Assembly (NCBI GenBank): GCA_001803315.1
Contig: MHBQ01000093.1
Coordinates: forward strand, 852-44,796
DNA length: 43,945 bases
From: Lentisphaerae bacterium RIFOXYC12_FULL_60_16
Lineage (GTDB): Bacteria; Verrucomicrobiota; Kiritimatiellia; UBA8416; YA12-FULL-60-10
Reading direction: 5' to 3'
Shown here: in pieces, positions 1 to 43,945 of the stretch
Position numbering within the stretch: the first letter of the stretch is position 1
Layout: each line of letters begins with the position of its first letter
Program-made: the position numbers and the translations under genes
Notes under the pieces: generated by a model
The model's database searches: none
Seen by the model: only the letters and a program-made list of their open reading frames with translations
What the model was told of the DNA's origin: nothing

Positions 1-519
1 TCTCAAATTTTTGCGATATGCCGCATGGCAATCACCGTACACCCGTCGTTAGTTAGCGGCGAGGAAAAAAGGCTTACGCGCTTATCATGCAGAAGGACAC
101 GACATCCGGAGACTCCAAAACGATCAGAAACGATCAGGGACAGACAAGCTTTACGTTGTCGGAAACGATCTGATATCCATCCCGGCAAACTCCGCTCCCC
201 ATTCCCTGGTAGTCAAGGCCAGGGGTCAGCTGAAGGCAACAAATAGATGCTTATCTTCATTATCTGCATATGGAATCCAAATGGGTCGTGATCTTGTCTA
301 CCCATCGCTCCCCTGCAAGCTCTATTTGCTATCTTCAGAACCCCTCTATCCTAGCCCGGATTATTCCCCGCCTTTATTCTTGTCTTATCCCCCATTGTTC
401 ATGCATGCTCCTTGGGTGTAGAGGTGTTTTACAGGCTGATTACCAGTTGCGCGTGTGCCTGTACCGCTCAAAAGCAATTTTCCTGTCAGCAGATGTCCCC
501 GCAGCGAGGAGGTTGCACT
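1..519. other. Intergenic leader with short tandem repeat
   Basis: No convincing gene is visible in this stretch; the open frames lack a ribosome binding site and have no recognisable sequence. The ten-base unit AAACGATCAG is directly repeated at 118-127 and 128-137, and a diverged third copy, AAACGATCTG, lies at 163-172. The last part (about 400-519) is the leader of the beta-helix gene and contains its strong ribosome binding site at 507-513. No promoter or terminator could be assigned with confidence. Confidence 0.4.
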
Positions 520-2136
520 ATGACGAAGCATGCCATGGTTCGATTTCATGCCCGTAATCTCGTGTTCATCGCGGCGATAAGCCTGTTACTGGCTTTCGTG
601 TATTCCGGGCAGGCCGCGGACTACTATGTGAAGCCCGACGGCACAGACACCAATACCGGCCTGTCTTGGGAAAACGCTTTCAAGACAATCCAGAAAGCCG
701 CCGGCATTGTCACCGCCGGGGGAACGGTGACGGTCGCGGCAGGCACCTATCAGGAGCAAGTCACGCCCGTCAACGCCGGTTCCGCGGGCAGTCCGATCAC
801 CTACCGGGCAAAAGAAGGCGATACCGTCGTGGTCTCGGGCTGGGAGACCGTGACGAATTTTGTTCTGCACGGCGGAGTCACTTGGAAGAAGACCACCGAG
901 ACGGTAACCATCAACAACGTGTGGGAAGACAATGAGTACTGCGACTACGTTCAGAAATACAACACGAACGATGTCCAGGCCACTGCGGCCACCTTCTACT
1001 ATGATGCCGCCGGCGACATCCTTTACATTCACACCAAAAACGGCGACAGCCCCGATGGACACGCGATCAAGGCAACGAGGAAGAACAGCGTTTTCTATGT
1101 GAACGGCAAGGACTACGTCAAAATCGAGGGCTTCACGTGCAAGCACGCTTCCAGCGGCATCTACTTCTACCTGTCGGACAACTGCGTGGCCAGCAACAAC
1201 ATTTGCTGCTACAACGACTGGGACGCCTACCTATACGGCGGCATATCCGCCTACGGCGGAACGAACCTTACCCTGGCAAACAACACCTGCTACAAGAATC
1301 GCGGCGGGATCTATGTCAGGAGTTGTGCCGACAGCCGGATCACCGGGAACAATTGCTACTCGAACTACTCGTACGGTGGAATCCAGATGTGGACATCTTC
1401 CGGCGCGGCGCTTGCGAATAACATCGTAAGCGAGAACGTGTGTTACGACAACAGCACGTACGGCATCGTTATGGACAAACAGCGAAGTTGCCTGGTCAGT
1501 CACAATCGGCTGCGCAACAACCGCATCACTTTCCGGTACACACACAGCAGCAGCATCGCGAACAATACGATCTACGGAACCGGCGGGGGCATCTACATCA
1601 GTCTGCAGTCGAGCAATGCGGTTGTGCGGAACAACATTTCCTGGACCACGCGGGGCTACCTGCTTTATGCGATGGCCGTGACCGACGAAGCCAGCAAAAC
1701 GAATATCGTTGTGGACTACAACGACTTCTATCCCACCGGGGCGGGCACCTATTCTTTTACGTGGGGAAAAGAGAATCCCCCGAGTACGCCGGTCATGAAC
1801 AGTCTTTCAGACTGGCAGGGCCAGACCGGGCAGGACGGCAACAGCATCTCGACCAATGCGCTGTTCGTTGCCGATGGGACGGATTTCCACCTGAAGAGTC
1901 AATACGGAACCCTGGTCGATGGGACAAACTGGGTGAAGTTCACGACCAACAGTCCCTGCATCGATGCGGGGGATCCGGCGTGTGCGTTTGCCAACGAGCC
2001 GCCGCTCAACGGGGAATGCATAAACCAGGGTGCCTACGGCAATACGGCCGAGGCGTCGCTGAGCGGCTTGCCGGTAAAGCCCGGTTCGGTGTTCCTGCTG
2101 TCGCAATCGCGGAATCGCCGGAACGCGTCCCCATGA
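520..2136 (+). CDS. Secreted right-handed parallel beta-helix protein
   Basis: A 538-residue exported protein. The start at 520 is chosen because AGGAGG lies 6-8 bases upstream and because it puts a signal peptide at the N-terminus: a basic start, a hydrophobic core at about residues 18-29, then a likely cleavage after GQA. An upstream in-frame ATG at 412 has no such support. The mature protein opens with YYVKPDGTDTNTGLSWENAF, typical of DUF1565/NosD-type proteins, and then shows repeated short strands (NNICCYND, NNTCYKNR, GNNCYSN, NNTIYG, RNNISW) as expected for stacked beta-helix coils. Such folds occur in polysaccharide lyases and surface adhesins, but no catalytic site is recognisable, so the substrate is unknown. 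No sorting signal is seen at the C-terminus. Confidence 0.85.
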   Translation: MTKHAMVRFHARNLVFIAAISLLLAFVYSGQAADYYVKPDGTDTNTGLSWENAFKTIQKAAGIVTAGGTVTVAAGTYQEQVTPVNAGSAGSPITYRAKEGDTVVVSGWETVTNFVLHGGVTWKKTTETVTINNVWEDNEYCDYVQKYNTNDVQATAATFYYDAAGDILYIHTKNGDSPDGHAIKATRKNSVFYVNGKDYVKIEGFTCKHASSGIYFYLSDNCVASNNICCYNDWDAYLYGGISAYGGTNLTLANNTCYKNRGGIYVRSCADSRITGNNCYSNYSYGGIQMWTSSGAALANNIVSENVCYDNSTYGIVMDKQRSCLVSHNRLRNNRITFRYTHSSSIANNTIYGTGGGIYISLQSSNAVVRNNISWTTRGYLLYAMAVTDEASKTNIVVDYNDFYPTGAGTYSFTWGKENPPSTPVMNSLSDWQGQTGQDGNSISTNALFVADGTDFHLKSQYGTLVDGTNWVKFTTNSPCIDAGDPACAFANEPPLNGECINQGAYGNTAEASLSGLPVKPGSVFLLSQSRNRRNASP

Positions 2137-2192
2137 CCCGCCGCGGGGACCGAGGGATCGCTCATCGGGTTCTCATCGCCATGTGATCAATT

Positions 2193-2218
2193 GATCAATT
2201 GGGGAGATCAATTGGGGA
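2193..2218 (+). repeat. Tandem 13-base repeat at transposon-like scar
   Basis: GATCAATTGGGGA occurs twice in perfect tandem at 2193-2205 and 2206-2218. It is preceded by the palindrome TGATCAATTGATCA at 2184-2197. The second unit runs on into GGGGACGTTCTAGTTAA. The block lies just beyond the end of the transposase-like remnant on the minus strand, so it probably belongs to the terminal region of that element. Confidence 0.5.
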
Positions 2219-2260
2219 CGTTCTAGTTAAACTATTGAGCATTAATATATTCTGATGTAA

Positions 2261-2464
2261 TTAACACGCTTTTTCCGGCCTGCCACGTTTCACCCTGTAT
2301 CGTCCGCGCTCCATCTTCAACGTCGCTGCAAACGCTTTCGTCCCTATCGCCCGGTCACTCTCAACTTCAAGCACGATCTTCTCGTCTTCACCGGACATCA
2401 ACATTTCTCCATAGACAACGGTTTGCTTCGGAGTCGGACCGGCTCCAACCGGACCAGGCGGCAC
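2261..2464 (-). pseudogene. C-terminal remnant of a REP-type (Y1) transposase
   Basis: A short open frame whose last 50 or so residues (from VVYGE to the end KRGRPEKAC) resemble the tail of REP-associated tyrosine transposases, which typically finish with a short basic stretch such as RxRGRPxK. The catalytic HUH and tyrosine regions are absent. The first dozen codons fall in a GC-rich repeat and probably do not belong to the original gene. The adjoining GATCAATTGGGGACGTTC repeats on its 3' side fit the end of such an element. The assignment rests on pattern resemblance, not a search, and a chance open frame remains possible. Confidence 0.4.
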
Positions 2465-2584
2465 GCGGGCCGGCTCCAGCGAAAATGGAGTAACTCACCC
2501 GATACGCCCGTCACGGGACTTCGTGCTTGTGGACCACCCGTCCCCCTTCTTATAGTGGCCTGCCATTTAGGAGGATTCACACCG

Positions 2585-3877
2585 ATGATTGCACGTTATA
2601 CGCGGCCGGAAATGGGCGCCATCTGGACCGACCAGAACAAATTCCAAACCTGGTTGACCATCGAGCTGTTTGCCTGCGAGGCGATGAACCGCCTGGGACT
2701 GGTACCGGCCGCCGACCTGGCGCGGATCCGGAAGCGGGCCGCCTTCAGCGTGAAACGGATCGACGCGATCGAACGCAAGGTGAACCACGACGTGATCGCG
2801 TTCCTGACCAATGTGGCCGAACACGTGGGTCCATCCGCCCGTTACATCCACCGGGGACTCACCAGCTCGGACGTGCTGGACACCAGTCTTGCGGTCCAGA
2901 TGGTCCAGGCAATCGACATCCTCATCCGCGACGCCAAGGCGGTCCGACGCGCAGCCGCGGTCAAGGCCCGCCGCTACCGCAACACCCCCATGATCGGACG
3001 TTCCCACGGCATCCATGCGGAGCCGATCACGTTCGGTTTGAAAATGGCCCTGATGTATGACGAATTCGGCCGCGCCATCGAACGCCTCGAACGGGCACGC
3101 AAAACGGTCGCCGTCGGCCAGCTCTCCGGCGCCGTGGGCACCCATGCCCATCTCGATCCGTTTGTTGAAAAACATGTCTGCCGCAAGCTGGGGTTGCGCC
3201 CGGCGGCCATCTCCACCCAGGTTCTCCAGCGGGACCGGCACGCGGAATACATGGCCGCCCTGGCACTGGTGGGCGCCTCGGTCGACCGCTGGGCCACGGA
3301 GTTCCGCCACCTGCAACGCACCGAGGTACACGAGGTGGAGGAATTCTTCGGCCGCGAACAGAAGGGGTCGTCCGCCATGCCCCACAAGAAGAACCCCATC
3401 ACCGGCGAAAAGCTCTCCGGCCTGGCCCGCCTCCTGCGCGGCAACCTGGTGGCCGCCATGGAAAACGTGGCCCTGTGGCACGAGCGCGACATTTCCCACT
3501 CGTCCGTGGAACGGGTCATCCTGCCCGACAGCACCATCGCCCTCGACCACATGCTCACCCAACTGGAGAAACTGGTCCGGAACCTGAAGGTCTATCCCAA
3601 GCGGATGCAGGCCAACCTGGACATGACCCACGGCCTGATCCATTCCCAGCAGGTGCTCCTGATGCTGACCGACCACGGGGTAAGCCGCGAGCTGGCCTAC
3701 CGCGCCGTCCAACGCCATGCGATGAAGTCCTGGGAAACCGGGGCCTCGTTCCGTGAATTGCTGGAACAGGATCCGGAAATTCTCCAGCACGTATCCAAGG
3801 ATGACATCCGCAAAACCTTCAACCTGGCCGTGCATTTCAAGGATATCAACCGCACCTTCCGGGCCGTGGGCCTGTAG
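2585..3877 (+). CDS. purB: Adenylosuccinate lyase
   Basis: A 430-residue cytosolic enzyme that releases fumarate from SAICAR and from adenylosuccinate, so it works in both IMP and AMP synthesis. The fumarase/aspartase superfamily signature GSSAMPHKKNP lies near residues 260-271 and holds the flexible catalytic serine loop. The TSSDVLDT segment and the GRSHGIHAEP segment match the other two conserved active-site blocks of the family. The start at 2585 follows AGGAGGA at 2569-2575; the frame is open further upstream, but that part has no support. purM begins 16 bases after the stop, so the two purine genes are probably one operon. purA, the partner enzyme for AMP synthesis, is near the other end of the window. 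Confidence 0.96.
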   Translation: MIARYTRPEMGAIWTDQNKFQTWLTIELFACEAMNRLGLVPAADLARIRKRAAFSVKRIDAIERKVNHDVIAFLTNVAEHVGPSARYIHRGLTSSDVLDTSLAVQMVQAIDILIRDAKAVRRAAAVKARRYRNTPMIGRSHGIHAEPITFGLKMALMYDEFGRAIERLERARKTVAVGQLSGAVGTHAHLDPFVEKHVCRKLGLRPAAISTQVLQRDRHAEYMAALALVGASVDRWATEFRHLQRTEVHEVEEFFGREQKGSSAMPHKKNPITGEKLSGLARLLRGNLVAAMENVALWHERDISHSSVERVILPDSTIALDHMLTQLEKLVRNLKVYPKRMQANLDMTHGLIHSQQVLLMLTDHGVSRELAYRAVQRHAMKSWETGASFRELLEQDPEILQHVSKDDIRKTFNLAVHFKDINRTFRAVGL

Positions 3878-3893
3878 GCCGCAAGGAGACCCC

Positions 3894-4952
3894 ATGAAAA
3901 AGTCCGCGTCAAAACCCCGTTCCGCGTATGCCCGCGCCGGCGTGGATATCGACAACAAGATGCGCGCCCTCCGCGCGATCAAGCGCATGGTCCATGACAC
4001 CTCCACCCCGGGCGTGGTCAGCGATATCGGCCTGTTCGGCGGCCTGTTCCAGTCACCCGGCAAGGATTGCCTGCTGGTGGCCAGCACGGACGGTGTGGGC
4101 ACCAAGCTGAAGGTTGCCGGGATGGCCGGTCGCCACGACACCGTCGGGCAGGACATCGTCAACCATTGCGTCAACGACATTCTGGTCCAGGGGGCCACTC
4201 CGCTGTTCTTCATGGATTACGTGGGCACGGCCCGTTTTGAAGGCCCGGTTTTCCGCCAGGTGGTCAAGGGCCTGTGCAAGGCCTGCCGCGAAAACGGTTG
4301 CGCCCTGCTCGGCGGTGAAACCGCCGAAATGCCGGGTTTGTACCCGATTGGCGAATATGACCTGGTCGGAACCATCGTCGGCGTCGTGCGCAAGCGCGAC
4401 ATGATCACGGGCACCGGCATCCGGCCGGGCGACCGGGTTATCGGCCTCCCGTCGACCGGCCTGCACACCAATGGTTTTTCGCTGGCCCGGCGCGTCATCT
4501 TTGAGCAGGCAAAACTCCGTATCCGCGATCGCCTGCCAGGAACCAGCCGGACCGTGGCCGATACGCTGCTGGCGGTCCACCGCAGCTACCTGCGCCCCAT
4601 TGTCAAACTGATGCAATCCGTACGCATCCAGGGGATGGCGCACATCACCGGTGGTGGCGTGATCGACAACATTCCACGCATCCTGCCGGCCGGCACCCGT
4701 GTGATCATCAACACGGGCACGGCCCCGGTGTTGCCGGTTTTCCCGTTCATCCAGAGACACGGCAAGGTAGAAACCGACGAGATGTACCGCGTCTTCAACA
4801 TGGGCATCGGGATGGTGATTATCGTGCGGCCCAACGCCTATGACAAGGCATTGCAGATCCTGCGCAAGGCCGGTGAGAAGCCCTTCGATGCCGGCGAGGT
4901 AACCACCGGCAAACGCGATGTCCGGCTGCGCCACGGCCGGCAGGGCGCATAG
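3894..4952 (+). CDS. purM: Phosphoribosylformylglycinamidine cyclo-ligase (AIR synthetase)
   Basis: A 352-residue cytosolic enzyme that closes the imidazole ring of FGAM with ATP to make AIR, the fifth step of purine synthesis. The N-terminal half has VASTDGVGTKLKVA and NDILVQGATPLFFMDY, and LGGETAEMPGLY follows; these are the ATP/metal-binding blocks of PurM. The C-terminal half has HITGGGVIDNIPRILP. Length is normal for the family. The start at 3894 is preceded by AAGGAGA at 3883-3889. It follows purB closely and is probably co-transcribed with it. The next gene converges from the other strand and ends 15 bases away. Confidence 0.96.
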   Translation: MKKSASKPRSAYARAGVDIDNKMRALRAIKRMVHDTSTPGVVSDIGLFGGLFQSPGKDCLLVASTDGVGTKLKVAGMAGRHDTVGQDIVNHCVNDILVQGATPLFFMDYVGTARFEGPVFRQVVKGLCKACRENGCALLGGETAEMPGLYPIGEYDLVGTIVGVVRKRDMITGTGIRPGDRVIGLPSTGLHTNGFSLARRVIFEQAKLRIRDRLPGTSRTVADTLLAVHRSYLRPIVKLMQSVRIQGMAHITGGGVIDNIPRILPAGTRVIINTGTAPVLPVFPFIQRHGKVETDEMYRVFNMGIGMVIIVRPNAYDKALQILRKAGEKPFDAGEVTTGKRDVRLRHGRQGA

Positions 4953-4967
4953 GACAACCGGTATGGC

Positions 4968-5528
4968 TTAAAATCCGGCGCCGGTTCCAATCGCAACCAT
5001 CACGTAATCCCGGTCGCCGTCCAGCGAGGTCCGGACATACCGGCCCATCAACTCGAACAACTGGATCCGGTTCTCAAACCAGAACCGGATGCCCCCTTCG
5101 GCATGCCACCCCCAGTAGGAGTCTCCCCGGTCTTCCGGCTCATCCGGATTCGTGCCGGAAGGATCGGGGTATCGGTCCTTGAATGAATAGTTGTAGGAAC
5201 CGCCCCCCCCGACAAACGGCGCCACCTTCCAATGGGGCATGATACGGATGGTAAGGCCAACACCGGTGTAAAAGGCATGTTCCTCACCATGATTAAACAG
5301 GCTGAAATTATAATCGCCGAAAACCGGGGTATGCTTTAACCAGGTTCCAAACCCCCAGTAGGCGCCGTAAACTTCCCGGTCAGGTCCCGCAAATATCGAA
5401 AAGCTCGAACCGGCCTCCTCTTCATAATCTTCACGGTTAAAATTCTCCCAATCAACGGCCATGACCGGAGCGGTCAACAGAACCATCAGGAACATCATCC
5501 GCCAGCGTCGACACCGGGACAACCGCAT
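4968..5528 (-). CDS. Small outer-membrane beta-barrel-like protein
   Basis: A protein of about 186 residues with a basic N-terminus, a hydrophobic stretch (MMFLMVLLTAPVMA) and a likely signal peptidase I site after VMA. The mature part alternates polar and hydrophobic or aromatic residues in short strands (YGAYWGFGTWL, AFYTGVGLTIRIMP, VAPFVGGGGSYNY) and ends in phenylalanine, as outer-membrane barrels usually do. An Asp/Pro/Gly-rich segment (near residue 120) could be a surface loop. GAAAGG sits three bases before one ATG (5531) and six before the next (5528); the second is chosen. It is transcribed divergently from the FMN-binding protein gene. Function is unknown; structural call only. Confidence 0.6.
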   Translation of the reverse strand: MRLSRCRRWRMMFLMVLLTAPVMAVDWENFNREDYEEEAGSSFSIFAGPDREVYGAYWGFGTWLKHTPVFGDYNFSLFNHGEEHAFYTGVGLTIRIMPHWKVAPFVGGGGSYNYSFKDRYPDPSGTNPDEPEDRGDSYWGWHAEGGIRFWFENRIQLFELMGRYVRTSLDGDRDYVMVAIGTGAGF

Positions 5529-5624
5529 CATGGACCTTTCGATTTGAGGTGAATGCATATCAGGGATTTAGTAAACTGAAAGCCTTTGATATTCAAGATG
5601 AACCGTTACAAGGGGAGAGGACGC

Positions 5625-6167
5625 ATGCTGATCCTGAACAAGATCCGGTCAACGATAATCCTCGCCGGATGCCTGTCAGCATGGATTTGTCAGGCCACCC
5701 CACCAGCCGAAAACCACTGGAAACCCGCTTTCCCCGGCGCTGCCAAACTGGCTCCTCTGGATGGCCTGACACCCCAGGAAGAGGCATTCAGCGTGCTGGA
5801 TGCAGACGGCATGACGCTTGGATGGGTGTTTCGTACGGATCGCCTGAATCCTCCGGTCAAGGGGCACATCAGCCAGATTGCCTGCCTGGTCTCCCTGTCA
5901 ACCAATGCCAGTATCCGCAACATCAAGGTCCTGGAACACATGGAAACTCCCCTTTACTTCAGCAAGTTGAGAAATGACTTCTTCACGCAATTCAAGGAAC
6001 TCCCCGCCGATACCGCCCTCCCCCAACTGGACACGGTGACCGGCGCCACCCATTCCTCCACGGCCATCGTGCGGGACGTTCTGGAGGGGATAAAACGCCT
6101 GATCGAGTTGCCGGCGGTTAAGGCCAGGATAAATTCCATCAAAAACCCGGCCAATCCCAAACCGTAA
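5625..6167 (+). CDS. Secreted FMN-binding (RnfG/NqrC-type) domain protein
   Basis: A 180-residue exported protein with an FMN_bind domain. The motif DTVTGAT (residues 136-142) matches the ApbE flavinylation consensus, so Thr142 is the likely site of covalent phosphoester-linked FMN. The export signal could be a lipoprotein one (LAGC at 13-16) or a normal signal peptide cut after ICQA. The start at 5625 follows GGGGAGAGG at 5612-5620; the open frame reaches further upstream to 5586 without support. Rnf and Nqr subunits carrying this domain work in membrane electron transport, but no Rnf/Nqr partner genes are nearby, so its redox partner is unknown. The downstream gene is convergent. Confidence 0.82.
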   Translation: MLILNKIRSTIILAGCLSAWICQATPPAENHWKPAFPGAAKLAPLDGLTPQEEAFSVLDADGMTLGWVFRTDRLNPPVKGHISQIACLVSLSTNASIRNIKVLEHMETPLYFSKLRNDFFTQFKELPADTALPQLDTVTGATHSSTAIVRDVLEGIKRLIELPAVKARINSIKNPANPKP

Positions 6168-6182
6168 AACGGATAGCCAGCA

Positions 6183-7151
6183 TCACCCGCCGAAACGTAC
6201 AAACGTGTCGTAGGCCCAGGTATCCCATTCCGGTTCCACGCCGATGCCGTGCAGGTCAGGGTAATTCTTGGCAATGAATCCGCCGCGGAAAGTGTTGACC
6301 AACCGCTCGGTCTCACGCTCGATCAGGGCTCGATCCCCGGTGGGCAGAACCTTCTGGATGTCGCAGGGTGAAAACAGTCCCACCCCGTGTTTTTTCAGCT
6401 TGGCCGCCAAAGCCGGCTGGTCATAGACCGCCGGCTGGTCGAATTGCAGGCAATCAATGCCCGCCTCGCACAGGGAATCCACCAGCAGCCAGTTGTAACC
6501 GCAGGAGTGCTGGATCACCTTCATCCCGTACCGGTGGGCCCGGCTGGTCAGCCGCTCATATAACGGGCGAAACACATCATTCCACATGGTCGGAGACATC
6601 AACAACCGGTCCTGGATGCCCAGGTCCTCGCAAAACATGATTCCATCCATCCCGCTCTCGCCATAGCGGTCGATCACGCGCTCAAATAACGCGGTCACCC
6701 GGTCGTGCAGGATGTCGATTGGTTCACGCTCGGCAATCAGGTCCATGAAATAGATTTCCATCTTTCGCATGTACCGGCAGGTGGCAAACGGCCAACCGGG
6801 CATCCAGCCGATCCGGAACTTCTCCTTGTCGGTAGCCGCCAGGTTGCGCGCCCCGTCATACCAGGCCGGATTATCGAGATCAGGCAGTTCAAGCCGGTCA
6901 AGATCCGTCCAATCCGCGATCACGGGCTTGTACACTTCCCCACCCTGTGAGAGGCCCTTGATCCGGTGCCAGGTATTGCCCCACAGGTCCGTGGAGAACT
7001 CGTAGGCGCCTTCATCCCATTTCTTCGCCTGGAAGGGATGTGCCATACCGCAACCCGACAAGTCGTTCCGTCTGTCCCCCCCGAAATTGAACCCGATTCT
7101 TCCGTCGCAGCGGTTCTCGATATTGGCCGTGATGATCTCGCGTGATGTCAT
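6183..7151 (-). CDS. URO-D superfamily protein, methyltransferase-like
   Basis: A 322-residue TIM-barrel protein of the uroporphyrinogen decarboxylase/MtaA superfamily. It is unlikely to be heme-pathway HemE: it sits in a sugar operon and shows the H-x-C...C metal-ligand pattern of the methyltransferase branch (HSCG near residue 214, SPCD near residue 262). In MtaA/MtbA-type enzymes those residues bind zinc and activate a thiol for methyl transfer. Homologues of this type are common in catabolic clusters, and their substrates are mostly unknown. It is the last gene of a three-gene operon and starts 10 bases after the oxidoreductase stop. Superfamily membership is strong; the reaction is inferred only as far as the metal ligands. 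Confidence 0.75.
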   Translation of the reverse strand: MTSREIITANIENRCDGRIGFNFGGDRRNDLSGCGMAHPFQAKKWDEGAYEFSTDLWGNTWHRIKGLSQGGEVYKPVIADWTDLDRLELPDLDNPAWYDGARNLAATDKEKFRIGWMPGWPFATCRYMRKMEIYFMDLIAEREPIDILHDRVTALFERVIDRYGESGMDGIMFCEDLGIQDRLLMSPTMWNDVFRPLYERLTSRAHRYGMKVIQHSCGYNWLLVDSLCEAGIDCLQFDQPAVYDQPALAAKLKKHGVGLFSPCDIQKVLPTGDRALIERETERLVNTFRGGFIAKNYPDLHGIGVEPEWDTWAYDTFVRFGG

Positions 7152-7161
7152 GCCTGATCCC

Positions 7162-8211
7162 TCAACCCGCGAACGGGGTCCCTTTCTTTGCCGCGGTAAC
7201 CACCTGCATCACCCCCAACGCCTCGTCGAGGGTAATGGGGAACGGTTTTCCCTTGCGGATGGAATCGTACAAATGGTTCCAAATCGATGTCATCGTGGCG
7301 CCGGACTTGGGCTCGACCGGTATGGTCTTCTCGATCCATCTCAGGTTATCGGGCGATCCGAAACCCTGTTTCGGTGTGCCGGGCTTGGCACGGCGTCGAA
7401 TGAGCTTGTTCTGCGGGTCCAGGTAACGCAGGTAGATCTCATTCCCGGAACTCCGGAGCCCCCCACGGGTCCCCAGCACGATGTATTCCGGTTCCGGAAT
7501 GGCCGACCCGCCGCTGATCTGGAGATCCACCACCCGTCCATTTTTCCCTTTGAGAATAATGTGCAGATGATCTTCCGCATCGCCGACAGCCGAAATCAAC
7601 TTGAGATCGCTCCACATATCCGCCACCGGCGATTCGAGCAAACGCAGGGCATGGTCGATGATATGCGGTCCCCAGTTCAGCAGTTGGCCTCCCCCGCACC
7701 GGATCAGGGTCTGCCAGTCATCCCGCCGGCTGTAACCGTTGCGGCGGAGCTTGATCTCGTAAATTTCCCCCAGGACTTTTGATGCCATGATCTCGCGGAT
7801 GTGCTGGTACCCAGGTTCAAAGCGGCGGTTATGCCGGATATAGACCTTGCCACGTGACCGGCGGATGGCGGGCTTCAGCGTAAGCGCTTCCGGATAAGAA
7901 ACCGCCATGGGCTTCTCGATAAACACATCCTTGTTTGCCTTGAGTGCCAGCAGGGCGTGCGATACGTGCTCGGTGGACCGGGTGGCAATATCCACCAGCT
8001 CCACGTCCTTGTCCGCAATAAGATCCTCGATGCGCCGGTATACGGAACACCCGTACTTGTTGGCAAACCGTTTGCGGTGATCGGCATCCAGATCACATCC
8101 CGCGACAATCTGGAACATGGATTCCTTGCCGTTGAGTTCCGGCCCGTGCATCCCCCAACCGGCACGTCCAAGCCCCACGATGCCAATACGAATCGGATTT
8201 GTCTTTGCCAT
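7162..8211 (-). CDS. Gfo/Idh/MocA family oxidoreductase
   Basis: A 349-residue NAD(P)-dependent dehydrogenase-like protein. The Rossmann motif GLGRAG is at residues 13-18 and the family EKP motif is at 99-101; the lysine is the usual catalytic residue. The C-terminal half fits the GFO_IDH_MocA alpha/beta domain, with GGGQLLNWGPHIIDHAL as the conserved region that normally carries the catalytic histidine. The start at 8211 is preceded by AAGGAGA with good spacing; an upstream in-frame ATG at 8238 lacks this. It lies between the isomerase-like gene and the URO-D-like gene in one operon. The family acts on sugars, inositols and their derivatives; the specific substrate cannot be read from sequence. 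Confidence 0.87.
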   Translation of the reverse strand: MAKTNPIRIGIVGLGRAGWGMHGPELNGKESMFQIVAGCDLDADHRKRFANKYGCSVYRRIEDLIADKDVELVDIATRSTEHVSHALLALKANKDVFIEKPMAVSYPEALTLKPAIRRSRGKVYIRHNRRFEPGYQHIREIMASKVLGEIYEIKLRRNGYSRRDDWQTLIRCGGGQLLNWGPHIIDHALRLLESPVADMWSDLKLISAVGDAEDHLHIILKGKNGRVVDLQISGGSAIPEPEYIVLGTRGGLRSSGNEIYLRYLDPQNKLIRRRAKPGTPKQGFGSPDNLRWIEKTIPVEPKSGATMTSIWNHLYDSIRKGKPFPITLDEALGVMQVVTAAKKGTPFAG

Positions 8212-8234
8212 GGTGATCATCTCCTTGTATTCCC

Positions 8235-8978
8235 TCAAAACCCCGCTTTGCGCAAATAGTCCCGGCTGATGGCCAGATCCTTGAACGGATCCTGCAGGTG
8301 CGTATCATGTTCCACGAACACCCACCCGTCATACCCCACCTTGACAAGCGCCTTCATCACCGCCGCATTATCCAGCCCGATGTTCCCGGCGCCGAGTTCA
8401 CAGAACCGGCCGCGCTGGGGCCACTGGTCCAGCCCGATTTCCGGTTTCGACACGATCCAGTCCTTGAGATGCATGGCAACGAGACGGTAGGCATAGCGTT
8501 GGACGATGTCCACCGGATTACCGGCCGCCGCCGCGAGGTGCGCCGTATCCAGGATCAAACCGCAACCCGGACAACGCTTGAGGAATTCCTCCAACTGTGC
8601 CTGTGACTCGACCAGCGAGCCGAGATGATTATGCAACCCCACCCGGATCCCCCAGCGGTTGCAGATGTCCACCTGGTGGTTTACCTGGCGGCAGAAATCA
8701 TCGAATGTCCTGCCGGTAACCGATGTCCACACGTAAGGCTTGCCCAAGGCCGCTGTCCACTGGATGGAAGCCTGTATGTTCGGGCCGAGGCAGGTGGCGA
8801 AATCCATGCCCAGCCGCCGGAAATCCGCGGCGCGCAACAAGGCTTCGGACGGGCTGTTGGCCGCCAGGCGTTCCAAGCCGTCATAACCGATCCGCTTGAG
8901 CCCTTCGAGGCGCGCGCCGACATCGAAACAGCCGCCATCCCACACGTTCATCCCGTAATCCGCCACGCCGAAACGCAT
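8235..8978 (-). CDS. Sugar phosphate isomerase/epimerase-like TIM-barrel protein
   Basis: A 247-residue protein of the AP_endonuc_2/xylose isomerase-like superfamily. The probable metal ligands and catalytic residues lie in GLHNHLGSL, LILDTAHL, AMHLKDW and FVEHD, in the usual order along the barrel strands. The start at 8978 has GGAGG just upstream; the open frame extends further to 9119 but that part has no ribosome binding site. It is the first gene of a minus-strand operon and is followed after 23 bases by the oxidoreductase. Isomerase plus Gfo/Idh/MocA enzyme is a common pairing in inositol or uncommon-sugar breakdown, but the substrate is not known. Confidence 0.85.
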   Translation of the reverse strand: MRFGVADYGMNVWDGGCFDVGARLEGLKRIGYDGLERLAANSPSEALLRAADFRRLGMDFATCLGPNIQASIQWTAALGKPYVWTSVTGRTFDDFCRQVNHQVDICNRWGIRVGLHNHLGSLVESQAQLEEFLKRCPGCGLILDTAHLAAAAGNPVDIVQRYAYRLVAMHLKDWIVSKPEIGLDQWPQRGRFCELGAGNIGLDNAAVMKALVKVGYDGWVFVEHDTHLQDPFKDLAISRDYLRKAGF

Positions 8979-9069
8979 GTCATGTCCTCCGCTGCCGTTT
9001 ACATTCAATCGGAAGCGAACACTACTTAAGCCATCCATCCCATGCAACAGAGAATTCGAAAAGAGAAGA

Positions 9070-9099
9070 TTGAAATCCAGTCCGGTTTCAGGATATTCT
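9070..9099 (+). promoter_or_regulatory. Possible sigma70-type promoter for tRNA-Ser
   Basis: TTGAAA at 9070-9075 and TATTCT at 9094-9099 are separated by 18 bases and lie about 40 bases upstream of the tRNA. The match is fair, not strong, and no other promoter is obvious in this gap. Confidence 0.3.
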
Positions 9100-9138
9100 C
9101 CCAGCTTACATACGTGCATTTGCCTGTATCAAACCGCC

Positions 9139-9230
9139 GGAGGGGTGGCAGAGCCCGGTTGAATGCGCATGACTCGAAATCATGTTTACCTTTACTGGTA
9201 ACGGGGGTTCAAATCCCTCCCCCTCCGCCA
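9139..9230 (+). tRNA. tRNA-Ser (anticodon CGA)
   Basis: A class II tRNA of 92 bases with an encoded CCA end. The acceptor stem GGAGGGG pairs with CCCCTCC near the 3' end, followed by discriminator G and CCA. The anticodon stem CATGA/TCATG encloses CTCGAAA, giving anticodon CGA, which reads UCG. A long variable arm (TTACC/GGTAA stem) is typical of serine tRNAs, and the T loop is TTCAAAT. The 3' third is copied again at 9253-9311 in an interrupted form. Confidence 0.95.
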
Positions 9231-9239
9231 ATTTATTCT

Positions 9240-9258
9240 CCCCCGACGTGGGCGGGGG
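9240..9258 (+). terminator. Hairpin after tRNA-Ser
   Basis: CCCCCG at 9240-9245 pairs with CGGGGG at 9253-9258 across a seven-base loop. It starts ten bases after the tRNA 3' end. There is no run of T after it, so it could be a processing or stability hairpin and not an intrinsic terminator. Its right arm is also part of the duplicated tRNA T-arm sequence. Confidence 0.35.
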
Positions 9259-9311
9259 TTCTCAGCCGAAGGCTGATCCGCCTCTGGCGGAAAATCCCTC
9301 CCCCTCCGCCA
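9253..9311 (+). repeat. Second copy of tRNA-Ser 3' end, split by a double hairpin
   Basis: CGGGGGTTC at 9253-9261 repeats tRNA bases 9202-9210, and the 20 bases 9292-9311 repeat tRNA bases 9211-9230 exactly, including CCA. The two parts are contiguous in the tRNA but separated here by 30 bases (9262-9291). That insert consists of two adjacent perfect hairpins: TCAGCC-GAA-GGCTGA (9262-9276) and TCCGCC-TCT-GGCGGA (9277-9291). The arrangement suggests duplication of the tRNA end followed by insertion of a palindromic element into the T-loop region. tRNA 3' ends are frequent integration sites, but no integrase is in the window. Confidence 0.8.
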
Positions 9312-9418
9312 TTCGACGCGTTCGCTTCGCTCACTTGCTCATGGCAGGCCACAGGGAACGGCTTCATACGTTAAGCGTGAGCCGGTATTCTTCATCTTGT
9401 TCTGGACAACCATGCCGC

Positions 9419-9703
9419 TCAGTTCTTCCCACCTCTACGCTTTTTTGAGCGGCCATATCCGGTTGCCTCTTCGCGAACGAATGCGCCCGACGAAACGGCT
9501 GTCTGCGGCATGGTGATGGCATATTCCATGGTCTGGGGACTGTCGGTTCGCTTGGATGCGTCGAGAATTTCCATACCCACTACGTTTCCGGACTTATCGT
9601 AATCGAGAATCACGCCGGGCTTGCTTTCGTCGCTCTCCTCGATCGGCCCGCTGTGCAGAAGAATCCTCAGAACGTCAACTTCCGGATCATAAGTTACTTT
9701 CAT
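9419..9703 (-). CDS. DUF2283 family protein, possible antitoxin
   Basis: A 94-residue protein beginning MKVTYDPEVDVLRILL and containing PGVILDYDKSGNVVGMEILDAS, the characteristic pattern of DUF2283. The C-terminal tail is basic and looks unstructured. It overlaps the end of the DUF4258 gene by four bases, so the two are translationally coupled. The two families often occur as neighbours and the pair resembles a type II toxin-antitoxin module; that role is inference here. The gene lies between tRNA-Ser and the cobamide operon in an accessory-looking stretch. Confidence 0.85.
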   Translation of the reverse strand: MKVTYDPEVDVLRILLHSGPIEESDESKPGVILDYDKSGNVVGMEILDASKRTDSPQTMEYAITMPQTAVSSGAFVREEATGYGRSKKRRGGKN

Positions 9704-9960
9704 GTCTTCCTCCAGTACTTCTCGATGCGGCTGGTCCGATACACCGTCACCACGACGGCGGGATCTATCGCGTCATCAATAATCAATCGCAACAGAAAGC
9801 ACGGCCCATCGCCGAAAGTCACTTTCGACTGGTACGCTTTTCTTGATCCGCGTTCTGGCACAATCTGCTGAGGTCGCCGGAGCACGCCATCCGCCAGCGC
9901 CCGCGGAATACCGCGTCGCGCCATTTCTTCCTCTGCATGCCGTGAATACCAGAACGTCAT
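9700..9960 (-). CDS. DUF4258 family protein, possible toxin
   Basis: An 86-residue protein with the DUF4258 pattern: WYSRHAEEEMARRGI at the N-terminus, a middle region around RPQQIVPERGSRKAYQ, and VVVTVYRTSRIEKYW at the C-terminus. GAGGAGG lies upstream of the start at 9960 with workable spacing; another ATG in a different frame sits just before it. It is the first gene of a two-gene unit and overlaps DUF2283 by four bases. Family function is not established; a toxin role is suggested by size and by the paired small gene. Confidence 0.85.
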   Translation of the reverse strand: MTFWYSRHAEEEMARRGIPRALADGVLRRPQQIVPERGSRKAYQSKVTFGDGPCFLLRLIIDDAIDPAVVVTVYRTSRIEKYWRKT

Positions 9961-10434
9961 CCATCAGCCTCCTCTTCGGCAACTTCATCGTTCCTGCCGC
10001 CCGCCCGGCGGGTACCGGTCAGTTCCTTTTGCGCATGCCAGACTGATGCTCGGCACAAGCCTCCAACACGGATGAATGTCAGGTCGGACGCCCTGCCAGC
10101 GGAATGTGATTTCTCGGTCATGAAGTTTCTTCCCTTTCAGTCCTCACACCCATATGGGCCGCAATTTCGTGCGCCGACATTCAACATTCATGGCGTTTGC
10201 TCACGGATAATAACTGCTCTCACGACGAGGAGAACATAACGGGTAACCGATCAAAATAACAAGGTCAGAGTCGAATGGCGCTTATCTTAGTGCCATTCAG
10301 GTCAGAGTCAGATGGCACCCCCACCTTTCATGCGACTGTTTCATCCGCATCGGGCACCGCTCCGGTACGGATTTTCCCTATATACGGATTTTCCCTCCTT
10401 GACAGATGCGACGGTCAAGCCCCGTAATGGCGTC
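9961..10434. other. Intergenic region with REP-like hairpins and short repeats
   Basis: No gene is supported before the btuF start. The stretch holds a GAATGGC/GCCATTC hairpin at 10273-10298, a truncated second copy of the same element beginning GGTCAGAGTC at 10300, and a 14-base direct repeat TACGGATTTTCCCT at 10366-10379 and 10383-10396. TTGACA at 10399-10404 could be a -35 box, but no good -10 follows. I looked for a cobalamin riboswitch, which would be expected ahead of btuFCD, and did not find its conserved boxes. Confidence 0.45.
10267..10298 (+). repeat. REP-like palindrome, copy 1
   Basis: AGAGTC is followed by GAATGGC (10273-10279) and its inverse GCCATTC (10292-10298); with one G-T and one C-G pair the stem reaches nine pairs around an eight-base loop. 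A second, decayed copy lies at 15121-15154 and shares the 13 bases CTTAGTGCCATTC exactly. A truncated copy starts at 10300. Such elements are typical of REP sequences mobilised by Y1 transposases. Confidence 0.55.
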
Positions 10435-11301
10435 ATGAACACGCATGCAGGTTTATCCATTTTCATGGCGTTGGCCTTCGGTCTGGCCGGTTGTTCCAAA
10501 GCGGCAAAACCGGGTAATGCCCCCACCGGTATCCGGATTGTCTCCCTGGCGCCCAGCCTCACCGAGATCGTCTGCGCCATCGCCGGCACCGAGGTCCTGG
10601 CCGGCCGGACCAGTGCCTGTGATTATCCCCCGGAAATCATCGACCGGGTCCCTATCGTGGGGGGATTCGGTGTGCCATCCATTGAAACCATCCTGTCCAT
10701 TGAACCCACCATCATTCTGGAAGCCGATCTCGCGGACCAGACCATGGCCAACCAGATGGAGGCGCTGGGCTTGCGCCGGGAACGGATTGCCTGCAAATCG
10801 GTACGGGATATCCCCCTCGCCATCGAAAAAGTCGGGACCCTGATCGGGTACGAACCCCAGGCGCTTGAACTGGCTGGCCGGATCCGTAGCGAACTCGCCG
10901 ACTGGCAGGCCCGGTCGGAAACCTCCGGCACCCATCCCCTGGTCTACGCCGAAATATGGAATGACCCGATCACCACGGCCGGAACCAACTCGTTCCTGTC
11001 GGACTTGATCAATCTGGCCGGCGGCAGGAATCTCGGCGATCAGGCCGGCAACGATTATTTCACCCTCGATCCGGAATGGATACTCAAGCAGAACCCCGAC
11101 ATCATCCTCTGTTTCTACATGTCCCGCGAAGGGACCGTTCGCGAAACCGTCCTGAAACGCCCCGGCTGGGCCCACGTCAAGGCGGTTACCAACGGCGCCG
11201 TATACGATGGTTTCGACAACAACATCATCCTGCGACCCGGTCCACGGGTTATCCAGGGTATCGAAGCCCTGCACCGGAGCATTTCCCAATCCGTCCCATG
11301 A
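10435..11301 (+). CDS. btuF: Cobalamin/cobamide ABC transporter substrate-binding lipoprotein
   Basis: A 288-residue periplasmic binding protein of the BtuF/FhuD class. From the chosen start (MNTHAGLS) it has a signal with lipobox LAGC near residue 20, so it is probably lipid-anchored. IRIVSLAPSLTEIVCAIAG and VGGFGVPSIETILSIEPTIIL are characteristic of the helical-backbone periplasmic binding fold. The open frame extends upstream to 10312, but that part does not look like protein. The start has a weak ribosome binding site. Its stop overlaps the start of the permease gene (ATGA at 11298), and cobU follows in the same operon, which supports a corrinoid over a siderophore ligand. Confidence 0.88.
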   Translation: MNTHAGLSIFMALAFGLAGCSKAAKPGNAPTGIRIVSLAPSLTEIVCAIAGTEVLAGRTSACDYPPEIIDRVPIVGGFGVPSIETILSIEPTIILEADLADQTMANQMEALGLRRERIACKSVRDIPLAIEKVGTLIGYEPQALELAGRIRSELADWQARSETSGTHPLVYAEIWNDPITTAGTNSFLSDLINLAGGRNLGDQAGNDYFTLDPEWILKQNPDIILCFYMSREGTVRETVLKRPGWAHVKAVTNGAVYDGFDNNIILRPGPRVIQGIEALHRSISQSVP

Positions 11302-12275
11302 ATAAATCCCGCGCGGTCCTGCTTGTCCTGATCCTCGGAACACCCCTGATGGCATGGCTCTGCCTGATCCTGGGTTCCTCCGGAATCGGCTTCCCGGATC
11401 TCGGCACCCCGATCGGGAAGGCCATTTTCAGCCTGCGCGCCAACCGGGTGGCCGGCGGATTTATCGTGGGCGCCGCCCTCTCCTGCGCCGGCGTCGTGTT
11501 CCAGGCTCTCCTGCGCAACCCGCTGGCCGAACCCTATATTCTCGGGGTCAGCAGCGGCGCCGGACTCGGGGCCGCCATTGCCATCCTCACCGGGTTGAGC
11601 GCCGCCGGCCTGGCCTGGCTGCCGGGCCTCGCATTTGTCGGCGCCATCATCACCCTCACCCTCGTCTTCACCATTGCCCACGACGGCGGATCCCCTTCGG
11701 TCTACAGCCTGATCCTCAGCGGCGTGATTGTCAGTTCGGTCTGCTCCAGCATCCTGATGTTCATGGTGGCCACCGCACCGGTTGAGGGTTTGCACAGCGT
11801 GGTGTGGTGGATGCTCGGCGACCTCCAACCCGCCGGTCTCCCCATGCTCCTGACCTGCGGGTCGTTCATGCTGGCAGGCGCCCTCGCCCTCTGGTCCCTC
11901 AGCCCGGAACTCAATGCCATGACCCTGGGCACCGAAACCGCGCATCATCTGGGCATCCGCACCGGCCTGATCATGGGGATCGGACTTGTCCTGGCCACGA
12001 TGATCACCGCCGCATCGGTCGGCCTGGCCGGGCTGATCGGCTTTGTCGGCCTGATCATCCCGCACGTGATCCGGGCACTGGTGGGTCCCGACCATCGCCG
12101 CCTGATTCCCGCAGCCGCCCTCGGAGGAGGCACATTCCTGATGCTGTGTGATGCGCTTGCCCGGACCCTCCTGGCGCCGCGCGAGATCCCGGTCGGTGTC
12201 ATCACCGCCATTTTCGGAGGACCATTCTTCCTGTTGATCCTGCGCGCCAAACGCCGGCGGGGATGGATGGCATGA
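11298..12275 (+). CDS. btuC: Cobalamin/cobamide ABC transporter permease
   Basis: A 325-residue inner-membrane protein of the FecCD/BtuC family with about ten hydrophobic segments. RNPLAEPYILGVSSGAGLGA and GLIGFVGLIIPHVIRALVG are the conserved family motifs; the latter precedes the cytoplasmic loop that contacts the ATPase. The start overlaps the btuF stop in ATGA, and the stop overlaps the start of the ATPase gene in the same manner. It forms the membrane channel for the substrate delivered by BtuF. Vitamin B12 specificity is inferred from cobU downstream; sequence alone cannot separate it from a heme or siderophore permease. Confidence 0.92.
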   Translation: MNKSRAVLLVLILGTPLMAWLCLILGSSGIGFPDLGTPIGKAIFSLRANRVAGGFIVGAALSCAGVVFQALLRNPLAEPYILGVSSGAGLGAAIAILTGLSAAGLAWLPGLAFVGAIITLTLVFTIAHDGGSPSVYSLILSGVIVSSVCSSILMFMVATAPVEGLHSVVWWMLGDLQPAGLPMLLTCGSFMLAGALALWSLSPELNAMTLGTETAHHLGIRTGLIMGIGLVLATMITAASVGLAGLIGFVGLIIPHVIRALVGPDHRRLIPAAALGGGTFLMLCDALARTLLAPREIPVGVITAIFGGPFFLLILRAKRRRGWMA

Positions 12276-13549
12276 GCGCCCCGGCCCTCACGTTCAACGC
12301 CGTCACGGCCGGTTACCGGAAAACCCCCATTCTCCAGGATGTTTCGTTCACCATTCCCGAAGGCGAAATCGCCTCCATCATCGGGCCCAATGGCGCCGGG
12401 AAAACCACGCTCCTGCGCGTCATCACCGGCCTGGTCAAACCGATCCGGGGAACGATTTCCCTTTTCGGGCACCCGCTGGAAAACCTCCGGGCCGCGGAAC
12501 GCGCCCGGCTGGTCGGCGTGGTGCCGCAAAGCATGGAAACCCCCATGGCGTTCACGGTTGAAGAAGTGGTCATGACCGGCATGGTCCGCACCGCCAACCG
12601 CTTCCACCCCCCCACCGCCGAAGACCGCGCCCGGGTGGAACGCGCCATGGCGTATACGGACGTGTCGGACCTCCGGTTCCGGGTATATGCCGAACTCAGC
12701 GCCGGTGAAAAACAGCGGGTCGTGATCGCCATGGTCGTGGCCCAGGACCCCCGCCTGGTACTCATGGATGAAGCCACGTCGCACCTGGACATCAACCATC
12801 GCCTTGAAATCATGACCCTGGTGGAACGTATCAACCGTGACCACGGCGCCACGGTGCTGATGATCAGCCATGACCTCAACCTGTCCGCCGAATACTGCCG
12901 CCGCCTGATCCTGCTCGACCATGGCCGGATCGTCGCCGACGGCGCCCCGCAGACCGTGTTGACCGAGCAGCAGCTCAAGGCCGTCTACCATTGCGATGTC
13001 AACGTGCAGACCGCCGTGGGAACCGGATCCATCACCGTCACCCCCGCCCGGCGCTGGATGCCGGACCGTTCCGGGAGCGGCATCCGGATTCACGTGGTGG
13101 GCGGCGGCGGCAGCGCTGCCGAAATCATGCGCCAACTCAACCTGTGCGAATACACCGTCACCGCCGGTGCGCTGAATGCCGGCGACACGGATACCGATCT
13201 TGCCACGGCATTGGGACTTGAGGTTGCCGTTGAGAAACCCTTTTCGCCCATCACGCCGGCCACGCTCGATGCAACCCGGAAACTGGTAACCCTGGCCGAT
13301 GCCGTCGTGGTGGCCGGCCTTCCCTTCGGCCCCGGCAATGTCGCCAACCTCGTATTGGTCCAGGAAACCCTCACTGCGGGGAAACCGGTCTTTCTCATGC
13401 GCGGGATTGAGACCCGCGATTTCACGCCGGATCATTCCGCCACCCGGCTGGCGGAATCCCTCCGCACCTCCGGTGCCCGGGAATGGGATACGCCCGCCGA
13501 CCTGCTGCCGCTTCTGCCAAGCCGTGAATGCAAACGGACAATGAATTGA
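12272..13549 (+). CDS. btuD: Cobalamin ABC transporter ATPase with C-terminal extension domain
   Basis: A 425-residue protein. Residues 1 to about 255 are a normal ABC ATPase: Walker A GPNGAGKT at 38-45, signature LSAGEKQR near 142-149, Walker B LVLMDEAT and the switch histidine in MISHDLN. After this comes an extra 170 residues starting HVVGGGGSAAEIMRQL and containing ADAVVVAGLPFGPGNVAN, which reads like a Rossmann-type nucleotide or corrinoid-binding fold. Typical BtuD is about 250 residues. The start at 12272 overlaps the permease stop (ATGA); an alternative ATG at 12263 is possible. The extension may couple uptake to cobamide processing, but that is only suggested by the operon. Confidence 0.88.
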   Translation: MSAPALTFNAVTAGYRKTPILQDVSFTIPEGEIASIIGPNGAGKTTLLRVITGLVKPIRGTISLFGHPLENLRAAERARLVGVVPQSMETPMAFTVEEVVMTGMVRTANRFHPPTAEDRARVERAMAYTDVSDLRFRVYAELSAGEKQRVVIAMVVAQDPRLVLMDEATSHLDINHRLEIMTLVERINRDHGATVLMISHDLNLSAEYCRRLILLDHGRIVADGAPQTVLTEQQLKAVYHCDVNVQTAVGTGSITVTPARRWMPDRSGSGIRIHVVGGGGSAAEIMRQLNLCEYTVTAGALNAGDTDTDLATALGLEVAVEKPFSPITPATLDATRKLVTLADAVVVAGLPFGPGNVANLVLVQETLTAGKPVFLMRGIETRDFTPDHSATRLAESLRTSGAREWDTPADLLPLLPSRECKRTMN

Positions 13550-13556
13550 GGAACCC

Positions 13557-14102
13557 ATGCCCAAACACCATGTACTCCTGGTGACCGGCGGTGCCCGCAG
13601 CGGCAAGAGCCGGTTCGCCCTGGCCCGCGCCCTGACCTATAAACGCCGTGTTTTCCTGGCAACCGCCATTGCCTTCGATGATGAGATGAAGGACCGGATC
13701 GCCCGCCACCGTGATGAACGCCGCGACACCTTCACCACGGTTGAAGAACCGCTCCGCGTGGCCGATGCCATCCGGGGCATCACCCAACCCTGTGACGTGG
13801 TCCTCCTCGATTGCCTGACCGTATGGCTGGGCAACCTGATGCATCATCACGGGACAAACAACGAAAGCTACCCGGAAACCGCGGCCCTGCTTGATCTGCT
13901 CAACGCGCCTCCCTGCAACCTGATCCTCGTCACCAACGAAGTCGGCATGGGAATTGTCCCCGAGAACCCGATGGCCCGGGCATTCCGGGACCTCGCCGGT
14001 ACCGTGAACCGCCAGGTAGCCGAACGCGCCGACGAAGTCGTCCTCGTCACCTGCGGACTCCCCCTCACGATCAAGGACAAGGCGGAGATCCGATCCAGCT
14101 GA
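13557..14102 (+). CDS. cobU: Adenosylcobinamide kinase/guanylyltransferase
   Basis: A 181-residue cytosolic enzyme that phosphorylates adenosylcobinamide and then transfers GMP to it, preparing it for attachment of the lower ligand. P-loop GGARSGKS is at residues 11-18, followed by the CobU block DDEMKDRIARHRDER that includes the guanylylated histidine, and TNEVGMGIVPENPMARAFRD later. Length matches the family. GAGG lies upstream of ATG 13557, seven bases after the btuD stop. Its place behind btuFCD shows that the operon takes up and salvages cobinamide or other corrinoids. cobS, cobT and cobC are not in the window. Confidence 0.94.
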   Translation: MPKHHVLLVTGGARSGKSRFALARALTYKRRVFLATAIAFDDEMKDRIARHRDERRDTFTTVEEPLRVADAIRGITQPCDVVLLDCLTVWLGNLMHHHGTNNESYPETAALLDLLNAPPCNLILVTNEVGMGIVPENPMARAFRDLAGTVNRQVAERADEVVLVTCGLPLTIKDKAEIRSS

Positions 14103-14108
14103 TCGATT

Positions 14109-14152
14109 GATCCACCGCTTGACCCGGTGCCTTCACACATCCCCGGTGGATC
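14109..14152 (+). terminator. Inverted repeat after cobU
   Basis: GATCCACCG (14109-14117) and CGGTGGATC (14144-14152) form a perfect nine-pair stem with a 26-base loop, starting seven bases after the cobU stop. No T run follows, so it is not a classic intrinsic terminator; it may protect the transcript end or be a protein site. Confidence 0.35.
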
Positions 14153-14211
14153 GCATTGCTGACCCTTCCCTCTGCTGAAGAGCGGAGCTCCAGCGACGCC
14201 GTCCCTCTCCC

Positions 14212-14274
14212 CGCCCTGGGAGGGCGAGTCGCTTGCCCTGCAAGCCTCGGCGATGCAGGGTCCCTGGCGAACCA
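14212..14274 (+). repeat. Dispersed structured repeat, copy A
   Basis: Begins with the hairpin CGCCCT-GGG-AGGGCG (14212-14226) and continues through GCTTGCCCTGC and GCAGGG, which can pair across a short loop. A second copy in the same orientation is at 15057-15112, on the other side of the brnTA pair. By eye the shared part is roughly three-quarters identical. Confidence 0.55.
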
Positions 14275-14446
14275 TCCACTTTCCTTCTCTGGTAGGGCGC
14301 GATCGCCGAGCGTGCCGCTCCCCTTATTTTCCAAGTTCAACGTTTTACAATCCCTTCCCCCGTAGATACGTTTGAAATACCAACCGGTTTTCTTTCTGAA
14401 ACCCGTACAATAAGGCCATTATGCTATATTCACCGTCAGATATGAA

Positions 14447-14475
14447 TTGAGACTCCTTGCCCAAGACGGTATTAT
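14447..14475 (+). promoter_or_regulatory. Sigma70-type promoter of brnTA
   Basis: TTGAGA (14447-14452) and TATTAT (14470-14475) are separated by exactly 17 bases; each hexamer has one mismatch to consensus. The expected transcription start is at or within a few bases of the brnT ATG (14482), which lacks a ribosome binding site, so the message is probably leaderless. Confidence 0.5.
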
Positions 14476-14481
14476 TCGACC

Positions 14482-14757
14482 ATGAATTTTGATTGGGATC
14501 CACGAAAGGCTGCCAGCAATGTGCGGAAGCACGGCGTTAATTTTCACGAAGCGGCAATGATCTTTGCCGATCCGTTGTCCATTACCGTGCATGATCCTGA
14601 CCATTCGGTGACTGAGCACCGATTCATAACCGTCGGAATGGACCCGGCGAGGCGGGTGTTGATTGTCTCTCACGCCGATCGTGGTGACACGATTCGACTC
14701 ATCAGCGCAAGGAAGACAACGCAACAGGAGCGAAGATATTATGAAGAAGGCAAGTAA
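14482..14757 (+). CDS. brnT: BrnT family ribonuclease toxin
   Basis: A 91-residue protein of the BrnT (DUF497) family. The N-terminus MNFDWDPRKAASNVRKHGVN followed by FHEAAMIFADP is the family hallmark, and the C-terminal part IRLISARKTTQQERRYYEEG carries the conserved RxISAR motif and catalytic-side basic residues. BrnT toxins adopt a RelE-like fold and cleave RNA; the toxin is neutralised by the adjacent antitoxin. No Shine-Dalgarno is seen, and the promoter lies so close that translation may be leaderless. The antitoxin frame begins 17 bases before the toxin stop. Confidence 0.9.
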   Translation: MNFDWDPRKAASNVRKHGVNFHEAAMIFADPLSITVHDPDHSVTEHRFITVGMDPARRVLIVSHADRGDTIRLISARKTTQQERRYYEEGK

Positions 14758-14968
14758 TACTGCAATGGTTGATGATCTGCGTCCTGAGTATGACCTCTCC
14801 AGACTCAAGGGTGTGCGAGGTAAGTATGCGAAGCGCTTTCAGTCAGGCACCAATCTGGTCCGGCTTTCACCAGAGGTGGCGCGTTTCTTCCACGATGAAC
14901 ATGCCGTTAATTCAGCTCTGAAATCATTGATCGACATTGCCCAAGCGCAACTGCACCACGCCCACTGA
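14741..14968 (+). CDS. BrnA-type antitoxin
   Basis: A 75-residue protein that follows brnT with a 17-base overlap. DDLRPEYDLSRLKGVRGKY followed by LSPEVARFFHDEHAVNSALKSLI matches the antitoxins usually paired with BrnT: a toxin-contacting N-terminal segment and a C-terminal ribbon-helix-helix-like part that would bind the promoter. The start at 14741 is chosen from the match to family length; the frame is open upstream to 14663 inside brnT. Such antitoxins repress their own operon together with the toxin. Family naming varies, so no symbol is given. Confidence 0.82.
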   Translation: MKKASNTAMVDDLRPEYDLSRLKGVRGKYAKRFQSGTNLVRLSPEVARFFHDEHAVNSALKSLIDIAQAQLHHAH

Positions 14969-15056
14969 TAGTCAGTTAAGCGCTTCCTTCGATCACGGCT
15001 CGTGAGGACGTTCGCCCCCCAAGTTGGTTACATCCGTTTTCGATTGAAAAGCTTAT

Positions 15057-15112
15057 GGAGGGTGAGCTGCTTGCCCTGCGTAGCCTTGGCGAAGCAGGAT
15101 CCTCGCGAGCCG
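15057..15112 (+). repeat. Dispersed structured repeat, copy B
   Basis: Direct-orientation counterpart of copy A at 14212-14274, sharing GCTTGCCCTGC, a GGCGA core, GCAGG and GCGA-CC. Together the two copies bracket the toxin-antitoxin pair. Copy B lacks the strong first hairpin of copy A. Confidence 0.5.
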
Positions 15113-15120
15113 TCTTTCCC

Positions 15121-15154
15121 AGAGTCGAAAATGGAGATTAACTTAGTGCCATTC
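15121..15154 (+). repeat. REP-like palindrome, copy 2 (decayed left arm)
   Basis: Begins AGAGTCGAA and ends CTTAGTGCCATTC, the same ends as the palindrome at 10267-10298. The left arm has drifted (GAAAATGG in place of GAATGGC), so it no longer forms a good hairpin. It lies 17 bases from the 3' end of the glycosidase gene. Confidence 0.5.
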
Positions 15155-15170
15155 GGATTAGGGCTCGTCA

Positions 15171-17144
15171 TTACTCCATGGTCGTAAGGGTCACCAGGCT
15201 TCCGGCAGGAAGCTCCAACTTGACGCCACCCTTGACCACGTCCAGGGGGGCGTTGGTGACGGCATGTTCCGTGCGGGTGGTGCGCCAGACTTGCAACTGC
15301 CTGACTGGATGTGGAATCCCCAAGACCGTGGCAAGACGTTTCCCGCCCAGGTTCGCCAAGTGAACCGTAAACGCGGGCACCGGTCGCTCACGGTTCATGA
15401 AGGCTGTCGCCAATACTTCCGGATGATCGGACCGTACCATCAGGTGCATCCCGTTTATCGGAGCCAACCAGCTGAACTGCCGGAGATACCCCAACCGGGG
15501 TGTCGAACGAAAGGCGCCACCACCCACGGCTTCCATCAGGGAATAGTCTTCCGTCAACTCCCATTGCAGCAGGGCCTGCGGCCGGGCATGCTGCAGTATG
15601 GTCTGGTAAAGCCGCAGTTCCTGCAGGGCATACGGGAAGGTATGCAGTATCCACGGGGTCCGGTAGGCGCCGGGGTCCCATCCCTGCTCCGTCACCAGCA
15701 ACGGGAGCTGGTATACTTCCGCCAACGATGCCCATTCCTCCAGCACCGCCGGCTCCGCACCATTCCAGGAATGGAAGGCCAGGGCGCCAACCCATTTCCG
15801 GGCTTCCCGATCGTCCCCGGCAACCCGCACATAATCCAGCGGGGTACGCGGAGACGCCACATCGCCCAGCACCAGGCGGGTTTTTAATCCGAGCGAATCA
15901 AGATATTCCCCCATCCGCCGGATGGCATCGCGGTGTTCCCCGGCGGAAAACTCCACAAAGCATCCGATGTCCGGCTCATTAAAGGACAGCCATTCCGGCT
16001 CAACCCCGTATTCCCGGCGCGCATGCAACAGGTAGGAACCAATGCTTTCAAGAACTTCCGGCCAACGGTTTGACGCCATGCGTTGCCGGTGCGCATCCGG
16101 GTCGCGGTCAGGGTCCACATACATCCAGGACGGCAGTTTCCAAATTGAAAACATCTGAGGCACGCGGTGTTCCGTCAGCCATTTCGCCCGTTCCATGGAT
16201 TGCCGGACCATCGACCCGGGCGCATCAGCAGCCCGCAACACATCCCACTGCATGTTGGTGGGTGATGCATCGTCATTACGGGGTTCCCACACATCGAGCG
16301 GCATCCCCGCCCGTCCCCACCGCACCGACAGATTGGTCGCCAGGATCGCGGTGACCGGCGAATTGAGTGCATATACATAATTCCCGCCCACCCCGCCAAA
16401 CGTGCCGCGGGGCAGCAGGGAATTGATTTGTACCTGTACCGGGCGGGTATCCGCCCGTGCGTTCCCTTCCACGCGCAATCCGGTCATCACCGTCTGGCCG
16501 GCGGCCAGATTGCCCTGGTGAAACGCCACAAATCCGGCGTAGTCACTGCCCTTCCAATGGCGCTCATCCTGGATCATGATCCAGCAGGGTTTCTCAAACC
16601 GGATCCGTACGGTCTGCGTCCCGGCCTTGTCGGTCCAGGCCAGGCCATCGCCCTGCCCGGCAAGAAAATGCGGTGAACCCTGCACCGTGCGGGGCAATAC
16701 GGCATTGGTCACCACCCGGTCACCCCGCAGAATACCCACGGTTCCATCCGCAAACCGGCTCACCGGCAACAGGAAGAACAGGTAAACCCCTTCCAGTTCA
16801 ATTGCCTGCTCGGCGGTGATCCCGATTTCAAGGCGATCCGTCCCGCCGGTGACGACCTGCCGGACATTGTAGCGGCACAGGCCGGCATCGCCAACCGGTA
16901 TGCGGCCGCTCCAGGTCTCATGACCGGTTCCGGCTGCGTGGCGGATATCCCGGACCGACCACCCCCCCGATTCGCCGTGCGCCTGCCAGCCGGGACAGGC
17001 GATCCGTATGACTGACCGGACATCGACGCGGGCACCTTCATCCACGAGTCCCGCCACATTCCCGTAACCATCCAGTTCGAGCTGTCCGGCCGGCAGCAGC
17101 CGGCAGGCAAGCAGACAGCACCCGATGGCGATGCATCGTTTCAC
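15171..17144 (-). CDS. Secreted glycoside hydrolase, clan GH-A (GH30-like)
   Basis: A 657-residue exported enzyme. MKRCIAIGCCLLACRLLPAG is a short signal sequence, possibly a lipoprotein one. After an N-terminal beta-rich region (to about residue 280) comes a TIM barrel: SIWKLPSWMYVDP resembles the GH30 entry segment, LSFNEPDIG near residue 389 carries the likely acid/base Glu, and LVTEQGWDPG near 484 the likely nucleophile Glu. A C-terminal beta domain follows. The two-glutamate spacing fits clan GH-A retaining enzymes; family 30 is the best guess, but GH39 or another member is possible. Its start overlaps the aminopeptidase stop by four bases, so both are on one transcript. Confidence 0.72.
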   Translation of the reverse strand: MKRCIAIGCCLLACRLLPAGQLELDGYGNVAGLVDEGARVDVRSVIRIACPGWQAHGESGGWSVRDIRHAAGTGHETWSGRIPVGDAGLCRYNVRQVVTGGTDRLEIGITAEQAIELEGVYLFFLLPVSRFADGTVGILRGDRVVTNAVLPRTVQGSPHFLAGQGDGLAWTDKAGTQTVRIRFEKPCWIMIQDERHWKGSDYAGFVAFHQGNLAAGQTVMTGLRVEGNARADTRPVQVQINSLLPRGTFGGVGGNYVYALNSPVTAILATNLSVRWGRAGMPLDVWEPRNDDASPTNMQWDVLRAADAPGSMVRQSMERAKWLTEHRVPQMFSIWKLPSWMYVDPDRDPDAHRQRMASNRWPEVLESIGSYLLHARREYGVEPEWLSFNEPDIGCFVEFSAGEHRDAIRRMGEYLDSLGLKTRLVLGDVASPRTPLDYVRVAGDDREARKWVGALAFHSWNGAEPAVLEEWASLAEVYQLPLLVTEQGWDPGAYRTPWILHTFPYALQELRLYQTILQHARPQALLQWELTEDYSLMEAVGGGAFRSTPRLGYLRQFSWLAPINGMHLMVRSDHPEVLATAFMNRERPVPAFTVHLANLGGKRLATVLGIPHPVRQLQVWRTTRTEHAVTNAPLDVVKGGVKLELPAGSLVTLTTME

Positions 17145-19801
17145 CGGATCGCTTCCACCGATGCGAGAAACGCATCAATCCGGCCGGCCAGCGAAACATG
17201 GCGGGACCGATCCACACCGTTGCGCATGGTCTGCAACGCCTTGATCACGCGGGGTTTTAAATCGTCCGCAAGCCGGGCAACGAGTTGGAACGCACCCACC
17301 AACTGGTAGGCGCTGCGCTCGTTGGCGTTGGCCAGGGCCAGCACGGTTTCCTGCATCCAGGCAATGCCGCGATCGGTCCACAGCAGCGCATTGTTCGCCG
17401 CCAGGGACATCAGCAGGGCACGGTTATGGGTGGGATGCGCCAGCTGAAACACCGGGCGGGCCTGTTCGAGGGCCAGCCGGTCAAACACTTCCTCCCGGGC
17501 ACCCGTACCGACAATCGACAGGTAACTGGTGTAGGCGCTCAGGTGGTCTTTGGCCTTATCAAAGGCCTGATCCATCAACGCCATCCGCCCGGGATGCCGG
17601 CTGATATACAGGCATTGCAGGGCGTTCATGCGGTCGGTCAGGTTCCAGGCACGGCGGTAATGGGACTCCGCCAGTGCATGCACGTCCGGCGAATCCGCCT
17701 GGATCAACAATCGCAACAACACGCCTTTCAAGCGCCGTTCATCAATCCCGTCACGCGGTGAAACAGACGGACGATAGGTATCCACGGCGTCGAACGCGTG
17801 GCGCAGGTCGTCCTTCCATTTTGCGGCAACGGCATCCATCAGCTGCATGCGGGCCCGGTGCCGTTCCCGGTACCACGCGAGATAGGTGCGGTCCATCGAC
17901 TGCTCCTCGATCGACAACAGGGCCGCCTTGAGTCCAACCGGTATGCTGCCGTCACGGATCACCGAGCCGAACACCTCCAGCCACTCCGGATCGATCCGGG
18001 CGTTGGAATCCAGGACCAGGCGTACCCGCTCAAGATCCGTCAACCGCCGCATGGCTTCAACCCGGTTTACACCATCCGTATCCTGGCGGATCTGGCGCAC
18101 CAGGTCCTTGCGCGTGGCGGAACGATCCGCAAAGGTTCCGTAGAAGGAGAACCCGCGGTTGAGGGAAACCAGATGGTCCGGCGGAACATCACGGAAGGCA
18201 CATTCCAGCCGGGCCGAGGTCAGCTCCAGCGTCTGGCGGCTTCCCGGCAATTCCTTCCCCTGCCCGTCCAGCAGGGCCATGTCGACCGGAACATGGAACC
18301 GCCCGCCTTTACCGGAGCGTTCCTGGTCCAGTATCAATGTCAGGGTACGGGCCGGCGCATCGTAGCGGTAGGTGGCGGTGACCTTCGGATAGCCGATGGT
18401 ATACAGCCATTCCCGCTTGAACTGGGTCAGGTCCCGCCCGCTGACCGTTTCGAAACAGTGGAAGAATTCATCCGTGTTCGCATTGCCGCCGCGGTACTGT
18501 TCGAAATAGCGGTTCTTCGCCGCCCGGAATGTTTCCTCGCCCAGGATGGCCCGCAACATGCGGATCACTTCGGCCGCCTTCACGTAGGTCACACCGTCAA
18601 CCAGTTCGTCGGGATCGTTGAAGCCACTGCGCACGATATAGCCCTGGTGACCGGCATCCTCGACCGCCAACGGTCCGCCGATCGGCGCCCGGATCGAGGC
18701 AATCTCATCGAGCCGGCGGCTGTCCGGATCAAACCGGTCCTGCATGAACGCGCGCTCGACATCGACCGTAAACGCCTCGTTCAGCCACATATCGAACGGC
18801 GTCTCCATGGTCACATCGCTGCCGCACTGGTTATGCTCGAACTCATGGACAATCACCGCATGCGCGTACAACAGCCGGCTGTCCGACGTGGCCGCATCGA
18901 CCAGGGCGGCATCGGTCACGATGGTCGTATTGCCCACATTCTCCATGCCTCCGAAATTGGACCGTTCCATGCAGATCGTGCGGTACACTTCGCGGGTATA
19001 CTCGTATTCCTGGGTCCTCCCCTGCCACCCGACGGAATCCTTCAGGATCGCCATGGGGATGCGCGCCCCTTCGAGCCGGCCCGGCGGAACCAGGTATTCC
19101 AGGCGGACCCGGCGCCCGGACGGATACACGAACTCATCCTCCAGCATGTCCCAGGTTCCGACGCACGCAATGAACAGGTACGGCGCCATCGGGATCGGAT
19201 TGACATACGTGATCACCTGGCGTGACGGATCGCCGGGCTTTGGCTCGGGCCGGCCCGAGGGGTTGCGGCGGCGGCACACGTCGCCATTCGAAATCAGATG
19301 CGTGTAACGGGAGGAGGCTTCGAGGGTCGTGGTCATCGTGCACTTGGCCCGGCAATCGTCGATCACCGGCAACACGCGCGGGAATCCCCACTGCTGGAAT
19401 TGCGACATATATTGCGGGGGACATCCCGGCGGGGTTGTATCCCGGTAAATACCTTCCAGAATCGTATCGCCCGGGATGCATACCGTATGGGTGCGCACCC
19501 GAAAAGCCGTGCCCGGTTCCACCGGTTCCGGAAGCCGGATCACCAGCGCGTTGGATTCCGGTTTGACCTCAAACGCGAGCGGAACGGAATGGTCCTGCTG
19601 ATCAAGCCATTCAACCTTGCGCACCTCCAGGTCACGCACATCCAGGCGAAGCGACTGCATCGCGTTGATGGCCGACAACTTCAGCGTGTTCGTCCCTTCC
19701 ACCCGTTCATCAATGAAATTGAGATGAATATCCAGGTGCTCCAAACGTACCGGCAACGGACCAAAATCCTGCCGTCGATACCGATAGACCTGCTCCGCCA
19801 T
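17141..19801 (-). CDS. M1 family aminopeptidase (PepN-like)
   Basis: An 886-residue zinc aminopeptidase. The substrate-binding motif appears as GGMEN (near 281-285; usual form GAMEN), and the zinc site is HEFEH (near 317-321) followed by E after 18 residues in WLNEAF, giving the complete HExxH-18-E pattern. A conserved tyrosine in VDGVTYVKAAEVIRML stabilises the transition state in the family. The C-terminal half is helical as in PepN. No signal peptide is seen, so it is probably cytosolic. It is the first gene of a two-gene operon with the secreted glycosidase, an unusual partner. A putative promoter is at 19862-19890. Confidence 0.92.
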   Translation of the reverse strand: MAEQVYRYRRQDFGPLPVRLEHLDIHLNFIDERVEGTNTLKLSAINAMQSLRLDVRDLEVRKVEWLDQQDHSVPLAFEVKPESNALVIRLPEPVEPGTAFRVRTHTVCIPGDTILEGIYRDTTPPGCPPQYMSQFQQWGFPRVLPVIDDCRAKCTMTTTLEASSRYTHLISNGDVCRRRNPSGRPEPKPGDPSRQVITYVNPIPMAPYLFIACVGTWDMLEDEFVYPSGRRVRLEYLVPPGRLEGARIPMAILKDSVGWQGRTQEYEYTREVYRTICMERSNFGGMENVGNTTIVTDAALVDAATSDSRLLYAHAVIVHEFEHNQCGSDVTMETPFDMWLNEAFTVDVERAFMQDRFDPDSRRLDEIASIRAPIGGPLAVEDAGHQGYIVRSGFNDPDELVDGVTYVKAAEVIRMLRAILGEETFRAAKNRYFEQYRGGNANTDEFFHCFETVSGRDLTQFKREWLYTIGYPKVTATYRYDAPARTLTLILDQERSGKGGRFHVPVDMALLDGQGKELPGSRQTLELTSARLECAFRDVPPDHLVSLNRGFSFYGTFADRSATRKDLVRQIRQDTDGVNRVEAMRRLTDLERVRLVLDSNARIDPEWLEVFGSVIRDGSIPVGLKAALLSIEEQSMDRTYLAWYRERHRARMQLMDAVAAKWKDDLRHAFDAVDTYRPSVSPRDGIDERRLKGVLLRLLIQADSPDVHALAESHYRRAWNLTDRMNALQCLYISRHPGRMALMDQAFDKAKDHLSAYTSYLSIVGTGAREEVFDRLALEQARPVFQLAHPTHNRALLMSLAANNALLWTDRGIAWMQETVLALANANERSAYQLVGAFQLVARLADDLKPRVIKALQTMRNGVDRSRHVSLAGRIDAFLASVEAIR

Positions 19802-19861
19802 CCGAACCTCCCCTTCCTCGCGTTTGCTCCCTACGCATCAAGCACTTGTAAGTAATCGACT

Positions 19862-19890
19862 GGAATACCCTGCACATTCTCCGCTGTCAA
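19862..19890 (-). promoter_or_regulatory. Possible promoter of the aminopeptidase operon
   Basis: On the minus strand TTGACA (19885-19890) is a perfect -35 box and TATTCC (19862-19867) lies 17 bases downstream as a weak -10. It is about 60 bases ahead of the start codon. A second TTGACA is at 19907-19912 without a matching -10. Confidence 0.35.
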
Positions 19891-20288
19891 CAACCTGTTG
19901 ATAACCTGTCAAATGGCCCCACCACAGAAAACATCATAAACCCTCGGCAAAATGCCCGAAACATCCGAAATACCCCTTATTATTCAGGGGAAATAACCAT
20001 CCATAAACGGCAACTATTTTTATCATATAATGTTTATATACAACGCTTTGCAACATTATTAGTGGGGCATTAAATTCCCCGTTTATCGTCCAATCACCCC
20101 TCGTATTACATTATGCGACATTTTCCCGGTTTCCTGCCTGGTTTGAAGAATACTTTGCCGGGTTCATATGTATTGCCTGAACACCCCGCACAAAGCGCTA
20201 CTATGCGGGTATTAACGAGGTGGTTTAACATATTCCCGACCATCAATCTTCCAGCGGACGAGTAGGTCGATTTTACCTCTGTTTGGAG

Positions 20289-20355
20289 ACGGGGCGACCT
20301 CGCCCCGTTCCCTTTCCGATAAACCCAGATCCAGACCGGCCCGGGGTCGGGCCGG
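20289..20355. repeat. Pair of perfect stem-8 palindromes
   Basis: ACGGGGCG-ACCT-CGCCCCGT (20289-20308) and CCGGCCCG-GGGT-CGGGCCGG (20336-20355) each have eight pairs and a four-base loop and are 27 bases apart. The second has the same size and the same CCGG borders with an adjacent GGAG (here CTCC) as the palindrome at 38201-38220. Confidence 0.7.
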
Positions 20356-20434
20356 CTCCAGCATCGAAACGCCGAAATGCGATGTGCCTAACATTTTCTT
20401 GAAATTCGTTCCAATATTGCGTTAATTCACCTCC

Positions 20435-21187
20435 ATGAGTTGGGTTATTGAGACGGAAAAACTTGGGGTATCATTTCAAACCAGGCAGGGAACCGTAGCG
20501 GCATTGCAGGATATCAACCTGAAGGTTGAGCCGGGCCAGGTGTTTGGATTCATCGGACCGAATGGCGCCGGCAAAACGACCACCATGCATGTCCTGCTGG
20601 GATTCATAACGCCCACCACCGGTTCAGCCCGCCTGCTGGGCACCGATGTCCGCCTTCCCCTCGCCCGCCAGCATATCGGATTTCTTCCGGAACATCCCGA
20701 CACCTACCGTTTCCTCTCGGGCAGGGAACTGCTGCAATTTACCGGCCGCCTGTTCGGCATCCGGGGACGTGACCTGCGCCGGCGAATCGATTCGATGCTC
20801 GAGGAGGTGGACATGACGGCCACCGCCGATCGCCGGATCAGCACCTATTCACGGGGCATGTTGCAGCGCATCTGCCTGGCCCAGGCCCTGATTAATGATC
20901 CCGACCTGGTCATCCTCGATGAACCGACCGGCGGCCTGGACCCGATCGGCAGGCAACAGATCCGCGCCATGATCGCCGGACTCCGTTCCCGGGGAAAAAC
21001 GGTTTTCTTCTCATCCCATGAATTGTCCGAGGTGGAACTGGTATGCGACAGCATGGCCATCCTGGTGGGGGGACGGGTGGTGGTCCAGGGCAAACTGGCC
21101 GACGTGGTCAAGCCCGGCCAGCGACTCGAATCCTATTTCATGGACGTGGTCCGGTCGCGCGCACCGGCGGGAGCAACACACGCATGA
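20435..21187 (+). CDS. ABC-2 type exporter ATPase
   Basis: A 250-residue cytosolic ATP-binding subunit. Walker A GPNGAGKT at 41-48, a Q-loop segment around GFLPEHPDTYRFLSG, the signature as YSRGMLQR, Walker B LVILDEPTGGLDP and the switch histidine in FFSSHELSEVE are all present. The pattern is of the CcmA/NatA-NosF group that pairs with ABC-2 permeases. No purine-rich ribosome binding site precedes the ATG, which is unusual here. It starts a run of five plus-strand genes; its stop overlaps the permease start (ATGA). Substrate is unknown. Confidence 0.93.
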   Translation: MSWVIETEKLGVSFQTRQGTVAALQDINLKVEPGQVFGFIGPNGAGKTTTMHVLLGFITPTTGSARLLGTDVRLPLARQHIGFLPEHPDTYRFLSGRELLQFTGRLFGIRGRDLRRRIDSMLEEVDMTATADRRISTYSRGMLQRICLAQALINDPDLVILDEPTGGLDPIGRQQIRAMIAGLRSRGKTVFFSSHELSEVELVCDSMAILVGGRVVVQGKLADVVKPGQRLESYFMDVVRSRAPAGATHA

Positions 21188-21975
21188 ACACCATCTTCCC
21201 CATTGCCTACGTGGTCTGGCTGGGCCTTTGGCGGCGCAAGGACGCCTATGTCCTGCTGATCCTGATGGGTGCCATGCTGCTGGTCTTGTCCTCCTTGAAT
21301 GTCTTCGGGTTGGGCGGCAAGGTGGTTTACATCGCCGATATCGGGCTGGTGCTGACCTGGCTGTTCTCAGCCCTGCTGGCCGTCCAGATCATGGCTCGTG
21401 AGCTCCCCGCGGAACAAAGCCGGGGCACCATTCACGTCCTGCTGGCAAAACCGGTCACCCGGTTCGCCCTGGTGCTTGGCAAATGGCTGGGGGCCTGGGC
21501 GGCCGTCTCGGTTGCCACCCTGGTCTTCTATGGTACGGTGGCCGTGCTGGTATACGCCAGGGGCGGACATCTTCCCGGCCCCGCAACCGCGCAGGCACTG
21601 GGCTTGCATATCACCGCCCTGGCCATCATCACGGCCATCACGTTGATCTTTTCCACCCGGATGAACCATGATGCCGCAGCCGCGATTTCCTTAATCCTCA
21701 CCGGCGCGGCATTCCTGGTGATACCGCGCATCCCGGAATTCGTGACCAGCGAGACGGGCTTCACGGCCGGTGTCATGCTCGTCCTGTACCATGCCCTGCC
21801 CCATTTTGAACTGTTCGACCTCCGGCAATGGATCATCCATGATTTTGGCATGGTCGCCTGGCCGGTCTACACCCAAATCCTCCTCTATGGGCTGGCGTGG
21901 ATAACGGGGTGCATCCTGGTCGCCTGGATGACCTTCAGGCGCCGGCATTTCTCAAGGGGGGACCGGATGCTGTGA
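21184..21975 (+). CDS. ABC-2 type transporter permease
   Basis: A 263-residue inner-membrane protein with about six hydrophobic segments. Segment order and the cytoplasmic AREL...SRGTIHVLLAKPVTRFALVLGKW block are typical of ABC-2 permeases such as NosY, where this region docks the ATPase. The start at 21184 overlaps the ATPase stop, and the stop shares one base with the next start (TGATG), so all three genes are coupled. Export of a lipid, peptide or other compound, or a role in membrane-protein assembly, would all fit; the sequence does not decide. Confidence 0.88.
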   Translation: MNTIFPIAYVVWLGLWRRKDAYVLLILMGAMLLVLSSLNVFGLGGKVVYIADIGLVLTWLFSALLAVQIMARELPAEQSRGTIHVLLAKPVTRFALVLGKWLGAWAAVSVATLVFYGTVAVLVYARGGHLPGPATAQALGLHITALAIITAITLIFSTRMNHDAAAAISLILTGAAFLVIPRIPEFVTSETGFTAGVMLVLYHALPHFELFDLRQWIIHDFGMVAWPVYTQILLYGLAWITGCILVAWMTFRRRHFSRGDRML

Positions 21976-22898
21976 TGGATCCAGCCGTTCCAGTTTTCAA
22001 AAGCCAGGCGCTCCGGCCGTGGCAGGTCACGGGTTCGCTTGCCTGCTGGGGAACGGCCTTCATACTCTCCTGCTGGCTCTCGATGACAAACCTTCATCCG
22101 GACCAACCACCGGCATCCGCCACCCACCAGGTCGTTGGACAGGCCCGTTTCGCGATTGGTCTCCAGTTCTATCAGACCGCCGATCGCTATTTCCACCGGG
22201 GCATCGGCCCGGTCCGCCAATCGGGCCTGCAGCATTCCTGGTACCACCGCACGCTGGAGGCCATCACCCCGAAGGGTCACCTGCACCGGAGCGGCGACAG
22301 TATTGGCGAAATGCTGCCCTGGCTGGAACTCGCGATCCGGATGGATCCCCGCAACGTGGAAATCTACCTGGTCAGTGCCTTCTGGCTGGCGGGTGAATGC
22401 CGCCGCCCGGATCTCGCCCTGGCCCTGCTCCTCCAGGGCCAGGCCGCCAATCCGTGGGACTACCGCTTTCAACTGGAACAAGGGCGGCTCCACCTTCACC
22501 AGCAGCACCAGGATGACGCCATCCGGCACCTGGACGCCGCCCTCGCCTTCTGGCCGCATCCGTTCACCACCCGCGACGAACAGGCCCATTATGACCGCGC
22601 CACCATGCTGCTGTTCCGCGGCATCCTGCATGAACTCCACCATGACATTCCCGCCGCCATCCGGTCCTACCGGGCCATGCTGACGCTCTTCCCGGACCGC
22701 TCGGGCATCCGCGCCCGCCTGGAAGCGCTGGATTCAAATAGTGCATTGGAACACTTGGCAGGCGACTATCTCCATGATACGCTCCAACACGACGAACAAG
22801 TCAGGAATCAACTCCCCTGCGAGCACGGGGAGCATTCCGGGGAGCATGATGTACACGATGAGGATATTCCCGCCGGTCATTCCACACACACGCATTGA
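21975..22898 (+). CDS. Membrane-anchored TPR-like protein with His-rich tail
   Basis: A 307-residue protein. One hydrophobic segment (about residues 18-37) anchors it, with the rest probably periplasmic. The central part is helical with TPR-like repeats (IGEMLPWLELAIRMDPRNVE, HLDAALAFWPHP, AIRSYRAMLTLFPD). The last 49 residues hold about ten histidines and many Asp/Glu (EHGEHSGEHDVHDE, GHSTHTH), a composition that often binds divalent metal ions. It is translated in coupling with the ABC permease (one-base overlap) and followed after 17 bases by the ExeA-like gene. The tail suggests metal sensing, buffering or delivery, but this is inference; no named family is recognised. Confidence 0.7.
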   Translation: MDPAVPVFKSQALRPWQVTGSLACWGTAFILSCWLSMTNLHPDQPPASATHQVVGQARFAIGLQFYQTADRYFHRGIGPVRQSGLQHSWYHRTLEAITPKGHLHRSGDSIGEMLPWLELAIRMDPRNVEIYLVSAFWLAGECRRPDLALALLLQGQAANPWDYRFQLEQGRLHLHQQHQDDAIRHLDAALAFWPHPFTTRDEQAHYDRATMLLFRGILHELHHDIPAAIRSYRAMLTLFPDRSGIRARLEALDSNSALEHLAGDYLHDTLQHDEQVRNQLPCEHGEHSGEHDVHDEDIPAGHSTHTH

Positions 22899-22915
22899 AC
22901 CGTGCGGGAGGCGCC

Positions 22916-23725
22916 ATGTACCTCGAATACTATAAACTCACCGAGTTCCCCTTCAACATTACCCCGGACCCGCGGTTCCTCTATTTCTCCCCCCAGCATC
23001 GCGATGCCTACGATCACCTGATGTACGGCATCAAGCAGCGCAAGGGATTCATCGAACTCACCGGCGAAGTCGGGTCCGGCAAGACCACCCTGTGCCGGGC
23101 GGTGCTGGCCAACCTGGATGGCAATGTCGAAAGCGCCCTGATCCTCAACCCCTCGCTCACCGAAACCCAGCTGTTGCGCGCCATGCTCAACGACTTCGGA
23201 CTCGACTCCAAGGGGCGTGATCGCCTGGCCTACATCGAAACACTCAACGAATTCCTCCTGGAACGTAACCGGGAAAACACCAATGTCTGCCTGATCATCG
23301 ATGAAGCCCAGGATCTTTCCCCCCAGGTCATGGAGCAGGTTCGTCTGCTTTCCAACCTGGAAACCGACCAGCAGAAACTCATCCAGATCGTCCTCTGCGG
23401 CCAGCCGGAACTCAAGGACCGCCTCGCACGCCCGGACCTGCGGCAGCTCCGGCAGCGGATCACCGTGCGTTACCATATTCCGCCCCTGTCCCTTGAAAGC
23501 ACGGCCGCCTACATACGCCACCGCTTATGGGTGGGTGGTTCCGACGGGTCGCTATCCTTCAGCCCGGACGCCGTCCATGAACTGCACCGCTATTCCAAGG
23601 GTGGGCCACGCGTCATCAACGCCGTATGCGACAACGCCTTGCTGGCCGGATACGTCGCCCAAACCATGACCATCGACATTCATTGTATCCGCAAGGCAAT
23701 CCGCCAATTGGAGGGTCCCCGATGA
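22916..23725 (+). CDS. ExeA/GspA-like AAA ATPase
   Basis: A 269-residue ATPase. It opens MYLEYYKLTEFPFNITPDPR, the conserved start of the ExeA/MshM group, with Walker A GEVGSGKT at 50-57 and Walker B CLIIDEAQD near 124-132; the arginine-rich RQLRQRITVRY segment corresponds to sensor 2 and the arginine finger area. Aeromonas ExeA has a membrane segment and a peptidoglycan-binding domain after the ATPase; this protein ends without them. GGGAGG precedes the start. Its stop overlaps the GspB-like start (ATGA). The pair normally inserts the type II secretin into the cell envelope, but no secretin gene is in the window. Confidence 0.87.
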   Translation: MYLEYYKLTEFPFNITPDPRFLYFSPQHRDAYDHLMYGIKQRKGFIELTGEVGSGKTTLCRAVLANLDGNVESALILNPSLTETQLLRAMLNDFGLDSKGRDRLAYIETLNEFLLERNRENTNVCLIIDEAQDLSPQVMEQVRLLSNLETDQQKLIQIVLCGQPELKDRLARPDLRQLRQRITVRYHIPPLSLESTAAYIRHRLWVGGSDGSLSFSPDAVHELHRYSKGGPRVINAVCDNALLAGYVAQTMTIDIHCIRKAIRQLEGPR

Positions 23726-24495
23726 GCCTGATCCAGGAAGCTTTGAAACGCCAGCAGCAGGAGGCCGAAGGCAAACGGCAAACCCCGGTGCAGGCAGTCC
23801 CTCCGGTTCAGGAACCGGCCATGCCGCCGCCGGCACCCGCACCCAAAATGGCGCCGCCGCCACCACCCGTGGCGCCGGCAACTCCACCTGCACCGGCACC
23901 CGAACCTCCCGTCAAGCGATCCCTCAAGCCGCAAGCCCCGCCCCCGCCCCCACCCCCATTACCGGAAACGGTGGCGGCGGCAGCACCGGCAACCGATTCC
24001 ATGGCACCCCACAAGGCGTTACCACAGCTGGCCATCATGATCGGATTGATCGTCATACTGGCCGGCATTGCGGGCGCGGGAATCTGGTTCCTGGTCAAGC
24101 AGTTCACCTCGCCGGGCGTTCCCACCACGACCGAAACCCCGCCGGTCGAATCAACGCCCGTGGTTGCTGCCCCCGATCCGGTCACCACGCCCGATCCAGT
24201 AGCCGTCACGGCGCCGACCACCACCATTCCTCCAACGCCTCTTGTCACCCCACCCGTCATACCGGTGACGCCTGTCGCAGTTCAAGCGCCGCGCGTGGTA
24301 ACGGTCTGGCCCTCCATCAGTCTGTCCGGCATTGCCGGCGGAGGCAAAACCGGTTCGGCCATTCTCAACGGAGATATCATCGGGGTCGGAGAAACCATCT
24401 CCGGTGTACGCCTGCTGGAAATTCGCAACCGCGGGGTGGAACTGGAATACAAGGGTGAACGCCGGTTCATCCTGGTGGGCGGATCAACCCAGTAA
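23722..24495 (+). CDS. GspB/PulB-like type II secretion assembly protein
   Basis: A 257-residue bitopic inner-membrane protein. The N-terminus MSLIQEALKRQQQEAEGKR is the typical ExeB/GspB start; a proline-rich cytoplasmic linker, one membrane segment (about residues 101-126) and a Pro/Thr-rich periplasmic linker follow. The C-terminal domain (from about 195) with GGGKTGSAILNGDIIGVGE and VRLLEIRNRGVELEYKGERR is the GspB homology domain, related to the GspC homology region. It would join the ExeA-like ATPase to the periplasm. The downstream neighbour converges with only 13 bases between stops. Confidence 0.86.
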   Translation: MSLIQEALKRQQQEAEGKRQTPVQAVPPVQEPAMPPPAPAPKMAPPPPPVAPATPPAPAPEPPVKRSLKPQAPPPPPPPLPETVAAAAPATDSMAPHKALPQLAIMIGLIVILAGIAGAGIWFLVKQFTSPGVPTTTETPPVESTPVVAAPDPVTTPDPVAVTAPTTTIPPTPLVTPPVIPVTPVAVQAPRVVTVWPSISLSGIAGGGKTGSAILNGDIIGVGETISGVRLLEIRNRGVELEYKGERRFILVGGSTQ

Positions 24496-24508
24496 CGGCT
24501 CCAGTCGG

Positions 24509-25435
24509 TCAGGCCGGACCCTGTTGCATCTGTGCCTGACGCTCCAGGATCACTTCCGCAGCCTTGGTCAGCGCCTTGTCGAACTCGGACGGCAACGTCG
24601 TGAAGAAGTGGCACGTCTTGCCCGTATGGGCCTCAAGATCCTTCCGCAACTGCTTATCGTAGGGATTCATGATTGCCACCAGCAAATCCTGACCAATCCG
24701 CTCAAACACGAACACCCCCCGCTTGAGCATCAGTTCGGGGTTCAGGATGCTGACCACTTCATACGTCAGGTTGAAATTCGACATTTGGATGGCCGGGGTA
24801 TCGCATTCCTTGGCAACATGGGCCAGTACCCGCTCGATATTCTTGAATCCGCGCGCTTCCAGAACATGCAGGACCGATATGGTCGAGGCACTGTCGTTGG
24901 TGGACATCTCGGTGAGGTCCTGGACAATACTCGCGTATTCCTCCTGCGTCAGCTCCTTGGATTCCATGAGCGTCCAGGCAAACGCCAGCTCATCGGAGAT
25001 GTTGAACGTCACCCGTACCGGAGCGCCTCCCGCCTTCTTCTCCGTAACCGGTTCCCCGGTTACGGATGACAGATCGGCCAATGCCTTTTCCTCCGCGGAG
25101 GTTGATGCCGGCAATGAAACGTCCCCGCCGGATCCGAATTGTTCCAGGGCGGTAACCAGTGCTTCTGCTTCCGGATCCTCGGAAGAAAAGGCCTTGAGAC
25201 GCTCAATCAATTCGCCGGCTGCCGAAAAATCGCCTTCTTCAATCAACACCCGTGCCAGCCGCATCAGGTATTCCTTGGAACGGACCATGTCCCCGATCTG
25301 TTCATAGGCATGCAAAAGGGCTTCGAGCGAGGCACGGTCATTCGGAATGGCTTCCAGAATCTGCTCAAACGCCCCGATCGCACTCCACACTTCCTCTTCG
25401 AGCGCACCCTGGGTCGGCTTGGATTTATCCGCCAT
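24509..25435 (-). CDS. ATPase-less MshEN (GspE N-terminal) domain protein with helical repeats
   Basis: A 308-residue protein. Residues 1-90 are helical with TPR-like pattern (GAFEQILEAIPNDRASLEALLHAY..., ...LARVLIEEGDFSAAGELIERL). The C-terminal part (about 220-300), FNLTYEVVSILNPELMLKRG through VAIMNPYDKQLRKDLEAHTG, matches the GspE/PilB N-terminal (MshEN) domain, which in other proteins can bind cyclic-di-GMP. The ATPase that usually follows is absent, and length shows it is not a truncated fragment. The start at 25435 has GGGAG five bases upstream. It converges on the gspAB-like genes. It could regulate or dock on a secretion or pilus ATPase encoded elsewhere. Confidence 0.7.
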   Translation of the reverse strand: MADKSKPTQGALEEEVWSAIGAFEQILEAIPNDRASLEALLHAYEQIGDMVRSKEYLMRLARVLIEEGDFSAAGELIERLKAFSSEDPEAEALVTALEQFGSGGDVSLPASTSAEEKALADLSSVTGEPVTEKKAGGAPVRVTFNISDELAFAWTLMESKELTQEEYASIVQDLTEMSTNDSASTISVLHVLEARGFKNIERVLAHVAKECDTPAIQMSNFNLTYEVVSILNPELMLKRGVFVFERIGQDLLVAIMNPYDKQLRKDLEAHTGKTCHFFTTLPSEFDKALTKAAEVILERQAQMQQGPA

Positions 25436-25679
25436 GAAAACTCCCATCCTTCATTCAAGAACCCCGTCGGATTCGACCTGCCCTGACACCTCCACAGCCT
25501 AGCGCCATGGACAAACACCGTCAATCCCTTCCTCTTTCGGAGGGCGCATTTCTTCCGTGGGCGTCGCTGGCAGCGGGACAAGACACTACGTGGAGTGCGG
25601 CGGCTTGACGCCGCTTTTCTTTGGCGATGGAGCCGGGAGCTGACTGAACACGGAATACCGGCCGCTGAACACTTCCCCC
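25436..25679. other. Intergenic region with hairpin
   Basis: No gene is supported here. GCGGCG (25597-25602) and CGCCGC (25609-25614) form a six-pair hairpin with a six-base loop, followed on the plus strand by TTTTCTTT. On the plus strand it looks like an intrinsic terminator but no plus-strand gene reaches it; on the minus strand it follows the AsmA-like gene by about 65 bases. It may be one more dispersed palindrome. Confidence 0.45.
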
Positions 25680-28600
25680 TCAACGCCCACGTTTACGGTC
25701 AAGATCCTTCAACAGGGAATCGCCAAGGTCCTTCAACATATCGCCGCCTTTTTTCTCGATGGCTTTGGTCGCCGCCCGGGTCGCCAGCTCGGCCAGGGTC
25801 TTCTTCAACGCATCCGTTGAGAATCGCGGCTGGGTAACCGTACCCTCAATGCTCAGGGACAGCGGGGTATCCTTCACGTATTCATAGACCTCCCGGCCGA
25901 CCATTTTTCGGGTGACGGGGAGTTCCACCGTATACAGGAGGGACCCGTCCAACCCGACAACCCCCACCATGGTCAGGCGGTATTCATCATGGGTGAAGAC
26001 CATCGGTGAGGTCTCCACACGCCCATTCCGACAGGTGAATGACACGGTCTGCGCGGGAAGGTGAACCGGCTTGTGTTCCAGTTGAGCAACATCCAGCAAC
26101 GCCGCCAGCAATCCGGCCGGCGTGATCGTGGTTTCGGATAATTCCAGGGTTCCCGCAATCTCCATATCCTGTTTCATCCCGGCATCCAGCGGAACCTCGA
26201 ACCGGGACAGGACAAAACCAACATCCCCGGCCAACACGGTGGATCCCCGGAATGCCGGATGAATCAGACCTAACAGTTCACTGGCCAGTGCATCCGTGAG
26301 TTTCACCCCGTTCAGAACACGGCTGTCGGGTGGCAACTGCAACATGGCACGCTCCCCGGTAACGTCAAGCGTCGGGGAAAATGTCAAGGTTCCGCCATTC
26401 ACCGTGGTCCGGACCGGCAGGGTCAGGAGTCCGCCGGAAGCATTCAGACTCATGTTGAACTGTTCCAGGTTCATGCCGAATGCCGTCAGCCGCTCCAGGT
26501 ACAAGGCGGCGCCTGCCTTCAAGGTAAGGACCCTGGCCCGCCATTCCGGTTCCCCCAGCTTGAGCGAAACGGAGAACGTATCCGGACGTTTTCCCTCCAT
26601 GACAATCCGGGTTCCGGTGATGGCTTCAATCCATCGCGCAACGGCCGCAAAATCACATTCCAGGCTGCCGGACGCCTGAACATCACGGGTGGTCAACAAC
26701 TGTTGAACGGATCCGGACGCTTGAACCGTGAGCGGGGCGGTCCGTAAATCCAGTTCCTTCAGGTGGAGGGTATCCGGACCGGGAGAAAAGAGGCCGGACA
26801 GTCGTACGGAAGCGGTCGGCTCCTCCAAACGTCTCCCCTCGCGCATCCAGACCAGGTTCCGACCCTGGAGTTCCGCGGTGAAATCAATGGCATCACCCAT
26901 CTGCCCCGCCAGATCGACCGTCAGCGCCCCTTCCAGGGACGCCTGGCCGGGAAGCGTAATCAGCCCACATTGACGCAATCGTAAAACCACAGCCGTTAAA
27001 TCGACCTCCACCGTGCCGCGAATCTCATCAGCACGAAGCCTAACCGTCGTCTGGCCCGGCATAAGCATGGGGTCGACCGTCTTGCCGGGAACCAGCTTCA
27101 TGCAGGTGGCTTGAAGGGTCATGCCCATTGCCTGGGCTGCCAGACGGAGGTCTTGTATCGACTCCACCGTACCGGCATCTGCAAATTGTATCCGGGCCGA
27201 ACCATCCGCCGAGACATCCCCGATACGCAAGGGCTTTGGCGTAAGGCCATCCACCTGCACATCGACGCCTTTGATTGCGGCCCCTATTTCATGAATCTTC
27301 TCGGAGTCGTTGGGCTGGCTGACCCTCAGAGACATCGATAATTTGCCTCCGGCGTCCAAGGCTCCGACATGAATAAACTTCTTCGCTTCAACCAGGGCCG
27401 CCGTCAGGTCAACGTCCATCGAAGCCGTAAAGTCCTTCAAATCCCCTTGTCCTGAAACGGTTGCAAATCCGGATTGCAGGTTCAGTTGGTCCACCCGCGG
27501 CCCGGATTCCGAAACGGAGATCGCGGTACTCAAACGGATGGGCTGGTCCATCAGGATCTTCTCGTTGCCACGCATGGCTTCCACGTTGGGCAGGTCCGCC
27601 CGAATCGACGCGGTCATCGAGGTGACGACCGACTGGATTTCCGCCTGGAATCCAAGCAACCCACGACGAACCGAGATGTCCGGTTTCATTTGCAGGGTGG
27701 CGGGGAAATCCGTGGCCAGGCGCGCCAAATCGAGCGATCCCCGGATCTGAAGCGAACCTTTGGGAAATTGTCCACCCGATTCCTCAAGGTTGCCGGTTCC
27801 GGTAATCGTCGCAAACGGGGCGGTGAACGATAACGCCTTGATGTCCACCTGATGGCCGGATCGGTGGATATCGGCGGTCAGGCGGACGGAATCATAGGCG
27901 GGCTTATCAGACCCGAACGGATCACCCGACAAGACAAGATTCGTGACCGTCGATTGAAGCGAAAGATCCATCTCGGAGATTCCTGTCAATTTCAGGCTTA
28001 AGGTGGTGTCGACGATACCGCCGACCTGTGGCAGGGGCGTAAAGGTACCGGCGAGAGTGGCCACCGGTGCAACATCCAGGCGTGCGATTGCCAGGCGAAT
28101 ATCGGCGGCCAAAGCGGCAGGGTCCAGTACACCGTCACGAAACAACACGACGGTGCCGTCCAGGTCCAGACGGCCACCACCCGACTGGGTCACGGCCGCC
28201 GTCAGTTTTACCGGGGCATTCAAACTCGTGATCGTCATATCCAGTTCGATCGGATCAAACCGTTGGGTACCGGATTCGGCGACCACTTCGCATATCCCCC
28301 GTTCAACCCGGATCGATCCGGCAACATCAAAGGGAATACGTGCCGGTTCGGATGGGGATTCCGGTTCCGTTCGACCGGGGGAATCGGTTGGACCAGGGAC
28401 CGGACTGCCTTCAGGATCGGCGGGAGCAGGAGGCATGGCCGCTTGCACATTCAGGCGAATCAACGGTTCACGGACCACCAGTTCCCCCCAATCCCGACGG
28501 ATCAGGAGAGCAGCCAACCCCCTGGAGACACTGACCGATGCAATCGTAACATCCAACCCCTGGCCGTTTGAAAACGAAATACCGTCCAGGTGTTGGCCGC

Positions 28601-28817
28601 TGAACCAACCGAACGACCAGTCGGCGACCGTCACCGGCAACGATCGATTGACGTTGAGCTTCTTCAGCATGGCGCGCCGGGCCACTCCCGTCGATAATAT
28701 GGAAGGCAGCCCCAGGAGAAGGATCACCACCACGCCGATGCACCACAACAAGACCGTGCGGGTTGAACGCCGTTTATCCGAATGATTGGGGGTGCCGGAT
28801 GGCGATTTTTGGCTCAT
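25680..28817 (-). CDS. Large AsmA-like membrane-anchored protein
   Basis: A 1045-residue protein with a basic N-terminus, a single membrane segment (about residues 20-42, RTVLLWCIGVVVILLLGLPSIL) and a very long region of repeating beta strands. Recurrent pieces such as VTGTGNLEES, ATVSGQGDLKDF and LTVQASGSVQQL, each computing a strand-rich unit, together with the C-terminal IEGTVTQPRFSTDALKK, are typical of the AsmA/TamB/DUF748 superfamily, whose members bridge inner and outer membranes and move phospholipids. The start at 28817 is set by AGGAG eight bases upstream; the frame opens at 28853. It stands 145 bases from the next minus-strand gene and need not be co-transcribed. Function is by superfamily only. 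Confidence 0.72.
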   Translation of the reverse strand: MSQKSPSGTPNHSDKRRSTRTVLLWCIGVVVILLLGLPSILSTGVARRAMLKKLNVNRSLPVTVADWSFGWFSGQHLDGISFSNGQGLDVTIASVSVSRGLAALLIRRDWGELVVREPLIRLNVQAAMPPAPADPEGSPVPGPTDSPGRTEPESPSEPARIPFDVAGSIRVERGICEVVAESGTQRFDPIELDMTITSLNAPVKLTAAVTQSGGGRLDLDGTVVLFRDGVLDPAALAADIRLAIARLDVAPVATLAGTFTPLPQVGGIVDTTLSLKLTGISEMDLSLQSTVTNLVLSGDPFGSDKPAYDSVRLTADIHRSGHQVDIKALSFTAPFATITGTGNLEESGGQFPKGSLQIRGSLDLARLATDFPATLQMKPDISVRRGLLGFQAEIQSVVTSMTASIRADLPNVEAMRGNEKILMDQPIRLSTAISVSESGPRVDQLNLQSGFATVSGQGDLKDFTASMDVDLTAALVEAKKFIHVGALDAGGKLSMSLRVSQPNDSEKIHEIGAAIKGVDVQVDGLTPKPLRIGDVSADGSARIQFADAGTVESIQDLRLAAQAMGMTLQATCMKLVPGKTVDPMLMPGQTTVRLRADEIRGTVEVDLTAVVLRLRQCGLITLPGQASLEGALTVDLAGQMGDAIDFTAELQGRNLVWMREGRRLEEPTASVRLSGLFSPGPDTLHLKELDLRTAPLTVQASGSVQQLLTTRDVQASGSLECDFAAVARWIEAITGTRIVMEGKRPDTFSVSLKLGEPEWRARVLTLKAGAALYLERLTAFGMNLEQFNMSLNASGGLLTLPVRTTVNGGTLTFSPTLDVTGERAMLQLPPDSRVLNGVKLTDALASELLGLIHPAFRGSTVLAGDVGFVLSRFEVPLDAGMKQDMEIAGTLELSETTITPAGLLAALLDVAQLEHKPVHLPAQTVSFTCRNGRVETSPMVFTHDEYRLTMVGVVGLDGSLLYTVELPVTRKMVGREVYEYVKDTPLSLSIEGTVTQPRFSTDALKKTLAELATRAATKAIEKKGGDMLKDLGDSLLKDLDRKRGR

Positions 28818-28962
28818 AGGTAAGGCTCCTGAATGAAAGGTCAACCCTGACATGATGGGGTGTTATGGGATGAACTGTCAATCCCTGCCTCACGTGAGAC
28901 CAGAAGCACCAACCTGATCAGCCGGCATGGCAATCCGGGACGATCCGAAAGGCAACCCCGGA

Positions 28963-29886
28963 CTACAACAATCGGGCAACCAACGGCTTGGCACGCCGGA
29001 TAACCGGCAACAGGTTCCGGTCGACATCGGTCGCGGATTTCCAGGCCTTCATCGGGGTCACCAGGTCCCACACTTCAGTGTGGGTGATGGTTCGGCCCGG
29101 CGCAAGGTCAACCAGCGCCCCAAGGCTCTCGATTTCCAGAAAGTCCTGGTTCGAGAAAGTCTCAAAATTCACCCCGCCGTCCGGATACGCCGCCCCGGCT
29201 TTCCAATTGAACCACTTGACGAAGCAATCCGAACCGACCTGGTAGGCCACCCACCCCTCCCGGTGCGCCACGCCAAGCTTGTTGGGGCCGCGTTTTGGAT
29301 CCTGCCGGAAAAACACATACTTGGACCCGAGCGTCCAACGGGGATCCGAGAAATCCGTGTATCCCCAGATACTCCATTCCTGGTTGTGCGTCAACCGATC
29401 CGTGTGTGGAATCTTGCCGGGCAGGGGAATCACCAGTTGCCCGTTGCGCGCCATCACCGTCAACGCCCAGGGCGCACACCGGAGGGTCCGGCGTCCTTCA
29501 TGTTTCAGGTGATGCACCACCTGCACCCGATTCCGGCGCGGATCCAGCCGGATATCCATCGAACGGCGGACACCGGTGAGAACTCCGCGCGGCTGGATCA
29601 CCCGTGCCCCGCCGGGAATGGCCTGGACCCGTACGGGCTCGTTATCCAATTCATACGTCTGCGGCTTGGCTTCAGGCGCCAGCCAGAGCCGGTGACCGCC
29701 CCGGATCATCCACTCCTTTTCCCCGGTTCCGCCCATCTGGGGTTTCATCTCGGCAAACAGGTTCGGCCCGCCGATTCGTCCGAAACGGACGATGCGCGGC
29801 CCCACATCAAGGGTCACGATCAACTCCACCTCACGGTTTGCCAGTCTTAGATTATTCTTCCAGCCCCGGTACGCCACACGTTCCAT
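28963..29886 (-). CDS. Mutarotase-like conserved protein (DUF4380-like)
   Basis: A 307-residue protein probably with a galactose mutarotase-like beta-sandwich. VELIVTLDVGPRIVRFG, GGHRLWLAPEAKPQTYELDN, APWALTVMA and NVNFETFSN-type sequence (here GGVNFETFSNQDFLEIESLG) recur in a widespread bacterial family often found beside sugar genes. The histidine in GGHRLW is a candidate active-site residue. GGAGG precedes the start, and it begins 12 bases after the kinase stop, so the two form an operon. A sugar epimerase or sugar-binding role is likely, but unproven. Confidence 0.7.
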   Translation of the reverse strand: MERVAYRGWKNNLRLANREVELIVTLDVGPRIVRFGRIGGPNLFAEMKPQMGGTGEKEWMIRGGHRLWLAPEAKPQTYELDNEPVRVQAIPGGARVIQPRGVLTGVRRSMDIRLDPRRNRVQVVHHLKHEGRRTLRCAPWALTVMARNGQLVIPLPGKIPHTDRLTHNQEWSIWGYTDFSDPRWTLGSKYVFFRQDPKRGPNKLGVAHREGWVAYQVGSDCFVKWFNWKAGAAYPDGGVNFETFSNQDFLEIESLGALVDLAPGRTITHTEVWDLVTPMKAWKSATDVDRNLLPVIRRAKPLVARLL

Positions 29887-29898
29887 AGTTGCCTCCGC

Positions 29899-31515
29899 TT
29901 ATCGTTCGTTTACAACCTGCTGTTCGAGTGCTTCAAAACGCTTGAGCGTCGCCCCATAGACGGCATGGGCCCGCTTGTCGGGTTCCGCCGCAACCCGGAA
30001 CGGCGCCGCCCGCTTCATCACCGAGGCAAAGGACACCCAACGGCGGCGACGTGCGCATTCCCATCCGTGTACCGCCCGGTAGGCCGCCCCGAGCGATGCG
30101 GAATCGGCCTGCTCGGCAACCGAGACCGGCGCACCGAAAACATCCGCCATCACGCGGATAACCGCGGGTGAAACGGAGGCCCCTCCCGTGGCCAGGATGC
30201 GGGCCGGTTTCAACCCGATATGTCCCCCATGCAGGCGCATGGACAGGAATTGCCACTCCAGCAACGCCCGCACCTCGGTTTCCGGCTCGAACCGGTCCAC
30301 CGCCCGGCCCGACGCATCGAACCGGAAAACACCCGGGTTCAACAGGGGCGGAGTGATTTCAGGCTCAAAGAAATAGAAACCGATGCATCCGTTGTTGCCC
30401 GGTTGTGTGCGGGCCACCAGTTCGTCAAAACGTTTCCAGGAACGCCCGGCAACGGCGTCACGCACCTTTTCATGGGCCAGCGAACCGTTCTTGTAGCATA
30501 CCAGCGCCATATAGGCGTCACGTTCAACGGGATTGACGAAGATATGCCCTTCGGAAGCGGATGGTTTCGGCCGGCTCAGGGATCCGAACACGGTATTGCT
30601 GGTGCCCAGGCTGATCGCAATCTCACCGGGGCGCTGCAGGCGTAAACCCGCCAGGCTGCATGGATTGTCCCCCGAAAAGGCAATCACCAGGCAGGCAGGG
30701 TTGAATCCGTATCGTTCCACGTACCACGGGTGGATCCGGCCGACCGGCCGGTGCGATGCGGTGATCGCCCCCAGTTTATCAGCAAGACCCGGCGCCGTGC
30801 AGGCCAGGGCACGGGCGGCCCACCGCCTCGACCGCAGACTCATCAGGTTCATGCCGGCGCCATCGGCGGCATCGATCGGCGCATAGTCGCCGATGCAAAG
30901 TCCCGCCACGAAGGAACTGACCAGGGCAATGCGTTCCGTGTGGCGATATCGCACGGGATCCAGCGCGGCATATTTGGCGATCTGGTTACCCGTAAACCGC
31001 TCGTAGGCGCGCGATCCGGTCAGTTCCGCCACCGCCTGGGCTCCGCCCATCGCGGCTTCCCGTTGAACACATTGCGCACGGGTACTCGAATCCATCCAGA
31101 TCGGCGAGTCCGGCATCGAGAAGACATCCGCCAGGCAATCGGCCAGGCTTGCACGCGGATCCAGTCGTTGCAGTTTACGGCGGGCACCCCGTCCCAGCCA
31201 GACACATCCATGTTGCTGTCCGGAACCCGAGAGGGCCACCACCCGCGCCAGGGGCCACCCTGCATCCCGCATGCGGTCCAGCAGCAGGTCAAGCGCCGCA
31301 CACCACATGGGGGCCGGCGCCGTCACCGTCAGGCCGTCGGCATGGCGATGCACCCCGCCCTGCGTCTTGAATTGCGGCAGATCCGTGTCGAAGGAAACCG
31401 TCTGGGTATGCATCACGGACAGGTTCGCATCCAGCAGGGTAGCCTTGAGGCTCTGGGTGCTTGAATCCAACCCCAGGAACAAGGGCTGCTCCGTTGACGA
31501 TACCGCACGTTTCAT
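29899..31515 (-). CDS. FGGY carbohydrate kinase, animal xylulokinase (XYLB)-like
   Basis: A 538-residue sugar kinase. LGLDSSTQSLK (from residue 14) and ALSGSGQQHG form the N-terminal ATP/sugar site; SGDNPCSLAG near 280 carries the likely catalytic Asp; SLGTSNTVFG and ILATGGASVSPAV (near 441) complete the ATP site. TQGGVHRHADGLTVTAP and TGSRAYERFTGNQIAKY recall animal XYLB far more than the shorter bacterial XylB. GGAGGAG lies ahead of the start. It is divergent from the fucose isomerase gene and is followed by a mutarotase-like gene. It may phosphorylate D-xylulose or, given the neighbour, L-fuculose or D-ribulose. Confidence 0.85.
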   Translation of the reverse strand: MKRAVSSTEQPLFLGLDSSTQSLKATLLDANLSVMHTQTVSFDTDLPQFKTQGGVHRHADGLTVTAPAPMWCAALDLLLDRMRDAGWPLARVVALSGSGQQHGCVWLGRGARRKLQRLDPRASLADCLADVFSMPDSPIWMDSSTRAQCVQREAAMGGAQAVAELTGSRAYERFTGNQIAKYAALDPVRYRHTERIALVSSFVAGLCIGDYAPIDAADGAGMNLMSLRSRRWAARALACTAPGLADKLGAITASHRPVGRIHPWYVERYGFNPACLVIAFSGDNPCSLAGLRLQRPGEIAISLGTSNTVFGSLSRPKPSASEGHIFVNPVERDAYMALVCYKNGSLAHEKVRDAVAGRSWKRFDELVARTQPGNNGCIGFYFFEPEITPPLLNPGVFRFDASGRAVDRFEPETEVRALLEWQFLSMRLHGGHIGLKPARILATGGASVSPAVIRVMADVFGAPVSVAEQADSASLGAAYRAVHGWECARRRRWVSFASVMKRAAPFRVAAEPDKRAHAVYGATLKRFEALEQQVVNER

Positions 31516-31551
31516 GGTCGTCTCCTCCGTTACGGCTTCCCGTCCGCAAGC

Positions 31552-31567
31552 ATCAAGTTCACTTGAT
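31552..31567. promoter_or_regulatory. Palindromic operator candidate
   Basis: ATCAAG-TTCA-CTTGAT is a perfect six-base inverted repeat in the middle of the divergent kinase/isomerase gap. The half-site ATCAAG recurs at 31607-31612, 55 bases away. The placement suits a regulator acting on both promoters, but no regulator gene is next to it. Confidence 0.4.
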
Positions 31568-31620
31568 TCCAGACGCCGAGTAACGTAGGGTGTGACGCCT
31601 TACCAAATCAAGCGATTATC

Positions 31621-31634
31621 CGCCGCAAGGCGGG
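31621..31634 (+). promoter_or_regulatory. GNRA-type hairpin at the fucI ribosome binding site
   Basis: CCGCC-GCAA-GGCGG is a perfect five-pair hairpin closed by a GCAA tetraloop. Its right arm runs directly into GGGGAGGA, the fucI ribosome binding site. In the transcript it could limit or stabilise initiation. Confidence 0.4.
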
Positions 31635-31644
31635 GAGGAAAACC

Positions 31645-33513
31645 ATGCGTTCACGTGCCGCCATTCAGCCTTCATTCAACGTATTGTCCGCCACCCGCCG
31701 CACCTTCAAGCCGTCACCCCGCCCCCTGGTCGGCCATATCCCGACGATCGCTTTAACCCCCGTGGCCGACGGCCGTACCGGCGCCTACGAGGACAATGTT
31801 GCCAAGACCTGGAAAATGGTTGAAAAAGTCCATGACCTGATCGCGAACCATGTCTGCCTGCCGGACGGCACTCCCGTGCGCATCGTCGTGGCGCCGGAAA
31901 TCGTCTACGGACCCCGCAGCGGCGCCATCGCCCAGGAATTCTATGCGCGCGAAGGCGTTTCCATCAACCTCTGGATCAGCCGGTCCTGGTCCTACAGTGA
32001 CGAGTTGATGAGCGCCTGCCAGGGCATCGGCAGCTCCGAATGGATCCAGGCCGCCTACGGCCTCAACCAGACCGACCGTCCGGGCGCCGTATGGCTGAAG
32101 GCCTTCACCGCAGCCATGGACGAGAAACGCCGCCCGATTTTCTGCATCTACAGTCCGGACCTGGAGGATGAAAACGGCCCCCTCTCGCCGTTCGTCGCCG
32201 AACGGCTGCTGCGCTTCGCACGGTGCGCCACGGCGGTCGCCGAGATCCGCGGCAAGAACTACCTTAGCGTCGGCAGCGTATCCATGGGCATCATCGGTTC
32301 GGATGTGATCCGCAACCAGTTTCTCCATTACCTCGGCATGGGCACCGTCTCGGTGGACATGGTGGCCATCCGCGGCCGGATCGATCGCGGGTTCTACGAC
32401 CACGACGAGCTCGATCGTGCCTTCCGCTTCATGAAGCAGAACTTCAAGTATGATTTCGGGACCGGCAAGCGCCCGCTGGCCAAGGATGACCTGCTCCGCG
32501 AATGCATCCGCATGACGATGATCGTGCGTGATTTGATGGTCGGCAACCCGAAGCTGGCCGATGCCGGCGTCGGGCGACGCCAGGGGTTCCGCTCCGACAT
32601 CGAATGGGCCCAGGGCGCCAATGCGATCGCCTCGGGCACCCAGGGCCAACGCATGTGGACCGACCTCTACCCGAACTTCGATGTCGCCGAATCCATCCTG
32701 AACAGCTCGTTCGACTGGAACGGCTACCGCGCCCCGATGACCGTCGCGACCGAGAACGACAGCAAGAACGCCATCGGCATGCTGCTGGCCGGACTCGTCA
32801 CCGGCATGCCCCAGTTGTTCGCCGACATCCGCACCAACTGGACGCCCGAGAGCATCCGCAAGGCCACCGGCCGCAACGTGAAGTCCATCTGCCCGCAGGG
32901 CATCATCGACAAGCGCAACTCGGGCGCCGGCGCCCTGGATTATTCGCAGGACATTTACCGGATCGCCGGGATGCCACATACCGCACACCCCTCCGAAGTG
33001 GCCACCAAGATCCGGAAAACCCCCGCGATCCAGCAGAAACTGATGAAGGCCGCCATGCACGACACCCATTACATGGCTGCCACCCTCACCTATTTCCCCG
33101 GTGACGGATTGTCCAGCCATTACCGGACCCCGGGCGGCATCCCGATGACCGCCTACCGGTACAACACGGTGGGAGCTTCCCTGACCTGCTCGGTCGTCGA
33201 GGGCGAAACCATCGAACTGCCCCGGGCCGTGGCCGACCATATCAGCAAGGTTACCGACCGCACCTGGCCGGAAACCTACTGGACCCCGCACGGCATGTCG
33301 TCGTTCGAATACATGTCCAAGATCGGCCCCAACCACGACGGCAACTCGTTCGGTCTCATCGGCGCGGACATGATCACCCTCAACGCCATGCTGCGCATCC
33401 CGGTGGACCTGCACAACGTGCCGCGTGACCAGGTGTTCCGCCCCACGATGTGGGACCGGTTCGGCGGCGACGATTTCCGCGCCTGCAAGGAACTCGGCCC
33501 GCTGTACGGCTGA
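31645..33513 (+). CDS. fucI: L-fucose isomerase
   Basis: A 622-residue cytosolic enzyme that interconverts L-fucose and L-fuculose, and in known members also D-arabinose and D-ribulose. It aligns along its length with the E. coli enzyme by inspection: DRPGAVWLKA, YLSVGSVSMGIIGS, NSSFDWNG, VATENDS, FADIRTNW, GADMITLNAMLRIPV and the terminal GPLYG. The metal ligands correspond to Glu370, Asp394 and His564. About 30 extra residues are at the N-terminus. GGGGAGGA precedes the start, overlapping a hairpin. A fuculokinase and fuculose aldolase are not nearby; the divergent XYLB-like kinase may serve instead. Confidence 0.94.
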   Translation: MRSRAAIQPSFNVLSATRRTFKPSPRPLVGHIPTIALTPVADGRTGAYEDNVAKTWKMVEKVHDLIANHVCLPDGTPVRIVVAPEIVYGPRSGAIAQEFYAREGVSINLWISRSWSYSDELMSACQGIGSSEWIQAAYGLNQTDRPGAVWLKAFTAAMDEKRRPIFCIYSPDLEDENGPLSPFVAERLLRFARCATAVAEIRGKNYLSVGSVSMGIIGSDVIRNQFLHYLGMGTVSVDMVAIRGRIDRGFYDHDELDRAFRFMKQNFKYDFGTGKRPLAKDDLLRECIRMTMIVRDLMVGNPKLADAGVGRRQGFRSDIEWAQGANAIASGTQGQRMWTDLYPNFDVAESILNSSFDWNGYRAPMTVATENDSKNAIGMLLAGLVTGMPQLFADIRTNWTPESIRKATGRNVKSICPQGIIDKRNSGAGALDYSQDIYRIAGMPHTAHPSEVATKIRKTPAIQQKLMKAAMHDTHYMAATLTYFPGDGLSSHYRTPGGIPMTAYRYNTVGASLTCSVVEGETIELPRAVADHISKVTDRTWPETYWTPHGMSSFEYMSKIGPNHDGNSFGLIGADMITLNAMLRIPVDLHNVPRDQVFRPTMWDRFGGDDFRACKELGPLYG

Positions 33514-33562
33514 GCATCGGCAAATTGAAAGTCTGGACGGTTGCCTCGCGGGACGGGACCCC

Positions 33563-34291
33563 TTACCGGCGCTTCGTCCGCGCCTCCAGCATTGCCACCC
33601 CCAGGATCGACAGCTCGTACAGCCCGATCAACGGAGCCGACATCATCAGCATCGTCCAGGGGTCCGGAGGCGTCATCACCATGGCAAACCCCATCAGGAC
33701 CACGATGGCATGCCGGCGGTAATGCCGCAATTGTCCCGCCGAAAGCACCCCCAGCGCCCCCAATCCCATCAGGATGACCGGCGCCTGGAAGGCGAGGCCG
33801 AACCCCAGCATCACCTGCAGGGCAAAGGCCAGGTAGGCGCTCAACTCCATGAACGTGCAGGCAATCCCCATCCAGTCGTTCACGGTCAGCAACCAGCGTA
33901 ACCCCACCGGCAGAACCCATCGCCAGGCCAGCCAGACCCCGGCCCCGAACAAGCCCAGGCAAATCAGCACCAATCCGCGCACCGCTCCCTGTTCACGGCG
34001 GGTCAATCCGGGAAAGACAAACCAGGCGATCCCCAACATCATCAGGGGGGCCGACACCACCAGTCCCCCCCACCCCACCAGCCGGACGGCAGTCCGGAAT
34101 CCACCCGTGGCATCCAGAACCCGAAGGAAGTCCGGATCCGTTATCCCCGCCCAGCCCAGGGGGCGCTGGATCATCCCGAGCAACCAGGGCGTCAATGGCA
34201 TACATACCAGCGCAGCGGCGGCATAGACCAGCAGGCACCAGGCCAGTAATTTGCGCAGGTCATCCAGATGCCCCGCAAACGGCTTGGCCAT
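33563..34291 (-). CDS. tatC: Twin-arginine translocase subunit TatC
   Basis: A 242-residue inner-membrane protein with six hydrophobic segments. The N-terminal FAGHLDDLRKLL is the conserved TatC signal-peptide binding region, and FGLAFQAPVILMGLGALGV is the conserved block of the fourth to fifth segments, with a Glu near the fourth segment (FMELSAYLAFAL). The start at 34291 is chosen because the family motif follows at once; upstream ATGs at 34339 and 34324 would overlap tatA. It recognises folded Tat substrates with twin-arginine signals. It follows tatA and is the last gene of the long minus-strand run, converging with fucI. Confidence 0.93.
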   Translation of the reverse strand: MAKPFAGHLDDLRKLLAWCLLVYAAAALVCMPLTPWLLGMIQRPLGWAGITDPDFLRVLDATGGFRTAVRLVGWGGLVVSAPLMMLGIAWFVFPGLTRREQGAVRGLVLICLGLFGAGVWLAWRWVLPVGLRWLLTVNDWMGIACTFMELSAYLAFALQVMLGFGLAFQAPVILMGLGALGVLSAGQLRHYRRHAIVVLMGFAMVMTPPDPWTMLMMSAPLIGLYELSILGVAMLEARTKRR

Positions 34292-34301
34292 CAGCTCGTT
34301 G

Positions 34302-34592
34302 TCAGCCGGCAAGGGGTTTGTCATCAGGTTTGGGTCCATCGTTCGATGCCGTCTTCTCGGGTTTTACCGGATCGTCCGGCCCGGTCAGGGTTTCAACATC
34401 CAGTCGAACCAGTTCATGCCGGAAGGCATCCGCCGCCTTGCGGAACATGGCCGTCAATCGACCGAACTCGCGCGCCATGGAGGGTAAACGTTTCGGCCCG
34501 AATAACAGCAGGATTACGGCGAAAAGGATCACCACTTCCATGGTGCCGATCCCGCCGAAAAAAGCCGTCATATAGTAATTGGCGTCAACCAT
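34302..34592 (-). CDS. tatA: Twin-arginine translocase subunit TatA/TatB
   Basis: A 96-residue protein with one N-terminal membrane segment (MEVVILFAVILLLFGP), the FGPKRLP hinge and an amphipathic helix (SMAREFGRLTAMFRKAADAFR), then a polar, charged tail. This is the TatA/B fold that forms the translocation pore with TatC. The FG-K/R-LP pattern and short length fit TatA or a single bifunctional TatA/B. The start at 34592 has TTGAGG six bases upstream; a TTG at 34604 and an ATG at 34598 are alternatives. tatC follows after ten bases. Confidence 0.9.
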   Translation of the reverse strand: MVDANYYMTAFFGGIGTMEVVILFAVILLLFGPKRLPSMAREFGRLTAMFRKAADAFRHELVRLDVETLTGPDDPVKPEKTASNDGPKPDDKPLAG

Positions 34593-34600
34593 AGTCATCC

Positions 34601-35491
34601 TCAATCACCCCATGTTACCAGCTTGCGAGCGGACTCAAAAGCCATTTCCCTGCCCGTCACCGGGTCACGGAACGACAGCAACCGGCTTAACAGCTGCAAG
34701 GGCGCATCAAACCCGGTCTTGGGAGGTTCCTGCAATACGGGATACAGGGAATCGTTCAAGACCCCGCTCCCGATATGGCACAGGTGCAACCGGATCTGGT
34801 GGTTCTGCCCGGTCCTCGGCTCCAACCGGAAATCACACCGATCACCCCGGTCCCGAATCCGCTCGATACGGGTCATTGAATTGGGTTCACCCGGCACGAT
34901 CATCGACCGGAACCACGGGTGTCCCTTCACGATCCGGGTCTCGACCACCCACTCCCGCCGATCCGGTTCACCCGGTGGCAAACCCACGGCCTCATACGTT
35001 TTATGAACGGTGCGGCGTTGAAACAATCCGCTGTACAAGTGCCGGGTGGCCCGGTCGCAGGAAAACAGGACCAACCCGGCCGTCTCGCGGTCAATGCGGT
35101 TCACCGGAACCAGGTCTTCATTGCCGGTAGTCTTGCGCAAACGCATCAAGAGGCATTCGGTCACGTAAGGTCCGGCAGGAATCACCGGCAGGAAGTGCGG
35201 CTTGTCCGCCACCAGTATCCGTTCATCCTGATAGACAATCGTCTCCTGGAACGGGATTACCGGCTCATCCAGATGTTCCCGGTAATAATGCAGGCGCATC
35301 TGCGGCCGGTACAAGGATTGCAGGTCCACCACCACGCCGTCGTCATCAACAACGGCCCCCGTCTCAAGCCGGGCCTGCCAGACCCGTCGGCCAACCTTCG
35401 GAAAACGCAGGTCAAGATAATCGAGAATGGCGGGATATGGCGGCTCGACCACCGGCAGGGTCACGATGCTTGGTTTGGTTGCCCGGCCCAT
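34601..35491 (-). CDS. RluA family RNA pseudouridine synthase
   Basis: A 296-residue enzyme that isomerises uridine to pseudouridine in rRNA or tRNA. The catalytic block is VNRIDRETAGLVLFS (near residues 129-143) with the active Asp in RID; the usual form is HRLD, so this has Asn in place of His and Ile for Leu. RTGQNHQIRLHLCHIG and an N-terminal S4-like region (LDYLDLRFPKVGRRVWQARL) agree with the family. It begins seven bases after the ispG stop. Which RNA site it modifies cannot be told. Confidence 0.88.
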   Translation of the reverse strand: MGRATKPSIVTLPVVEPPYPAILDYLDLRFPKVGRRVWQARLETGAVVDDDGVVVDLQSLYRPQMRLHYYREHLDEPVIPFQETIVYQDERILVADKPHFLPVIPAGPYVTECLLMRLRKTTGNEDLVPVNRIDRETAGLVLFSCDRATRHLYSGLFQRRTVHKTYEAVGLPPGEPDRREWVVETRIVKGHPWFRSMIVPGEPNSMTRIERIRDRGDRCDFRLEPRTGQNHQIRLHLCHIGSGVLNDSLYPVLQEPPKTGFDAPLQLLSRLLSFRDPVTGREMAFESARKLVTWGD

Positions 35492-35498
35492 AACCGGA

Positions 35499-36659
35499 TC
35501 AAGTACTGACCGGCCGGTCAGCCTTCCCGCGGCCCTTCCAGGCCCTGACCCGGTCCATCAAGGCTTCGACAGCCTGCGATTCGCCGACGGTGACATCCAG
35601 CACACCCCCCACATAAACGGCAAATTTTCCGGCGCCACCGGCCAGCGCAACGTCGGCTTCCCGGGCCTCACCCGGCCCGTTCACCATGCACCCCATCACG
35701 GCGACGACTGGTCGCGGATGGTCCGGCGCTTCCCGGTAGAACCCCTCCAGCGCTTCCTCCACACGGGCGGCCAGCGTCACCACATCCACCTGGATCCGTC
35801 CGCAGGTCGGACAGGAAATCACCGAAGGGCCCGGCTCACGCAATCCCAATGCCCGCAGGATTTCCAGCCCCACCCGCACCTCGCGTTCCGGCGTATCGGT
35901 CAAGGAGACCCGGATCGTATCGCCGATTCCCTCCGCCAGCAGGATGCCCAGCGCAACGGATGAGCGGATTGTCCCCCCCAGGAAGGTTCCCGCCTCCGTC
36001 ACACCGAGATGCAACGGGTAATCCGTGCACCCCGACAAGCGGCGATACGCATCCACCGTACGGTTCACATCGGACGCCTTGACCGATATCTTGATTTCCT
36101 GGTAATCGAACGATTCCAGCAGGGATACATGCCGCATGGCACTTTCCACCAGGGCATCCGCCGTGGCGCCACCGTATTTCACGCGCAGGTCGGCATCCAG
36201 GGATCCGGCATTGACCCCGATCCGGATCGGCACCTTCCGTCCCCGTGCAGCGTCCACGACGGCTTGCACACGGGACCGGTCCCCGATATTACCGGGATTG
36301 ATCCGGAGTCCATCGACCCCTCCATCCAGGGCAATCAATGCCAGCCGGTGATCGAAATGTATGTCCGCCACCAGGGGCAGGCCGGTCCGCTTACGGATGG
36401 CCGCCACCGCACGGGCCGCGGCTTCATCCACCACCGCCAGGCGCACGATATCGCACCCGGCCAACGCAACGGAATCGATCTGCCGGACCGTGGCATCCAC
36501 ATCACGGGTATCGGTCTTGGTCATGGTCTGGACCGAGACCGGGGCCGTTCCGCCAACCGGCACAGGGCCCACCCGGACCTGCCGGGTGATCCGGCGCTCC
36601 GGCCCGCCACGTTCAGGGTGGGGAGATGCTTCCGGTTGTATGGCGTGTTGATCCTTCAT
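35499..36659 (-). CDS. ispG: 4-hydroxy-3-methylbut-2-en-1-yl diphosphate synthase
   Basis: A 386-residue iron-sulfur enzyme of the MEP pathway that makes HMBPP from MEcPP. The [4Fe-4S] ligands are Cys283 and Cys286 (SCPTCG) and Cys324 with Glu331 (GCMVNGPGEA), matching the E. coli spacing. The N-terminal TIM barrel is recognised by VGGTAPVSVQTMTKTDT and VADIHFDHRLAL. The open frame runs upstream to 36857, but family length supports 36659; its ribosome binding site is weak. It lies between rseP and the pseudouridine synthase, with dxr two genes upstream. Confidence 0.96.
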   Translation of the reverse strand: MKDQHAIQPEASPHPERGGPERRITRQVRVGPVPVGGTAPVSVQTMTKTDTRDVDATVRQIDSVALAGCDIVRLAVVDEAAARAVAAIRKRTGLPLVADIHFDHRLALIALDGGVDGLRINPGNIGDRSRVQAVVDAARGRKVPIRIGVNAGSLDADLRVKYGGATADALVESAMRHVSLLESFDYQEIKISVKASDVNRTVDAYRRLSGCTDYPLHLGVTEAGTFLGGTIRSSVALGILLAEGIGDTIRVSLTDTPEREVRVGLEILRALGLREPGPSVISCPTCGRIQVDVVTLAARVEEALEGFYREAPDHPRPVVAVMGCMVNGPGEAREADVALAGGAGKFAVYVGGVLDVTVGESQAVEALMDRVRAWKGRGKADRPVST

Positions 36660-36702
36660 CTTGCTTGTCGCCTCATCCCTGTTGCCGGGTGAGAAACCGC
36701 CG

Positions 36703-38175
36703 CTATTCCCCGCTTGGAGATTCTCCTGCGGGAGTGGTGTCCAATGACTCGCCCGGTTCCGCCGGAGCTTCGGCAACCGGTTGCAGGGCCTCCCGGTTCC
36801 GCCGGTTCCGTGCAAACAAACGTTTGATATCGTTGAACGTGATCGCCACAATCGCACTGATCAGCAACACGGCGAAGACGTTGGTCAGGACATTCACCAC
36901 CCGGGGTGATACCCGGCGGCGCGTAATCCCTTCCCATAATGAAAAGACAATATGGCCGCCATCCAGGACCGGGATCGGCAACAGGTTCAGGATCGCCAGA
37001 TTCACGTTCAGGAAACGCAGGAACCCGACCGCATTGAGGAAGCTCACCTTGATCGCCGCCCATAATGCCATGAAGATCATCACCGGACCGCCCAGGGCGC
37101 CGGCAGCCTGCCGGGCTTCCCCCGGCGTAACCAGCGCCTTGAGAATGCGGACGATCGCCGTGGCATCACTGCGCAGTTGCGCCCAGGGGTTCCGGTGACG
37201 CATCCAAGGCAGGTCACCGGCCTGCAGGGCCGGCCGGATGACGACGCCGATCAATCCGCGCTTTTGTCCGGGATCGTAAACCGGGACGACGGAAACCACC
37301 CGTTCGGTTCCTCCCCGGTTCAGGGTCAACGCCAGCGGCACATCCGTACGGGCTGAAATCTGTTCGATGAAATCACCCGTGCTGACAATCCGGGCGCCAT
37401 CCACCGCCAGCACGATATCATTGGCACGGAGGCCCGCCGCTTCCGCCACACTGCCCGGCACAACCTCGGCAATCAGGCATTGAAAGGTGCGTTCGATTCC
37501 CGGCACCAGCCACAATTCGGAGTCGGCATCGAGTTCAAGGGGAACCATCACATTCCGTTCATCCCCGTTGCGTCCCCGGAGCCCCAGTTGGATCGGTTCG
37601 GAACGACCGCCGGCGAGTATGCACTCCACCGTGTAATCGTACCAGGTCTGCACCGGCTTGCCGTTGACGGCAAGGATCATGTCGCCCATCCGTATTCCTT
37701 CGGCATAGGCGACACTGTCCGGATCAACCAACCCGATCTCGGGATGCCCGGTGTCCGCAACCGAGGGGGGCGGGCGGGGCGTCCATTGGATGACATAAGC
37801 CAGCAGAATGGCTAACAGCACATTCCCCAACGGCCCGGCCAGCACCACGGCAATCCGTGTCCAGGGGGATATCGTCCGATTCATCCGGGGATCGGCCGGT
37901 TTGCCCTCAACCTCGCCCTGGAGCATGGCCATCCCGGTTGGATCCAACTGCGGCAGGGCAACATACCCGCCGAAGGGGATCCAGCTGATCTTAAGATTGA
38001 TGCCGCGCCACCGCTTCTGCCAGATGGCGGGACCAAACCCCATCGAGAAGGTATCGATTACCATCCCGGCGCGGAGCGCCACCAGGAAATGGCCAAGCTC
38101 ATGGATGAAAATCGTTACGCCCATGAGAATGATCAGCGCCAGGAGATCGCGAAATCCAACAATAAAGTCACCCAC
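36703..38175 (-). CDS. rseP: Site-2 intramembrane zinc metalloprotease RseP
   Basis: A 490-residue inner-membrane protease. The zinc motif HELGH is at 25-29 in the first membrane segment, and the third ligand Asp lies in NLLPIPVLDGGH near the C-terminus. Two PDZ domains are between them (around IGLVDPDSVAYAEGIRMGDMILAVNGKPV and AEVVPGSVAEAAGLRANDIVLAVDG). In E. coli this enzyme cleaves anti-sigma E and remnant signal peptides. The C-terminal tail is Pro/Glu-rich. It lies between dxr and ispG with a strong palindrome just upstream. The order uppS, cdsA, dxr, rseP is widely conserved in bacteria. Confidence 0.95.
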   Translation of the reverse strand: MGDFIVGFRDLLALIILMGVTIFIHELGHFLVALRAGMVIDTFSMGFGPAIWQKRWRGINLKISWIPFGGYVALPQLDPTGMAMLQGEVEGKPADPRMNRTISPWTRIAVVLAGPLGNVLLAILLAYVIQWTPRPPPSVADTGHPEIGLVDPDSVAYAEGIRMGDMILAVNGKPVQTWYDYTVECILAGGRSEPIQLGLRGRNGDERNVMVPLELDADSELWLVPGIERTFQCLIAEVVPGSVAEAAGLRANDIVLAVDGARIVSTGDFIEQISARTDVPLALTLNRGGTERVVSVVPVYDPGQKRGLIGVVIRPALQAGDLPWMRHRNPWAQLRSDATAIVRILKALVTPGEARQAAGALGGPVMIFMALWAAIKVSFLNAVGFLRFLNVNLAILNLLPIPVLDGGHIVFSLWEGITRRRVSPRVVNVLTNVFAVLLISAIVAITFNDIKRLFARNRRNREALQPVAEAPAEPGESLDTTPAGESPSGE

Positions 38176-38200
38176 ACGTCACCCCATTCTTCAATTGGAG

Positions 38201-38220
38201 CCGGGGTGCCCACACCCCGG
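38201..38220. repeat. Perfect palindrome between dxr and rseP
   Basis: CCGGGGTG-CCCA-CACCCCGG forms an eight-pair stem with a four-base loop in the 53-base gap and is preceded by GGAG. Same architecture as the palindrome at 20336-20355. In the dxr-rseP transcript it could slow ribosomes or RNases, but it is probably a dispersed repeat. Confidence 0.65.
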
Positions 38221-38228
38221 TCCCGGTC

Positions 38229-39401
38229 TCATCCTGAAACTTCCCCGGCCATGGCACGACTCCATCGGTCCGCCTCCACCACCGCCTCCAGATCCGGATC
38301 CGGCATCACCTGATGCCGTTCCATGACCGATTCAACCGTCTGCCATATTCCCGGAAAGGAGATCCTTCCTTCGAGAAATGCCGCCACCGCCGCTTCGTTG
38401 GCGCCGTTCAAGACCGCCGGCAGGGTCCCACCGGTCCGGGCGGCCCGGTACGCCAGTTCCAGACAGGGGAAACGGCCGCGATCCGGACTCCGGAACGTCA
38501 GCGGTCCAAGTTTGACCAGATCCATCGTGGGCAGGTTTCCATCCACCCGGTCCGGATACGTCAGGGCAAACTGGATGGCATACCGCATGTCCGGCAGGCT
38601 CATCTGGGCCAGCACGCTCCCGTCGGCAAATTCCACCATGGAATGCACGATGCTCTCCGGATGGATCACCACGTCGATGCGGTCCACCGGCATGTCGAAC
38701 AACCAGCGCGCTTCCAGCACCTCCAGCCCCTTGTTCATCAAGGTGGCGGAATCCACCGAAATTTTCCGCCCCATGTTCCAGCGGGGATGCTGCAAGGCTT
38801 CCGCCACGGTTACCCGGTCGAAATCAACCTCCGGTTTCAGGCCAAACGGCCCGCCCGAAGCGGTCAGCAGCAAGCGGCGCACGGCAGTGCCGGCCGATGA
38901 TCCGCACGGGCCGAAACCGGGATGCCCCAGCAGGCATTGGAAAATGGCGCTGTGTTCACTGTCCACGGGAATCAACTCGGATCCCGACCGCGCACAGGCC
39001 GCCTGCACCACGTTACCCGCCGCCACCAGTACTTCCTTGGTGGCCAGGGCAATCCGTTTCCCGGCCCGGATCGCCGCCAGCACCGGTTCAAGCCCCGCCA
39101 ATCCCACCACGCTGCAAATCACGATGTCCGCTTCAGGCAACGCGGCAACGGCGGACAAGCCGGAGGTGCCTTCGTGTACGCGCAATCCCGTCGGAGCGGT
39201 ACGCCGGCACCAACCCGCCGCCTCCGGATCACCCACCGCAAGGTCCTGCACCTTGAACTCCGCCGCCTGTTCCAGCAGGCGGGGCCCGTTGCGCAACGCG
39301 GCAAGGCCGACCACCTGGAACCGGCCCGGCAGGGCTTTCACCACCCGGAGCGCATTCTCCCCGATGGACCCGGTACTCCCCAGTATGACCAGTCGCTTCA
39401 T
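38229..39401 (-). CDS. dxr: 1-deoxy-D-xylulose 5-phosphate reductoisomerase
   Basis: A 390-residue NADPH-dependent enzyme converting DXP to MEP, the first committed step of non-mevalonate isoprenoid synthesis. GSTGSIGENALRVV at the N-terminus is the NADPH-binding motif; PVDSEHSAIFQCL holds metal and substrate ligands; TASGGPFG and LMNKGLEVLEARWLF are further substrate-binding blocks. Length is normal. Its start overlaps the cdsA stop by four bases. Confidence 0.97.
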   Translation of the reverse strand: MKRLVILGSTGSIGENALRVVKALPGRFQVVGLAALRNGPRLLEQAAEFKVQDLAVGDPEAAGWCRRTAPTGLRVHEGTSGLSAVAALPEADIVICSVVGLAGLEPVLAAIRAGKRIALATKEVLVAAGNVVQAACARSGSELIPVDSEHSAIFQCLLGHPGFGPCGSSAGTAVRRLLLTASGGPFGLKPEVDFDRVTVAEALQHPRWNMGRKISVDSATLMNKGLEVLEARWLFDMPVDRIDVVIHPESIVHSMVEFADGSVLAQMSLPDMRYAIQFALTYPDRVDGNLPTMDLVKLGPLTFRSPDRGRFPCLELAYRAARTGGTLPAVLNGANEAAVAAFLEGRISFPGIWQTVESVMERHQVMPDPDLEAVVEADRWSRAMAGEVSG

Positions 39402-40267
39402 CCTGCAAAGATCCGTGCATACAGGTACAACATGGGGACCCCGAACAGCAGGCTGTCCAGCACGTCCAGCAATCCACCCATTCCCGGAACCGTCCGCCCC
39501 GAATCCTTGATGCTCGCGGCCCGCTTCACCAGCGATTCAAACAGGTCCCCCACCGTTCCCGACACCGCCAGCAGGGCGCCCAGCCGGATCGCATCGTAAA
39601 ACGTCAGGGGGACCCGTCCCAGGGCGCCACCCGTCGCATACCAGAATCCCAGGGAAACCAGCACGGAAAACAGGATGCCGCCCGCCAGCCCCTCGTAGGT
39701 CTTGGCCGGCGACAACCGCGGGAACAACTTGTGCCGTCCGAAGGTCCGCCCCACCAGGAAAGCGCCGACATCCGAGCTCTTCACCACGATCACGCAATAC
39801 AGCAGGAGAAGCCGGCCGGTCGGACCCAGACAGCTTCCGGTGGGAGACTGATCCCACTCAAACGCAAGCCGCGTGAAGAAATTCAGCAGGAACGGCACAT
39901 ACCAGACGCCAAACAGGGTGCAGGCGATGGTTTCAAGCGGCTTGGGATTATGTTTCTGGGGGAATTGCCGCAGGAATACCGCAATCAGCGTGAGGAACAG
40001 AACCGCCTGTTCCCAGAAGTACAACGTGGCCCAGGAATCGGGTATCGAGATGCCGCAAAACGTGGTGGATATCAGGATGGTCCCGAGTATCACCCCCAGG
40101 AACCGGAAGGTCGGAATGCCCGCCGCATTGACCATGCTGTAGAATTCGAACTGGGCCAGTGCGGCAATGCCCACCAGTAGCGGCCAGGTCCAGATAGTCG
40201 GCAGGTACAAGGCCATCAGGATGACCAGGAGTCCCATGACCAGGCCGCTAATCACCCGCAGTCTCAT
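39398..40267 (-). CDS. cdsA: Phosphatidate cytidylyltransferase
   Basis: A 289-residue inner-membrane enzyme that makes CDP-diacylglycerol, the precursor of bacterial phospholipids. It has about seven or eight hydrophobic segments and the C-terminal CDS signature SLVKRAASIKDSGRTVPGMGG, in which the usual PGHGG reads PGMGG. DLFESLVKR and LDVLDSLL agree with the family. The start overlaps the uppS stop by four bases, and dxr is likewise overlapped, so all three are coupled. The His to Met change is noteworthy but its effect is unknown. Confidence 0.93.
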   Translation of the reverse strand: MRLRVISGLVMGLLVILMALYLPTIWTWPLLVGIAALAQFEFYSMVNAAGIPTFRFLGVILGTILISTTFCGISIPDSWATLYFWEQAVLFLTLIAVFLRQFPQKHNPKPLETIACTLFGVWYVPFLLNFFTRLAFEWDQSPTGSCLGPTGRLLLLYCVIVVKSSDVGAFLVGRTFGRHKLFPRLSPAKTYEGLAGGILFSVLVSLGFWYATGGALGRVPLTFYDAIRLGALLAVSGTVGDLFESLVKRAASIKDSGRTVPGMGGLLDVLDSLLFGVPMLYLYARIFAG

Positions 40268-40998
40268 CGTTTCACCTCCGGTTCAATACCGCCGAACCGG
40301 CGGCTTCGTCGAGCGTAGTCATCCAAGGCCGCCCGGAAATGCGGTTCACGGAAATCCGGCCAGCAGACCGGGGTCACGTATAGTTCGGCGTAGGATAACT
40401 GCCACAGCAGGAAATTGCTGATCCGCATCTCCCCGCTGGTCCGTATCAACAGGTCGGGATAGGGAATGTCCGGCGCATACAGGTTGGCCGCCACACAGGC
40501 TTCGTCCACGGACTCCGGCTGGAGCGTTCCCGCCTTCACCTGTTCGGCAATCCGACGCGCGGCATGGGCAATCTCGGTCCGCCCCCCGTAACTCAAGGCC
40601 AGGACCAATTGATGGTCGGTATAACCCGCCGTGCGTTCCATGACCCGGTTCAGGCTGTTCATCACCACGTCCGGCAGATCCGCCAGCCGGCCGATCACCC
40701 GCAAGCGGACCCGGTTCTCATGCAACTCATGCTCCTGGTCATCCATGAACCGGACCAGCAACCGCATCAGGCCGTCCACCTCGGCTTTGGGACGGGACCA
40801 GTTTTCCACGCTAAAGGCATACAGCGTCAGAAATTCCACACCGGCATCGCGGCAGGCCTTGATGACCACCCGGACGGACTGCGCGCCCGCTTCATGCCCT
40901 TTCAGGCGCGGGGATCCGCGTTCCTTGGCCCAGCGGCCATTGCCATCCATGATGATGGCCACATGCCGGGGCACCGGGTTTACACGATTATCCGCCAC
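40264..40998 (-). CDS. uppS: Undecaprenyl diphosphate synthase
   Basis: A 244-residue cytosolic cis-prenyltransferase that extends FPP with isopentenyl units to the lipid carrier for peptidoglycan and surface polysaccharides. HVAIIMDGNGRWA includes catalytic Asp18; TLYAFSVENWSRP, ALSYGGRTEIAHA and PDLLIRTSGEMRISNFLLWQ are the other signature blocks. Length is normal. It starts 33 bases after the purA stop, and its stop overlaps cdsA. Confidence 0.97.
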   Translation of the reverse strand: MADNRVNPVPRHVAIIMDGNGRWAKERGSPRLKGHEAGAQSVRVVIKACRDAGVEFLTLYAFSVENWSRPKAEVDGLMRLLVRFMDDQEHELHENRVRLRVIGRLADLPDVVMNSLNRVMERTAGYTDHQLVLALSYGGRTEIAHAARRIAEQVKAGTLQPESVDEACVAANLYAPDIPYPDLLIRTSGEMRISNFLLWQLSYAELYVTPVCWPDFREPHFRAALDDYARRSRRFGGIEPEVKR

Positions 40999-41031
40999 GC
41001 ATCCTCCATTTCCCGCGGTTGTTCAGACGGG

Positions 41032-42306
41032 TTACAATCCCACGCGCATCGTGCTGTCACGACGCGGTCCGACCGAAAGTATCCCCAGGGGGGCGCCGGT
41101 CAATTCACACAACCGGGCCACATAGCGGTACGCCGCATCCGGCAGATCCTCGTACCGGGTGAGCGTGGAGGTGGCACATTGCCAACCCCCCATTTCCTCG
41201 TAGACGGGCCGGCATCGTTCCAGGATATGGACACTGGCTGGAACCGTATCATACAACTTGCCGTCACATTCGTAGGCCACGCAGATCTTGATTGTCTTGA
41301 GTGAATCCAGCACGTCCAGTTTGGTCACCGCCAGCGTGGTGAACCCGTTCAACCGGCACGCATACCGGGCCACCACCGCATCAAACCATCCGCAACGCCG
41401 CGGCCGCCCGGTCGTGGCGCCGAATTCCACCCCCACCCGTCCCAGGGTTTCCCCCACGGAATCCTTCAACTCGGTCGGGAACGGACCATCCCCCACCCGC
41501 GTCGTGTAGGCCTTGATCACGCCAATGACGTGCTGAACCTGGCCCGGCCCCAATCCGGCTCCGGTACAAGCGCCTCCCGCGGTGGTGTTCGAAGACGTCA
41601 CAAACGGGTAGGTGCCATAATCAATATCCAGCATCGTCCCCTGGGCCCCTTCAAAAAGGATTTTCCGGTCCGCCTTGACCGCTTCATGCAGGATCCCCAA
41701 CGTATCGGTGATGTACGGTTTCAACCGCTCAGCGGCCCGCCGGTAATCCGCCAGCACCACGGCGCCATCCACCGGCTTGCCACCCACCTCGAGGATGGCC
41801 CGGTTGGCATCTTCAATGCGTATGGCCAGCAGTTCCTCGAACCCCGGCGAGACCAGGTCACCCATCCGGATCCCCGTCCGCGAGGTCTTGGCAGAATAGG
41901 CGGGTCCGATACCCCGCTTGGTGGTGCCAATGCGGTCCGACGCACGCCCCGCCTCCCGGCCCTCGTCCAGGACGCGATGATACGGCAACACCACATGGCA
42001 CCGGTCACTGATGAACAGGCGCCCGGCCACCTTGATGCCGGATTGCTCCAACCCGTCGAGCTCAACGAGCAGGGCCAGGGGATCCACCACCAGACCGTTG
42101 CCGATCACGCACACCTTGTCCGGATGCAGGATGCCCGAGGGGATCAGGTGCAGGACATATTTGGCATCCCCCACCTTGACCGTATGCCCGGCGTTGTTGC
42201 CCCCCTGGAACCGGACCACCAGGTCGGCTTCGGAAGCCAGCACATCAATGATCTTCCCCTTGCCTTCATCGCCCCACTGGGCTCCGACGAGTATGGTGCT
42301 GGGCAT
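41032..42306 (-). CDS. purA: Adenylosuccinate synthetase
   Basis: A 424-residue cytosolic enzyme joining IMP and aspartate with GTP to give adenylosuccinate. GAQWGDEGKGKIID is the P-loop-like N-terminal signature with the catalytic Asp, GNNAGHTV holds the catalytic His, and FEGAQGTMLDIDYGTYPFVTSSN is the central signature. The start at 42306 follows AGGAGG; the frame opens slightly upstream. Its product is the substrate of PurB, at the start of the window. It sits between degT and uppS. Confidence 0.97.
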   Translation of the reverse strand: MPSTILVGAQWGDEGKGKIIDVLASEADLVVRFQGGNNAGHTVKVGDAKYVLHLIPSGILHPDKVCVIGNGLVVDPLALLVELDGLEQSGIKVAGRLFISDRCHVVLPYHRVLDEGREAGRASDRIGTTKRGIGPAYSAKTSRTGIRMGDLVSPGFEELLAIRIEDANRAILEVGGKPVDGAVVLADYRRAAERLKPYITDTLGILHEAVKADRKILFEGAQGTMLDIDYGTYPFVTSSNTTAGGACTGAGLGPGQVQHVIGVIKAYTTRVGDGPFPTELKDSVGETLGRVGVEFGATTGRPRRCGWFDAVVARYACRLNGFTTLAVTKLDVLDSLKTIKICVAYECDGKLYDTVPASVHILERCRPVYEEMGGWQCATSTLTRYEDLPDAAYRYVARLCELTGAPLGILSVGPRRDSTMRVGL

Positions 42307-42348
42307 TCGCCCCTCCTTCATTCAGGTTCAACCGGCCGGCCCGGACCG

Positions 42349-43503
42349 TCAGGCCGACACGGCGCTCAACAATACGCGAATCACTTCATCCTGCATCGCT
42401 TCGGTCAGTTCCGGATACACCGGCAAAGCCAGCGTTTCAAGCGCCGCCTGCTCGCTCACCGGGAAATCCCCCTGCCGGTACCCGAGATCCTTGAAACATG
42501 CCTGCAGGTGCAAGGGGACGGGATAGTACACCTCACACCCGATTTCGGCCTGGTTCATGCGTTCGCGCACCGCATCACGGTTGGGTACGCGCACCACATA
42601 CTGGTTGTAGATATGGTGATGAGTCATACCGTCGGCACGGTAAGCGGCCGTGGGAGGCGTTACCGCACGGCCGGCAAATGCGGCATCATACCGGGCCGCA
42701 TGCCGTCGCCGGGCCGCATGCCAGGCATCCAGATGCGGCAACTTGACCCGCAACACCGCCGCCTGGATGGCATCCAGGCGGAAATTCCCCCCCACCATGG
42801 AATGGTAATACTTGGGATGCATCCCATGGTTCCGGATACGCCGGAGCGATTCCGCCAAGGCGGGATCCGAAGTCACCACCATGCCGCCATCGCCGAACCC
42901 ACCCAGATTCTTTGACGGGAAAAAGCTGTAGCAGCCCATGGCACCCATGGCGCCGGCACGCCGCACAGCACCCGCCAGCCGATATTCCGAACCGATAGCC
43001 TGGGCGGCATCCTCGATCACCATCAATTCATGGACACGCGCCAGTTCCATCAACGGCGTCATGTCCGCGCACTGGCCAAACAGATGGACCGGCAGCAAAA
43101 CCTTGGGGCGCAATTTCTTATATCTGGCTGGAGGCGATTCCAGCAGGGCTTTGACCCGTTTCGGATCGAGGTTCAATGTTTCCGGATCCACATCGGCAAA
43201 CCAAGGCGTAGCACCCAACCGTGCAATGCAGCCGGCGGTGGCAAAAAAGGTATACGGGCTGGTAATGACGGCATCACCGGGACCCACCCCCGCCGCCATC
43301 AACGCCGCCAACAGGGCATCGGTTCCGGATGATATTCCGACACCAGCAGTTGCGCCGCAATAAGTTGCGATGTCGCGTTCGAGACCTTCGACAACCGGAC
43401 CCAGGATAAAATGTTGGGAATCGCACACCGCATCCAAAGCTTGGCGGACCTCCTCACGAATCCCGGCGTATTGCGGTTTCAAATCGAGCAACGGCACCTT
43501 CAT
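42349..43503 (-). CDS. DegT/DnrJ/EryC1-type PLP sugar aminotransferase
   Basis: A 384-residue PLP enzyme of the sugar nucleotide aminotransferase family. The PLP lysine is Lys198 in FFPSKNLGGFGDGG; GISSGTDALLAAL binds the phosphate, VIEDAAQAIG has the Asp that contacts the PLP ring, and FRLDAIQAAVL is the conserved C-terminal block. Substrates are usually 3- or 4-keto sugars of nucleotides for lipopolysaccharide, capsule or glycoprotein. The frame is open to 43938, but MKVPLLDLKPQY is the normal family start and GGGGAG is upstream. It is the first gene of the long minus-strand run and is 42 bases from purA. Confidence 0.92.
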   Translation of the reverse strand: MKVPLLDLKPQYAGIREEVRQALDAVCDSQHFILGPVVEGLERDIATYCGATAGVGISSGTDALLAALMAAGVGPGDAVITSPYTFFATAGCIARLGATPWFADVDPETLNLDPKRVKALLESPPARYKKLRPKVLLPVHLFGQCADMTPLMELARVHELMVIEDAAQAIGSEYRLAGAVRRAGAMGAMGCYSFFPSKNLGGFGDGGMVVTSDPALAESLRRIRNHGMHPKYYHSMVGGNFRLDAIQAAVLRVKLPHLDAWHAARRRHAARYDAAFAGRAVTPPTAAYRADGMTHHHIYNQYVVRVPNRDAVRERMNQAEIGCEVYYPVPLHLQACFKDLGYRQGDFPVSEQAALETLALPVYPELTEAMQDEVIRVLLSAVSA

Positions 43504-43837
43504 GACCTGCTCCCCTCGCGCCATCCCCGCGGCAGCCACGATTGCCATCCGCAAAGAAAACCATTCCACGAAAGCCGGTATTCTAGGGTCTTCATCCGTC
43601 AAATCAAGCCGAACAGCCACCCCTCCCCATATTTTATTCCCGGGAACCAAACCCGGACTGACGTCCACAACCTGATGTAGGGTCAGGTGCCACACGCGGA
43701 AAGGCAGGATGCATGCTCCGAATGCGCCGTGGATTTTGAGACCGCAGACGACCGGCTTGACTTTTCGACATTCCGGGAAGACGATCCGGAATTCGGTTCC
43801 ATCCGATTTAACGTAACGAACCCACCGGGAACCAGAC
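43504..43837. other. Intergenic region between divergent genes
   Basis: This stretch separates degT from a possible gene on the plus strand. No structural RNA or repeat is recognised. TTGACT near 43758 lies upstream of the plus-strand start, but no good -10 follows. Open frames in both directions here have no support beyond length. Confidence 0.35.
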
Positions 43838-43945
43838 ATGAAAATATTGTTACCCGATCCGCATGCCCAGGCAAGGGCCGAAGCCGAAACCATCAACGCC
43901 AAACGTGAAATGGTGCTGAATCTTCGAATAAACCGCATCCTGGCG
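43838..43945 (+). CDS. Possible 5' end of a gene leaving the window
   Basis: ATG at 43838 opens 36 codons without a stop to the window edge (MKILLPDPHAQARAE ... NLRINRILA). Codon use is good and the charged, helical sequence resembles the cytoplasmic N-terminus of a membrane-bound sensor kinase or cyclase. CGGGAA is a weak ribosome binding site about seven bases upstream. Too little is present to identify it. Confidence 0.4.
   Translation, partial: MKILLPDPHAQARAEAETINAKREMVLNLRINRILA

Follow-up and report, generated by a model that had tools for sequence, protein, structure and literature searches.

A double-hairpin insertion at a tRNA-Ser gene of a Kiritimatiellia genome and its recurrence in the T loop of partial tRNA copies

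The tRNA-Ser locus

The stretch of DNA analysed here (the window, 43,945 nucleotides from Lentisphaerae bacterium RIFOXYC12_FULL_60_16) contains an intact tRNA-Ser(CGA) gene and, just downstream, a broken second copy of its 3' end. The last 29 bases of the tRNA are repeated (9253-9261 plus 9292-9311), beginning 22 bases past the gene, and 30 bases (9262-9291), which form two perfect hairpins with 6-bp stems and 3-nt loops, interrupt the repeat just behind the T-loop TTC. A third hairpin, CCCCCG-ACGTGGG-CGGGGG at 9240-9258, has its left arm inside the spacer between the two copies, and its right arm is made of bases of the duplicated T-stem strand. An earlier reading made from the letters of the window (the sequence-only reading) had described the duplicated end, the double hairpin and the third hairpin, and every detail is borne out. 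With up to three mismatches allowed, the 30-mer occurs once in the window, and shuffled sequences give an expectation of 0. The features of the locus and the neighbouring gene pair are:

9139..9230, + strand: intact tRNA-Ser(CGA), encoded CCA included (ARAGORN; Rfam tRNA, 56 bits)
9211..9291, + strand: inferred insertion of 81 bp, placed behind GGTTC in the T loop, removal of which restores a 132-nt match to uninterrupted relatives; its parts are a new tRNA 3' half (20), the spacer (22), a T-stem strand with TTC (9) and the double hairpin (30)
9231..9252, + strand: spacer from the intact tRNA to the second copy, missing from uninterrupted loci
9253..9261, + strand: second T-stem 5' strand plus TTC, CGGGGGTTC
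9262..9276, + strand: hairpin 1, TCAGCC-GAA-GGCTGA, with covariation in 73 aligned units
9277..9291, + strand: hairpin 2, TCCGCC-TCT-GGCGGA, with covariation in 73 aligned units
9292..9311, + strand: displaced tRNA-Ser 3' end AAATCCCTCCCCCTCCGCCA, presumably the original one; in relatives it belongs, with the tail, to the intact tRNA
9312..9351, + strand: conserved tail TTCGACGCGTTCGC...CATGGCAGGCCA, truncated here, which follows tRNA-Ser genes in relatives
9419-9703, - strand: DUF2283 gene, first of a TA-like pair
9700-9960, - strand: DUF4258 gene, second of the TA-like pair

The empty site in relatives

When positions 9139-9210 are joined directly to 9292-9351, the resulting 132 bases match the intact tRNA-Ser(CGA) gene and tail of one relative (locus L257) at 98.5% identity without a gap. 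To L256 and L255 the same join is 94.7% and 84.8% identical, the three comparisons each covering about 132 nt and containing 0-2 gaps, and 9292-9351 also matches a tRNA-Ser end and its tail, uninterrupted, in other families of the class. An uninterrupted version of the locus, which the sequence-only reading had envisaged among relatives, is therefore at hand. Because deletion of 9211-9291 restores the relatives' intact tRNA-Ser and tail, the 81 bp can be said to have been added as an insertion. The exact breakpoint is ambiguous across a 20-bp direct repeat, 9231-9311 being equivalent to 9211-9291; since both 3' halves are identical, it may sit anywhere in the repeat, up to the tRNA 3' end. Judged by these alignments, 81 bp were inserted and the tRNA was regenerated in the process. 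An integrase island is not supported, as the spacer measures 22 bp and the contig has no integrase.

The earlier proposal had called for two events, duplication of a tRNA end and insertion of a palindrome. Separate events are unnecessary, because a single 81-bp insertion suffices and the spacer is missing from uninterrupted loci; the regenerated tRNA half and the hairpins are missing there as well. A tandem duplication of the tRNA end, with hairpins inserted later, is disfavoured both by the spacer, which is foreign to the uninterrupted locus, and by the native tail, which follows the last copy. The empty site is demonstrated for the window copy alone, a copy without a GIY-YIG gene.

The 98.5% identity is found between families, which suggests either transfer or strong constraint. 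The tail itself (TTCGACGCGTTCGC...CATGGCAGGCC; 9312-9351, loci L235-L260) stands after tRNA-Ser genes with several anticodons in different families of the class and, in one case (L260), after an apparent tmRNA end. In relatives, a GIY-YIG gene often begins about 60-190 bp past this tail.

Recurrence in the host genome and in other phyla

A double-hairpin pattern free of flanking sequence occurs in exactly two places in the host genome (4.09 Mb, 188 contigs; 0 for the reversed control), both of them at TTC^AAA in the T loop of a partial tRNA 3' end. The second copy, on contig C65, was found by searching the host genome with the window segment. There, the 3' end of a tRNA-Met gene is repeated 49 bases past the intact gene and interrupted at the identical T-loop point, in this case by TCTGCC-GGA-GGCAGA plus TCCGCC-TCT-GGCGGA.

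A scan of the sequence collection for GGTTC, two hairpins and RAATCC returned 93 further DNA stretches from several phyla, among them Patescibacteria, Ignavibacteria/Bacteroidota, Acidobacteriota, Omnitrophota, Margulisbacteria, Kiritimatiellae and others; the unit is also present in one record titled Nanoarchaeota, where mis-binning is possible. Since this pattern fixed both the insertion point and the GCC/GGC cores, the scan shows recurrence and not a preference for position, which was free to vary only in the own-genome and relaxed searches. With relaxed flanks, most matches still read TTC once the hairpin-rich genome G393 is set aside. The hairpin insert thus recurs, with a second copy in the host genome and more than 100 elsewhere, and the earlier suggestion of a mobile-like element is likewise supported. 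Nearly all of the loci come from metagenome assemblies; chance or assembly error is ruled out by the junction being shared among independent genomes.

The 115 units affect 14 tRNA isotypes. An intact tRNA lies no more than 600 bp away in 92 of them, and the other 23 have none within that distance. Copies of a tRNA 3' part stand behind the intact gene in 76 units (median distance 49.5 nt, range 2-507), and copies of a 5' part stand ahead of it in 16 (median 277.5 nt). Some loci (L079, L088, L095 and L141) are tandem arrays, in which the series 3' half, spacer, GGTTC, hairpins is repeated and a final 3' half closes the array. Beyond the ends of the ORF-less arrays the flanking DNA differs, as it should if the original 3' half is the one in final position.

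Viral contigs gave 0 matches to the unit, and a viral origin was rejected on these grounds. Phages yielded only weak GIY-YIG matches, plasmids matched the tRNA part alone, and the unit corresponds to no Rfam family.

Structure of the double hairpin

Across 73 aligned units, the covariation score of the hairpin arms is 0.363 against 0.111 for shuffled arms, a value reached by none of 500 shuffles. The cells counted are the three outer pairs of each hairpin, which were unconstrained by the search pattern; 434 of the 438 informative ones are Watson-Crick, 1 is G-U and 3 are unpaired. The near-absence of G-U pairs suggests that the thing conserved is a DNA palindrome. The shape of the hairpins seems to matter more than their letters, because L077 and L232 keep two hairpins with 3-base loops despite shorter and quite different stems. 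Folding of the single strand is stable (z = -3.06, DNA parameters); folded as RNA, the locus as a whole does not stand out (z = -1.59).

Variants of the arrangement were also seen. Broken tRNA copies at L226, L080, L110, L058 and L100 have hairpins in other arms, either within the anticodon loop (TCTC^GAAAA), within the D loop or substituting for the anticodon arm. At L112 and L127, T-arm-like sites upstream of a GIY-YIG ORF carry at least three adjacent hairpins. Genomes G372/G393 and G369 contain many double hairpins scattered outside tRNAs, typically TTTTCCGCCnnnGGCGGATCCGCCnnnGGCGGAAAA and often flanked by short inverted repeats.

Linked GIY-YIG genes

At 24 of the 93 loci, a small GIY-YIG ORF lies within 1.5 kb of the unit, on the same strand in every case and mostly in the interval that separates the hairpin-plugged copy from the intact tRNA. 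A stricter motif test finds 18 GIY-YIG ORFs in 106.5 kb near units, as compared with 1 in 560 kb further off. The linked bacterial ORFs are about 80-90 aa long, with little beyond the catalytic domain, and their products are matched by PF01541; in alignment A2, residues Y4, Y15, G17, R25 and H29 are invariant and E61 is conserved in at least 90%. The linked protein is modelled with confidence (mean pLDDT 94.4), and the best matches in a fold search, all with weak E-values, include UPF0213, I-TevI and UvrC GIY-YIG domains. The enzyme gene linked to the copies is this small endonuclease, in place of the integrase that had been expected near them.

Many non-UvrC GIY-YIG genes in seven genomes, the host included, have a tRNA on the same strand within about 220 bp. 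The host genome's own two small GIY-YIG genes begin 46 and 138 bp after tRNA genes; these sites, at tRNA-Arg and tRNA-Asp, are without hairpins. At L225, GIY-YIG genes stand in tandem with tRNA 3' halves between them and no hairpins, which makes this locus a hairpin-free counterpart of such arrays. Roughly three in four units lack a nearby GIY-YIG ORF. On the window's contig, PF01541 has no match and so no GIY-YIG remnant was found, and the tRNA-Met locus on C65 has no GIY-YIG gene.

Interpretation and alternatives

In the reading we prefer, to which we assign a probability of about 0.6, the window holds an ORF-less derivative of a tRNA-targeting, homing-type GIY-YIG element, and the double hairpin plugs a displaced cut site. 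Such an element would enter the tRNA T loop (TTC^RAA) and supply its own tRNA half, so that a complete tRNA is restored; its full-length relatives would be those in which a small GIY-YIG gene separates the broken copy from the intact tRNA, and the window copy would descend from an ORF-bearing copy of this kind. The GIY-YIG enzyme would cut the T loop (GTTC^RAATC) of an uninvaded tRNA gene, and the break would be repaired from an element-bearing tRNA locus by way of the homology in the tRNA halves. This would leave an intact tRNA followed by the element and, behind it, the displaced tRNA end of the host. The double hairpin would mark the join and plug the cut site in the displaced copy, which would no longer be a target and could not be used as a tRNA. 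Tandem arrays might arise from repeated rounds or from unequal crossing-over.

Homing appears the best reading because of the GIY-YIG linkage and because a measured cleavage motif falls at the insertion point. The GIY-YIG homing endonuclease SegB of phage T6 cleaves within tRNA genes with the motif RAWTSGAAC, and the complement of this motif, GTTCSAWTY, coincides with the T-loop sequence where the insertion lies (PMC13096335). SegB is a phage enzyme, and the bacterial proteins would be predicted to cut there as well. Since that motif was measured independently, the homing idea is directly testable. Certain points count against it: the intact tRNA keeps the supposed cut site, which leaves self-protection without an explanation, the window and tRNA-Met loci have no GIY-YIG gene, and some copies have their hairpins in the anticodon or D loop.

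The double hairpins scattered outside tRNAs, dozens of them in G372/G393 with flanks such as GGATTT...AAATCC, would be easier to understand if a Y1 transposase of the REP/RAYT kind spread palindromes that are tolerated only in non-functional tRNA-end duplicates of other origin, with the GIY-YIG genes as tRNA-favouring bystanders. Y1_Tnp genes are indeed present in all nine genomes tested, and the host genome has five such genes. We nevertheless consider this account unlikely: both hairpin copies of the host genome lie at the same T-loop point and none lies elsewhere, the ten Y1_Tnp loci examined have no such hairpin nearby, no conserved REP-type tetranucleotide was seen, and the spacer, the regenerated tRNA half and the hairpins either arrived together or, at the least, are jointly absent from uninterrupted relatives. 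A function in RNA, in which the hairpin-bearing T arm would serve as a terminator, as a 3' stabiliser or decoy, or to regulate the neighbouring tRNA or endonuclease mRNA, would suit the stable single-strand fold (in DNA parameters) and the conserved two-hairpin shape. Under selection for RNA structure, however, a single G-U among the informative stem cells is unusual; units stand both before and after tRNAs, no T-run is present past the hairpins, and neither the Rfam search nor the whole-locus RNA fold gives any sign of such a device, which is decidedly improbable.

Islands that carry an integrase classically land in tRNA genes, and integrase att sites often reach the tRNA 3' end. The duplicated stretch extends to that end here too, as it would if the second copy were the att remnant of a former island that was later struck by a palindromic mini-element. 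However, just 22 bp separate the repeated ends at this locus, and elsewhere the distance does not exceed about 500 bp (76 units, 2-507 bp); no island DNA lies between them, and the 16 units that duplicate a tRNA 5' part do not fit. Eight PF00589 (Phage_integrase) genes are present in the host genome, none of them on the window contig (C93) or on C65, and one insertion accounts for the uninterrupted relatives. The integrase-mediated island of the sequence-only reading is given up for these reasons, and we regard an integrase scar as extremely improbable.

A broader proposal is held tentatively, at somewhat short of even odds: the units may represent widespread, undescribed bacterial parasites of tRNA genes, comprising minimal homing elements of the GIY-YIG type as well as ORF-less derivatives of them, in which the conserved two-hairpin DNA structure is itself a working part. 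If so, the parasites would invade through the T loop, reconstitute the tRNA and leave behind two-hairpin DNA (a three-way junction together with the T stem), which could serve, for example, to block cutting as a plug or to offer the nuclease branched DNA as its substrate. In several poorly cultured phyla, the tRNA landing site appears to be used by elements that are much smaller than islands and belong with another class of enzyme. This offers a natural and testable reason why these genomes contain partial copies of tRNAs and GIY-YIG genes linked to tRNA genes, and it connects a phage enzyme shown to cut tRNA genes with possible bacterial counterparts. It also calls for caution, as tRNA neighbourhoods in these groups hold plugged pseudo-copies.

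Comparison with known systems

Free-standing, tRNA-linked GIY-YIG homing endonucleases are already known in phages. The SegB-type enzymes of T-even phages are like the bacterial ORFs in belonging to the GIY-YIG superfamily and in having their genes beside tRNA genes, and they promote segmental amplification of tRNA loci; these systems are phage-borne, and the excerpted accounts describe no hairpin plug or regenerated tRNA half (PMC13096335, PMC2988022). By sequence, the nearest solved relative of the linked proteins is the small GIY-YIG protein of the UPF0213/URI group (PDB 1zg2), which also comes first in the fold search, the matches being weak; the descriptions of this group that were consulted do not present its members as mobile or tRNA-linked.

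Among hairpin elements, REP/REPIN sequences with their RAYT (Y1) enzymes are like the unit in being short paired hairpins in many copies with no ORF of their own. The unit differs from them in its T-loop target, in the regenerated tRNA half and in the lack of hairpins near the Y1_Tnp loci examined. The double-hairpin elements of mitochondrial DNA, known as DHEs in fungi and RHEs in sponges, also consist of two adjacent small hairpins that are repeated and mobile-like. They are organellar, and we know of no tie between them and the tRNA T loop or a GIY-YIG gene. Integrative elements with tRNA att sites likewise restore the tRNA with insert-borne sequence and leave a spare 3' end; the unit is unlike them in having no tyrosine recombinase, in copies 2-507 bp apart, in the 5'-copy forms and in the hairpin plug. 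As to a group I intron, the insert measures 30 or 81 bp and no intron family is among the Rfam matches. The literature, covered in part, yielded no bacterial element with both a regenerated tRNA half and a double-hairpin plug, which is weak evidence of novelty.

Surrounding genes

The accessory TA-like pair noted by the sequence-only reading is present (DUF2283 and DUF4258, 9419-9960), while its link to the insertion consists in proximity alone. The region 10312-14102 is likely a cobalamin uptake and salvage cluster; its genes encode a periplasmic binding protein, a FecCD permease and a CobU-type protein, with an intervening ORF at 12263-13549. A BrnT-type toxin gene (PF04365) lies within 14482-14968 and is followed by an overlapping 101-aa ORF, which has no Pfam match and is possibly the antitoxin of the BrnT-type toxin.
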